Positions 1 to 64,000 of a stretch of 64,000 nt of DNA are shown piece after piece. A model generated the notes under the pieces. It had not been told where the DNA came from and did not search any database. It saw only the letters and a list, made by a program, of their open reading frames with translations. The position numbers were made by a program, and so were the translations under genes. This stretch comes from Paracyclopina nana (Eukaryota; Arthropoda; Copepoda; Cyclopoida; Cyclopettidae): NCBI GenBank assembly GCA_019096065.1, contig JAGUCH010000001.1, positions 16,926,001 through 16,990,000 on the forward strand, read 5' to 3'. How positions within the stretch are numbered: position 1 is the stretch's first letter; each line of letters opens with the position of its first letter.

Positions 1-1554
1 CATATTGAATGGCTACGGCGCTGCAGCTCCATTGAGGAAAAATCCGACTTACATCAGAGCCAAGGACTGGAAAATTGACAGCAAGGTCATTTCCACCAAG
101 GCTCAAGTGAATCCGGATCCAATCACGAACAACATCGAGGAGGTGCTGGATTGCAGTCCAGATGAGCGATACTTGCAAGACAATCCGATACGAGCAACTT
201 TGTACCACAAGCACCCTGGAAGGGCGAGAATTGATCGTAGGATTTTATGGCACACCGATATGGAGAGGCTTGGCATCGAGGTCAGGCAATGTGCATGGTG
301 GAACGAAGGCTACTCCTACAACGGAGCATGGGATCCGGCTCCATGCACGTACGTTTAAATAGCGCAACATTCCGCTGCAAAATCACGCAACCTTAGCTGC
401 ATTTCCCTTTCTCATCTAGGCTCGTTGAGACTGATGCGGAAAAGACCACTTGCGAGTGCTCCAAGTTTGGAGCCATGGCCGTCATTGTGGAAATGTCCGA
501 GAAATTCGAGGTCAATGACAAGTGCAGCTTTGAGGAAATCGTCAAGTACATTGGCATCGCGGTGACCACCATCATTTTAGTAGCATTTATGGTCTTGGTC
601 ACAATCAAGTCCAATATCAATGACATGTTCCACTCGATTCGCAACCACGTGTGCCTCACGTGGATTCTGGGCCTGGTCTTGCACATTTGCTCCGATCTGG
701 CCACAGTGAGGGCAGACAGCCACATCAACCTGCTCGTTGGCTGCATCATGATCTATTTCTACACCTCGAGTTTGACGTGGATGGCATGCGAAGCACATGC
801 AATATTCAAGGCAATCACTGCTGGCATCATCAGTGGACGTGGCAAAGTGTACTTACCATTCGGATATGGCACTCCTGTTGGCATCATTGGTTGCCTCTTC
901 TTGTTCTTCGCTGATGACCTGGGCACAGATCCGCGCTGCTTCATTTCGTGGGAGAACTTGCCAAAGGAGATCTACTTTTACTACAACTTTGTGGTGAGCC
1001 TCATCAACGTGATCCTGGCTTTGATCATCCTCTTCAACTTGGCCAGGCCGCAAACCAAGAGGAAAAATGTGGTGGAAGACTTGAAATCGCAAGGGCGAGG
1101 CACAGCTCTGGTTTGCTTCGCCTCCATGATTCTCTGGCTCTTTGCCTACTTCACCTACATGCGAAATCCGGAGAGTGATGCCCCATCTACCTACTGCATT
1201 TTCATCATGGTCCTGGGCTGGTTCGGCACTGGCATCATATTCGTGGGATATGGTCTCATGTCCAAGAGGTTCAGAAAAGGTGTGAGAGGGGAGAAAACTG
1301 AGGCGAAATATGCCATTCAGAGCAATTCCAAAAAGACCTCATCTGTAGTGACAGAATCGTCCAGAAGAACAAGCACGACTTCGGCCACCAGTAAGATCAC
1401 CACGGCTGAAAGTATCAAGGCTTCTGAGTCGCCATTGCCATTGGATGAGGAGCAGCCGCCCATCATTGATGACGAACCAATGCCACAGCATGCAGAAGCT
1501 GAAGACGAAATATTGACTGATGAGCCTACATTGGAAGAGACTACAGAAACTTAA
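1..1554 (+). CDS. Adhesion-type (family B2) GPCR, 3' part
   Basis: The gene enters from the left edge. A first visible exon runs from the edge to about 348 (donor GTACGT) and joins, codon split after two bases, to an exon from 421 to the stop at 1554. The junction builds a GPS-like motif: CAWWN, then W, C, and CECSKFGAMAVIV. Seven hydrophobic segments follow (first about 535-605, last about 1195-1265), then a Ser/Thr-rich and acidic cytoplasmic tail of about 95 residues. This is the GAIN/GPS plus 7TM layout of adhesion GPCRs. The usual cleavage tripeptide His-Leu-Ser/Thr reads Lys-Phe-Gly, so I infer no self-cleavage. The ligand-binding ectodomain lies outside the window, so the subfamily cannot be named. 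A methuselah-type class B receptor is a less likely alternative because the GPS Cys/Trp pattern is clear. Confidence 0.85.
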
Positions 1555-2710
1555 AAATACTCTGTATGACCAATGTAATGACGATGAAAAATATACTAAA
1601 GTACGAGCATAAATGGCTTCAGTTGATATTGCGTAGATTTGTAACAGTGTTAAAAAGTAAATTAAATCTAGTTAGAGCCCGTGTTATCGCCGATACAAAA
1701 CAGGAAGCACTAATACAAAAAAGAGCTCTCTTCTGCATTTAATCAATGGCGTAAATCAATTTATAGGAGCAATAGAAAGTGCTTGTCTGCTCTAATAGCA
1801 AAAAGTTACTTTTACTCAAAAAGAGAGTGAGACGGAAAGTGCTGGCTTGCATGATATCCACATATGGAAGCACCAAGAGTATTAATTACTTTCCATTTTC
1901 CATTTTGAGAATTAATACCCATGATCACAATTTGTCACTATATGTACTTCATCGAATGTACCTACATCAACGTAAAGCAGTGTAGAAGTAAAGTAGCCTA
2001 AAAACTGAGAATGCTTGAGTGCTCTTCTAGCGTACAGGTAATTTTTTGAAGCTAAAATCGGGCCAAATTTTTTTGCTGATCATCCTACAAGAGCCAATTT
2101 TTTATATTTTATTAACCACTATATTTCATGCTTATTTTCATCTTAATTTGCAGTGCAATTGTAAGTCTGTAGTCGACTATTTGAAGAACTTATCATAGAT
2201 TGTAGTGCCTTTTTCCCAGTATACCACCTACTTTACTGTTTCAGGGCTTAATATTTGCATCTATGTGTGTATGCTAATTTTGTCGGATAAAAAGAGCACA
2301 CGTGCATGTTTTCATATCTCAGCTTTTCATCCCAATTTGTGCTTGATTTGGAACTTCACAAGTAGTTTGAGTGTATAGTACGTTGAACGAAAAATCCACG
2401 TTTTACCTGGCCTAATCAAACTTTTTTACATCTTTTTAACGAGATTTGCTGCCTGAAGTCATTCCAAATATTCAAGTATCCACTTGTTATCCAGGAGCAG
2501 GCACAAATATCAGCCTAATTTCATTTTTTTTACTCCTGAAAACCGTTTTAATTATATGACTTTAAAATTGGAGTCAACTCTATCCATCACTGTTATATTC
2601 TACGTACATGTGCAAAGCCATAAGATGACAATTATGTGGAACTTCCGCGTAACATTTCAGGCCTAGTGCAACAAAGCATATATTTTAGTAGCCACTCGGA
2701 CCACGCATCA
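1555..2710. other. Intergenic, AT-rich, no gene seen
   Basis: This stretch lies between the receptor stop and the chitin-binding gene. It has only short unconvincing open frames, no RNA gene I can recognise and no clear tandem repeat. It should hold the 3' UTR of the receptor and the promoter of the next gene. Confidence 0.5.
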
Positions 2711-3954
2711 ATGGCAACTCCTTCAAAAATGGCAAAAAGCTCCATTTTCCTCCTTCTCGTAGCCCTGATTCTTGAAGTGGCTTTAGGGCAAAAACAGCTA
2801 CTAAAAGTCAGAGGCCGAGCAAGGCCAAAGCCCAAGTCATTCGCTCCGGTTCCGGTTGAGCCTCTCGTGAGCTCTTGCCCTGAGCCAATTGGGTTGCAAC
2901 TCTACCCTGATCCAGCCACGTGCAACCGATTTTTCAAGTGTGCCAATGGCACGTTGACGCATGAGACTTGCGAAAATGGCCTTCTGTTTGACAAGGCCAA
3001 AGCCTTTGCTGGAGCTGCCCACAATCACTGCAGCTACCATTGGGATACCGATTGCGACACGAGGCCCGCTGAAGACACCCCCATTTCGACTCCTGGATGT
3101 CTGTATCAAGTAAGTGGAATGAACAAATGCTTCTTTAGCAAGCTTGTACTGCAATAGTTATGGTTATGACAAGTAAACGCTGTGATTAATGTTACTTTCC
3201 TGAAATAGGTAAATGAAGAGCAAAACATATCACTTCTGAAGTGATGCTTTTCATCTTACGTAAAAAGCACTTAAAACCATATATATTGCTCTTGGCAGCT
3301 TAATTTGTTCAGTTTAGGGGGAGAAAATTGAGTTTGTATTGCGACATCTCTCTTATTATACATGTACGAGACTTGATTTAAAAAGAGGAAACAATGCAAT
3401 GTTTGCTTGGGAAAGTTTCCACTTGTGGCTGTTTTGATAGCGGAATGGGGAATTCGTCCAACTCAAATCAAAATGAGCTTAACAAGTTGCATTTCTCTTT
3501 AATTTTGGCGCAATAAGAAAACATCATTTTGAAAAGTAATTTGCAGTTTGCAAGTGACGCCGACAGATGAAGTTTCCTCCTTTTTTAGTTCGGAGTTTTC
3601 CCTGTTGACGAAGGCTGCCATCCGGATTACGTAACATGTGCGTTTGGCATTCCAACAACAGTAGCCTGTGATTTGGGTCTGGTGTATCAAGATAGCATCC
3701 ATGCTTGTAATTATCCTGACCAGTTAATAGAGGAATTGGGCTGCAATCCCTCAAGCCTTTTGGGAGGCTTCACTTGTCCACATCCAGACGATTTGACACC
3801 GTTGGCACGAAGATTTTTCCCCTATCCCAGATTTGCTGTCCAAGGTCGCGAAGATTTATACATCATTTGCGTGGACAATCAGCCCAGATTGCAATCTTGT
3901 GGAGCAGCGGCCATTTTTGATGCAGCCTCTCTGTCATGCTTGGAAACTTTTTGA
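2711..3954 (+). CDS. Obstructor/Gasp-like secreted chitin-binding protein
   Basis: Two exons, 2711-3109 and 3589-3954, join in phase 0 (donor GTAAGT, acceptor TTTTTTAG) and give 254 residues. The N-terminus is a signal peptide (hydrophobic core SIFLLLVALILEVALG). Three type-2 (peritrophin-A) chitin-binding domains follow: domain 1 starts at CPEPIGLQLYP and ends near HWDTDC; domain 2 starts at CLYQFGVFPVDEGC; domain 3 starts at CPHPDDL. The ISTPxC linker followed by a (Y)xFGxFP-type start is characteristic of the arthropod obstructor family, whose members organise chitin in the extracellular cuticle and tracheal matrix. ATG 2711 is used; ATG 2729 is an alternative that also keeps the signal peptide. 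Domain 3 is longer between its Cys residues than domains 1 and 2. Confidence 0.9.
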
Positions 3955-4964
3955 AATAGACACTTCTTCTTGCAGTTCATTTGAGTGCTTTAAGACTTCA
4001 TGCAAGCATTGTTGAATCAACAAGTTGTAGAACCTAAAAATATAGAACCTTTGCACAATACTGTGGCTTTTGGTGGCTGCAAAAAATGTCATGTTTGACT
4101 AGTTTAGTTTTTTATAATTGAGTTTAAACGCGATCGACGTATTTTGGTTTTTTCTAGTCTCATACGATTTCAAAAGAGAGCTTGACGTCACAGATATAAC
4201 CTTTAAGACAAAATCAAAGTTGTGAATTCTAGTCACTTTTTTAGCTCGATCGAGTTAAATGAACCTCCCCAATATCTTACAAATAGCTTGCTTTTTTAAA
4301 GGCTAGTTTGATTTTTAAAAATCCCACGAATTGATGAAGCAGCTTTTAAAAGAAGCTTGGATTTTTGGCATTTAGCAAAATGCCGATTTGCCAAAAATGT
4401 AATTTCGCACGACGTCACAGATGACGGGGCCCTAAAAATTTCCCAGCTTAGCTAGCTAACTAATTCAACTATAGCTAACGCTCACTTTGCTCAGCAGCTC
4501 AGCTACCGAAACTCATTTATGAGTCAGTATCATTCGACCTTTTTCTTAGCTGGTCATGTTGCTAAGCGTGCACTTTCGAGAATAATCCTAAAAAAGAAAT
4601 GTGCATTACGTGCGTGCTACGGCGTCTGTTCCAGAACGAGCTTTTTTGGCTACAGGAGCACGTTTGCTCCTGCAACAGGAAAATCAGAAGGTAGGCGGCA
4701 TTTTTTTCTTCTACCCCCCCAAAAAAAGCGGCGCTGTTGATTGAAGTAAAGAGCACGGAAGATTTTTACGTAACTACCTATTTAAAGGCGTTGTCCAAGT
4801 GGTGAAGGTTTTCACATAGCATGCATTAATTAAATTCGTTCAAGAACAGTCCATTAGAAATATGAAATATTAGAGCTGATTTTGAAATTTATCATGCTAG
4901 ATGGCGCCACTGTAAGCTAGTACAGCTGTTTACGCTTGATGCTTTGACGGAAAAGAGGAAAAAA
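3955..4964. other. Intergenic, no gene
   Basis: AT-rich spacer with short open frames lacking recognisable domains. Two GACGTCACAGAT stretches (near 4183 and 4411) repeat here, as does a GATGGCGCC box near 4900. Nothing supports a coding or RNA gene. Confidence 0.5.
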
Positions 4965-5471
4965 CAGAGTTATCAACGGATTTTTAGGCTTCCGACCACC
5001 TTTTTGGCCAAAAACGACCACTTTTGCGACCACAATTTTCAGTCCATTTAAAAACGACCACTTTTCCGACCACCCACACCAATATGGCCGAAACTAACAC
5101 AATTTAGGCATAAAATGTTCTTTTTTCATCTACAAAGTCTGTGTAAGCAATGTTTGTTTTAAGAAATTTGTCACTTAGGAAATTTTTTTTATAAGAAAGC
5201 AGAATTTTTATTTTGATGTCGCTCTTAGCAAAAAGTAGCCTTAAACACTAAGAGCTGTTTCTCATCTACATCAAGCTTTGATTCATATTTATATTGACAT
5301 TAATCTTAATTGCTAAGTCTCTACAACTAAGATTGTTTCCCAAAGGAAACATGTGCAAGTTTAAATCGGAATTTTGGTCCTTTTTTGACTAAAAGTGCCT
5401 ATTTTCAGCTAGTTTTGGTCAGTTTCAAAAACGACCACTTTTCCGACCACCGACCACCGTTGATAACTCTG
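4965..5471. mobile_element. hAT-like MITE with intact TIR and 8-bp TSD
   Basis: The 507-bp element begins CAGAGTTATCAACGG and ends with the exact inverse CCGTTGATAACTCTG. It is flanked on both sides by the same 8 bp, GGAAAAAA (4957-4964 and 5472-5479). An 8-bp duplication with a CAGAG start is typical of the hAT superfamily. No transposase frame is inside, so it is non-autonomous. The interior repeats an ACGACCACTTTT(C/G)CGACCAC motif near both ends, which may be a sub-terminal transposase-binding array. Confidence 0.88.
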
Positions 5472-5479
5472 GGAAAAAA

Positions 5480-6907
5480 TTCCGAAAAATAAATAATTTT
5501 ATGCTACGCACTAAAAGCTGTTAAAAAAGTTGCCTGTTTTTCGTAAAACTGCCCAAATCACTCATTACGTGATGACAAAAGTTTTTATCTGGTAGCACCA
5601 TAAAAGCCAACATTATTTAACTCTGCTCTGATTGGTCTAAAAAAGGCAGAAAAAGCCTTGCATTTGAGCGTAGGAAAATATAGAGGGAGCTCATTTCCTG
5701 CGTTTCTGAAAATTCCTCCGCTGATCTTAGGCCTCTGAATGCAGCACCTTTTCCATTTGCTTTCATATAAAAACTGATGATATTGTAGCATAAAACCAAA
5801 ACATGAGCAGTCATTTGAAGACATTTGCAAAATGTTAGTGTTTTCAGAGAATTTTCTTTTTGCCAAAGGCATAGTTCCAATTGATATTGAGTTCTTGGAT
5901 GAATATGCCATGCACAAACAGAGATTTTTTACCAAAATTGTTGTTGATAAAAATACTAATAAGTTTACTTTCATCATTTTCGAAAATACTCCATAGGTCT
6001 CAAGAAAAACTCAAAAATCCTTATTTCCCTTTGCTACGCCGCTGCGTTGATACTAGCTCTATTTTCACAATAGGGGGCGCTATTTACCCTCGACGGCAGG
6101 GGCTATTGAAGAGCTTTTAAAAAAGCATTTCCCCGCTTTTTTCACCTGATTGGCCTGATGTTTTTTTAACCTAGTAGCATGAAACGTGGCCGCGACTGCA
6201 CAGGCAGGGGTCAAATGCAAGCAAAACTTAGAATTTTTTTCTTAAATTACAAAATATATTTTGAAAAAAAAAATATGATGTATTCGACAGTGCAGTGTGA
6301 AAACAATGTGTTCGCCCGTTTCGCTGTGTTCGCCCGTGTTTGAAACGTAGCTTAGAAGGGATCCAATAATATTTCTCGAATTTTTGAGAAATCTTATGGG
6401 AAGGCCAATTCTTTGACAAGTTACGAATTGTTATTTAGCTGCCTCTGTAGTGAACATACTTCACGGCTTTTCACGCCAGGGCGCGCTGACTGCACAACTT
6501 AACAGAAGCCATCGTTCCTTATTGCAGTAGATTTTCAAGTTTTTCCTTTTTTAATGCTTTCTTAATTTATCCTTCCCTCCACTTAGCTCTCAACATTTTC
6601 CGTAGTTTCCTTTCTGAGTGAGATTCATTTTATTTTGCGCTGTCTTTCGTTGCAATTTAGGGCGTCAATTAAAAGTGTTGCTAAAAAGACAATTAAAAGT
6701 TGCTTTTTCGCCCTCCTTTTAGAGCCTAACTCTCGTAGCTCAACATTTTAGCCCAAGCTGTATGCGTATCTGAACCTTGATGTGATTTAATTAGGGATCA
6801 AATATCTGCCAAAAGCACTAAAATTACGAATTGGCAGATAACTACAAAATTGATTCCGACAAGATGCTTTAAATCGCCGATTTTGTTGGAGTAACAGATA
6901 GGTTGAT
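5480..6907. other. Intergenic, no gene
   Basis: This AT-rich spacer lies downstream of the HPS5 stop. The longest open frame (5585-5977, minus) has no recognisable domain and no splice or start context. No RNA gene or repeat array was seen. Confidence 0.45.
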
Positions 6908-9900
6908 TTACCTTCTAGAAAGTATTCCATTTGGGAGTTTGGGCGCAACTTTCATCAGCAGGTTTTTCGTTGCATTTCCGCCTACGCGATTCATAATTTG
7001 GAAAGCCACGTGTTCGAATGAAACAGCTGGAGATGGCGTGTCTAAATAGGTTGTGATCATTTGGCAGAAGTAAGAATCGCCATTTTGGTTAGCAGCCTGG
7101 TGAAAGTAAGGCTCCAAGCACTTTTCACTTTCGTCAAGAGTGAGCACAAACGAAAGTTCTTCCATCCTTTCTTCCTCGTTCAAAGCATCACTTATCAGCC
7201 TGAAAATACATTAACTGTAATATTTTTCCATAGTTCATTACATCTTGTCGTACATTTTGTAGCCGGGCCAAAATTGGGATTCCTTGCAAAACATAAGCTT
7301 TTCTTCTAGGCTAGTACAGGAAGTATTCATTAAACCAAAGCCCAACTGGATAAGACATTCATGGGAGGTGGTAGCCTTGATTTTTGAAAACATTTTGATG
7401 AAAAGTAAACGTGGGAAGGTCTTCTCTTTTGATGATAAATTGTCTTGTTTAAATAAATCTTCTTGTTGCAAAATCCATTTCCTCTCAAAAGAAATGCAAA
7501 GTGCTTTTTGAAGCCTCAGCTTGCCAGCTAGAATTTGGGCTGCTTTAAATTCATCATCTGGCTGAAGCATTTCATCAAGGAATTCTCCAAAAGAAGCAAG
7601 CTCATTACGCTTGCTTCTCTGCAGTGTAAATTCTAACGAGGCAGCGGCAAACAAGAGCTCTTTCAGAGTGAAAATGAACCCGAAATTGGCCAATATGTCC
7701 AGGCCGAAATCCTGATCCTGCTCAAAGGCAATGCTCAAGTAGGAAAAAAGCATGAGCCTGTTTGGTAAATAACCACTAGAGTAGACCTCGGAGTAGTATT
7801 TGAAAGCATCAAATATGTCTGGTAATGTGACTCTGTTGCTCTTTTTCTCTCCAGCTAAGAAGCTTTGTAAGAAGGCTGAAAACAAGTCAAAATCCATGCC
7901 AGCAGCATGGACTTCAAACAAATTCTGCAGCTCCATTTGATTGAAAAGTCTGTGGTTTTCCAATATGACTCGTGGATCCACGTGGAGACTGAGTATCTTG
8001 AAAGCGGCCTTTTTGCACAGCGTCTGGCCGTTTTCGTCCATTTCGTCTGGTAGCCCTGGTTGGATAAGCATTATGAAATCGCGCCACCAACAAACTAGTT
8101 CCTCGCTGTCAACAATTTCTTGTGCTAAGGTGAGCATTTTGGTGGAGTCGTTATCATCCTCAGAGTCAGTGGGAGATGCATGGCTGTCAGATAAGTCTTC
8201 TAGAGCGGTTTGAAGTCGACTTTTTGATAGTTGAATTAACTTTTTAGCCTTCAATGAGATCTTCTCTGACAGGAGTGAGGTGGCTTGACTTGTCATATCA
8301 CCTGGCAGGTTGAAGAAGCTTTCTAAATCCAAGTTGTCTTCATTGAAATCAAACCTCCCCAGCAAAGAAGAATGGGAAGAAGTTGGTGGCGTTATTGGAG
8401 GCTGTTTCCCATCATTTGCTTCCGCCATGTGTGGTTGAGGAGAATGTATTTTGAAGCCCTAAAACAACACACGAGAAAAAGCCTTAGAGTATGCTAAACG
8501 TATCTTGGGAATTAAGCTCATTGACGTTTGCAAGGCTCTTATAAGCTGAAGAATCACCTTTAGTTTCTTTTCAGATAAAACAAGTCCTCCTTTCTTGCTT
8601 ATCCTTGCTGAGATGGCAACAAGCTCTCCACGAGTGGTCAGTACATACGCCTGTTGATGCTGAACTCTCACCATTTTGATGGGCATTTTCAAGGTCTTCT
8701 CTAGAGTGATTCCTTTGGCAGTTGATCGAAGCAGGAACAGAGCTGTTGGACAGTAAGAAACGAGGATATCCATTACCACTGACGAGGAGGTGTTGATTGA
8801 TAGGACAAACATTTTGGTAAAGTTGTCTGCTTTCTTCTCGTGAGTCACTACTTCTTCATTCATTGTGTTGAGCATGTTCAGAAGGTTGTCTGAATTACTA
8901 TGAAAGAAGCACGTGGAAATGACATGCCCATCCAATCGTGTTCTACTGAGCTTTCTTCCTGGCCTGGAGACAATTATTTCCCCTCTGTGGCTGATAATGC
9001 ACCCACCAAACTTTCCCCTTTGCCTCCAGGAGGGCTTTCCAATTTCATTGAAAGTCTTGAGCCTGGTGTTGCAAATGACTGTCTTCACCCTGGATGAGGC
9101 CAATAATATGCCCAACGCTGGGCTCCAATCCATTTGAAAAATGGGAGCATTCAGCTCCAGAATTCTGGTGATGCTGGCAACTTGGCTATTCTATGTAAGA
9201 AATGAAATTAAAACGTGCTTTTCAGTATGAGGCATTCACGTTTTTTTCATCTTGCTAATTAGTATACAAGGAAGAAACTTTAATAATGCCATCTCTCTCT
9301 GGAGAGAGCATGATAATGGCGTATACGTATACTCACTTTGTCAACGTCTAATTTGGAGACAATTCCAAGATTGGTGCCCACAAAGACTGAAGTGGCTGCA
9401 ATGACAATTTCAGTAATGATGCACGTATTTAATACATCAAAGAACTGAGGCAGCAGCTCAGGTACGTTTCCCACTGGTAGTGCACTTTGGGTGACTTGCA
9501 TGTAGATTCCAATGAGGCCTGACTTGAAGCCAATGACAAGCAAGTCTGAGCTCTTATCAAATGCAACTTGTTGAATGGTTTCTTCATTTGGAAAGCTTCG
9601 TATTTGGCAGATTTCTTGCAGTTTCTCATTTTGCTGATCGATCAGATGCACTGCATTTCTCCCTTTGAACACAATGCATATAACCTCATCACTAACGTCA
9701 AAAAAGGCCACCTGAAAGTCACTTGAAAAGTTTTATTTGCCAAATAAGATCTTTTTATCTTATGGCCGCACTCTTTCTATTTCTTATCAGATTGGTCCCA
9801 ACTTTAGCTTGCTTTTAAAGGAAATAAACAGAAACGCTTAGCAACTTTCGCATGTGCCTGGCTTTTACCAAATTATGTATGAAACAGCGCAGTTTTTATC

Positions 9901-9968
9901 ACTCTGTCTAATGATGCTGAAAATAGGTGGGATTTTTATTTTGCCTAGCTTACCTCCTCTTCCTCCAT
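6908..9968 (-). CDS. HPS5: HPS5-like BLOC-2 subunit
   Basis: Five exons: 9968-9954 (MEEEE only), 9711-9337, 9190-8558, 8458-7242, 7199-6908. All junctions keep frame and give 843 residues. The N-terminal half reads as a beta-propeller. The stretch from ICNTRLKTFNEIGK through ISRPGR to LDGHVIST matches the HPS5 block with CDTE, IGNK, CARPG and (F)DGEVI(S/K)T. The C-terminal half is helical and keeps the FWPGY landmark of HPS5. In animals HPS5 works with HPS3 and HPS6 in BLOC-2, which routes cargo to lysosome-related organelles. The protein is shorter than the roughly 1,100-residue vertebrate form, lacking part of the first propeller blade and of the linker. TECPR2 shares the propeller, but FWPGY favours HPS5. 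Confidence 0.85.
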
Positions 9969-10039
9969 TTTGTAAATCTTGTGTCTGGCAAAAAAAGTGA
10001 TGCAACAACTCAATGTAACACACCTTGTTATCTAATATT

Positions 10040-11598
10040 TTATTTGCTCAGTTTTAAACTCGACAGTCCAGCTCGAATGTTGATAGCATTCGAGAAGCCG
10101 TAGTAAATCAAATAGATAATGATGAAGATACTGAACAGAATGGGAAACAGGAAAATTGAAATTTTGTCTGCTTTCCGCGCAAAACTGAGCACTTTTTCAT
10201 ATGCGTCTCCCTTGGGCTCATTTCTAATAGGGAATATCTTGAGCAGAATCACGAGATACTCGATGATGGTGGCAAAGATGAATGCATTCATGGCAGTCAC
10301 GAAAACGTCCAAAGCAGTGGGCGAATCTGAGTTTGGACTGTTGTCAGAAATGTACAGTGACATTTGCACGTTGACCAAAAAAAGGGTGATGAGCATGCAC
10401 ATTCGATCGTTGCCTTCGAGGGGAGGAATTAGAAAGCCAATAAATGCTGACGCCACAAAAAGCACGAGTGGTGCATAGAATCTGTTGACATAAATGCCAA
10501 ACTTCCTCTGGAAGCTCACAGAGAATCCACTCACGCTGAAATTCGTGCCTCGAAAATTCGTTTCTACGAAGGCCAATTCGGAGCCTTCAAGGTCGAATTC
10601 CGTGGGCCTTCGCAAGTCATCCCTTATAGTAATATTTCCACTTAATTCAGCCTTGCTTGCATCCAGAGTTCGATGTCGTAAGAAGAACTCGCATTCGAAG
10701 CCATCAAATGGGAAATTCCAAAAGCTCATTTGCGGGCAGGAATTGGTGAACGTAATTTCCATAATGGCTTTCACTTTGGTAATTTTTGCCGAGGATTTCC
10801 ACGAAATGTACAGACCGAGAGAATTTTCTCGTATGAAAGGTGGAGCCAGTGACTCATGAGAGTTGGTGATCAGGTGTGGCAGCCATATTAGGTTGATGAT
10901 GTCTTGATTCAATGCCAATGTGGTGTCATCCTGGAAAAAGAGCTTTTTCTTGTTGATAATATGTGGTATACACTGTCAGACATGCGTAAGAAGCTTTTCT
11001 TCTTTGCCTGTAGGGTCGTCAAAAGAACAAAAAAAAGCCATGACATCAAAGAAATTAATTTTCCACCTGAATATGCAAGTTTATGAAAGTGATGAGACAA
11101 TTGTCTCCCGGCCTATCTCTTACCTTTTTAAATTAAATTGGCAAAGTGACATGAAAAGGCCATATATGGGAAAAGGCTGTGGCTAAAATCTTTTTTTGCC
11201 ACAAGGGTAGTAATGAATGAGATAGCGCTTTCATAAGAGTTATTTCGCAACAAATGTCACCCGATTTTTTTCTAGTTGATGTGTAATGAAGTAAGCTTTC
11301 TTACTACTGCCAAAATTCTGCTGTCTGTCCAAACCAGAGTTAAAAGCAGCTTGGTAATCCAAGACATGCTCTCCTCATCAATGTAAATGTCCATAACGTC
11401 CACATCAGCCTCTATCTTCATCTCGCCTTCTTCATTCACTTCCAAGGGTGATGCAATGCCAGAGTAGTTTTCAAACAGGCAAAATGACTGGCCTGAAATC
11501 AGGCCATTTGGTCCACATTGGGGAATTTCGCACACTACTACAGTGGATTGAAGCTCGAAAGCAATAAAAATACTCAAGTAAATGATTGCCTTGGTCAT
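10040..11598 (-). CDS. Cys-loop ligand-gated ion channel subunit
   Basis: Two exons, 11598-11305 and 10930-10040, join in phase 0 (donor GTAAGA, acceptor TTTTTCCAG) and give 394 residues. A signal peptide (KAIIYLSIFIAFELQ) is followed by the ligand-binding landmarks WTDSRI and IWLPHL, then the Cys-loop CPQMSFWNFPFDGFEC. Four TM helices follow: FYAPLVLFVASAFIGF, MCMLITLFLVNVQMSLY, VFVTAMNAFIFATIIEYLVI and IFLFPILFSIFIIIYLIYY, with a short M3-M4 loop. It is a pentameric neurotransmitter-gated channel subunit at the plasma membrane. The Cys-loop has 14 residues between cysteines instead of the usual 13. The segment before M2 reads GNDRM, with Asp where anion channels carry Ala-Arg, so cation selectivity is a weak inference. 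The ligand is unknown. The AATAAA signal overlaps the stop codon. Confidence 0.9.
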
Positions 11599-12922
11599 GC
11601 TAGCTCAAGTGCTCTTGAAAGAATAAAATATGAGGGAAAAGCGACGACCACGAGGCTCACAATTACAGCCCATTACAGAAAGCAAAAGCTACATTATTAA
11701 TATAACATTGGATTATTTTCAGCCGTTTCTTTCTTGCATAAAGAGTGAGAAAACTTATTAAGGTTAAGGAAAATACGGCAACATTATGTCATTTTGGTGG
11801 TTATTGAGCTCCAAAATGCCAGGCATACCTAATGTGTTTTGGGCCTTAAAATTGCTTGGAAATTAGAAAGCAATAATACAATTAACATGAGTACTAGAAG
11901 AAAAATGGCGGGTCTTTATATTTAATTGGAATGCAATCCTGCGGAAAATTGCTTCGCAATCAATTACGCGTACGTCTGAGGGACAAAATGACCAGCTCAT
12001 TTAATTTGATAGGCATTTTAATTTACCATCATATTGTGGCTGGTTCTTTGCGCAACCTTTTGATAATTACCAGGTAACGCTATTTAAATGCCCTTATGTA
12101 GTGATAATTTAGGTATTTTTTTTAACACCTGGCTTTTCACTACATTAGGGTATTTAAGCACCGTTACCTTGTAACGGAAGAGAGGTTGCATAAAGAACCA
12201 ACCATACATAGATAATATTAAAAAAGCTATTTCTTTGATTGATCTTGCTTAATTAGCCATTTTGAAAGGAGCAGAATAATAGATACTTCCAAATCGACCT
12301 TTGCTTTTTCATGATTTTTTGGAATTTTGGATGGAATTTCTGTGACTACCAAAATTAAAAATGTGTGCACTACACGTAATTGCTCTTCATAAGTGTACAC
12401 TTATCACAATTATTATGAAACGGCCGCTAGCTCGCTTAAGGCTACAAATATGCAATGTCAGGAAAGTTGCGCAATTACTTATTAAGCAAGTGTCCCTTAT
12501 TCATTGGTTGACTGTTATGAAATAGTGGCTGAAATACCAGCAACAAGTCTCCATTTTCCCTTTGAAAGTGACTGAATGCTTCTTGCTTTTTGATGTTCAC
12601 TTTCTAGCTTCAGGCTTTCAAATGGCCAAACAAAATTACCTGGGAGATGAAAAGATACTTTCTAGCTAGCGAACGCTAAAGAACAGTCAAAAATTCAGCT
12701 ATTGCATTTTGCTTGTCTTTTAGTTCCAATAGAAAGCCCTAGGCTGCAATCCATGAGCATCATCCCTCTATGACTGAAAAGAACAATACTCAAGGATACT
12801 TTTGTATTTCGTAGTCTTGGCCAGCCTAGAATGCTTTCAAAAATTCTGAACTAAAATTGAGTCCAGTTTTAAAAAAGTAACAAAAAAAGTAAAAACTGAA
12901 ACTTTAGAGTTTATTCTTTCAT
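11599..12922. other. Intergenic, mostly featureless
   Basis: AT-rich spacer between the channel gene and the receptor gene. Around 12690-12727 a short stretch (AATTCAGCTATTGCATTTTG onward) resembles the end of the 0.77-kb dispersed repeat found at 22337 and 51682, so it is probably a fragment of it. On the minus strand an AATAAA near 12910 serves the receptor gene. Confidence 0.5.
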
Positions 12923-15900
12923 TTATGATGCAACAGCTTGGCTGTCAGTTGAGTTATGGGTAGTGGTAATTGTCTGCCTGGAACCATGGTTAGCTCCATT
13001 ACCTCTTTTGCTGGAGCTAAAAATCAGAATCACAGTCCAAAAGCACCAGGCAATGAATTTGCAAATGCCAATGCACCATGAGCTAGTGATGGAAATCAGT
13101 TCAGCCCGGAAAGTTTCTTCAACGAGGCAGTAAACAATGAAATTCACTGAGGAGTTGAGGACGAGTAAAAAGTTGTTGGCGCTTATCATCACGTAGAGGG
13201 CCACAGGGACATGGAATTTGCCTTGCATGAAGCAGTAGCTGTGGTGCTTGGCAGTGGTATGAGATGGGTGGGTAACTTCATATGCCTGCATGGAGAGAAA
13301 GAGGCAAACATTAGACCTATGATGAATTTCATTTACTGTTGTAATTTATTAATTGCTTCGCAGCGAAGTAGTTGTTATGCTGCTCAAAAGGGGCGCAATT
13401 CCACTGCTGCCATTTTACAGCGCCAATGCAACAAAGCTCAAATGTGGTACAGCTCAAATGCGGTATAGCTTAAATGCGGTATAGCTTAAATGTGGAACAG
13501 CTCAATTGCGGAACAGCTCAAATGGGGTAGGGCTCAAGTGCTGTAAGGCTCAAATGAGGCAAGGCTCAATTGCGGAACAGCTCAAATGGGGTAGGGCTCA
13601 AGTGCTGTAAGGCTCAAATGAGGCAAGGCTCAAATGCGGTAAGGCTCAAATGAGGTACAGCTCAAAAGTGGTAAGGCTCAAATGCTGAACAGATCAAATG
13701 CAGTATAGCTCAAATACTGAAGAGCTCAATTGAGGAACTTGCGGAACAGCTCAATTGCGGAACAGCTCAATTGCGGAGCAGCTCAATTGTGGAACAGCTC
13801 AATTGTGGAACAGCTCAAATGCGATAAGGCTCAAATGCGGTAAACTCAAATGTGGTAAGGCTCAAATGGGGTACAGCTCAAAAGCGGTATGGCTCAAATG
13901 CAGTAGAGCTCAAATGCAGTAGTAAGGCTCAAATGCAGAAGTAAAGCTCAAATGCGGTAGTAAGGCTCAAAAGCGGTAAGGCTCAAATGCAGTTAGGCTC
14001 AAATGCGGGAAGGCTCAAATGTGGTACAGCTCAAATGCTGCAAAGCTCAAATGCAGTGAAACTTCAATGTGTTGAAGCTCATATGCAATAGAGCTCACTT
14101 TTGGTAGATCTAGAAAGCGGTAAATCTCTATTGCGATAAAGCTTACATACAGTAAAGCTTGCATGCAGTGATGCTCAAATGTGACACAGTTCAGCTAGCT
14201 AAGGGCTAGCTCGAAATAGTTAAGCTGAAGCTCAAATGAGGCAGAGGCCAAATGCGATAATGCTCACAGATTTCAATGCTTTATTTAGTTAGACGTTTTG
14301 TGGAAGCCCTTGTTACTCTTGTTTAAATTATCTCAGTGACGTACTTGCGCAGTTAATTGATCAACCTTGTGAGATGGCTTTTTAAAAATCATGTGCACAT
14401 CAAAGTCATTATACAGTATGCAGCTTAGACACGGATGCATAGCTTGTTAACATAAATTGCCGCAAAAGGCTCAAGGAAAAGTATAGCAATCTGAGCATAG
14501 TTGTACTTGCCTGCAAGGAAAACCTGAACATGTGGCAGAACAGGAAGATGAGGACGATAGATACGAGAATGATGGTCGATTTTTCCCTTCGTTTTCGGAT
14601 GTGCACCTGGCCTGGCTCGTATCGATGCAGGTTTTTGTTCAGGGGCTGCGCCTCTGAGGATCCAGGCATCTAGAAAAGGAAGAAATCCATAAATCTCTTT
14701 TGCAAGCAATGATTCTTACAGTACAGCAAACACGGCGTTACAAATACACACTCAACAAGATTAGAGGCCAATTCACAAAGCTTAAGCTTTTTTGCATTGG
14801 AGGTCTTGTTTTTTTGCTGGCTGCTCCCAAAACTACCAAAACTTTCTTCAGCAGCTCAACGTGGGAAAATGGAAAAAATTGTAGTATGCTCACTCGGTTA
14901 CTGCTGCTCGTTTCAGACTCTGATCGTTGAAGCTTTGCAGGTTTGCCTCCAACTGCCTCACCATTGGCACCAATTCCACCATTCTCATTACTTCTTTTAG
15001 CATTGTTTTCGGAATTGGCCCCTGCCAGAGCTTGGGCATTTTTGGTAGGATCCGAGCTAGCTGCCACGTGAGTGGACGCAGCTGCTGAGGAACTGACCAA
15101 ACTCGATCCATGCTGTAGGCCCAATCTTGAGCAGAATCTGTGCTTGAAGGACATTTTCGTCCTCTGGTGGTGCTTACAGCTGGTGGCAGCTATGACCAAG
15201 TCAGCCTGCTGCTGCCTCGAATTCTTCTTGCAATTCAGCTCCAGGCATTGGGGACAAGAGCAAGAGCATCCCATGGCATCACTGAGCTTGAGGTAGGCGT
15301 GTCCGCAGCAGAATCCATCCACTTGGGGCAAATCATCTGGCATCAAGTCAGACGACAGAGGGGAAGTGAGTGAAGTGCCAGCCTCACCTTTGCCACCACG
15401 AATAAATCTTCCAGAAGAGAGCTTTCTTTTGATGCTGCTGCACCCTTTGATGGGTGGCGTTGCCAAGGAGGATCCATTGAGTGAATTTTTGGCTTTCTTA
15501 AACACACAATGGCAGCAAGGTCCATTTGCTGTCTTTGCATGCGTCGTTTTGAACGAGCTGCTTCTTGAGTTGGCGTTTTTGGCCGAAGAAGAAGAAGCTT
15601 TGATTTTGGAGGTGGCTGTGGACCTGCTGGCATCCCCGTTGGAATTGGGCTGGATGAGGTCGTTGTCAGTGCTGCTGTTGGTCTTGGCAGTCGTGTTATT
15701 GGCATGTATGTTGTTGCAGGTCTGGGAAGACTGGTAGCGTCTCCCAATGAAGTGAGGGTGGCAGACGAACCTGTAGCGGTAGTTCGTGGATGCCCTGTAA
15801 ATAATGCAGCGTTTTGAAGAGATAATTAATGCGTGTGGTGTCAGCTCTTTTTCACCTTATTTTCATGTAGATTCGTATGTTGAAAAAGACCAGGGCCACA

Positions 15901-18900
15901 AAGGGAGCGAAGCCAGTGGCAAAAAGCTCGTCCCACCAGCCGCTGAACCGAATGTAGTCCTCGTTTTCGCTTAGAGGTGTTGTCCAAAAATCAGTATTGT
16001 TGCTTACCAACTAAAGACAGAAAACGTGCTGTTAATAGTGATTACTGCCAAAAATTGAGGCCCATCATTAATTTTTTTAATCATCTCTGGGAGAGTAATT
16101 TTCTTTTACCTGGAACTCCAAAAACTTGGGAAAGTTTTGCAACAGGGAGACGATGAAGACAAACAAAATGTACTGCCATGAGGCAGGCCTATGCCTCAAT
16201 GGATAGCATATGGCCTTATACCTATAGAAAAGCATGATTAATTAAAATTCAGTTGGTGCTCTACAATCAGAAGCTAGACAAGCTTGATGTATTTTTAAAG
16301 CTTAGACCCCTTTCGCCAATATTACGGAAGAATTAACATTTTAAAGCCATTTTCCGCTAATTTTTCGTCACGTTTTTATCCCAAATTGGCTGAATTGCAC
16401 AGCCAAAAATTATCCTGATGTAGACTTGACACGCAACTTAGGCGTGTTACTAGGGGGAAATATATCCACATTTTCCTTAAAACTTTTCCTCCAAAATTCT
16501 TCCGTTTCGAAGGAGAATACTTGGATATTGGAAAATGAAAGATGAATTAGCTGTTAAAATGAACTTCAAAGGAAATTGACATCGTTCAGCTCTGCCATGT
16601 TAATACCAAAAAAGGAAAAGTTGGGTTGCTTTCTTCCTTGGATATCATTAGCAAATTAGCCAGGTTAATTTGCTCACTTTTCTATATAGCCAGTTAAGTG
16701 TGTTTACCTTTCTGCAGAAATGGCTACAACCATAAAAATAGAAGACGAGAGTGTAATTGCTTTGCCAGGATGTAGAAAATGGGGAAAAGCAACTCTATAC
16801 CAGACAGGTATGGAGTCCATCGTTCCAATAATAGAGGAATCCAACACGTAGAATACAATGAGAACGCAATCAACAACAGCCAGAGTCATCAGCAGTTGGT
16901 GGAAGTTGGATCTCGACCTCTGCAACGAAAATTACACTCAGCCTCTCATAAATTACACATCAGCTACTTTTACTGCATGGTAAAAAGTAGTATTTTAATG
17001 CTACTTTTGAGTGGCTTCGCACTCTAATACTTAGCCATATAGTAGAAGAGGAGCAAAAAGTGAAAGCTCTGTTTTTACCCTCGAAGCAATGAGAATTAGC
17101 TTCCATACGAGGAAATTGCAGTGAAGAGTACAAGTGACAAGTTAATTTTTACCTGTCTCTTGAGGACTCTCAAGGTGATCAAATTGCCAAGCATGCCAAA
17201 GGCTCCGGTGAGCGAGAGGAAAACACCTTCCAGCCAAAATTTGACGTTGACAACAAACTTGGTGTGAGTTTTGTATTCCTGGTGGCAGGTGAAGTTTTCA
17301 GAGTGGTATTCCAAATCCATGGTGCTGGGGTCGTCAGAGTTGCCAAAAGTTGGCTGAGTGCTGCGAAAATCTTCGAATGTGGTGCCTAATGTGGGCGTTG
17401 CCTTCATTGGCTATCGAATTAGAAAGCAGACTTTTAACTAAATTCCTGATGTAGTATATTTTTGATTAACGTATCAAAATAGGTAATACGCGCAAGTTTG
17501 TTTTAACTTAGGCTTGTGTGGGCTGAGATTCTTAATAACCTAGCTATGTATATTGCATTTGATTCATGAATCAAGATTATGAACCCAAATCTCAGGAAAG
17601 CTTCAGATCAGAGCCAAAATCAAGCTGCGTAACAAAAATTGATTGCTTTCGAATTGAGAGTACAGCAACCATATTTTTACTGGAAAATTCCACGTCTCTT
17701 AGTAGTCTTAGAAGTCTTAAAAGTGACCAAGTTGGAAAAGTTACCTTTTCTGACAGTCCAACATAAAAGTCGTTGATAGAATGTTTGCAATTGCTTTGGC
17801 CATCGTTGATGGCATTTCGAGCAAAGATGAAGCAGTGATCAGTCGTGGTTAAAATGTCCCTCTGAAAAAAATCCATTTAAATTGTATTTTTTGATATTAT
17901 GCTGCTCTCATACCTTATTGCACACCGAATGCCATAGGCTTCTGATCTGCCATGTTTTCTTCATCCAATGCTCTTTGGCTGGATTGTCTGGCACCTCTTC
18001 TTCCATACTGGTCGTACTCAGCTGACAAGTGATGTATCTGTTCCACTCAGAGTCTAAGCCTTGGTCCAGTATCTTGGACAATGGATAGGAGGGTGTTTGC
18101 TCTTCACTTTTATCCTCATCCAGACGAATCATGGCTTCAATCCTGGGGCAAAATCTTGAAGACATGCTGTGGTACCAGTGCAGCAATGCAGCTGTACTAT
18201 TACACCTGAATTGAGCTGTATCTGAATTGTTGTCCGATACGTCCACAGCTCGTTCCATTTCCACCTTGAGCCTTTCAACGCACTGGCCAGCATTTGGAAT
18301 ACACTGAAAAAGAAGAGCAAAAAAGAATTACTCACTCTGGCTGTATTAAGAAAAATACAATTTGAGCATTTGTTATTGCTTGCAGCAGTGTATTCTGTGG
18401 CTGTAGTATTTTTCTAGCCGCGGCTGAGGAATATTGATGAATCGATAATTTCCTGAACAAACACTCCTCTTTTTCCACAAGTCTATGCCCAAAACATCAT
18501 GTGCAAGAATAAGAGGAAATACTACTAGTAGCATGACAGTGCTCCCTGTTACTGCATCATTTCTCTTCAATCAATCAAAATGAGAGACGTAAGATACAGC
18601 TTTTAAAAACGAGCCTTGTGTAAGCTAGAGCCCTTGATTTTGATGAGAGTATCTCGTTCTCAACAACAGCTGAACTTTTTTGTGACAAAATTTACTAAGG
18701 TACAGCTCAAACTACAGCTCCGATCGGAACGAAATTTTGAGGAGTTCATGGTTTCTCGGTACAAAAACCAAATTGCGAATAAAAATCGCATAACATAACA
18801 TAATAAACGGTGGGACAAAAATGGGCAGTTGTCGTGCTACGGTAGGCCGGCCACCTTTAGGCGGTTTTTGTGAACTGAGTTTTGAGAACGTTGTATTCAT

Positions 18901-21036
18901 CAAAATAGAGAGCTCTAGTGTAAGCAATTAGAGTATTTCTTACGTAAGATTCACTCACCAAATTGCTTTTGCGGCGCTTAGCCTCGTCACCACACAAGAT
19001 TTGCCTGATGATTCCATCATTGCCTTTGCTATCAGCAGGCGTGCTCACGTTTTGAATGCACTTCGTAAAGTTGCTCCAGTAAGACAAGTTGGACAGGAAA
19101 GTCTGGCCTCTTTTGAGCCCCTCGCAAACTCGCATTTTGAGTGCCATCAATTCAGTGGAATTGGCAACGAGGTCACTGATTAGTTTGGCTGGATGGCTGG
19201 TGTTACGAGAGCAGTAACTGCCTTTCCTCATGATACTGGAGTCCAATGGGATTTTGGTATTGTTTGCCCCATTATTGATAACGGGCTGCGAGGGTCCCAG
19301 TGAAGTTGAGGAGGATTCAGAGGTCCTTTGAGTCACCGTTTTGGCCAACTCGATGATGGTCCGCACGCAAAACAGCAGCTTAGGTGCATACTTGCTCTGG
19401 AACTAAGGAATAATCATGCCAAAGAACTGATAGCACATTCATCAAAATGCAGTTAGTACAGAAGACAAGACATTTGTAGAAAATGTGGGTATATATGCTT
19501 TGCCAATTTGGCAGGCTTTTCAAAAGTAGCATACCTCCAATTTTCCATCTTCTCCATCAGCATAGGGCTCGTCACAAAGAATATGTCTGACTGTCATGAT
19601 TTTGGAGGCTGATGAATTGCCATGAGCCCCTTGGAGAACGCAAATGATGAAATCTGTCCAATAGGCCATCTCATTTGGGGTGACATGAGGCTCATCCAGG
19701 GCTTGGTCTGGGCTCCGCATGCAAAACTCCATTTTGTGCTCCCTGAACCATTTCCAAGAAGCACTGAGAGCTCTGATGATTTCTTGGGGATTCTTCTTCT
19801 TGGGCTTGTGTGTGGTAGGAGGAACGCGATAGCCATCTGTATGAGCCATGGTGGCCACGTAGTACTCGTCTGTGGTGGTGAAACCATTCGGTGTGGTTGG
19901 CACATACAAGAATGGCGTGGTACTATTGGTCATTGACAGCTCGGCAGGCCTGAAAAGAAACGAAAACCATTCCTTTTTCAAACGTTTTCATGGAAAAATT
20001 TTCCTAGAGGGCGCTGCGTAGGGCACTAATTGTTTGAGGTGACCCAGCACGGCGGGTGCTCCTGTGAATGTTAGAAAAAGCGGCCCGGCCCGGCGGTGTT
20101 TTTCCCACTGCGCAGCGCCCTCTAGCGTACGAATCTTAATAGCTCTCTAATACAGAAGAGCACATTTGCTTTTGTTGGTATCAGAGCTAATAGCCTTAGT
20201 GGAACTTAGTTGCGGTATTTTAGCACAGAGTGGCGCTTCAGTCGCTCATCGGGGCAGTCCGAAAAAAATGCTCTAAAACTCGGTTTAAACTTAGCTGAAA
20301 ATGCCAAACTCCCTTCAATGCGTCGAAATATCATCAAGTTTGCCTCAAAAGTCCATTAAAACCCACTGAAACCCTTGAATTACGAAAATAATCTGCCCCG
20401 ATGGAGCTCCCAGCGCCATCTCGCGTAGGAATTATCCCTACTCAAAACTGTTGTTCCACTAAGGCTATTAATGCAAGTGTGCTCTTCAAGGAATATTGTA
20501 CAGCTTTAAAAAAGCAGTATTTGAAGAAAATCCCGGCTTACCCTCCGTTATTTGGTAGATGTCGCATAGACGAAGAAGCCATGGGCTTGCTAGTTGATCT
20601 ATACTGCAGTATCATGGTGACAATGTTCCCTGGCAAGCACAGAATCGACATGACAGCTATGAGCTGAAACAGCGAGCCATGCGACTTGACGAAATTGATC
20701 ATTTTCTGCGGGAAAGTGGGCTTTTGCTGGATGCGAACTCCCACTGGGTCAATGTTGTACACGTCGAACTCATCAGGATGCCTTTTGTATCTGGAGCAAC
20801 CTTGACTGCTGGTCGTATTGTTGCTGCTCGAGTGGTAGTTTTTGCCGTAATTCTGCGACCCAATCCTCCGCATTTTCTGCTTATGCGAGGAAGAAGAGGA
20901 ATCTGCAGCCACGCTACTTTCACCAGGTCTGCAAAAGGAAAAACACATGTGCTGTATAATTTTTCCATTAAAATACTAATTCTTTTTTTGCAACTTACTT
21001 GGTCCCTTTTTGCCTTTTTCGCTTGAGGAGTACCAT
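12923..21036 (-). CDS. Chimeric receptor: N-terminal TM + Cys-rich repeats + FMRFaR-like 7TM
   Basis: Thirteen exons join in frame: 21036-20999, 20928-20605, 19949-19535, 19402-18959, 18303-17914, 17861-17745, 17410-17153, 16919-16708, 16221-16110, 16010-15856, 15794-14894, 14669-14511, 13285-12923, giving 1,295 residues. Residues 1-98 are basic and Ser-rich, then one TM (about 99-119). Exons 3-6 encode a glycosylatable Cys-rich ectodomain with repeated motifs. Exon 7 opens the 7TM core (GAFGMLGNLITLRVL). Family landmarks are SAERYKAICYPLRHR, an RIYMKIRASTNYRYRF segment after TM5, YEVTHPSHTT after TM6 and NSSVNFIVYC in TM7, typical of FMRFamide-type peptide receptors. The third loop is about 300 residues. 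The alternative is two genes, with the 7TM starting at ATG 17407; against it, exon 7 is open upstream into a good acceptor and no AATAAA lies between. N-in, one TM, ectodomain, 7TM, C-in is a consistent topology. Confidence 0.7.
13436..14275. repeat. Intronic 15-16 bp minisatellite
   Basis: Roughly 50 degenerate copies of a unit like GGCTCAAATGCGGTAA or AGCTCAATTGCGGAAC stand head to tail. A 62-bp higher-order block is duplicated near 13500-13630. The array fills most of the last intron (13286-14510) of the chimeric receptor gene. Copies decay in sequence toward 14275. Confidence 0.92.
20004..20125. mobile_element. Short inverted-repeat element (MITE-like)
   Basis: CTAGAGGGCGCTGCG (20004-20018) and its exact inverse (20111-20125) bracket a GC-rich interior in intron 2 of the chimeric receptor gene. 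No convincing target duplication is visible, so it may be a very short MITE or a stable hairpin. Confidence 0.5.
20188..20470. mobile_element. TA-flanked MITE, family A, copy 1
   Basis: Perfect 18-bp ends, TAATAGCCTTAGTGGAAC and its inverse, bracket 283 bp inside intron 2 of the chimeric receptor gene. A nearly identical copy lies at 57465-57744. TA at both borders is consistent with a Tc1/mariner-type target duplication. There is no coding capacity. Confidence 0.82.
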
Positions 21037-21460
21037 TCTGAATTCAGACTCTTGAGCTTTTGCAGCAGAAGTAGCTTTATCAAATTCTAGCATTATAGAC
21101 TTTGGTATGAAAAATTATAGAAATATGCTCTCGGTTAGAGGAAGCTGGAGAAAAATAGAAATGCCATCATTGGAGGCCAATTCACTACTGAGGCTGCATA
21201 AAAAGAGAAGGTGCCTTCTTCGTTCCTCTTCGCAAGCACACAATTGTTGCTGCTCTTTACACTCTCCGCATGCGTTCGAGGTAGGTGAAAGCCTTATGCT
21301 AGTTCTTCAACTATGAACTAGGGATGGATGATGATGATGAGCCTTGCACCTATGAAATTATTAAGCCACTTTTGAAATAAATTAAGGGGCTAATAACTTG
21401 GCCCAAAAATTTAGCCCCGTTTTGGCAAAATAATTCACATCATCGATTTCTTCCTTTAAT
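21037..21460. other. Upstream region of the chimeric receptor gene
   Basis: This should hold the minus-strand promoter and 5' UTR. A GATGATGATGATGAG run is near 21326. No TATA box or coding frame is convincing. Confidence 0.35.
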
Positions 21461-21714
21461 TAAGCCAAAGGCGTAAAGTCACTAGATTCGCAGCGCCATC
21501 TAGCCCGGCAACTTTGCCCAGCACATTTGACATGGCTGCACTACATAGGCGATCACAAATGGGCTGTTTTTTGGCTTTTGGTGCACTAATTCTAAAAACT
21601 TTATTTTTACATATTCTACGGATAAAATGGCACCCTTTCAAGCCATAAAACCATATGCAACTCACACAAATTTCCAAGCTTTTCATGGCTGAAACCAATT
21701 TTTTAAGGAAAGAA
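21461..21714. mobile_element. MITE family B, 3'-truncated copy 1
   Basis: It begins TAAGCCAAAGGCGTAAAG and follows the same sequence as copies at 36449 and 58969 (ATTCGCAGCGCCATCTAGC, GACATGGCT, GGCGATCACAAAT, CATATGCAACTCACACAAAT). It stops after GCTGAAACCAATTTTTT, lacking the final 110 bp of the full copies. Confidence 0.75.
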
Positions 21715-22336
21715 TCAGACATCCAAGAATAGCCTTAGAATGCTCTTATGACTGCAAAACTTTCTTGAGCTTCCGCATGCCTAAATATTAACTAGTGAAG
21801 CTTTTGTCCTGATTTTCCTTGAGCTCAGTAAGTGAGCAATGCTTTGTGCTAACTGATGAAATGTGTTGAAATTCACTATTACTTTTAATGAGCTCAATTG
21901 ATTGAGCTATTGAAAAGGGGAAAATGTGGCGTATGTTTGCAAAAAAGAAGGTGAAAAATCAATTCCTTTCATCGCCATAACTCAATATTAATTGATTGCA
22001 TGCAAATCATTTTGGGATGGATGCAAAGCTGCTGGGCTTAATTAGCTGACTCGAGTAAATGCTTTTCTTCAGCTGCTTTTTTCATTGCTTTTTTGCAATC
22101 TCTCACCTTTTCCAACTCCTCGAAAATTCTTGAAGGAATGAAGAGCGCAAAACTCAAGTCAGATTAATATATAATGCAATATTGAAGTGGATAGATAGAG
22201 GTGTGAAATATTGGCGTTTTCCCTTTCCTTCTCAGAACTTCTGTACTTTGACGTTTGCAGCGCCCTTTAAATTAATGGTTATATCTTGGTTGCGTGAGTG
22301 TAACAAAATTGCGTGAAGAAGTGCCTTATAGGGCGG

Positions 22337-23103
22337 AACTAGAAGAGCCATATTCCTACTAACGGATTTTAAGCCATGGAGGGCTGAGAACTGCCTTGTC
22401 TAGCTGGGCTCACAATTCAAATTGGCTGGTTCTCTGATTAGAGGTGCAATATCTTATGGTTCTCTAAACTACTTGTAGTTTAAAAGATATGCTATGGTTA
22501 AGATACCTATTTTCAAAGCCCTAGATTAAAATATATTACCAAGTTTTTGAGGACTATTTCTCAAAATTAGGGACAATTCACTACTTTTGGGCTGGCTTTT
22601 TCCAATTTTCTTAGCTTTTGTGAAGCCAGTACAACAACTATAGCATGGCCATCATGATTACCAGAAAATACTTTTTCCTCAATTCATTGCAAGTAATGGC
22701 TAATTTGTATAAAAACTGGCCATTTTTATTGAATCCACACTAGATGAACTTGTTTGTTTTGAACTCACGCAGAGTTGAGCTTCAATAAGTAAGGCTATTT
22801 TTCCTTATTAGATCCATCATGCTCAGGTCTGGATATGATGTGACTCACGATCCAAAATTCCTTGACTTTCATGAATCTTACTCAAAATGGTACCATTCAG
22901 TTCCTTGAATCAATTGTACTGTTACAAGCTCAAAAAGAGAGATTTCTTTGTCATTTTGTTCCCTACAATTCTAAAAAACGTTTTCTTTGCTTTTTGTTAA
23001 AAGTGCTATTTTTTCCGCAATTGCTACGCACGCATACTCGCACGCCAAAGAACCAAAAATTCAGCACCATCTATTGCATTTTGTCTGTCTTTTGCTCCCC
23101 ATT
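22337..23103. repeat. Dispersed 0.77-kb repeat, copy 1
   Basis: The segment from ACTAGAAGAGCCATATTCC to TTTTGTCTGTCTTTTGCT recurs in the same orientation at 51682-52453, with scattered substitutions and small indels. Open frames in it are broken and unlike known proteins. It is an old interspersed element of unknown class. Confidence 0.8.
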
Positions 23104-23731
23104 GCATTGGTGGACTCTATTTTGGGAGGAGTAATTTTGGTGCTGCTTATTTGTGTATCTTGTAAAGGAAAATCTTTTAAGAACCTTTTTCCCATATCTT
23201 CAAAACTAATAGCCACATACGAAACATAAGGACTGAGTCTTCAAAGTCCATTTTGATCAAGCCATGCAAGCTTCTTTTCGGAGATTCTCCAGATTTTCAT
23301 GCAGCAACTTTTGCACCATTTATGTTCGTTTGAAAGTGTCACATGCAATTGTGAACACGTAAAACTCGTGGTCGTCTTGTTCTCTGTCAAAATATCTAAG
23401 AATCCTTAAAATTGTGATAATGAATCAAAATATCAAAGAATCCCTTCGTGATAATGTAATTAGTAGACCGTATTTTAAAAGATCTATTCTGGCAAAAGAT
23501 ACGTAACATCAAATAAGAGAAAAATATATACGTGTCTTTAAGTACTTTTCAAAAATACGAAATGACATCGTGAGAAAAAATACACACGTACTCCTTTTAG
23601 CCTTGAAAAGAAGGTTATAGAAAAGCTCTAATTTCAAACATGAAAGCGCAATTCGCTCACAATTTTGCACTGTTTACAAGATATGGCAAATTATAGGATG
23701 CCTTTAATTAAGCTCATTTTTTAAGTGACAT
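23104..23731. other. Intergenic, 3' of the acyl-CoA ligase gene
   Basis: AT-rich, with no gene or structured repeat seen. It holds the 3' UTR of the minus-strand ligase gene. Confidence 0.45.
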
Positions 23732-26417
23732 TCATGAAACCAAGGCCCTGAGCTCCTTTCGGAGAATTTTCCCAGCTGCTGACTTTGGAATCTTGTCGAT
23801 AAATTCGACGCCACCTTTTAATTGCTTGTATTCGGCAGCCTGAGCTGCCACGAATTGTTGGATTTCCTCCTGAGTACATTCGTTATCGTACTTTTTCACA
23901 ATGTAGGCCTTTGGCACTTCTCCGAATCGATCATGCGGAATGCCAATAACCGCCACGTCTTGAACTTTTGGATGGTTCCTCAACAAATCCTCGAGTTCTG
24001 CGGGAGCCACTTGAAACCCTTTCACTTTGATGAGTTCTTTTAGCCTGTCCACGATGAAGAATCGGTGCTTTTCATCGTAATAGCCGATGTCACCCGAGTG
24101 CAACCAGCCATCTTTGAGAGTATTTTTTGTGGCCTCCTCGTTGTCAAGGTAGCCCTTCATAATCTGTGCGGAGGAACGGTTGAAAAAAGTTTTTCAATCA
24201 ATTACTGCTCTTCTATTCACCGCACATATAATAGGAGTGATAGGCTGCTATGTAACACACATATAGGCAGCCATTCGGAAATGGAAAGCAGAAAAAAAAT
24301 CGGAAATTATGTAGTCAACAATTTTGGTACATTTACGCCTTCGCTCAACGCATTTTTTCAACATAATTTTCAATTAAAGTAAGACATGCAATGCTTCACT
24401 TGTTAAAACGGAGTTACTCTTTTTTAATACCACTACCAAGTCGAAGGCGGAAATGCAACCAAAATAGGCATAAGCTCCAACTAACCCAAGTAAAAGGAAC
24501 GTTAACGCCATCTATTGAGTTTTTTGGGAGTTTTTGTCCAAAGTATAGTGTATTTACTTGTGGTCCTCGAATGCAGAGCTCTCCTTTTTGTAAAGGCCCC
24601 AGAGGAAGGCCAGTGTCCAAGTCCACTATTTTGGCCTCTGTATTCGCCACCAGAATGCCACATGATCCAAGGAGCTCTTGATTGGAAGGTGTTGTTGTGC
24701 CCACCGGTCCAGTTTCTGTCATTCCCCAACCTGCATAACAAAACAAAAACACGTGGTAGCTCGGCAGGAAAAGGAAGTCCAACTATGGAAGATGTATGCT
24801 AGCTTTTCCTGCCTTCTCGAAATTGGCAATTAGGCGCCTTTTCTTTGAATTTGTTAGCCAGAGCTTCCCCACAAGGAGCTGCACCTATCATGACATAGTC
24901 TAAGCTTTCCAAATGATGCGGTTTGACGTCAGGAGAGTAAGCACAGAATTGGACCAGAGGTGGAGCGAAATGCATGAAATTGGGCTGCAGAAAAAAAGGT
25001 TATTGAAGTTTCTCTGAAAATTATGACACATTATAGTACCTTGACAGTTTCCAATGCACGTATAAATGATTTTGCCTCAAAGGAGGGCAATGTGACAATT
25101 TGCCCTCCAGCATGAAGAGTTGGCAGTGAGGTGACATTCAGCCCAAACATGTGAAACATGGGCAAAACACACACAGTTTTCGGCTGGAAGTCTCCTGTTG
25201 AAGAAAGCCATGTTTTCGTGTTTATCTTAGATAAATACAAGAGATACCCTCTGCAAATTTGATGAAATCCAGCATTTTGGGGTAGATGACTTGCACCATG
25301 TTTGAGACCAGATTTCCGTGAGTGACCAAGACACCTTTGGGCAATCCTGTGGTGCCAGATGAATAGGGCAGAAGAGCCACATCATTATCGAAATCGAAAT
25401 CTGGTGGGATCTCTGTGGGATAAGCTGAGCCGTCATCTGTGAGCATAGCTTGGAAGCTTTGTGCCCCATGTGGAAGTTGTAAGCCACAGTCCTCAGAGTC
25501 CACCACGATTATCTCCATATTTAGGCCTAACAAAAAATCTTGCATCTACCCCAATCATTCTATAGAAACTCATTTCAACCAAAAGGTTTCCTTAGAGTCA
25601 ATTTTTTGGTAGCATTTAGACCTTCTGAGAAGATTCATGAGACCAAAATGCTGACTACAATACGTAATAATGAATTGATTGCTTTCTGAAGCCTCCAATG
25701 ACTTTTAAATGTACTTCTTCATATCTAACCAAACCAAAGTATCTCAAAGAATTTTCTGAAGGCTTACCCAATTGGTTGGAAGCTTCAGTGACGGTGTGAA
25801 AATTAGCCAAATTTGTTATGGCCAATTTTGCCCTGGACATTGATAATTGCCTGGCCACTTCAGCAGCCACATAAATGGGGTTGATTGTGGTTGAAATCAA
25901 GCCAGCTCCCATCGCGCCAGAAATTGCCAATATGTAGTCTGGTGAATTGGGAAGCATCACAGCCATTACATCATTTTTGCAATAGCCCTAATATCAAATT
26001 AATTATGTCCTTTTTAAATGCTTTTGTAAATGCGCAATCTCACCTTTTTTATCAAAGCACTGCCGAACTTTTTTGACAGCTCAAAAGCCTCTGAATAGGT
26101 GTAAAATTTGCCAGTGATGCCATTTACCTAATAATTAAAATTTTGGCTTTTCGAGCTCGTTAAGGCAAATTATGAAAAGAAAATGCGTGGATTACGAGAG
26201 CTGTTTTATCTCCGTGATTGGAGCAGCTTTTCTCCCATATGAAATTGGGCACAGGTAGCCTGGGGATTTGCACACTGGGGACGTGAGATTTGACAATCCC
26301 TGGACGATCATCCCCAATCGTGGATGATGCAAACCTCCTGCTTAAAAGTGGCACAATCAGCTTTCTTCCTCGACTTCCAAACATGTTGCTGATACATATA
26401 CGTGAGTGCCAAAACAA
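23732..26417 (-). CDS. AMP-forming acyl-CoA synthetase / 4CL-like ligase
   Basis: Eight exons: 26417-26196, 26127-26044, 25987-25768, 25526-25248, 25194-25040, 24984-24813, 24730-24558, 24163-23732, giving 578 residues in frame. Landmarks of the ANL superfamily are present in order: the AMP-binding loop [18 protein letters not shown], the GWGMTETGP motif, [24 protein letters not shown], and the C-terminal catalytic lysine in [13 protein letters not shown]. It activates a carboxylic acid with ATP and transfers it to CoA; the substrate cannot be read from sequence. The N-terminus ([18 protein letters not shown]) looks like a mitochondrial presequence. The C-terminus ends ALVS, with no peroxisomal SKL-type signal, unlike insect luciferases and their relatives. 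The intron after 24813 appears to use a GC donor. ATG 26384 is an alternative start. Confidence 0.9.
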
Positions 26418-26864
26418 CGCAATGTGTCAAAACAGCTGACTCAACGTGTGTTACGTAACAGGCACAACATACTGCAACGCAATATATCCGTCCTTTCATA
26501 TGAATTTGAAGTACGCATTTCAAACTATATATACTATCGTATACAATTTGTAAGGTATTCAAGCTACATTAAGATCAATTAATTTGCATTTTCAATCACA
26601 ATTCATAAATAAGACCTTTTTTAATTGAGCAGAGTAATTTGTCTAAAGAACATTAATTGGAGACAATTCCCACGAAATGGTGGTCTCCAATAATCAGATT
26701 GTGGTACAAAGCCAAAGAAGAGAGCAAAGTCTGAAGACTAAAGAGTCTGTTCTGGTAGCTCTGACAGTCCACATAGCAGCAGCTAAATATTGACATCTAG
26801 TATAGAGCAGAAGCTAGCAAACTTCAAAAGAATTAAAGCTTCAACTCTGCTAACTTAATAAAAT
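26418..26864. promoter_or_regulatory. Shared divergent promoter region (ligase / L2HGDH)
   Basis: About 450 bp separates the starts of the minus-strand ligase and the plus-strand L2HGDH gene, so both promoters must sit here or overlap. No canonical element is certain. Confidence 0.4.
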
Positions 26865-28880
26865 ATGCTACTGAGAAAAGTGCAAGCATCCGAAAGGTTG
26901 CTAAGGTGTCCTCTCAAAAGCCAAGTGATCTTTACTAGGCTCAGCTCATCAGTTTATGATGTAGTCGTGGTTGGGGGAGGCATAGTAGGCCTGGCTACAG
27001 CCCAAGAACTAAAACTGAGGCACCCTCACCTCAAAATGGGCTTGCTGGAAAAGGAGCCCCAATTGGCCTCTCACCAAACCGGACACAATTCTGGGGTCAT
27101 ACATGCTGGCCTCTATTACAAACCGGGCTCGTTAATGGCTCAATTGTGTGTAGAAGGTAATATCAAATTAGAAAGCCCATAAACAAATCAACCTAATTAG
27201 CGCTAATAATTACGAGTTCATCTTGAAAGCAGAGCGAATCTGTGTTGAACTTCCCCGAAAATCTGATCTGTAATTGGTATGATAGGATTGACACAATTCA
27301 GTGTAAAATATGGCGATAATCTTTCTAAAGTGAAAGCATGCATGGTAGAAATTCCTGCAATGTCTGCAATAAAGCATATACATAGGTTTGCAATCCACCT
27401 ACAAGTATTGTGATAAACACGAGATTCCTTACAAAAAATGTGGGAAATTGGTGGTTGCCACGTGCGAGGCGGAAATTCCGAGACTGGATGCATTGTACGA
27501 GAGGGCTCAGCAAAACCAAGTGCCTGACCTTGCATTGCTGCGAGACCAAAAGGCCATTCACCAAGTTGAACCTTACTGCAAAGGAGTAAAGGCCATCCAT
27601 TCTCCCCACACAGGTAACAATGTACTCTTCTCTACACGTGAAATTGCTTTTTCACCAAGGATGTACCGTGAAGCTAATAATTCTTGTGAAATTCGATAAT
27701 ATTCTTCTTATTATTCTTCTTAAATGGAGCTAGAGCAATATGCTCTTCATTTAGGCATAGTCGATTGGGCCCAAGTCGCCAAGGCTTATGGGCAAAACTT
27801 TGAAAGGCATGGTGGATCCATTCATATGGGCTTTAAAGTAATCAGCATTGAACCCACAGCTGCCTCTGCATCATCCAAAAAGCCGGTTACAATAAGGGGA
27901 TTGGAGCCAAATCAGGCAAGTTCACCACTCTGCTTCATTGGTTTTTTTCCCACTTCTCTTTTGGAAATCACAATCATGCTTGGCATCTCGCCTAACAGGC
28001 ATAATTAGTGAAATGAAGCAATGGCATAATAATTGTAGTGACATAGAGTAATTGTTTGCGTTGAGTTAGTAGTATTGATTCAATTATAGGTTGTTCAGTG
28101 CGATTTTGTGCTAACTTGCGCTGGTCTTCATTCTGATCGAGTGGCCTCTCTCACTGGGTGCCTTTCAGAGCCCAAAATTGTACCCTTTCGAGGTGAATAC
28201 TTGTTGCTAAGCCAGGAAAAATCCAATTTGATCCGAGGCAACATCTACCCAGTTCCGGATCCTGCATTTCCTTTCTTGGGTGTTCATTTCACACCCAGAA
28301 TGAACGGAGAAGTATACTCAATGATGATGCTAGCCAATATGCCATAAACAGAAATCACTTGTCATTCAGGTTTGGCTGGGGCCTAACGCAGTATTGGCAT
28401 TTAAACGCGAAGGATACAAGTGGTCCGATTTCAGCTGGAATGATATGAAGGAAATCCTATCCTATCCTGGATTCTACAAGCTTGCCTCCAAATATGCTGT
28501 TTTTGGCTCTACGGAAATCTTGAGATCTGCTTTCATAGCCTTGTCTGGTATTTGGAAAAAAGTAATTGTAATATCTTTATGTCATTCTTTTATTCATAGT
28601 TAAGGAGCTGCAAAAGTACGTTCCGGATGTTACCGCTCATGACATAAGTAGAGGCCCAGCTGGAGTACGAGCTCAAGCCATGAATGTCAGTGGTGATTTA
28701 ATTGGTGATTTTATATTTGACACCTGTCCCCTTGGATCTCCCTTGGAGGGTCGAATTCTGCACTGCAGAAATGCACCCTCTCCAGGGGCAACTTCATCGT
28801 TAGCTATTGCAAGGATGATGGCAGACAAAATGCAGCTGACCTTTGGGCTTCCCAACAGGGAAAATGCAGCTCTCTACTGA
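26865..28880 (+). CDS. L2HGDH: L-2-hydroxyglutarate dehydrogenase, mitochondrial
   Basis: Six exons: 26865-27156, 27386-27613, 27755-27915, 28090-28311, 28370-28547, 28600-28880, giving 453 residues (human protein about 463). A basic mitochondrial-type N-terminus precedes the FAD-binding Rossmann motif [19 protein letters not shown]. Family landmarks include [46 protein letters not shown] followed by [16 protein letters not shown], and the C-terminal [12 protein letters not shown] and [13 protein letters not shown]. The enzyme oxidises L-2-hydroxyglutarate to 2-oxoglutarate with FAD, a metabolite-repair role. The intron after 27915 has a GCAAGT donor; only that choice keeps the conserved frame. 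Confidence 0.95.
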
Positions 28881-29476
28881 TCAAACTTACTGCCCACAAT
28901 CAGATTCATGCTGAACTCTTTGAAATCATATACTATATTTTTCAATAAATGTAGCCAAGTTTAGCTATCATTTTAATCCGATAAAAATAGTTTTTACTAT
29001 AATTAACCAATTAATATATGAGATTTGCAAGGAACAGCTCAAAAGGAAGTTGTCACGTTAAGAAGAGTACGGTTAATTGATGGGCGTAGGATAACAGGTT
29101 CTCCTCAATTAAGACACTTTGAAAATTCGCGCGCAGAAAAACGTACAACAAAAAATAGGCAATTTTTGAAAAGCGAACAGAATTGATACGAGCTAAGTAT
29201 GATTCTCAAGCCATTTCTGAAATACTTTGAGAGATAAAAATTAATCGAATTTCTGAATAGACTGTTAAGTAGAAAGGTAAAGCAATTCAAATTGAATTTT
29301 TTTTCCAACAAAATGGAGGCCTTAAAAACGCGGGCTACTTTTTCGACGCACTAGTTGTGAACGTAAACAACGCCGCATTTTGTCGGCAAATGCAAAACGT
29401 TAGCTGAGGGCGACGCCGAGGATTTCGAAAGCCGCATTTTCATCGTTCCTTATGGTTTGATCCAGCCTTTTCCACC
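28881..29476. other. Intergenic, includes SF3B3 promoter
   Basis: An AATAAA near 28944 fits L2HGDH polyadenylation. The last 150 bp before the SF3B3 ATG are richer in CG dinucleotides than surrounding spacer, consistent with a housekeeping promoter. Nothing else was recognised. Confidence 0.45.
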
Positions 29477-32400
29477 ATGAAGCTCTACAGTTTGACCTTG
29501 CAAAGGCCGACGGGCATCACACACGCCGTTCACGGCAATTTTTCCGGCAACAAGCTGCAGGAAATTGTCGTGTCGCGTGGCCGAATTTTGGAGTTGCTGA
29601 AACCCGATCCAAACACTGGGAAAGTCCACACGTTGTTGTCAACGGAAGTCTTTGGTGTGATTCGATCACTGATGTCATTTCGCTTGACCGGTGGATCCAA
29701 GGATTATGTAATCGTCGGCACGGATTCGGGCAGAATCGTCATTCTAGAGTATCAGCCGTCGAAAAATGTTTTTGAGCGCATTCATATGGAGACTTTTGGC
29801 AAGTCTGGCTGCCGCAGAATAGTTCCAGGGCAATACCTCGCAATCGATCCCAAGGTGACTATAATTTTTAAGCTTCAATTCTTAAGTCTTAATTTTCAAA
29901 TGATGCTATAACTGCACATGTTAAAATCTGAGCCATATGAAGCCACTATTTAAGTTTCTGATTTACGTCGTTGATTTCTTTTCAATTCCGTTATGACTTC
30001 AGCTTTTCTAATTAGATCATTTTTTCTCTTTAAATAGGGTCGAGCTGTCATGATAGGAGCCGTGGAGAAGCAGAAGCTGGTCTACATTTTGAACCGTGAT
30101 GCTCAGGCTCGATTAACCATTTCCTCGCCCTTGGAAGCTCACCGCGCGAACACGTTCATATATCATTGCGTCGGGGTCGATGTCGGATTTGAAAACCCCA
30201 TGTTTGCCTGCCTCGAAGTTGACTATGAGGAGGTTGACAATGACCCGACGGGTGAAGTCGCGGCTAACCTGCAAATGAACCTCACTTTCTACGAGCTTGA
30301 TTTGGGACTGAACCACGTGGTCCGTAAATATTCGGAAGCTCTGGAGGAACACGCCAACTTTCTCATTTCTGTTCCCGGAGGAAACGATGGTCCGTCTGGG
30401 GTTCTCATCTGCTCAGAGAACTACATCACCTTCAAAAACCTGGGCGATCAGCATGACATTCGCTGTCCGATTCCTCGTCGAAGAAATGACTTGGATGATC
30501 CTGACCGTGGCATGATCTTTGTTTGCTCGGCCACGCACAAGACCAAGTCAATGTTCTTCTTCCTGGTCCAAACTGAACAGGGCGACATCTTCAAAATCAC
30601 CCTCGAGACCGAGGAGGACATGGTCACCGAGATCAAGCTCAAGTACTTTGACACCGTACCTGTGGCCAGTGGGCTGAACGTTCTCAAAACTGGATTCTTG
30701 TTCGTTGCTGCAGAATTCGGTAACCACTACCTGTACCAGATCGCTCACTTGGGCGATGACGATGACGAGCCCGAATTTTCATCAGCCATGCCTCTGGAGG
30801 AGGGGGACACCTTTTTCTTTGCACCAAGGGCCTTGAGGAATCTTGTACTCGTCGACGAGTTGGAATCCTTGTCACCTATCCTTAGCAGCCACATCGCAGA
30901 CTTGGGTAAGCATGCTTTTACATTAATAGCTAGTCTTTTTTTAAATGATGATAACTCCACCGGTGATTGTTGGTTTTTGTCAATTGACATTAATCAATCC
31001 ATGAGCCATGTGGATTCCCCAACTGAAGTGTATTGAAGATTATCTTTGAGTTTCTCTCGTTAAGGCTCAAATAATAAGCTTGGTATATTTGTAGCGAATG
31101 AGGATACGCCTCAAGTGTATGCTGCATGTGGTCGTGGCCCAAGGTCTTCGTTAAGAGTGCTCAGGCACGGATTGGAAGTCACTGAGATGGCCGTCTCCGA
31201 GCTCCCTGGTAACCCCAACGCAGTCTGGACCGTGAAAAAGAGGGCAGATGACGAATTTGATGCCTACATCATTGTATCTTTCGTCAACGCCACGCTGGTT
31301 CTTTCCATTGGCGAAACGGTGGAAGAAGTCACGGATTCCGGATTCCTGGGCACCACTCCGACACTGTTCTGTTCAGCACTGGGAGATGATGCCTTGGTGC
31401 AAATCTACCCTGATGGCATTCGTCACATCCGCGCCGATCGTCGTGTCAACGAGTGGAAAGCTCCAGGGAAGAAGACTGTTATTAAATGCGCTGTCAACCG
31501 GAGGCAAGTCGTGATTGCCTTGAGTGGTGGAGAGCTCGTCTACTTCGAAATGGACCCGGTAATTGATGTTCTTAAGAATTTTCTTTTCTAATCATGATGA
31601 CAACTCCACCGGTGATTGTCGACTTGCATCAATTTTTGCCAAGCTCGAGCCATGAGCCATGTGGATTCCCCAACTGAGTGTTACCTTGTGACTTTTGTTG
31701 GGTCCACTTAAGGAATGATGGCTAATTTGAGTATTTACATTTTCAGAGTGGTCAATTGAACGAGTACACTGAGAGAAAAGACATGTCTACCGATGTCGTT
31801 TGCATGGCTTTGGCAAGTGTGCCTCAAGGAGAGCAGAGGTCAAGGTTTTTGGCTGTTGGCCTGGCAGACAACACAGTCCGGATCATCAGTCTTGATCCCA
31901 ACGACTGTCTCACCCCTCTAAGCATGCAAGCACTTCCTGACGCTCCCGAGTCCCTTTGCATAGCTGAAATGGGCGGCACTGAGGGGCGTGACGGCGAGCC
32001 TGGTCTGCAAGGTCGGCTGTACTTGAACATTGGCCTCCAGAACGGAGTCCTGCTCCGGACTGTCTTGGACCAAGTGACTGGGGACTTGAGTGACACTAGG
32101 ACACGATACATTGGCTCCAAGCCGGTCAAACTTTTCCGAGTCACTCTTCAAGGGGGAGAGTCCGTTTTGGCCATGTCATCCCGGACTTGGATCACCTACT
32201 ACTACCAAAACAGGTTCCACTTGACCCCTCTCAGCTACGAAAGTCTTGAATACGCAGCTGGATTTTCATCGGAGCAATGTCCTGAAGGAATCGTAGCCAT
32301 CTCTACGAACACTCTGCGAATTTTGGCCTTGGAGAAGTTGGGTGCCATTTTCAACCAAGTCTCTTTTCCTCTGGACTACACACCTCGCAAGTTTGTCGTT

Positions 32401-34093
32401 CATCCTGAGACGAATCATATGATCACCATTGAGACTGACCACAATGCTTACACTGAGGAGACCAAGCAGGCTCGAAAGTTGCAAATGGCTGAGGAAATGA
32501 AGGAGGCCGCTGGTGAGGATGAGCAAGAATTGGCCAACGAAATGGCTGAAGTCTTTTTGAACGAAAACCTCCCTGAAAGCATATTCGGAGCGCCCAAGGC
32601 TGGAGCAGGCATGTGGGCTTCTTGCATTCGCACCATCGACCCCATTCATGGCAAAACCATTCAGAAAATCAAGCTTGAGCAAAACGAGGCTGCAATGAGG
32701 TAATAAATTAAGCTTTTATCATATTGAACTTTCAACCATGATGAAACAAAATCACCACTCTCTGTATGAGAAGAGCTGATTTAATTTCATTATTCCTGAC
32801 TTTTTGTTATACCGGATCATACTGGAAATTATTTTAAAGATCAATATTTGAGATAGTGTTTTGATTTGTTTCAGTATTTGCATCGCCAAGTTCACTGCCC
32901 AGCCCGAATTCACATTCCTCCTTGTGGGCGTGGCCAAGGACTACAAATTGAACCCACGATCCGTTGGAGGCGGCTTTTTGTATGCTTACAAAATTCTCCG
33001 AAGTCCGAACGGAGCGCAGCCGAACCTGGAGTTGCTTCACAAGACGAGTCTGGATGAAATTCCATACGCCATGTGCCCATTTCAGGGCAAAGTGTTGATT
33101 GGAGTGGGCAAGCTGCTTCGACTCTACGATTTGGGCAAGAAGAAGATGCTGAGGAAATCTGAAAACAAGGTGACTTGAATCCGGAAGCTTTTAAGGAGCT
33201 TATTTTGCATGATGATAGTTAAACACTTTCAAGTGATCTCCATGAGCTTTGGATCAACCAACTGAGCCTAGTTTTCATAGGCTTTCTTTTTTAAAAGTCG
33301 TGACATTTGTGTCAATTTTTATCAACTTTCAGCATATTCCTCACATGGTGGTTGGCATTCAGTCGATAGGTGATCGAATTATAGTCTCTGACGTGCAAGA
33401 AAGCGTTCATTTTGTCAAATATCGCCGCGGAGAGAACCAGCTGGTGATCTTCGCCGATGACACGTCGCCCCGGTGGGTGACAAGTACTTGTATTTTGGAC
33501 TACGCCACCGTGGCCATCGGGGACAAATTTGGCAATATCAGTATTATCAGGCTGCCAGGAAACGTGAACGACAACGTGGACGAGGATCCCACTGGCACCA
33601 AGGCTCTTTGGGATCGTGGCCTTTTGTCGGGGGCCTCGCAGAAGGCCGAGTGTGTTTCGGTCATTCACATCGGCGAAATTCCATTATCCATGCAGGTGCG
33701 TCATTACTAAATGAAAAGCTTAATTTTTATTCATTTTTTGTGCAATTGTTGCAGCGAGCCAATTTGATCCCCGGAGGGAACGATTCCTTGGTCTACACCA
33801 CGTTGTCAGGCTCGGTTGGCATGCTTGTCCCCTTCACGTCACACGAGGACTACGATTTTTTCCAACATTTGGAAATGCACATGCGAGCCGAAAATCCTCC
33901 GATTTGCGGCAGGGATCATCTCTCCTATCGGTCTTACTATTTCCCAGTCAAAAACATGATCGACGGTGATCTATGCGAGCAGTTCAACACACTGGACCCA
34001 TCGAAGCAGAAATCGATCGCAGAGGAGCTCGACCGGACTCCGGCCGATGTGTCGAAAAAGCTGGAAGACATTCGCACGAGATATGCATTTTAA
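29477..34093 (+). CDS. SF3B3: Splicing factor 3B subunit 3 (SF3b130)
   Basis: Seven exons: 29477-29854, 30038-30905, 31095-31558, 31747-32699, 32875-33169, 33333-33695, 33755-34093, giving 1,219 residues (human 1,217). It is near-continuous with metazoan SF3B3 from [20 protein letters not shown] to the C-terminus [15 protein letters not shown]. The protein is a triple beta-propeller of the DDB1/CPSF160 family and forms the scaffold of SF3b in the U2 snRNP, supporting branch-site recognition in the nucleus. Landmarks include [53 protein letters not shown] and [10 protein letters not shown]. Four of its introns contain C/D-box snoRNA candidates; SF3B3 is also a snoRNA host in vertebrates (SNORD111). 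Confidence 0.98.
30945..31026 (+). ncRNA. C/D-box snoRNA candidate 1 in SF3B3 intron 2
   Basis: An ATGATGA C box (30945-30951) and a CTGA D box (31023-31026) lie 82 nt apart within an intron, as expected for a host-gene snoRNA. An ATGAG C'-like box is near 31001. The 28 nt ending at the D box are identical to candidate 2, as is the block AACTCCACCGGTGATTGT. The guide before the D box is ATGTGGATTCCCCAA. The target rRNA site was not identified. Confidence 0.68.
31594..31677 (+). ncRNA. C/D-box snoRNA candidate 2 in SF3B3 intron 3
   Basis: C box ATGATGA at 31594-31600 and D box CTGA at 31674-31677. It is a clear paralogue of candidate 1, with the same 5' block and the same 28 nt up to the D box, while the middle (31620-31649) has diverged. 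Conserved ends with a free middle within introns is what functional constraint on a guide RNA predicts. Confidence 0.68.
32738..32799 (+). ncRNA. Possible C/D-box snoRNA in SF3B3 intron 4
   Basis: C box ATGATGA at 32738, an internal CTGA at 32776-32779 and a second CTGA at 32796-32799. The size (62 nt) and intronic position fit, but it lacks similarity to the other candidates and the C' box is poor. Confidence 0.4.
33209..33265 (+). ncRNA. C/D-box snoRNA candidate in SF3B3 intron 5
   Basis: ATGATGA at 33209-33215 and CTGA at 33262-33265, with CCATGAGCTTTGGATCAACCA between. That stretch resembles, with changes, the 3' part of candidates 1 and 2 (CCATGAGC, GGAT, CCAACTGAG). It is probably a diverged third member; at 57 nt it is short. 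Confidence 0.5.
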
Positions 34094-34477
34094 ACGTTGG
34101 TCATGTTGTGTAGCTATAAGTACAATAATAAATTGAGCCTTACGCGTTGCTAATAACTTTGTAAAAGCCTGGTTGGCGGAAACGGCGCAAAAATTGGTGC
34201 TGAACCGCTTTTCGCGCCGCGGAGCGCCGTTAACGTGGCACTTCCGTCGATTTTGGCACGCAGCTTTCCTTTCCCCATGGGACTTTCACTTTAGTACAAC
34301 ACCAGTACAACACCAGAGTCCCTTGAGGCCAATCACCTTTCACCATGGAATTTGCACTTCTCCCCAACCACATTGACTCGGGTACATATTTTTTAATTAG
34401 AGCTTTTTAAACAGAAGTGAATTGTTGAATTAATTCTTGTAGGATTCTCGAAAAGTGTCTCGCTGCGGAGTCAGTTC

Positions 34478-37400
34478 ATGGAGACGCAAACCTTCCAAGA
34501 CTTGATGGCCGAATCGATGCTGTATGATTCCCCTTCCACGGCAAGTTCTGATGCCGGATCACCATTTCCCTGCAGCAGCAGCGGCAATTCAGAGCATGAC
34601 AACGTGAGCATGGAGTCTTGTGACATTCAAGAACAAAGAGACGGTACCTTGAATAATACGCACACCTCGATATTTGATAAAATAGTTGACCTTTAATTAG
34701 ATCGTGAAAGTTCAATCAAGAGGCGAAAGCGAAGGCAAAGGCGATCACTTGTGCAGCAAGTGCAACAGCGCCATGCTGCCAATATGCGAGAACGCAAACG
34801 AATGCAGTCCATTAATGATGCATTTGAAGGCTTGCGACATCACATACCAACTCTACCTTATGAAAAGCGTCTCTCCAAGGTGGATACGCTGAGGCTCACC
34901 ATAGGGTAATATACTGTGCCAAATCCATTTCAATGGCGACTCTTGATTTTTTTTTTGGCCTTGAATTAGGTACATCAATTTTTTGTCGGAGATGGTCGAG
35001 TCTGATAAGAATCCAGTCACCGAGGCTCAAATCCAGGCTCAAAGGGAGGAAAAGAAGATCATTGTTCACAGCCCCAGAGGTAAGCCGCATTTATATGAAA
35101 CAAACCACACACCTGTCTATGATGAAGAACAATAGCATTTATAGTAGTACTTTCCTTTGATGTCAATTTGATTGAGTTTGATGCTATATGAGCAGCTATA
35201 AAGTTCAATTTGCGTCTATTCTTGAAAAAGTACTTTCCTCAATTGCGTTAGGCAATTGAGAAGTTGCGGTCCAAATCAAATCAAGCAATTCGTGTGTATT
35301 TTGGCATTTTCCAGCTCAGAGGAAAATTCGCTGTTTTCCCAACATAATAAGTACATTATATTGCACCTGCCTATATACAGGTGAAAGCTTACACCTCGCC
35401 ACAGGCAAAAGTTCTATGTCCATTTAAACGTGTCCAGTCATTTGGGAGACCCATCAATTCATTCAACCATGTAGGAAATCATATGCTGCTGACTCATCAC
35501 CTTTTGTTTTCTCTGTATAGTAGACATGGTAAAATCAATGGCTGAAAATGACGCTTTTGTCCTCCGGCCTCCGCGCGAAAAAAGTAAGGGAGGAAATACA
35601 CGCAGGTCTTTAACTGATTTATGAGCCCGAAATTGTGGCAACATATGTTGTGTTAGATTAGCAATTAGGCTGGTTATTTACCAAGGAGGTAACAATTTGC
35701 TTTCAAGTATGGACACATGTTACCATTTTTCAGCACTTGTCTATATGCCACACTCTGCACTAATAATTTTTTTTTCAAAGTTCAAATCTCGAAATTATAG
35801 CCTTAGCATTCATAGTATAGTATATTATGTATTTCATTTGAAAATAATTTTTTTGGTCCGGATTTACCCCACTGTGCAGCCGTTTCAAATTGCTTTCACA
35901 GATGAACAAACACTTTGGTGGTTTGTAAATAGCAGCTAGGATTTCACTCTTTTGCTTCAAAATAGCAAAATATGTACGAAGTTGGTGATTTGCGCTAAAA
36001 ATACTCAAATTCAAAATTTTTCCAAGAAAAGCAATCATTGCCACTTTTTATTGCGAAAAGAGCTCGTTGCCAATTAGTGCGAAATGATTGAATTCATTAT
36101 TAAGGCGGAAGCAGATACACACGTACACAGCATGGCATTTTCGTGGCATAATTTACGAATATGTTGCGTGACCAAATGCTTGATTGCAGTAAAAGATAGA
36201 CCACAAGGGGCGTGAAAAAATGAGCAACCTCATCCTGATGATGTTCTCCAAACACGAATAAGTAGACTTGACACATGTGCATTGTCAAGAGGGGGATCAT
36301 TAAAGGGAGAGAGCATAATCCAAAAGCGTAGCCAATTTTTACACCATTGACAGCTGCACCATGAACTTTCCAAATTCATTACGCTGCTGCGGTGGATCCT
36401 CAGATCATAAGACTTCAATCTACGCACTTGCTATTTTCAACCATCATATAAGGCAAAGGCGTAAAGTTGCTGGATTCGCAGCGCCATCTAGCCAGCAAAC
36501 TTGAGCAAGTACATTTGACATGGCTTCACTACATAGGCGATCACAAATGGGCTATTTTTTGGCTTTGGGTGCACTAATTCCAAAAACTTTATTAATATGA
36601 CATAATTTACGGATAAAATGGCACAAATTAAAGCCCTAATTCCATATGCAACTCACACAAATTTCCAAGCTTTTCATGGTTGAAACCAAATTTTTCTTGC
36701 CTGGCTCCGCTGATCAGCCAATCAAATTGCCGCTCGTGATCACGTGACAAGTTTTTCCAAATGTACTAGTAAAAAAAGCGCCATCTGGCGAAAAAGTTTG
36801 TCCCTCTAATCGCTTATAGTCCTTGTGCATTTTGGTCCATCTGCGATCAAGTGTCAACAGTTGAAAGTGGTGAAATGGACGAAGAGATTAGAGTTGTCAC
36901 GCCTGTCTCGCCAAAAAGGGATAAGCTTTAATTCAATTAGGATTGAATTTGCATTCCTGATATGTCTTCATATGTATACTATGGTAGAGTAACTCTTTTG
37001 GAAAACGCATAACACAATAACATGGCCACCTGCTACACTCTGATACTAGTACATAATGCTGGAAAGCACTCTGCGATGTTGCTAGTTATCAGATCGGATT
37101 TATGGTGTTCCACTTGATTTTCTCGCTCGTGATCACGCTTATCATGGTGGTTTTTGACTGATAATTTTCCATATTCCGCCCACTGTGAATTATATAGCTG
37201 ACCAAATGGAAAAAAGCTAGCTTATTTCGGAACTCAATTAACAGCGCAAGTGTTAATCTTCGAAATAGCTAATCCCGATTTCGATATAACTTGAATAAGC
37301 GGATTTCATTTATTATAACAACTCTGATTGGGTGCAGACGCTGTTTTTTTCCGCTATATCTAAAATTGATCTTTTTTATTTTTGCAGGTTCCTATTTTCT

Positions 37401-37521
37401 TAGCCATAGCTTGAGCTGGTCCAGCAACAAAGAAAACTCTGGGCTGTCTGGAAAGAAAGTTTGGGTCCCAGAGGATCCCAGGTCTGCCAAAGCCAATGGC
37501 AGGTATCCAGCAGAGGGCTAA
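34478..37521 (+). CDS. PTF1A: PTF1A / Fer1-type bHLH transcription factor
   Basis: Four exons: 34478-34643, 34701-34905, 34970-35079, 37388-37521, giving 204 residues (human about 328). The basic helix-loop-helix reads [20 protein letters not shown] then [20 protein letters not shown] and [12 protein letters not shown], nearly identical to PTF1A. The last exon supplies the conserved C-terminal motif HSLSW with KVWVPEDPR, used by PTF1A to bind RBPJ/Su(H). An acidic Ser-rich N-terminus precedes the domain. PTF1A dimerises with an E-protein and specifies inhibitory neurons, and pancreas in vertebrates. The third intron is 2.3 kb and contains a MITE. The start could lie in an unseen upstream exon because an acceptor-like TTGTAG sits just 5' of ATG 34478. 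Confidence 0.93.
36449..36816. mobile_element. MITE family B, full copy 2
   Basis: A 368-bp element in the last PTF1A intron begins TAAGGCAAAGGCGTAAAG and ends AATCGCTTA; other copies end with TGGCTTA, inverse to TAAGCCA at the start. GCGCCATCT boxes sit near both ends. There is no coding capacity. Confidence 0.72.
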
Positions 37522-38965
37522 AGAAGGCTTTTGCTGAGTATTTTTCTACCTTAATCTTATACTGATGTGCCATATAGCTTATCAACCTATATTAATAAAT
37601 ATTATTTTAGTTCCTTCTGAAAAATGTGCTCGTTTTTTATCACTCGTTCCGTGAGTAGGAGCCTTTTCCTCTCTCTTCTGTTTGCTTGCAGAACCGACAA
37701 AATGGAGAAGATTATCCCGACCAAACGGGTTATTGCGTTTTATGGTAGGCGCAGCCAAATTTGCCCTGGATTCACGAAAATCTTGTGACTTTGACTTGAA
37801 TTTGAAATTGAGATTTTGAATAGCTTGCGGCCGTAGTTTGAGTTGGAAAGTAGCAGTTTTTCTGGTCGGGCACCGAAGCATGAAAGGAGCCTGGGAATTT
37901 TCTTGGTTACCCAGGTGCTTCTTTTCCCATGGATCTCCGCTGCTGCTAGATAGAGAGGAGAAAGCAACCAGTCTTTGGCAAAACAAAAATGGCATAATAC
38001 TACCTTCAGCCATTCAAAAAAAAAAAAAAAAAAATACCAACTCGGCTATATATAGCCGGAAAAAAAATTCCCCAGAGATCTGTGAATATTTCCATGATCA
38101 CCTATCAATTTAAAAAGGTCTTTATTGGTGACGTAGGTGTTTGAAGCCTTATCAACTTAAATCAAAGTTATTCTATAAGAAATGTACTGCATGTTAAGGG
38201 TGCACAACTCTATAGATTGGAGAACTTCATAAAGATAACGTGACGAAAAACAAAGTTGAGTGCTATCTATGATACACTTTAAACCAAAAAGTGGAGTCAA
38301 GCTAACATCGGAAGCATAATTGAATGCAGGAAGATGCATACTAATCTTATTCTTTCTGCATTAGAATAATCATGCTTAAGAGCTTGTGCTCTAAATTGCA
38401 TAAGTTGTACTGCATAGGGATTTTTAAGTACAAAAGTATTGCATGTTTAGATAACACGAGAAGTATTTTATGTATTTTCTAAATTATAACTTCTAAATAA
38501 TTTATCAATTTCTTAAGCTAAAAATCGGCCTGATGAAATATTCTGGAACGCTGGAATTATTTTTGCTTCACAATACAATAACTTATGATTCCCCACATAA
38601 TGATTTTTTCCAATCCATTTTTTAGGTTAGCATCAAATAATTTAAAATTGGTCTCTGTAAAAGTCAGAAGAACGATTGAATTAACTTTTAACTTTAAAAA
38701 AACCAAGCAATTCCCTTGCTACAGGAACGCTCTCAAATTATATAATCGAAGGTAAGACCTTACTCTAAAAAATATCCCCTTGGCAATTTTCGCCTTAGCC
38801 TTGTTCATTAGAGAATAATTGCTTGGGCTCCATTATGCAAAAGCCAGACAATTGACATTGATTAAACTTATCACACCAAATGAAGTGAATAATTTTTAAA
38901 CTTAAAATTGCAATATTTTCTCGTCAAATCGCAGCACGCCAAAAGGAAAGAAGAGAACTTGCAAC
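37522..38965. other. Intergenic, no gene
   Basis: This AT-rich spacer contains a poly-A run (near 38017-38033) and a TATATATAG stretch near 38047. Open frames at 37582-38013 (minus) and 37838-38113 (plus) overlap each other and have no domain or splice support. Confidence 0.45.
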
Positions 38966-39349
38966 ATGAACTACAAATATCCCTGGAGTAAGACATTAAT
39001 CGCAATTTTTACGCTTTCTGCCATTTTGTCGGTGATTTTCGGTGGCATACTTATTGACGCATCGATCCAAGTGGACGCTTACGTTGACTTGATAGAGGCT
39101 CTGGATTCCGAAGGCCTGGAATTGCCCACGAATAAGAAAGCCGACATGGAAACGCTCAAATTTGTTGTCTATTCAAGCTTAATTATCGGAAGCTTGTCTA
39201 TTGTGGCAGCTTTTGCTTTTGTCTGGAGCGCCTACGACATTGTCATTTTGTTACGAAACGAAGAAAATTGCGTCTACGACACAAAATTGAAAAAAGAAAT
39301 CGGAGGCTTCTTGAGCGGAAAAGACCACGCTCGCGTTGCATCAGCATGA
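38966..39349 (+). CDS. Small membrane protein, unknown function
   Basis: An intronless 127-residue frame, not recognised. It has two clear TM segments, ILSVIFGGILIDASI with its upstream TLIAIFTLSA, and FVVYSSLIIGSLSIVAAFAFVW, separated by an acidic loop of about 40 residues. The tail is basic and ends KDHARVASA. A basic N-terminus (NYKYPWSK) without a cleavable signal suggests N-in, C-in topology. ATG context is good, and the stop codon is fused with a polyadenylation signal (TGAATAAA), supporting a real transcript end. It converges with NDUFB9, whose stop is 46 bp away, so 3' UTRs probably overlap. An upstream 5' UTR exon is possible because CGCAG occurs before the ATG. Confidence 0.65.
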   Translation: MNYKYPWSKTLIAIFTLSAILSVIFGGILIDASIQVDAYVDLIEALDSEGLELPTNKKADMETLKFVVYSSLIIGSLSIVAAFAFVWSAYDIVILLRNEENCVYDTKLKKEIGGFLSGKDHARVASA

Positions 39350-39394
39350 ATAAATCTTCTATATTTTCATTAATCCACCTTTTACGAGGATGAT

Positions 39395-40147
39395 CTACTT
39401 CAAATCTGCCACCTGAGGTGAAATACATGGCCACTCAGCAGAGCATTTGGTGCCTGAAAACTTTTTACCCAAGCTTTTCTCAAAGTACTCTTTGTAGCCG
39501 TCCTTCATTTGTTGCCGCTTAGCGAAGTAATCCAGATAGTTCGCCTGAAAAGCACGACAGGTAACAGCAAAATGTCAAAGATTGTATCAAATGAAGAAGC
39601 CTTACTCGTTCCCAAGGGTGCCAATAATCGAGGAGCTCGTCACTATGGTGAGCTTGACGGTCGAAAGTGATGCCATTCTCGTCGTTTTTGTAAATAAAAG
39701 GATCAACCGACTGTTTTTGGAACACCTCCTCTTCACCAGCTTCTAGCATGGCAGCCAGTTTTCTCATGTCAGTCTCATTTCTGGTTGCGTCGAAACGAGC
39801 GCGCATGAGAACGGCCTCATAACGAAATATATGCCTAGAATTAATGAATGACAACAATAGCTTTTAGACCATTAACAATCGAATGGCGCAAATTAAGGCT
39901 CGTCGGCTATTGTGTCAAGTCAATTAGGAGCTTTTTTGCTGTACTGCTTAGCAATCATCCTAGGTAATTGAGAACGCAGAAAAGTGACTTTGTTGCGAAC
40001 TCAAGTAAGTTTGACACCTTCTTCAGTTTTAGTTATGTACTCTTACCTATGAAGACAATAGTCGAAAGTGGTCTTGAGTGCCTTCTTGTAGAGCCTGCAA
40101 ACCCGCTGCGAATGAGTGATGATCGCTCTTGGTCCTCCAGAGGCCAT
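39395..40147 (-). CDS. NDUFB9: NADH dehydrogenase 1 beta subcomplex subunit 9 (B22, LYR family)
   Basis: Three exons, 40147-40047, 39834-39606 and 39544-39395, give 159 residues (human 179). The N-terminus ITHSQRVCRLYKKALK carries the LYR-type motif used for mitochondrial acyl-carrier-protein binding. RYEAVLMRARFDATRNETDM, then DPFIY, DYWHPWER and YLDYFAKR match the family in order. It is an accessory subunit of the respiratory complex I membrane arm. Like other LYR subunits it has no cleavable presequence. The C-terminal 20 residues found in vertebrates are missing. Confidence 0.93.
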
Positions 40148-41083
40148 TTTTGCCAGGCAGCGACAATTTCGAAAGAAACAAAACAACAATGGCGGCTCTG
40201 GCAAAATAGACAGAAAAAGGAATCGACAAAAGCTCAATCTCAAAAGCTTTCTTCCAGTTTTACCTGTAGCTGTAGTAGCTAATCAAAAAAATGTGGATAA
40301 TTATTTATTATTTTACTTTTAGAAGCGGCATGAACATATTTTTACTCATCACTAGCACTAAATATTTGCTGCTATCAAGTATATAGTTGTAGTATTTGCC
40401 CATGATTTGCTAGATCGCTTCACGGCTAGAATAGCTGAGAATCTATTCGAGGCTAAGTTGTGTGCTCGAACAGTTAAACATTGAATTTGACGCAATTGGA
40501 CAATTTGTGAGATAACTAAAGATTAATGAATGTAACCAAATAATAATAAGTAGGTTAATTAGCCAACTTTACTGAATAGATGTTGAAAATTAATTTTCTA
40601 TAAGTATCGTGTAGACGTTACAACCTTGATTTGTGCACCTATGCAAAAATGTTACGAATTTTGGATATTTTTCGTCAAATGAAAGGGGTGCGCATTTTAA
40701 ATTACGGCGTTAGTTAATTTTGCTATTGTAACACTTTTGCCGCAAAAGCTCGAATATTATCCAAAAAAGCAGCTGTATTCCAGGTCAGTAAGGTTTACGC
40801 TGATTAAAAATCTCAAAATATATAAAATATTTGGCTTATTCCTAACAGTACATCTGGCATCGCTGCCTCTCACTAAATTCGAGGTCATTTGCCAACTTTT
40901 CTCGACTTTTCTTGAAACAGTGAGTTGCTCAATTTTTAAAAGTTAATTCCAATTCCTTTACACTATAACTCCTAATGAACGCTTTGAACTTTTGATTTAT
41001 ACTAGTTTCTTCAGTTGACATTTCTTCCTTTTCTTTTTTAGCCTGTGATATTAGCGAAACTCGACCGAACGAACAAAACCATC
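40148..41083. promoter_or_regulatory. Divergent spacer between NDUFB9 and Mextli
   Basis: About 0.94 kb that must contain both promoters. An acceptor-like TTTTTTAG at 41034-41041 lies 42 bp before the Mextli ATG, so a 5' UTR intron or trans-splice site is likely. No other element is certain. Confidence 0.4.
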
Positions 41084-43706
41084 ATGACCTCGAAAACCTC
41101 TTCTGTGGCGCCTCTGGGTGTTCGCAAAGTTGAGCGGCCTCGGCCTTTGAGAAGCTTTAGTCACATTGGCATTCCAGCATCTGCCAATATGGGAAATGCT
41201 TCAAACATTCGCCGAATGAGCGCGCAGGGCATTGCATCAGGTTTGTAGTTTTAACATTATTAAATCCACAGTATGCTTCAGTTGTTGGTTTCGAAGACAC
41301 TTTTTAGGTGTTTCCAGCTAGTTGGCTGCCTTAACGAGGTTGTATGCTTTTTCTAATTAATTCGATGTCTTCTTTCAGTTGAAGAAGCGCTCCAGCTATT
41401 GGATTTTGTCACCTCCAATTTAGAGGCGCAAAATTACGACAAGCTGGTTGTCTCTGCTGTCATTCGTCTCAACGCTGCTATGAAATCCCAGGGAAGCCAT
41501 CTGGAGCTTTTTCATCGGGATTTGTTGGATAAAGCTCAGGTAGTGTAAATCATTTAAGCTGAAAGGAAAATCATTGGTTTTAATGATCCTGCTTTCTTTT
41601 GATGCAGGTCACTTTGAGGAACGCTTGCAAGGACTCTAGCTTGGATATTGTGGCCAGATTGCATATCCTGGAAATCATTGAGCTGAGATCAATGAAGTGG
41701 GTGCTCAACGACGATGTCATCAACTACTACAGGCAAAAGCTCTCTCAAATTGATGTAAGTGCTCCCAGTCACTCGCAGTTGTTTCATATTCTTATTAAAA
41801 CTCTTTTCGTGACAAGTCGGCTATAGCGCGTTTTTTCCCAAGAATCCCCAATTGGCATTGCTCAAATTGACATCAACGTATTGCTTTGGATAGCTTTCCT
41901 AACCTCCGTGTTTTTTTTCATAGTACGTTCCAGAGCCTTCCAACAACAATAACTCCTACAGCAACAAGAAGTCTCTGAATGTCAACGCCCCGTTGTTCAC
42001 TCCCACCCATTTTGGGAATGGTGGAAACATTTTGGATCAGCTTTTGCCCCATCAAAATACTTCGGCTATTCCTCTCGGAGAAGTCATCGCCAGCTCGGGC
42101 AAATACACGGGCCCAATTCAGCAACAAGGAAAATCATATTATAAAGATGAAATTTATATCCGCAACGTGGATTCTGGCAAAGGTACCTTTTTATTGCAGT
42201 TATTTTTTCGGGACCAGTATTACTACTTGTTGCGCATCTAGTGATGGGCGTTAGGGGTAAAAGGGTTCACATGATAGAGGAAATGAGTGACACTATCATC
42301 TCTTTTCAAAAAGGTATCTGACTTGGTGTGAAGATTTTCTTTATGTTTTTTCGTTTGTTGTCAAAAACGGCTTGGTGTGTGCGTGTTACATGTCAAAAGG
42401 GCAAAGAATGAATGCGTTTGAGTTTGCTGGTTGTACCTTACAAAAAAGTAAGGAAGAAATTGTAAGTTGTTGGCATATTTTTTTCAGTGGCTCCGGGGTC
42501 TGTGGACAGGCTTGTCCAGATCACTGGCTCAATTCCTGGCAACGTTGCACAAGCCAAGCAACTTGTTGAGGATACAATTCGGCGCAATCAGTCTCCATTG
42601 CCTGATTTTATGGCAGATTCCCAGCAGATCCTTCAGCCAACTGTGGTGCCATCTTATGCATCTGAGTACAAGTTCACTGTCAAAGTTGGCAATGAGCTTG
42701 TCAAAGTCTCAAGCACCAACCTTGAGCTTGTCAAATCAGCCAAAATTGTTTTGGACGAGTTTTTCACCACACATCATGGTGTTAATGTGTTGGCTGGCTC
42801 TCTGCAACAAAAGGTTGGCGTTGCGAGGCAACCTTTATACCCTGAGGCCAATAGAGATGTTGTCAATCAAGTCGAGCTTGAGGATGGACGAAGCAAAGAG
42901 CGCAGGGCTAACTTTGCTAAAACGTCTCTTATGAAGCTATTAACCCAAGGAGAGCCAGAAACTCGTCACGAAAGTAAGCATAGCCATAACTTCTTTCATC
43001 TCTCACTTCTTTCAACACAAGATCCGATTTTTATCATAACTTCTTTCATCTCTCACTTCTTTCAACACAAGATCCGATTTTTATCATCACTCCTGTCACT
43101 CTAAAGGCCTTACGAGCATCTTAGCACTTTCATTTCTTATATCCCTTATGCGAGTACTGCAAACTGTGCATTCATTATCTTCATATCATTTTTGTGTACA
43201 TTTTCTTCATTACATGCCGTACCACTAATGCGAAATACCTGTCTTGGGAGAAAAGCTCTCATTGCTCATATGATTTCTCTAACAAGCTGTAATTTTCCCT
43301 TTTTCCTTGATTACCAAGATTAGCTTTTCCCTGGAAATTGCCTCGGGGAAAACGAGGAGTGGTTACACTACTTGTTCACTGCAATGATTTAACTTTTACA
43401 GGTGCTGCCAATGTTTCCTCCATGAAAGTTTATGATCGAGACTTCTTGTTGCGGTGCTCCGAATCACCCTTGAGTGTTGGCCTCCCTCCGGACTGGGAGA
43501 ACGTAATTGCCAACAATCCGGACGTAGTGCGCAAGGTAAGAAGCTACCCTTCTGGCGATGGTAGCATGCGCTTGTTTGCGTCTGCCATGAGCCAAGCTTT
43601 TAACAAGTACCACCCAATTTTGGATGCGTTGAGGCCAGATCTCCCTAAGAAGACGTGGGATGCCTCCACTGGCCAATGGATCGAAGAGGCCAATACAAGA
43701 GCATAA
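41084..43706 (+). CDS. mxt: Mextli-like eIF4E-binding protein (MIF4G + KH)
   Basis: Six exons: 41084-41240, 41379-41539, 41608-41754, 41924-42182, 42488-42973, 43402-43706, giving 504 residues. Exons 2-3 encode a helical MIF4G-like domain (EEALQLLDFVTSNLEAQNYD). Exon 5 has a KH domain (SVDRLVQITGSIPGNVAQAK then KQLVEDTIRR), and the last exon the canonical eIF4E-binding site YDRDFLL (YxxxxL plus hydrophobic). This order matches Drosophila Mextli and nematode MXT-1, which bind eIF4E and promote translation with eIF3. A low-complexity Asn/Gly linker separates MIF4G and KH. AATAAA at 43905 is the probable polyadenylation signal. eIF4E binding is inferred from the motif. Confidence 0.88.
42985..43087. 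repeat. Two-copy 50-bp perfect tandem repeat
   Basis: CATAACTTCTTTCATCTCTC and the following 30 bp are repeated exactly with a 50-bp period (copies at 42985 and 43035) at the 5' end of the last Mextli intron. Perfect identity implies a recent duplication. Confidence 0.95.
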
Positions 43707-46265
43707 CCAGTTTGAGCCAATTACCCGAATGTACCTGCAAAAATAACCGTTCTTCTTTCTCCCCAGCTTCTATTGTTATTCCATCACTTAACGTCTCAAA
43801 ATTGATACCCGTGTTAATTAACGAGTTGTTGCTGCGTTTGCCAATATGATAACGGAAGGGGCACGAGGCCATTGCGTCGGGCCCCAATGTCAATCCAACC
43901 ACCAATAAATGGGGCATTTTTTCCTTTCCTATAAATAATCGTCTCAGTGCTTGGAAGCAATAAGCGATGAGTGGTTCGTCATTCTGGAAAAGCGTCAAAT
44001 TTCCTCGCTTTCTCTTGATATTTCTAAAGTTTATTCTAGGCGCCGATCTCCGAGCTCATTTTTCTTTGCTCGTTCAATAAGGATGTTTTCGTCGCAGCCT
44101 TCGTCGTTGTCATGAGCCTTAGTGCAGCCGTGAAGGCTCGTTTGACAGCGCTACTCAGATGCTGCTTAGTCAATTGCGTTTCATGCCGTGTTAAATGTTG
44201 CTACAAAAGTGCTTTATCAAAGCTGCAGTGTGATGCTACTGCCTTAATGTTTTTTTTAAAAGCTGTTGACATTCTTTTTGGCGTATGCGCTTCTTGATTC
44301 GGCGCAAGAACATTTTAGTTTATTGTGCAGCGCAAATTAAGAATTTAAGCTTAATTACTTAAAATATTCATTCTGCATATCTCTGTATATCTTCCAAGTC
44401 TTGCGCTTCAGCCGGCCTTTTCGACATGCAAAGGTATTTTGACAGTTTCTCTACATATGCTACGTTAGTAAGTTTATGAATCATGAGAAGGAAACTGGTA
44501 TAGACATCAAAGTATTTCGTTTTTTTTGGGGTGGGTATATACTTAAATTGCTTAAAGAAAAAGTCGAGGAAAGCTCATTCTTAAAGGAAATATTTGCAAT
44601 TAAAATGCGTGATAATGTTCTATGCTACGCAATTAGCCATATCATCTCTTGGTAATTCTCTACAGAAAATTAGTGGAAAAGCCGAGTCGAAGCCATCAAA
44701 ATAAACCTAAGCAGCTTTCACGCAGAGGGCTTATAATATCTGATTACACGCATATAAACCATGTTATTCTGCCTGATTCCGAGAATTGTGAGCACTCTTG
44801 TCGAAAATTAAAAAAAGGACTCCCAATTCTCCGAATCAGACTGTATAGTAAAATGCTGGACATTATCCAGCTTTGACTTATGTATAAAGCCAATATTTGG
44901 AGATTTCGTTTATGGGATTATGATATATCACGTTTATTTGATGCTTCGGAGCTAAGAAACTAGCCCAAATGTCGAAAAAACATGAACTGGTATCATTGTG
45001 AAGATAGTCAAGATACCTTCGTCAATTCTCTGCAGGAATCTGGGCAAAGCCAAGCAACTTTGAATTGCGAGCGTTGCCAAAAAAAGGTAAATCCTTCTGA
45101 AAGTTATAAGCTTGAGAAAGGTGAAGAAGCCGCTTTTTAAAGTTCTCCCATAAAAAACTTGCCAAAATATTGAAAAAGTGTGCGTACATCTAGATACACT
45201 TCGGCTGTATGCACTCAAAATATTTTTTTAGCCTTAGAATTCATGACTCGTTACATCTGAATCCTAAGATCCTAACTTTTGGCTGGTTACCCTGAATTTT
45301 AACGTACATAGAAGTGAGTGCGGTATATATTGATATACCCATGTAAAAGCAATATTTTCAATAAAAATGTCGTTTCAGGTCGTAACTCCATTCGATGGCA
45401 GGAAATATGCTCTGACGCCTTTAAATGGAGTTCTCCTCTCTGCAGCCATAATGAGGCAGCCAATTGGTAAAGACGAATCTTCAGAAGAGTTGCAGCAGAA
45501 GATGTCATGAAAAAAAAATCATAAATAAAAAAGGACCTTTTAACAAAGCATAAAACACTTGCATTATCGTTTTTAGTTGGACAAATGGACCTTCAAAGAG
45601 AAAGCCACAAATGGTGCGGAGAGAAGATTTTTTCTCTCTTGGTACCATGATTTTACGGCGACAGTTTCCCTTTTACACTCGCTTTTGGTTCACGGCTGGA
45701 ATCAGACGCGCTTAGTTGTATACTTTAGGATATAACATAGAAATAGAGCTATTGCTTTGCATTTAAGGTAAGTTACAACATCATTTGAACGTTTTAAGAT
45801 ACCGACAGAGTTCTTCTAAAATACCCTAAGAATCATAGTATTAAAAATCTTCTTAAATGTAGCACATTTGAAAAACCACAACTGGAAGTCATCACAGTGG
45901 CAAGGCCTAAATAATGAATTTTTTAATGCGCGATAATGCACGAAACTACCTAACAAGTTGGCCTATTATTTACTCCATGTTAAAGCATGATTTATTAACG
46001 AAGCGAGTGGCAACAGCTTCTAACTATTCATTTTTTCGAAAATAGGCCAAGTCATGTAGTACGCGAAATTGAACATCGCAGTTATTACGGTTAAAGATTT
46101 CTCGTAAAAAGCCTACATGAAAGGATATGGGAAACTTGGAAAGTATCGGGGAAAAAGTTTGTGATGCTTTTGAAAAATATTCCAGAAAGAACGATTCAGG
46201 GGATTTCTCCAAGAATAGCTCATAGAAATCGAAGCCTCAATCAACTTTTTCTGATAATTAGGACA
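43707..46265. other. Intergenic, no gene
   Basis: It holds the Mextli 3' UTR to about 43925, then 2.3 kb of AT-rich spacer. Open frames such as 44649-44876 and 45299-45508 have no domain, splice or codon-use support. An acceptor-like CTGATAATTAG ends at 46261, five bases before the next gene's ATG. Confidence 0.45.
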
Positions 46266-49212
46266 ATGCATTTGCTCATGGAAAGGCCTAACGAGAGTGA
46301 TTGGATGATCGAGGCTGGGGAATTGGCCCAACTCAAGATGGAGGACGAGTCCCTGTTCAACACAGTTTTGGACAAGTACCGATCAGCTTGGGACGAGGAG
46401 TCTTTCAGCTTTCTCGAGAATGTCGTGCACACCATGGGCAAAGAGCACTATAAGGTCCTCAAGCACACCACTATGGTCGAATATGACAACCTGGAGAACC
46501 AAATTAGCGTTTGCATGCCAGAAAACTCGACGAATCATCTCTTTGAAGAAATGAGATATTGGGTTACTGGCATCGTCAGTGTAAGTAGCTTTCTCCTTTT
46601 ATTGCGTGATTAAGCCAAGCTCAATGACGTCGTAGTATTTAGTGTTTTTCATCTTATTTTAGCATAGGGCTACCAAAAGAGGAATTACTTTAAAAAAACA
46701 GAATATTGTAGCTAAAAACCTAAATCTCAGCGCTGAAAAAGTCTTTTTCTAAGGGCAGAGAACGTTTTTAAGGTTAAAAGCTTTGATGGTGAATTAGCAG
46801 GAATTATCGCTTTTTTTTAAAAAAAAAGTGCCGCATAAGATAGTCATGAATGGCAATTATATCCTTTTAAATATTCAGTGAGGTTTCAGTCAGTAATTCG
46901 TATGTACACTTAGCGCCGCTATTTTTCGAGGGGCATAATACGTCATGAGATATGTATTCGATGCGATATGATAATAAGGGCTATGTTTCATTTTACAGAG
47001 CCATCTGGTGGTGATAGGCGTCATTCTGAATGTGATAGGCATAAAAATTCTCTCGGAAAGGAAGCCGAGCTCTCTTTTCAACTATTTGTTGATAGGCTTA
47101 CTGATCAATGAGTCGCTGTATTTGGTGCTGACAGAGCTGCAGCTTATCTTCACCGACCACCTGGTAACTATTTCCTTTTTATTATACCAAAAGTAACTTG
47201 TGCGCTTAAAAGAAACAGACATTAGCTCAATTTGTCATATGGCTTCTTTGGAGAAATTTGCCTGAAATTCTTACCAAGGCTAATTCAACTCGATGTAAAA
47301 TACAGAATGCGGCTCCGAAAATGCTCTGAAGAAGTAAACAAAAATTGCTGTATCGGCTGTAGCGCGGTTGCAATTTCGGGGCCGCAACCTGCACATCTGA
47401 TTATGCAAATTATTTCAACATTTCTGCTAATTTTGCAGAACGATCGGCACATCGCACTCGTCAACTTTTTCACCTATTTCCTGCTGGAAGCTCGGCCTTG
47501 GCTGCTCTACGCCTCGATTTACATCACAGTCCTCATGGCTCGCCAGCGGTATTTGGCCATTCAGCACCCTGTGGAATACAGGGTGGCTCAGCTCCACTGC
47601 AAGCCCAAAAAGCAGGCCATATTGACGATCTCTGCAGTCCTCGTATTGACCCTGATCCTATGCATTCCACTCTTCTTCGAGCCCATGATTGTCTATGACA
47701 CGCATCAAATTAGGAGCAACATCAACGAGACGCACATGATACTCGTAAATACTATATTTTCATGCAGAGCATGCATATACCCTAAAAGTTGCTCTTTTTC
47801 CATTACGCAGAGAAACGAGACGAGCTGGAAGATAATGCCAGCCCCTCTGAGACTCAATCTGCACCATGTCACTTGGTACAGATCTTTGGCGGATCTCCTG
47901 GGCTCCATAATCATACCGTTTGGACTGTTGGCCTATTGGAACTTCAATACGGCTTCAGTGCTGCAGCGCAGGCAAAGAATGCGTTTCAGGCCTCACCCTA
48001 CGCTCTACAGCTCTCCTCCTCATCAGCAGCACCACAACAATGACCCAACTAATTGTAAGTAGAAATTCATTTTAGTTAGGCCTAATAGCGGTGCTTGAAA
48101 AGAAATTGCGCTCGTTATTTTGGTCTTGATCGCCTCAAGTTACACAAATTAATTAGGTTTATTTTCGACAAAATAGGTGAAATTGAGGTATCTCGGATTT
48201 CGCCTCATCAACAGCAGCAGCAGCAAGTGAATAACAACCACCAACAAGGTGCAGTGAGATCTGCACTCATCAAAGCAGACGAAGCTCGAAAGGCCAAGGT
48301 TCTTTTTGCCATTGTATTCATGGTGGCATTGAGTAACATTCCAAGATTGATAATGTCAGCCAACGAGGCCGTGCACATCATACCAAACTACTTGAATCCA
48401 GATAAAGAGTAAGTCTAATGCCTTAATTTAATGAAAAGCCCTCAAGTTTTCCCTTGAGAACCAGTAGTTGTTATCTCTTCTGTAGCCAGCAGAGATCCGT
48501 TATCAGCATTAGTTTTCAGCTGTATCCAGATGTATCCAGCTTTTCTTAGCTGCTATCAAACAAAATCTTTTTTGCTGCAATCAGCGGTTTCCAGATTTGA
48601 TCAGCTTTTATCATTTGCAATCAGCTGATTTCAGCTGTAATCAGCTGTTGGCAGTTGTAATCAGCTGTAGGCAGTAGTAATCAGCTGCGATCAGTTGTAA
48701 TCAGCTGTGGGCAGTTGTGATCAGCTGTAATAAGCTGAAATAGCTTTAATCAAATGTAATTAGTTGTAATCAGATGTAATCAGCTGTAATCAGCTAATAT
48801 CATTTTGGCAAATCAGTAGGGATATATCTATCAGTAAGAAACAGCTAAAATATATCATAAATGAACATTCAAAGAATCACGCAGCATTTCTGTACTTTTC
48901 TGTTGCAGTGGGAAAATTCCATGCTACGTTCTGCAAGATTGGACTCATTTGATGAACGTCTTGTCCAATTTCATGCTGGTGACCAATGCAGCCAGTGTCA
49001 CGCTCATCTATAGCATGATGGACCGTAAATTTCGACAAGACTTCTACAACTCAAAAATCTGCTGGCTTTTCTCATGCTTCAAATGTGTTTACAAATGGGT
49101 AAATGCCAGGAGACACGAGAACTCTCCTCTTCCTCCTCAATCGATGGCCTTGGAGGACTTGGCCAATCGAAATCCTGACGTTGAAAGTCGTATCAGCCAA
49201 ATCCAGAGCTGA
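46266..49212 (+). CDS. Class A peptide-type GPCR (FMRFamide-receptor-like)
   Basis: Six exons: 46266-46580, 46999-47163, 47439-47744, 47811-48054, 48177-48408, 48909-49212, giving 521 residues in frame. An N-terminal extracellular stretch of about 100 acidic residues (with NES and NST glycosylation sites) precedes TM1 (VVIGVILNVIGIKILSERK). TM3 ends in MARQRYLAIQHPVEYR, so the E/DRY motif is QRY. TM5 is SIIIPFGLLAYWN, TM6 VLFAIVFMVALSNIPRLIM and TM7 FMLVTNAASVTLIYSMMDRKFR, where NPxxY is replaced by NAASVTLIY. The third loop is His/Gln-rich. Overall layout resembles arthropod FMRFamide/peptide receptors. No ligand can be assigned. The start follows an acceptor-like TAG by only four bases, so an unseen 5' exon or trans-splicing is likely. 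Confidence 0.85.
48500..48805. repeat. Intronic CAGCTG(T)AAT minisatellite
   Basis: Degenerate repeats of AATCAGCTGTAATCAGCTG and GGCAGTTGTAATCAGCTG, roughly 9-18 bp periods, fill much of the last intron of the peptide GPCR. The unit holds a palindromic CAGCTG E-box, so the array is a dense run of E-boxes. Confidence 0.9.
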
Positions 49213-49992
49213 ATTCTCGCATAGCTGTCAACCGTAAATGTGATATTTGTCGTACACGCTTTAATTGAATACAAAAGCTAATACATGTGATGTATTATAT
49301 GTACCAAACAATGGGCGGAGTACTCGCGGTTATTGCATTCTTTGTGGTTCTAGTTCATACCAGTTTTCGTTAGCAATATCCCCGCAGATTTGACGTACAA
49401 ATGCCTTGGTTTTCTTTAGATTTGGCATCAAGATGAAGTTGAATCAATTAGCAAAAAAGTTAGCTGCGAGGGAGAAAGGGAATTGGGCACGTGTCATGTA
49501 CTGACAGAATGACATCGAAAAATCACATTTTACTAGCTTTCCATCAATTTTAGGTGCAGAACTTTCAATTAAAAAAGCTGAAGTAGAAAGCAAAGTATAG
49601 TTGATGACGTAAAACTGAACTAAAATTGAAATAATTAGTACTTCCAGCCAAGAATTGATATGCTCAATATTCCTTACATCAGTGCTTCGTGTTTGGATGC
49701 ATGATCAAGATCACTATATGTATTTAAGCTTCTTCTATTGACGATCCTGAAATGCGTACTAATCTTGTCGACTTTCAACTTAACCACTTGGGCCGCTTGG
49801 CAACGATCTAAAAAGCTCAAGAGGTTACGGAACTAGCCCACAACGACGACATAACGTCGACTTTGCAGAAAAAAACCTTATATCAAAGCACGGATATTAT
49901 AAGCTTACAATCATAATTAGCCATGGTAACAATAAGATGACATTTGGATAACCAAGCTTTATTTTTAAGCTACTATCGATGCTCCTCTAAAC
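49213..49992. other. Convergent 3' spacer
   Basis: It lies between the GPCR stop and the cytochrome c1 stop. A minus-strand AATAAA near 49955 fits CYC1. No gene was seen. Confidence 0.45.
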
Positions 49993-52900
49993 TTAGTACT
50001 TCTTGGGTGTGTACACAATCTTTCTCGACTTCAAAACAGACCACTTGTGCCTCTTGACGTAGAAGAGAACGCCAACCATAACTGCGCAAACGATGGAAGC
50101 CTTAAAAGAGAAAAGGCAATTTACGTTAGCGAGGAAAAATCGAATAATAACTGTGCTCTATCTGTACCTTGATTCCAATCTTTTTACGCTCGTCATGTTC
50201 TGGAGACGCAGACCATACCAAGAATGTGGACACATCCTTGGCGATTTGGCTCATCGTGGCTGGAGTCCCGTCGTCATATTCAATCACCTAGAAGAGGAAA
50301 ATGCAATTAAGCACTAAGCAAACATGGAACTGTTGGATCTACAGAAATAGCCTCAGTTATCCAACCTGACTTTATCCAATGCAGGGTGTAGCGTTACAAT
50401 CGAAAGCCTCATTCTACTCGGTCGATAGCAACTTAAAATGCTTAAACATTCTCCAACTTATTCATTTGTTTGCATAATTACTGCTGCTAAGAAGCAGTTC
50501 TTTTTTTCTGCAAGAATATCCTGCTAGTTCTAATGAACTTTTTTTTCGACACCAATATTGGGAAGAAAAGAAAGCATCTTACATGAATGATAATGTCTAA
50601 TAATACTGAGCAACTTACATGAATGATGATATCTAATATTACTGAAATATTGACGAACGTGCCGATCATAGAAGGAAAGCAGGAAAAAGTCCATCGTTAT
50701 AGATTTCATGGCTCAAATAATGTTCCTAACTAATGCTAGTCTTTTTTGTGGAATATGCGAGAGCTTTCACAACAAATGGCTTTGAAAGCAGGCGTTGGTA
50801 AATGTAATTAGGCCATAACAAAGAGGTAGAGTTTAATCCAGAGCCACAATGTGAAAAAGGAAAAGAAACTCTCGTTAGTACATTTTTAAATGTACAATGG
50901 AAAAGACCACACATTTTCATTTTAGCGTTTGATCCACTAGTACACTTTTTTAAGCCAACGTAAAAAAGCTTTTAAGCTTTCGTGCCTTTCTTCTAGATAC
51001 ACAGCTTCATAGTTTGTTATCACTGTAATTATTCATAGAGCAACCAAAGTAGGAAGGTAAGCCAAAAAAGCCCAAAATTCCCAATTTGGCAGCCTTTATA
51101 GCTTAGTTTGTTGAGTGATAGTGCCAAGCATACGCATGGAAAACTAAGTAAGATTGAAAAATCTGAAATAAAACCGTATTTACAATGATTGATTGCTTTC
51201 AATCCCAGAAGAGCTTGACAAAGATTTTTTGCTTGAATTGCGCTCAGCTTCCAGTTTTTTTCAGATGAAAAGCTTAAAAAACCAGTGCGTTTCATAAAAC
51301 ATTAGAATTAAAGGATTCTTTTGAACTTTCTTTCTCTCAAAGAAAAATTATTTCATCTTTGAAGTCCAACATCAGCTTTTCCTTTTGTCTTAGAACCTAT
51401 ATGCAAGATTGCCTTTGTCGTTAATTATTTTAAAAGGATACGTTTAAGCTTAGTTAGTCATGAAAATATGCCACTATTAACCAAAAGTCAATCCATTTTT
51501 TTGCAGGCTTGAATAGACCAATGGGCCTCTTTTTATGTACTCTATTCAGGAAATCCTGTGTAAATAATGCATTGGCTTCCGATATCATTATTAATGGAAC
51601 GGAAGCATGCGGATATCACAGCAAAATATCATAGCTTCAAAATCTTGAAATGGATGAGAGCTACAAAGTAGCTATAGAGAGAAACTAGAAGAGCCATATT
51701 CCTACTAGCGGATTTTAGTTGAAACCATGGAGGGCTGAGAACTGCCTTGTCTAGGTGGGCTCACAATCAAAATTGGCTGGTTCTCTGATTAGAGGTGCAA
51801 TATCTTTTGGTTCTCCTTGGTTCTCTAAACTACTTGTAGTTTAAAAGATTTCCTATGCTAAATATACCTATTTTCAAAGCCCTAGATTCAAAGATATTAT
51901 CATGTTTTTGAGGACTATTTCTAAAAATTAGGGACAATTCACTACTTTTGGGCTGGCTTTTTCCAATTTTCTTAGCTTTTTCCATGCCAGTACAACAACT
52001 ATAGCATGGCCATCATGATTACCAGAAAATACTTTTTCCTCAATTCATTGCATGTAATGGCTAATTTGTTAGAAAACCGGCAATTTTTATTGAATCCACA
52101 CTAGATGAACTTGATTGTTTTGAACTCACACAGAGTTGAGCTGCAAAAAGTAAGGCTATTTTGTCTTATTCGATCCATCATGCTCAGGTCTGGATATGAT
52201 GTGACTCATGATCCAAAATTCCTTGACTTTCTTGAATCTTACTCAAAATTCTGTTCCTTGAATCAATTGTACTGTTACAAGCTCAAAAAGAGAGCTCTCT
52301 TTGTCATTTCTTCCCTACAATTCTAGAAAACGTTTTGTTTACTTTTTGTTAGAAGCGCTATTTTTTCCGCAATTGCTACGCACGTTTACACGCACGCCAA
52401 AGATCCAAAAATTCAGCACCATCTATTGCATTTTGTCTGTCTTTTGCTTCCTATTGTTACATCATAAAGAATTGGGAAAAGCTGCGCCAAGGTCCGCAAT
52501 GCTATGCTCAAAAGCTGACAGAAATTTCCCAAGTGAATATTACACGAACGGGCTTTAGTTTTACGGACATAATGCTAGAGTATATACTTTTTATCCAGAC
52601 TTACGGCTTAAAGGACTTTCTCAGTACATACAGGGCGTCCTACCAAAAGCGGAGCAAACAGCGCTCGTGTGATCGAGCTCCAAGAGTCGATGTGTCAATA
52701 ATGCTGACAGCGTTACTCTGTTGTCTTGCCTTAAAATTACAGGCTCGCTCCGAATCTACTCCGCTTTGGACTGGACAATCTGTGCACCCAACCGAGCTCC
52801 TTGGAAATGATACGCTTTCTAACTAAGAGCTTTAGCGCAAAATAAGGACCCAATTTTGAAGATGTCACGTAGGATGCATTAGCATCAAAAGTCTATGGAT

Positions 52901-55900
52901 AAAGTGATGTTTGCACCAAATTGCAATGCGAACTTTCGATATGTTTATGACGGAAGTAGCGTAAGTAGATAAGTGTCAATCCCTAGCAAAATAGCCAAGA
53001 AAATAAATTCGATCTCAAGACCTACTTCTCGATCTTGAAACGCGCTTCCATTTCGACATTTCAGCTCGCACCCTCTAAAAGCACTTACGACTTGTTTCCA
53101 CCTCAATCCAATTGAAAGGCATCATCAAAACACAAGCATGAGTACATCTTCTATAAATTGCTGAAAGCCACTCACCAAAGGTAGAGAGGAATGTACTCCA
53201 AGAAAAAACTAAATTCGCCAAGATCTATCGGCAAACTTCAACCCTACCTCAAAAATACTCGTTCACTTATCCCCCCGTCAAGCAAACAAAAGGAATTGCA
53301 ACCAAACTTTCGAAAGGCTCCGAAAGTTAGCTTAATTACGGTGAAAGCATACCTCGTTATAAATTGGCGGGGCCATGCCAATAGCTCCTCCAGGGAAGTA
53401 TGGATTGAAATGTTGACCTTCCCTCAACTCAATTCCCGCGGGAGGGTCACAGTAGCTAGTCAACAGATGGTAAATGTAATCCTCTCCTCCATGGCGAGCG
53501 AGGGCAATGTAGCTGAGGTCTGAAAGCAGTTATGAGAGCCTTCATTAAACATTTCCGCGAAAATAAACAAAAGGCAGAATTGAAAGATGAAGCCGGCTCA
53601 CTTTTACCGCAAAAGCATTCATTAAAAATCCCAAATTAACAAGGTACTTGGGAGGCCAAAAAACAGAGTCTTAGGCAAGAGGAGCAAAATATGCCAAATC
53701 CTCGGGGCCTTCTTATTTGCTGGCTTAAGAGCTCAATGAGGAAAAAACACGATCAATCCACTTAGAAAATGGAAGAATACCTGGGGGAATAGCGCCATTG
53801 TTAGCGTGAGCCGCAGCCGCGTCATTGGGGTAAGGCTTGGGGAAATAATCCGACAATTTCCCAGGCCTTTCGAACATCTGACCAGTCTCGTTGGGCCCAT
53901 CCAAGACTTGAACCTCAGCAGCCTCCGCCTTGGCCTCGTCCTCGGTGTGCGAGATATCCACGAGGTTACGGTAAGCCAAATATTTCATGCTGTGGCATGC
54001 GGAGCAGACCTGCTTGTAAACCTGGAGAACAATGTGAAGCATGCGTTATTATGTAATTCCGATATCTTGTTTTGGCATACTTGGTATCCTCGACGAATGC
54101 TCTCGTGATCCAATGAGTCCAAAAGCCCCTTATGGTTCCACGGCAGCTTAGGAGCATGAAGTGACAAGTCAGCTTTCACGGATTCATCCAGGGAATAAAC
54201 AATGCCTGAAAGAAGAAATTGGGAAATGCACTTAAAAATTCGTAACTGCACCCTCTTAAAAATGCTATTGACTTAAAAAAATTTTTTGTGAGAACTCTTC
54301 AACAAATTTTTTTACAGAGTTATGTGAGTACTTATTTGTTAACAATAACATTGCCATTTTCTGAAAACCTAGTTAAACTTCTAATTAGGCTTGAAGGAGC
54401 AATTCTAAAAGTCAAAGCTAGCAAGTGTAGCAACATACCGCGCACATGTAAAAAAGTTGAAGTGAGGCAAAAGTTATTTTCTTGCTTGTTACAGCATTTC
54501 CTTTCAGCCTAGCTTATTGCGGAACTTTTTTTGCTATACTTCAACGACTACGACAAATGAGGGAAGAAGCCTATAACTGAAATTCCCAACCATTACAGAA
54601 ACTTGAACTTTATTTCCGAGGCGGTAATAGCCAATTTTCATTTTAAGGAAATATTCTTCTTTATTTTCCTTAGTGAAGGTTGATGAAATTTGCTCAAATA
54701 ACCTAGGAGATTTGCTCTACTTTCAAAAAGAAAGCATGCCCAACAATTCTACACAATGCTGCAGGCAACAAAGGCAAACGAAGATTTAGCAAGAAATCGC
54801 ATATCAACTTTTTATGGAAAACTGCGAAGCAAACCACTTGAGAAAGCAATCGCAATACTTTGGCTTGCTTTTTTAGGATTTCGATTGTAAAAATATTTAG
54901 ATTTCGATGCTCTGCATTGAATACCCAATATTTGGGGGGCGGGCCGAAGGCCCGCCCCCCACATTTCGCTGTGACCTATGTCAGAATCCAATTTCCAGAC
55001 AGGAAACTGTACCAGGAAACTGTACCAGGAAACTGTACCAGGATATCGACCAGGATATCGACCAGGAAGTAAATTGTGGTCCAGAAAAATGGAAAAATTT
55101 CTCTGACCCCTGCGGGATTCGAACCTGGTACAGTCTGTTTTGCAGCCAGACACTCTACCAGTGAGCCACCTGAGACACATACTTAAACCTCAATTTTATC
55201 TGCTACTTACTTAATTGAACACTTTAGGGCAGGCCGTAGGCCTGCCAATTAACATGAAGCTTCAATGGTATGCTGTAGGTTTGACATTAAATAGTAATTG
55301 TGGAGTGAGCCGAAGGCCCACCCTCCACATTTAGCGGAATCAAATTATCTGCTACTTAATTGAACACTTTAGGGCAGGCCATAGGCTTGCCATTACATAG
55401 TAATTACGATCGCCGTCAAACTCAACATTTTAGTTAAAAGGCCTGCAACAGATGGCGGTAAAAGCATTTGCAGATGTGACGTCATCAAACATAAACAAAA
55501 AAGCTTGAAAATAATTTTGAGAATTCTCTTAATTCAAAGATATTCAGTTTGATAAAAAAGATCCTTGATTTACAGTGATTATTTTGGTATGATTTTCTTA
55601 AAAATTGGTCATAGTTGAGGCCAATTGGCGGATACAAGCTTCATATCAGTGATGATCTTGAGCATCGCGCTCATTTTAAGGGGCAGTTTCTTCCCAGCAG
55701 CTTGCACTGAGTAGAATAGACGGATCGAAAATGACCTCGATCTGGGATTTATGGAGCCCACTTAATAGGCATTTGGGTAGATTCTGTTGGAGTCATAGCT
55801 CTATTTGAAAAGTCAATGAAACCAAACACCCAAAATTCAAGCCTCTGGGTCAGAAAACACTGAAAAAATGCCATTTGGAACTAAAGAACAACTTTTGAGC

Positions 55901-58900
55901 TCGAACTTGCTCTTAAAATTGCCCAAACTTTTGTAAGGAAGCTCTCAATTTGATCAGTGCTGCAGTACGATTCTGTTGATTAATTGACAAAAATGCCAGT
56001 TTGACACCTAATTCAAATTGCCACATCTGGATCCTATGTTAAGCTCCGCCCTCTTAATTTTTGCGCGAAAATGTTGCCGTGAGTTTGCACGAGGGTTGAT
56101 ACGCCCTCTATTTTGCATTTTTTGTAACTTTTAGCGCTAAATGACGGCGATCGTAATTAGGGAGTGGGCCAAAGGCCCATCCTCCAAATTTAGCAGAATC
56201 AAATTATCTGCTACTTAATTGAACACTTTAGGTCAGGCTGTAGGCTTGCCATTACATAGTAATTAGGGAGTGGGCCGAAGGCCCACCTTCCACATTTAGC
56301 GGAATCTAATTATCTTCTACTTAATTGAACACTTTAGGGCAGGCCATAGGCTTGCTATTACATAGTAATTAGGGAGTGGGCGGAAGGCCCACCCTCCACA
56401 TTTAGTGGAATCAAATTATCTGCAACTTAGTTGAACACTTTAGGGCAGGCCGTAGGCTTGCCATTACATGGTAATTAGAGAGTGGGCCGAAGGCCCACCC
56501 TCCACATTTAGCGGGAATCTAATTATCTTCTACTTAATTGAACACTTTAGGGCAGGCCATAGGCTTGCCATTACATAGTAATTAGGGAGTGGGCCGAAGG
56601 CCCACCCTCCACATTTAGCAGAATCAAATGAAAAGGAGACGTTCACATTGGAACTAGTATGATTATTTGTAAGCCCTGTGCATATACTGAGCAGGCAACC
56701 TGAAATTTGGCATGTGCATTCCTCTCCCAATAGTGCATGATCTTTATTTGGGCCATTTTTTCCCCACCAAATGACAGACTTCTATTTTTCTCTGCTCTCA
56801 AGAAACAAAAAGAGTTGAATTTTTATGTGCGGCTCCCATTTTGCCAGGGCTACAATTTGTATTAATGACTTTTTTTCGATTTGGTAAGGGTACTTGTACC
56901 AAGCGTTTTTAGTATATTTTCAATATCTCTAGCAAGCCTTGGCCAAATGAAGTTAATTTTAGCGTGGAGCCCTAATTTTGCATTCCCCATAACTTTATAA
57001 GTATCATTTTTACCCTTAAGTGATTCTTCAAAATTGTAGGCCCATGGCATGTTTTTGTTATGATCATCCTTGGATAGACTAGAATAACATAGTATCTTTG
57101 GGGGTGGCAAATCATATACATCCTTCTAGCCCATCCATAGACTGTATGTTTCAACTGTAAATCCAAGGACTCTTCTACATCAGAGCAGTCAATCCAAGGA
57201 CAGTTCTGTTTTGTCATCCAAGTTTTTACTGTCAACCTTTGGACTATCTGTTGTAGTCTATCTAGAGACACTATTGTATGTTCTAGGCAATACAAGTATG
57301 GCCACCCATTATCAGTTTCAAAGTGTTCATCCAGATCAGCTACTCTGTATATTTAATGTGTACAGTGTAATCTTAAGAGGCTAGATGAAGTAAGAGCGGC
57401 ATGACATTTTCTTGGTGCAAAAGTACAAGCCGCCATAAAATTGAGCTTTTCAATATGTTCATCAATAGCCTTAGTGGAACTTAGTTGCGGTATTTTAGCA
57501 CAGAGTGGCGCTTCAGTCGCTCATCGGGGCAGTCCGAAAAAAAATGCTCTAAAACTCGGTTTACACTTAGCTGAAAATGCCAAACTCCCTTCAATGCGTC
57601 GAAATATCATCAAGTTTGCCTCAAAAGTCCATTAAAACCCACTGAAACCCTTGAATTACGAAAATAATCTGCCCCGATGGAGCTCCCAGCGCCATCTCGC
57701 GTAGGAATTATCCCTACTCAAAACTGTTGTTCCACTAAGGCTATAAACCCATCGTTTTGTAGGCTTAAAATGTTGCTTCATAATCTTCTTCGAAGAAAAT
57801 GTCTCAAAAGATGAAGCAGCGATTTTGTTTTGCAAAATATGATAAACTTTATGCTTAACAAGACCCTTAAAAAAATTGTCTCATTTTGCAAGAACAGAAA
57901 ACGACAACAAAATACTTACTTCTGATTGGTCATTGCAAATTTGCACCTGATTTTGATTGGTCCAATAATGTCTCTTACATCATCCAGCGTCTTTAGTGTA
58001 ATCAGAAAGACTAGCATAGTCAGTGTTGTCACAGTGATCAGCTTATTTGGCTAAGGCCTACTGGAGATATTGCAAATATACTAAAAATGCTTATAAAGAA
58101 GTACCCTTGGGGATCAGAATCGGGAAAAAAGTTGCTAATACAAATTGTAGCCCTGGCAAAATAAGAGCCACAATCAATAAATTCAGCTCATTTTGTTAAT
58201 TGGGAGCAGAGAAAAATGAAAGTCTGTCATTTGGCGGAAAATCAAGAAATGGCGCCAATAATGATCATGCACGATGAGGAGAGGAATGCACTTGCCAAAT
58301 TTCAGGTTGCCTGCTGAAAGTATACACACAGGGCTCCCAAATAATTTACTAGTTCCAATGTGGACAGTTACTTTTCAATTATGACTGAGAGGGTTAATCA
58401 GAAACAATTCATTTATTGATTATTCATCAAACTTGGCTGGAGAAATTTGTGGAATAATCTATTTGCGAGGTTCTCTAATTATTACTGACCTATCAGGGAT
58501 TTGTCACGGGGTCTAACTTTTGTTGAGGGTGATAGGGATTCATTTTTCTCTAACAATCACCAAAAATCCCAGGTTGAAATTCGAAGATGGACTCGACCTA
58601 CTATTTTGATCCATCATAAAGTGACCCAAGTCAACACATGATCACTTGGCGGGTCTGTGGCTTCTATGGACTCCTACCCTTGGATCGACAATGGATCATC
58701 TGTGGATAGACTACGACAAACTGGCCTTGTATTGACAAAACATATCATCCATGGATCAACTACTGCTATGGACAGTCCCCAGATTGACGAGACAGATCAT
58801 CCTTGGATCGACTGTTATAACACATAATCCTTGGATAGACCAGGACTGACATGAATTTTGTTAGATAAGAAAAATGAACTGTACTTGGATCGACAAGACA

Positions 58901-61095
58901 AACGGTTCTTGGATCGACTATGAGAACATATAGTCCTTAGATCAACCAACCTTGGATAGAAAAAAAAAGTTGCTAGATTCGCAGTGCTATCTAGCCAGGA
59001 AACTTGAGCAAGTAAATTTGACATGGCTGCACTACATTGGCGATCACAAATAGGCTGTTATAACTTTTGGTGCCCTAATTCTTAAAACTTTAGTAATATG
59101 ACATAATCTACAGATAAAATGGCACCCTTTCAAGCCATAAAACCATATGCAACTCACACAAATTTCCAAGCTTTTCATTGCTGAAACCGATTTTTTCTAG
59201 CCTGGCTCCGCTGGTGAGCCAATCAAATTGCCGCTCCTGATCATGTGACAAGTTTCGCGCGCGGCAGTTTTTCCAAATATACTTGCCCAAAAGCGCCATC
59301 TAGCGAAAAAGTTTGTCCCTCCAATGGCTTATTATGTGGTAGCCTTGGAAGAGAAATAAACTAAGAACTATTTTGAAATTGAAACCTTATCAGGGATTTT
59401 CGGTTGCCGATAGAGAAAAATAATTAATAATTATGATGGTACAAAATTAGTACAAACTTTTGCTCAAAACCGTAGGCCCGCCCCCCGCTGTCCATTTATG
59501 GACGCCTTTACCTAGTTTTTCTGAAAGGAGCTTTTTGCCAGAGCACTCATGGTTCTTTATTATATAGCCTAACCAAAAACAAATTCAGAACGAATTTACA
59601 TGATGAACATCAGCTGAAGAGGCCATTTTAGAAACCTTTGTGCTTAGCTTCTATGGACATAATTGCAATACCCCTGGACTTTGAGTTTCATAACATGTAG
59701 GAAGTCCATTAAGAAATTACTTAAAATCTTGTGTTTTTAAGGTAACATTTTCAATTTGTAGAGTGGACCAATAATGTCAGTAAGCAATGTACTCTCTGTT
59801 GATAAGTGCCAAACCTCAGTAGAGTAGCTGCCAATAAAACCGACAATAAAGTCGATATACTGGATATGAAGCACTACAATCCTGGACCCAACTTGTCCTA
59901 ACTTTAAAGCAGACGAAGAAGGCCGAGTAAAGTTACAGTAGCTATAGAGTAGTCAGGAGCCCAAACTGGCAAGTAGAAATGCATCTAGAAATGATTCTTT
60001 TCAATTAACCACCTTGGGCTTTTTAAGCTAGGGACTCAAGGATCTGATCCAGATCAAGCAATATTTCTGCAAAACAGCCACACTACAATTGAACGTTTAA
60101 TGGTACTTTGCACATTTTCTAAAGATGCAAACGCCATTATATGAAAACGTATAAAGAATGCATGCGTCAATTCCTATGAAAAGAAATGAGCACTTCTACA
60201 TTCTGGTTTGTTTGTAACTTAGCTGCGTTGGCACAAGAAGAATATTTTCTCGTTTTTTCAAGGTTTGAACAAATAACAACCAGGAAGTCAAACTGACATT
60301 AACATTTATGGACTCAGAAGTTCAACTAGGATTATGAAAAATGAAAGAAATTGATCACTTAGATGGACGACTTCGACGAATGCTACTGTATAAGGTAATA
60401 AAACATAGAAAACTGTATTAAGATAATGTACTCTTCATTTCATGCGTCCTTGTTCAAAGCCACTCAAAAAGGAACATGTTCGGATTTTCAACGGCATTGG
60501 GATAATGAGTTTTAACGAGGCTCTTTCTCCTTTACGCTCAAAGCAACGTAGCATGGCTTAGAGTGGTTTTTCAGCCCTTGAAATGCAACTGTACTTAGAT
60601 TGTGGGCTTACACAACTGTATTTTCTAATTAAGATCAGAAGCTTAGAAGAAAAGAAAAAAAGCCTATGAATGTGGTAAGAACTCTTTTACCACAGGACAT
60701 CCTTCTTTATCGTTAGATAACATAATTGTAAGGATAATCCAATTACCAAGAAATTGTACGACCAGTAAAGGAGCAAGAATGAAAGGGAAATGATTGGCAT
60801 GGAACAAAATTGCAAATGAGACAGGATTTTGCCTCACTAAGATAAAAAAGAAACTTTATAAAAATGTCCATGACAATCTTAACATGTAAAAGTTCACAAG
60901 CTTATTATATTAAAAATGGCAATCTAAATATTTTTAGGGATTAGAAACCTTCCTATCGTTGTTACAAAAAAATCAGGAAGAGCCTTAACCAAGGGTGTTT
61001 AAATGGATTGATTGAATGAACATACCTGCACTTCCACCAGCGGCCAATCCCAAAGCAGTCAAAGCCACTTTCTTGGCGATTCCAAAAGTTGCCAT
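49993..61095 (-). CDS. CYC1: Cytochrome c1, mitochondrial (complex III)
   Basis: Six exons: 61095-61026, 54205-54081, 54021-53781, 53519-53353, 50287-50168, 50100-49993, giving 276 residues in frame. Landmarks are [20 protein letters not shown], where CSACH is the covalent haem site, and [20 protein letters not shown] followed by PPDLS. Then come [22 protein letters not shown] (the Met ligand region), the C-terminal anchor [15 protein letters not shown] and the family end [12 protein letters not shown]. It carries electrons from the Rieske protein to cytochrome c. The N-terminal exon holds only the start of the targeting sequence ([20 protein letters not shown]). Introns of 6.8 kb (first) and 3.1 kb (fourth) are filled with repeats. 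A little presequence looks missing relative to vertebrates. Confidence 0.95.
50577..50650. repeat. Two-copy 36-bp imperfect tandem repeat
   Basis: ACTTACATGAATGAT(A/G)AT(G/A)TCTAAT recurs with a period of about 36 bp in the fourth CYC1 intron. There is no other feature. Confidence 0.7.
51682..52453. repeat. Dispersed 0.77-kb repeat, copy 2
   Basis: Second copy of the repeat seen at 22337-23103, same orientation, inside the fourth CYC1 intron. Small indels distinguish the copies, for example a duplicated TTGGTTCTC near 51810. Confidence 0.8.
54930..55075. repeat. GC-rich hairpin and short tandem repeats
   Basis: GGGGGGCGGGCCGAAGGCCCGCCCCCC near 54935 is a near-perfect hairpin and a diverged satellite unit. 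It is followed by three copies of AAACTGTACCAGG and two of ATATCGACCAGG. Confidence 0.8.
55090..55178 (-). ncRNA. tRNA-derived Pol III unit (SINE or tRNA pseudogene)
   Basis: On the minus strand a box A-like TGGCTCACTGGTAGAG and a perfect box B GGTTCGAATCC are spaced as in a tRNA, with a GCA anticodon position (Cys-like loop CTGCAAA) between, and a TTTTT run shortly after. The acceptor and T stems do not pair and one anticodon-stem pair is mismatched. It is therefore a tRNA-derived element rather than a working tRNA. Confidence 0.6.
55195..56630. repeat. ~115-bp satellite with GGGCCGAAGGCCC hairpin
   Basis: Units carry AGTGGGCCGAAGGCCCACC, CTCCACATTTAGCGGAATCA, ATCTGCTACTTAATTGAACA, CTTTAGGGCAGGCC and GGCTTGCCATTACATAGTAA. 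One to two units lie before 55406 and about four to five from 56154 to 56630; a TIR element interrupts the array. The GGGCCGAAGGCCC and GGCAGGCCNTAGGCTTGCC parts each form hairpins. All sit in the first CYC1 intron. Confidence 0.9.
55407..56153. mobile_element. TIR element inserted in the satellite
   Basis: A 747-bp segment starts CGATCGCCGTCA and ends with the inverse TGACGGCGATCG. It is flanked by TAATTA on both sides (55401-55406 and 56154-56159), while sister satellite units show a single uninterrupted GTAATTAGGGAGTG. It is thus an insertion with a target duplication of up to 6 bp (exact length ambiguous because element and flank share bases). No transposase was seen. Confidence 0.85.
56626..58385. 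mobile_element. 1.7-kb foldback element with ~320-bp inverted arms
   Basis: The left arm (about 56626-56960) and right arm (about 58060-58385) are imperfect inverted copies: CACATTGGAACTAGTA, GGCAACCTGAAATTTGGCA, CAAATGACAGACTTC and GCCAGGGCTACAATTTGTAT occur on the left and in reverse complement on the right. The interior holds a family-A MITE and two short minus-strand frames (57110-56862 and 57295-56972) with no recognised domain. It resembles a degraded TIR transposon or foldback element, and the RNA could form long dsRNA. Confidence 0.75.
57465..57744. mobile_element. TA-flanked MITE, family A, copy 2
   Basis: Nearly identical to the element at 20188-20470, same orientation, with the same ATAGCCTTAGTGGAAC ends. 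It is inserted in the interior of the foldback element, so it is younger than it. Confidence 0.85.
58640..58965. repeat. Degenerate CCTTGGATCGAC tandem repeat
   Basis: About eight spaced copies of (C/T)CTTGGAT(C/A)GACxATGAxAACA-like units, about 35-45 bp apart. Related units in reverse orientation occur at 57060-57250 inside the foldback element. Confidence 0.7.
58969..59332. mobile_element. MITE family B, copy 3
   Basis: Third copy of the element at 36449, from GTTGCTAGATTCGCAGTGCTA to CCAATGGCTTA, lying directly after the CCTTGGATCGAC array. Its first few bases appear replaced by a poly-A run. Confidence 0.75.
59333..61025. other. Remainder of first CYC1 intron
   Basis: AT-rich, with no gene. 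A CCCGCCCCCCGCTG box near 59478 resembles the GC-rich satellite hairpin at 54935. Confidence 0.4.
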
Positions 61096-62168
61096 GGTTC
61101 TATATTAAATACTCGAGTAAACCTGAAAGAAATCGACGTTTCTTGAATAAATTGAGCTAATAAGAAAGAAATACAAGGCTGCCAACAAATTTTAGAGGAG
61201 CTCTTACGAAATTTCTTACCCTGAACCTGGTGAACTAAACGAAGTGGAAGGATTTAACTGAAAGTTGCTCTGAATTCACAGCAATCAGACGGCCATGTCA
61301 GTCCGACATTATGAAACTCAACAAACGCTCAACATTTTCACAGAAAAAGTTATATAATCTGAATACTTATGCATTGTTTTATAAATGCTCTTTTTATATT
61401 GACATTTTGCAACTTTGTTATTTTCAATTCAAAAAAATGGCAATTTACCATAAAATGGCATAAAATCATCAAGTCTGAGTAAAATTGAAATGTTGAGCGT
61501 TCAAACAAAAAATGAGGCTTCTGTGCCAGATTTCGAATAAAAAGTCTAATTAAACATTTAGTTTGACTTATGGCAATAGACCTCGAAAAATTCAAGCTAA
61601 ATGATAGTGTTGACGATGTTTAAAACTTACCGAAAACATGGTTAAAAGTTTAAATTGGGCTCAAGAAAAATACGGCGCGGCTTGCATTTTGCTGAATATA
61701 CAGTTAAAAAATAAAACCACTGAAATCTTACAGATGTTTTCCAATACTCTAACTTTTTGAGCTTACTCTTGTTTTCTAATTTATTATGACTCCACTAATT
61801 TAACGAGAAACATAATTATTCTGAAGCCCAAATGGGCTAAAAAGGAACGACTATATTTAAGGCAACTTTCGACGCCATAACCGTGAATTGTTGCATATAA
61901 ACAACTTTTATTGCTTAAAACTAAGCCAAATACATTTTAAAAAAATAAAGAAAAACAAATTTAGATAGAAAATGCATGCAAAAGATAAAATTCTATATAA
62001 AGCGTGAGGATATAGGGTGCTCGGGCTATAGTTCGATGCTGTAGTAACGGTGAACCTTAGAATCTCAGTTGTTTGTGTCGGTCATCGGCGAACTGAATTT
62101 GGCTTCACTCGCTATCCGGCCACAAATCCACGCTAATCTCACGCATCCAGTCTTGCATCTGCCCGCAA
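61096..62168. promoter_or_regulatory. Divergent spacer between CYC1 and LSM14
   Basis: About 1.07 kb that must hold both housekeeping promoters. Sequence just before the LSM14 ATG (62030-62168) is richer in CG dinucleotides than the rest. The ATATAGGGTGCTC region near 62010 is a possible transcription start area. No other feature. Confidence 0.4.
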
Positions 62169-64000
62169 ATGTCTTCAACGGGAGGAGTGCCCTATCTGGG
62201 CTCCAAGATATCCCTGATTTCTAAGTCCGAGATTCGCTACGAGGGAATTCTCTACACGATCGATACCAAAGATTCCACCGTCGCGTTATCCAAAGGTAAT
62301 GCTTGATTTTAACCTTTCGTCCCCAGTTTAGCATCTTGCTGTTTTAGTTCGGTCTTATGGAACGGAAGATCGTCCCACCGATCGCCCCGTGGCGCCGCGT
62401 GAAGAGGTGTACGAGTACATCATTTTTAGGGGTGCTGATATCAAAGATATCCGCGTGTGTCAGCCTCCAAAGCCGCAACCGACTCTTGAGGGCGGCCTTC
62501 CAAATGATCCAGCTATTGTTCATGTAATAACGGCAGTCTCAATCTTTTTCTGGCCTTATTTCAATTATTTTTATTGTAGCACTCTGTGACGACAAAGCCT
62601 TCGGGTGGTGCCAATGCTGCCGCCGGCTCGAGCTCTTATGGCGCTATCGGGTCGTCTGGTTATGCTCCATCTGCTCCCGGAGCTCCTTTCTCTTCCGGAC
62701 CATCTTCTACCACCCCTCAACCTCATAGTAAGCGTTTTAGGTCCCCTTGAAATGAGCCAAGCTAAGAATTGCGTTTTTAGGTGGTTCTCCTGTGATGGAC
62801 ATGCTTAATCATCATTCTGGCCGATCCTCTCCTAACCAAGGCCATGACTCGAAAAGTCCCACCAACCTTGAAGGCAGGCCTTCTAGCAGGTAAATAATCA
62901 TTATAAATGCTATTTCTTAAGTTCCACATGATGACACACCTAGCTCGCTTCGAGAGTGTCGATGAAGACAATTCAATGTTCCCATAAAATTGATATCTGA
63001 CGTTGCTTTCTTCTTTGATTGCCACGTGTTTTTTTTGGGCTGAGTTTAAACAATTTTGCGTAATTTAACAGGGGTCGTGGCGGCTCTGCTGGGTTCTATC
63101 GCGGAGGCCGTGGTCGGGGAGTTAACCAAGGTGGTAACCAATCCTTCAGAGGCCGTGGAGGTCCTGGAGGAAGAGGTGGATTCCAACCTGGTCGTCCCAC
63201 CGCAACCAAGAAGGATACGCTCAAGTTCGAAGGAGAGTACGACTTTGACAAGGCCAACGAAGAGTTCAAAGAAGTCCTTGAGAAGCTCCAGGTAACTTTA
63301 TATAAAGCCTTTCAGTTTGTACTTTTCTATGATGACACACCTAGCTCGCTTCGAGAGCGTCGATGAAGACAATTCAATGTTCCCAAAAATTGATTATCTG
63401 ATGAATTGCCTAAATGGATATTTTGAGTTTGACATTTTCTTTTGTACTCATGCGACCTTTTCATTTCCCAGAAAAGCACTCTCGAGCCAAAGGGCAACGG
63501 TGAGACTGAAGCTGAAAGCAACGAAGTTGAGGAGGGCGAAGTTGTGCCAGAGCCAGAATCATCCGGCTCTCCCATTCCCGAGATTTTCTACGACAAAAAG
63601 AAGTCGTTCTTTGACTCCATTTCATGCGAGGCCACCGAAAAGTCCAAGGGCAGGTCAAATCGCCCCGATTGGAAAGCCGAGAAAAAGTTGAACCGCGAGA
63701 CCTTTGGCGTGGCTGGTCACATGGGCAGGCGTGGTTACAATAGGCGAGGTGGCAACAATTACGGATACAACCGTGGTGGCGGCTACAATAATTACGGAGG
63801 TGGCGGTAACGGCCGCGGAGGCTATTACAATAATTACAACCAAGGGCAGCAACATCAGCAACAAGGCGGCGAGCGCGGAGAGTACAATAACTTCAGCGGC
63901 CGTTTCGCTCGTGATGGAAATAACTTTAGAGGAGGCCGCGGCCGAGGTGGCTACAACGGAGGCTACGAAGGCCGTGGTGGCTACCAAGGAGGCTACGAAG
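62169..64000 (+). CDS. LSM14: LSM14 / CAR-1 / Trailer hitch mRNP protein, 5' part
   Basis: Six exons are visible: 62169-62295, 62348-62523, 62580-62727, 62781-62889, 63072-63291 and 63472 to the right edge, with the stop outside. Residues 1-80 form the divergent LSm domain ([20 protein letters not shown] then [20 protein letters not shown], then [17 protein letters not shown]). An RGG patch follows, then the FDF region ([16 protein letters not shown]), the FFD box ([16 protein letters not shown]) and the TFG box ([10 protein letters not shown]), ending in a long Gly/Arg/Tyr/Asn-rich RGG tail. LSM14 proteins bind DDX6 and 4E-T or EDC partners and repress mRNAs in P-bodies. Domain order differs slightly from the usual: an RGG block lies before the FDF. 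Two introns carry snoRNA candidates. Confidence 0.95.
62928..63000 (+). ncRNA. C/D-box snoRNA candidate A in LSM14 intron 4
   Basis: C box ATGATGA (62928-62934), a C'-like CGATGAA near 62960 and D box CTGA (62997-63000), 73 nt in all. The core is nearly identical to candidate B in the next intron, while the flanking intron sequence is not. The terminal stem is weak and the rRNA target was not identified. Confidence 0.65.
63329..63401 (+). ncRNA. C/D-box snoRNA candidate B in LSM14 intron 5
   Basis: C box ATGATGA (63329-63335), CGATGAA near 63361, D box CTGA (63398-63401). It differs from candidate A at one position up to TTCCCA, then by small changes next to the D box, so the D guides differ slightly. 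CACACCTAGCTCGCTTCGAG is fully conserved. Confidence 0.65.

Follow-up and report, generated by a model that had tools for sequence, protein, structure and literature searches.

A putative eight-helix class A peptide receptor in the copepod Paracyclopina nana, with an N-terminal anchor found in related receptors of the same genome

The window that we analyzed, a stretch of 64,000 nucleotides from Paracyclopina nana, very probably contains one gene for a class A peptide receptor with eight transmembrane helices. The genome gave 80 matches to PF00379, a cuticle family typical of arthropods, and these matches point to an arthropod. The extra helix, which we call TM0, would be an uncleaved signal anchor, and the ectodomain that follows it would be anchored at both ends. 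As judged from sequence, the 8-TM layout is a feature of a clade of receptors and is not peculiar to this gene. Because related receptors in the genome share the anchor, the unusual layout looks real. The first-pass annotation had described a chimera of a signal-anchored ectodomain and a peptide-receptor-like 7TM core. The paralogues support this layout, but "chimeric" is not quite right, since TM0 is common to a receptor clade.

The gene model has 13 exons on the minus strand, which join into a single frame of 3951 nt (including the stop) and encode 1316 residues (Table 1). Every exon was found at the ends originally proposed. Intron phases are consistent at 12 of 12 junctions, and the splice sites are GT-AG at 11 of the 12 (the other, after exon 12, is GC-AG).

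Table 1. Features of the window gene and of its exon 6 to exon 7 junction. Positions are those of the window.
Feature	Position	Strand	Description
Exon 1	20999..21036	-	Basic N-terminal start, MVLLKRKRQKGT; true start may be M88 in exon 2
Exon 2	20542..20928	-	N-terminus and TM0; phase 2 end; 16.9 bits with leave-one-out TM0 profile
TM0 core	20607..20663	-	Residues 102-120, LIAVMSILCLPGNIVTMIL; family motif LPGNIVT
Exon 3	19535..19949	-	Ectodomain; Cys/Trp repeat copy 1 (W..F..C...ILC)
Exon 4	18959..19402	-	Ectodomain; repeat copy 2; phase 0-0; z 8.8 vs. exon 3
Exon 5	17914..18303	-	Cys-rich ectodomain; phase 0-0; likeness to exons 3/4 not significant
Exon 6	17745..17861	-	End of ectodomain; phase 0-0
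Critical intron, exon 6 to exon 7	17411..17744	-	Without AATAAA or ATTAAA; weak acceptor
Rival short terminal exon	17592..17624	-	LDFGSDLKLS and stop; acceptor tttttgttacgcag; judged less likely
Exon 7	17153..17410	-	Pre-TM1 segment (ENFTCHQ..FWLEG) and TM1; second in-phase acceptor at 17353
Exon 8	16708..16919	-	TM2 and TM3 (..SAER|Y)
Exon 9	16110..16221	-	TM4
Exon 10	15856..16010	-	TM5
Exon 11	14894..15794	-	Very long third intracellular loop, ~300 residues
Exon 12	14511..14669	-	TM6; GC donor
Exon 13	12923..13285	-	TM7 (NNFLLVLNSSVNFIVYC) and C-tail with extra hydrophobic stretch; AATAAA a few bases past the stop

TM0 is a hydrophobic segment whose typical motif is [LIV]PGN[ILV][VM]T. Besides the window gene, we found it at most about 2 kb upstream of the 7TM exons in seven other class A peptide-receptor-like genes (C4, C2a, C2b, C1c, C8a, C9, and C8b), for a total of eight carriers. 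Two of these genes require no splice. In C8a, TM0 and TM1 through TM3 lie in a single open frame, with TM0 near residue 50 and a 7tm_1 match that starts only at residue 148 of 357. In C2a, TM0 and the pre-TM1 segment are in one exon, about 30 residues apart. For C4, C2b, and C1c, modelled splices join the TM0 exon in frame to the 7TM exon; the intron before the 7TM exon has phase 0 in the window gene, C2b, and C1c, and phase 1 in C4. C9 and C8b are putative carriers, based on the nearness of TM0 to the 7TM exons and on the profile score. (On C9, a second stretch near 4831480 (FFPINVASFLGHF) also resembles TM0, but we did not count it, as the sequence that we read beyond it showed no 7TM frame.) A pattern search for relatives of C8a in viral contigs matched five stretches, none of which was confirmed.

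To score TM0, we used a leave-one-out profile, in which the scored sequence was excluded from profile building. With this approach, 7 of the 8 carriers scored 9.5-32.5 bits (16.9 bits for exon 2 of the window gene), while 12 of 12 non-carriers scored at most 4.1 bits and 20 of 20 antisense controls scored at most 5.7 bits. Because the profile missed TM0 of C8a, the homology of that segment is argued from its position and from P-x-N-V. Also, C3c, a non-carrier, reached 7.4 bits on a stretch without the motif, which is close to the 9.5 bits for C8b. A genome-wide search for the codon pattern [LF]PGN[LIVMF][IVM]T gave 6 matches: three TM0 receptors and three unrelated frames, which were not hydrophobic by eye. 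As a control, the reversed pattern had 2 matches of its own.

Trees of the 7TM region also group the carriers together. With 23 tips (the 8 carriers and 15 non-carriers), the carriers form one group with support of 0.986/94, and with 19 tips (the 8 carriers and 11 others), they form one group with support of 0.995/96. TM0 in seven paralogues, the unspliced C8a and C2a, the profile, and the tree together lead us to view the 8-TM layout as a clade feature.

Within the window gene, the critical splice is the one from exon 6 to exon 7. The end of exon 6 and the start of exon 7 are both in phase 0, in agreement with the first-pass annotation. However, the exon 7 acceptor is the lowest-scoring of the gene's 12 acceptors (-0.7 bits), which is why we took seriously the idea that there are two genes. 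Exons 1-6 would then encode a type II membrane protein, and would terminate either with a short exon that follows 17624 or by readthrough into the intron, while exons 7-13 would encode an ordinary 7TM receptor that starts at ATG 17407. The rival acceptor at 17624 is in phase 0 and is followed by a stop ten codons later, so it could begin a terminal exon, which was absent from the earlier list; both this acceptor and the in-phase one at 17353 score slightly above the exon 7 acceptor. Also, ATG 17407 lies just one codon into exon 7. (Exon 7 is indeed open upstream of its first Met, but only for one codon, so this point carries little weight.) Conversely, 17744-17411 lacks AATAAA, as had been claimed, and lacks ATTAAA as well, although it does contain AGTAAA (at 17681) and AATATA (at 17554 and 17460). 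If there were two genes, this 334-base intron would need to hold a promoter too. Furthermore, TM0 in exon 2 resembles TM0 of seven paralogous receptors, two of which, C8a and C2a, encode TM0 together with the receptor in one open frame or exon. Because of the paralogues, we consider two genes to be very improbable. Taken alone, the predicted exon 6 to exon 7 splice is weak; the paralogues decide the main point.

If a single gene encodes the eight-helix receptor, then TM0 would act as an uncleaved N-terminal signal anchor, which would leave the N-terminus in the cytosol and translocate the ectodomain. The chain would then return to the bilayer with TM1, the first helix of an ordinary 7TM core, so that both ends of the ectodomain would be fixed in the membrane and the ectodomain would form a loop or lid above the ligand pocket. 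The core would presumably signal via G proteins when it binds a neuropeptide. For the window gene, we infer transcription and splicing as one message, the topology, the lack of cleavage, the lid role, and the ligand.

The proposed topology had one transmembrane segment before the 7TM core and the tail inside. The first part holds up, as within exons 1-6, only residues 102-120 exceed the hydropathy cut-off that we used. That the tail is inside is less certain, because another hydrophobic stretch (residues 1267-1285) follows TM7. Predictors can call eight helices by mistake, according to a passage of PMC8557429. The counts of lysine and arginine that flank TM0 favor a cytosolic N-terminus in C4, C2a, C1c, C8a, and C8b; in the window gene, C2b, and C9, they do not.

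Might TM0 be a signal peptide that is cleaved off? The mature receptor would then keep seven helices, and its large ectodomain would be free, as in the glycoprotein-hormone receptors. The short basic N-termini of C4 and C8a could pass for signal peptides, and the window gene might start at M88 instead of M1, since a start near TM0 is possible for C4, C2b, and C1c, which are among its modelled relatives. But in five aligned TM0 segments, the hydrophobic stretch continues for several residues on either side of the conserved PGN, and a stretch of this length is long for a signal peptide. Cleavage seems unlikely to us.

The predicted ectodomain of about 500 residues, Cys-rich and glycosylatable, was confirmed in the joined protein: about 530 residues separate TM0 from TM1, and this stretch contains 17 Cys and 11 N-x-S/T sites. 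In five modelled relatives, this spacing is just 30-149 residues, so the window gene is the extreme of the TM0 clade, and no other modelled TM0 receptor has such a large Cys-rich ectodomain. Exons 3 and 4 are a repeat of an exon-sized Cys/Trp unit (z = 8.8 for exon 4 vs. exon 3), and the loop would have grown to its current length partly by duplication of this unit. Exon 5, exon 6, and the Cys-rich exon of C2b looked by eye like kin of this repeat, but were not significant in shuffles. Pfam identified no family in exons 1-6 (E up to 1), and hence no leucine-rich repeats, or in exons 3, 4, and 5 taken singly (E up to 5). Among the best candidates, which were scored, the ectodomain had four matches in this genome (E up to 10), all to the window gene itself. 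Exons 3/4 had two matches to solved structures (E = 1 and 1.9), which we took as chance.

Alternative promoters or splicing could yield a short 7-TM receptor, starting at ATG 17407, alongside the 8-TM form, which would be compatible with the eight-helix receptor. Skipping of exons 4-6 may also vary the length of the ectodomain: each of these three exons begins and ends in phase 0, and the preceding exon 3 also ends in that phase. The Met at 17407 fits with a short form, but we saw no direct sign of its use or of skipping, and we lean against such isoforms.

As to the class of the receptor, 7tm_1 from Pfam matches at 30.4 bits (E = 3.5e-7), which falls 0.1 bit short of the curated threshold (30.5), and the match spans the long third intracellular loop. 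We counted this match, along with matches to solved class A peptide receptors, towards class A. TM3 ends with the (D/E)RY motif (SAERYKAICYPL in the joined protein). Pfam found only 7tm_1, and not the GAIN domain or the 7tm_2 core of adhesion GPCRs. The FMRFamide-receptor-like label is our assumption from motifs, of which NSSVNFIVYC in TM7 is the family's signature.

Class A receptors are described as having seven helices, with the N-terminus outside. Arthropod FMRFamide-receptor-like receptors, which are in class A, have the same 7TM core, ERY, and TM7 NSSVNFIVYC as the window gene, and their pre-TM1 segment likewise contains a Cys and, in many cases, an N-glycosylation site. The window gene differs from them in its extra N-terminal membrane segment, in its Cys-rich ectodomain, which is very large, and in its third intracellular loop of 300 residues. 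Other receptors in this genome match its core and showed no TM0. The LRR-containing class A receptors (for glycoprotein hormones or relaxin) also join a large ectodomain to a class A core, but they have a cleaved signal peptide or an LDLa module, plus the leucine-rich repeats, whereas the ectodomain of the window gene has no Pfam domain and begins at a membrane anchor. The CRF2(a) receptor also retains a hydrophobic segment at its N-terminus, in the form of an uncleaved pseudo signal peptide, but it belongs to class B, and we know of no clade in which this segment is conserved as an additional transmembrane helix. In the portions of the open-licence literature that we covered, we found no report of an 8-TM receptor architecture. 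If it is real, a clade-wide eighth helix would place the N-terminus in the cytosol and tie down the ligand-facing segment at both ends, which would alter the way in which these receptors are produced, tagged, and assayed and in which ligands are assigned to them. Annotation pipelines that expect a seven-helix layout may divide or truncate such receptors.

More speculatively, an arthropod peptide-receptor lineage might have fixed TM0, a signal anchor with a conserved P-G-N, as a functional component of the receptor that packs on the 7TM bundle. TM0 and TM1 would hold a double-anchored lid whose length evolves freely, up to the 530 residues, partly built from repeats, of the window gene; and TM0 may be an inverted duplicate of TM1. 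We offer this scenario tentatively. The TM0 profile scored 15.9 bits on TM1 of C3a, while other 7TM pieces scored at most 4.1 bits; that TM0 may derive from TM1 is suggestive only.

The thirteen minus-strand exons proposed in the first-pass annotation do join in frame, giving 3951 nt in a single open frame that encodes 1316 residues. The introns of this gene (the "window gene") have GT donors in 11 cases and GC in one (exon 12), and every acceptor is AG. Exons 7-13 match 7tm_1 (Pfam) at 30.4 bits, one tenth of a bit short of the curated cut-off; for exons 1-6, no Pfam family was found. Hydropathy peaks fall at residues 102-120 (exon 2; we call this extra N-terminal segment TM0) and at TM1, TM2, TM4, TM5, TM6, and TM7, and there is a further hydrophobic stretch after TM7, at residues 1267-1285. 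TM3 is under the hydropathy cut-off and was placed using the ERY motif and the paralogue alignment. In exon 11 (window 14894-15794, minus strand), about 300 residues, many of them Ser, make up a third intracellular loop of unusual length. Much of intron 12, between TM6 and TM7, is taken up by an array (window 13433-14181) in which a 16-bp unit, AAAGCTCAAATGCGGT, recurs in about 47 degenerate copies.

Whether exon 6 (ending at 17745) joins exon 7 (starting at 17410) is not decided by the splice evidence on its own. A leave-one-out matrix from the gene's own introns ranks the exon 7 acceptor, tgctttctaattcgatag, last of the twelve acceptors, at -0.7 bits; the matrix is built on eleven sites, so small differences carry little meaning. 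A rival AG at 17624 (1.2 bits) would yield a terminal exon of ten codons, and an AG at 17353 (0.5 bits) lies within exon 7, in phase. An AG at 17715 scores 8.6 bits, but the intron would be just 29 bases.

We also searched the genome (92 megabases in ten contigs, C1, C2, and so on, with the window at C1:16926001-16990000) for related receptors. The RR cuticle family (PF00379), typical of arthropods, has 80 matches there, which marks the genome as that of an arthropod. The 7TM core matched 126 stretches, including the window gene's own exons, and we surveyed 27 receptors for TM0, including the window gene, picked mostly as the best matches among the receptors behind these stretches. Scanning the retrieved loci for the motif revealed, in four genes, a hydrophobic segment that carries it upstream of the 7TM exon, and hydropathy scans identified three more carriers with altered motifs (see table).

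Receptor genes with TM0 other than the window gene
Gene	Position	Found by	Motif
C4	C4:6363442	motif scan	[CV][LIV]PGN[ILV][VM]T
C2a	C2:2831589	motif scan	[CV][LIV]PGN[ILV][VM]T
C2b	C2:9847476	motif scan	[CV][LIV]PGN[ILV][VM]T
C1c	C1:7264053	motif scan	[CV][LIV]PGN[ILV][VM]T
C8a	C8:3101886	hydropathy scan	VPYNV (altered)
C9	C9:4825999	hydropathy scan	VPSIV (altered)
C8b	C8:5941248	hydropathy scan	LPINM (altered)

In C8a, one open frame spans TM0, a 68-residue loop, and TM1 to TM3; 7tm_1 begins at residue 148 of 357, far downstream of TM0, and the loop may contain an in-frame intron. In C2a, a single exon holds TM0 and the conserved pre-TM1 segment about 30 residues apart, which is too short for an ordinary intron between them. 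In C4, C2b, and C1c, TM0 is joined in frame to the core through modelled splices; in C9 and C8b, a link to the core is presumed from the nearness of TM0 and its profile score. (Upstream of the C4 receptor, at about 3200-6700 of its locus L036, repeated translated frames suggest a large region of tandem and inverted repeats.) The claim of an 8-TM receptor, with an N-terminal anchor joined to a 7TM core, is supported by the paralogues, while the splice evidence first offered for it was thin.

A TM0 profile, rebuilt each time without the gene being scored, gave 32.5 bits for C4, 31.8 for C2a, 29.4 for C1c, 24.8 for C2b, 19.1 for C9, 16.9 for the window gene, and 9.5 for C8b. It missed the TM0 of C8a (top score 4.9, at another place). 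For 12 non-carriers, the sense strand over 1.4-5.5 kb of upstream sequence (about 1.4 kb only for three) scored at most 4.1 bits, and the antisense strands of all 20 genes at most 5.7. Six additional receptors scored at most 3.1 bits (antisense, at most 4.0), except for C3c, with 7.4 bits on a stretch without the motif; its own open frame has an ordinary acidic N-terminus. Another receptor, C6d, was covered by the motif and hydropathy scans only. A codon pattern for [LF]PGN[LIVMF][IVM]T had 6 exact matches in the genome, and its reversal had 2. Three of the 6 belong to the window gene, C2b, and C4; the reading frames that hold the other three do not look hydrophobic. The profile also scores 15.9 bits on TM1 of the C3a receptor (locus L030), which hints that TM0 may derive from TM1. 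A TM0 look-alike, FFPINVASFLGHF, on the reverse strand of locus L044 (1-198; C9 near 4831480), has its own Met, with no receptor core seen downstream.

In unrooted trees of 7TM cores, aligned to the window protein and covering part of the receptor family, the 8 carriers split from 11 non-carriers (FastTree support 0.995; IQ-TREE ultrafast bootstrap 96) and, in a larger tree, from 15 non-carriers (0.986; 94). Genes with under 100 aligned columns were excluded (C6d and C3b from the smaller tree; C3b, C8c, and C3c from the larger, in which C6d was not entered). The sequences point to a receptor clade whose members carry an additional helix, the eighth, at the N-terminus; among those modelled, the window gene has the most elaborate form. 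We found no description of such receptors in the open literature, which is weak evidence of novelty. The window gene and C2b are neighbours in the trees, with weak support (0.68-0.76; 68-70); this is noteworthy because C2b has the only other Cys-rich ectodomain (9 Cys in 149 residues) among the five modelled relatives.

From TM0 to TM1 there are 30 residues in C2a, 68 in C8a, 72 in C4, 104 in C1c, 149 in C2b, and 530 in the window gene. Within the window gene, exon 4 repeats exon 3 (z = 8.8; 0 of 1000 shuffles were as good); exon 5, exon 6, and the C2b exon showed no significant similarity to this repeat. Exons 4, 5, and 6 are phase 0 on both sides, so duplication or skipping could preserve the frame. 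The ectodomain of the window gene had no match in the genome besides itself (E up to 10) and none in Pfam, and comparing exons 3 and 4 to solved structures gave nothing of note.

An eight-helix receptor whose G-protein side faces the cytosol must also have its N-terminus there, which would make TM0 a type II signal anchor. Counting 13-18 residues on each side of TM0, there are more K/R on the N-terminal side in C4, C2a, C1c, C8a, and C8b; this excess was not seen in the window gene, C2b, or C9.

The window also has a secretin/adhesion-type 7TM (397-1551, plus strand; 7tm_2, 49.4 bits) and a second class A receptor-like fragment (47226-48059, plus strand; 7tm_1, 25.9 bits, below the cut-off). 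Past the receptor gene, the minus strand also carries, at 8462-10975, a Cys-loop channel-like frame, below cut-offs, and an HPS5-like beta-propeller (48.6 bits).
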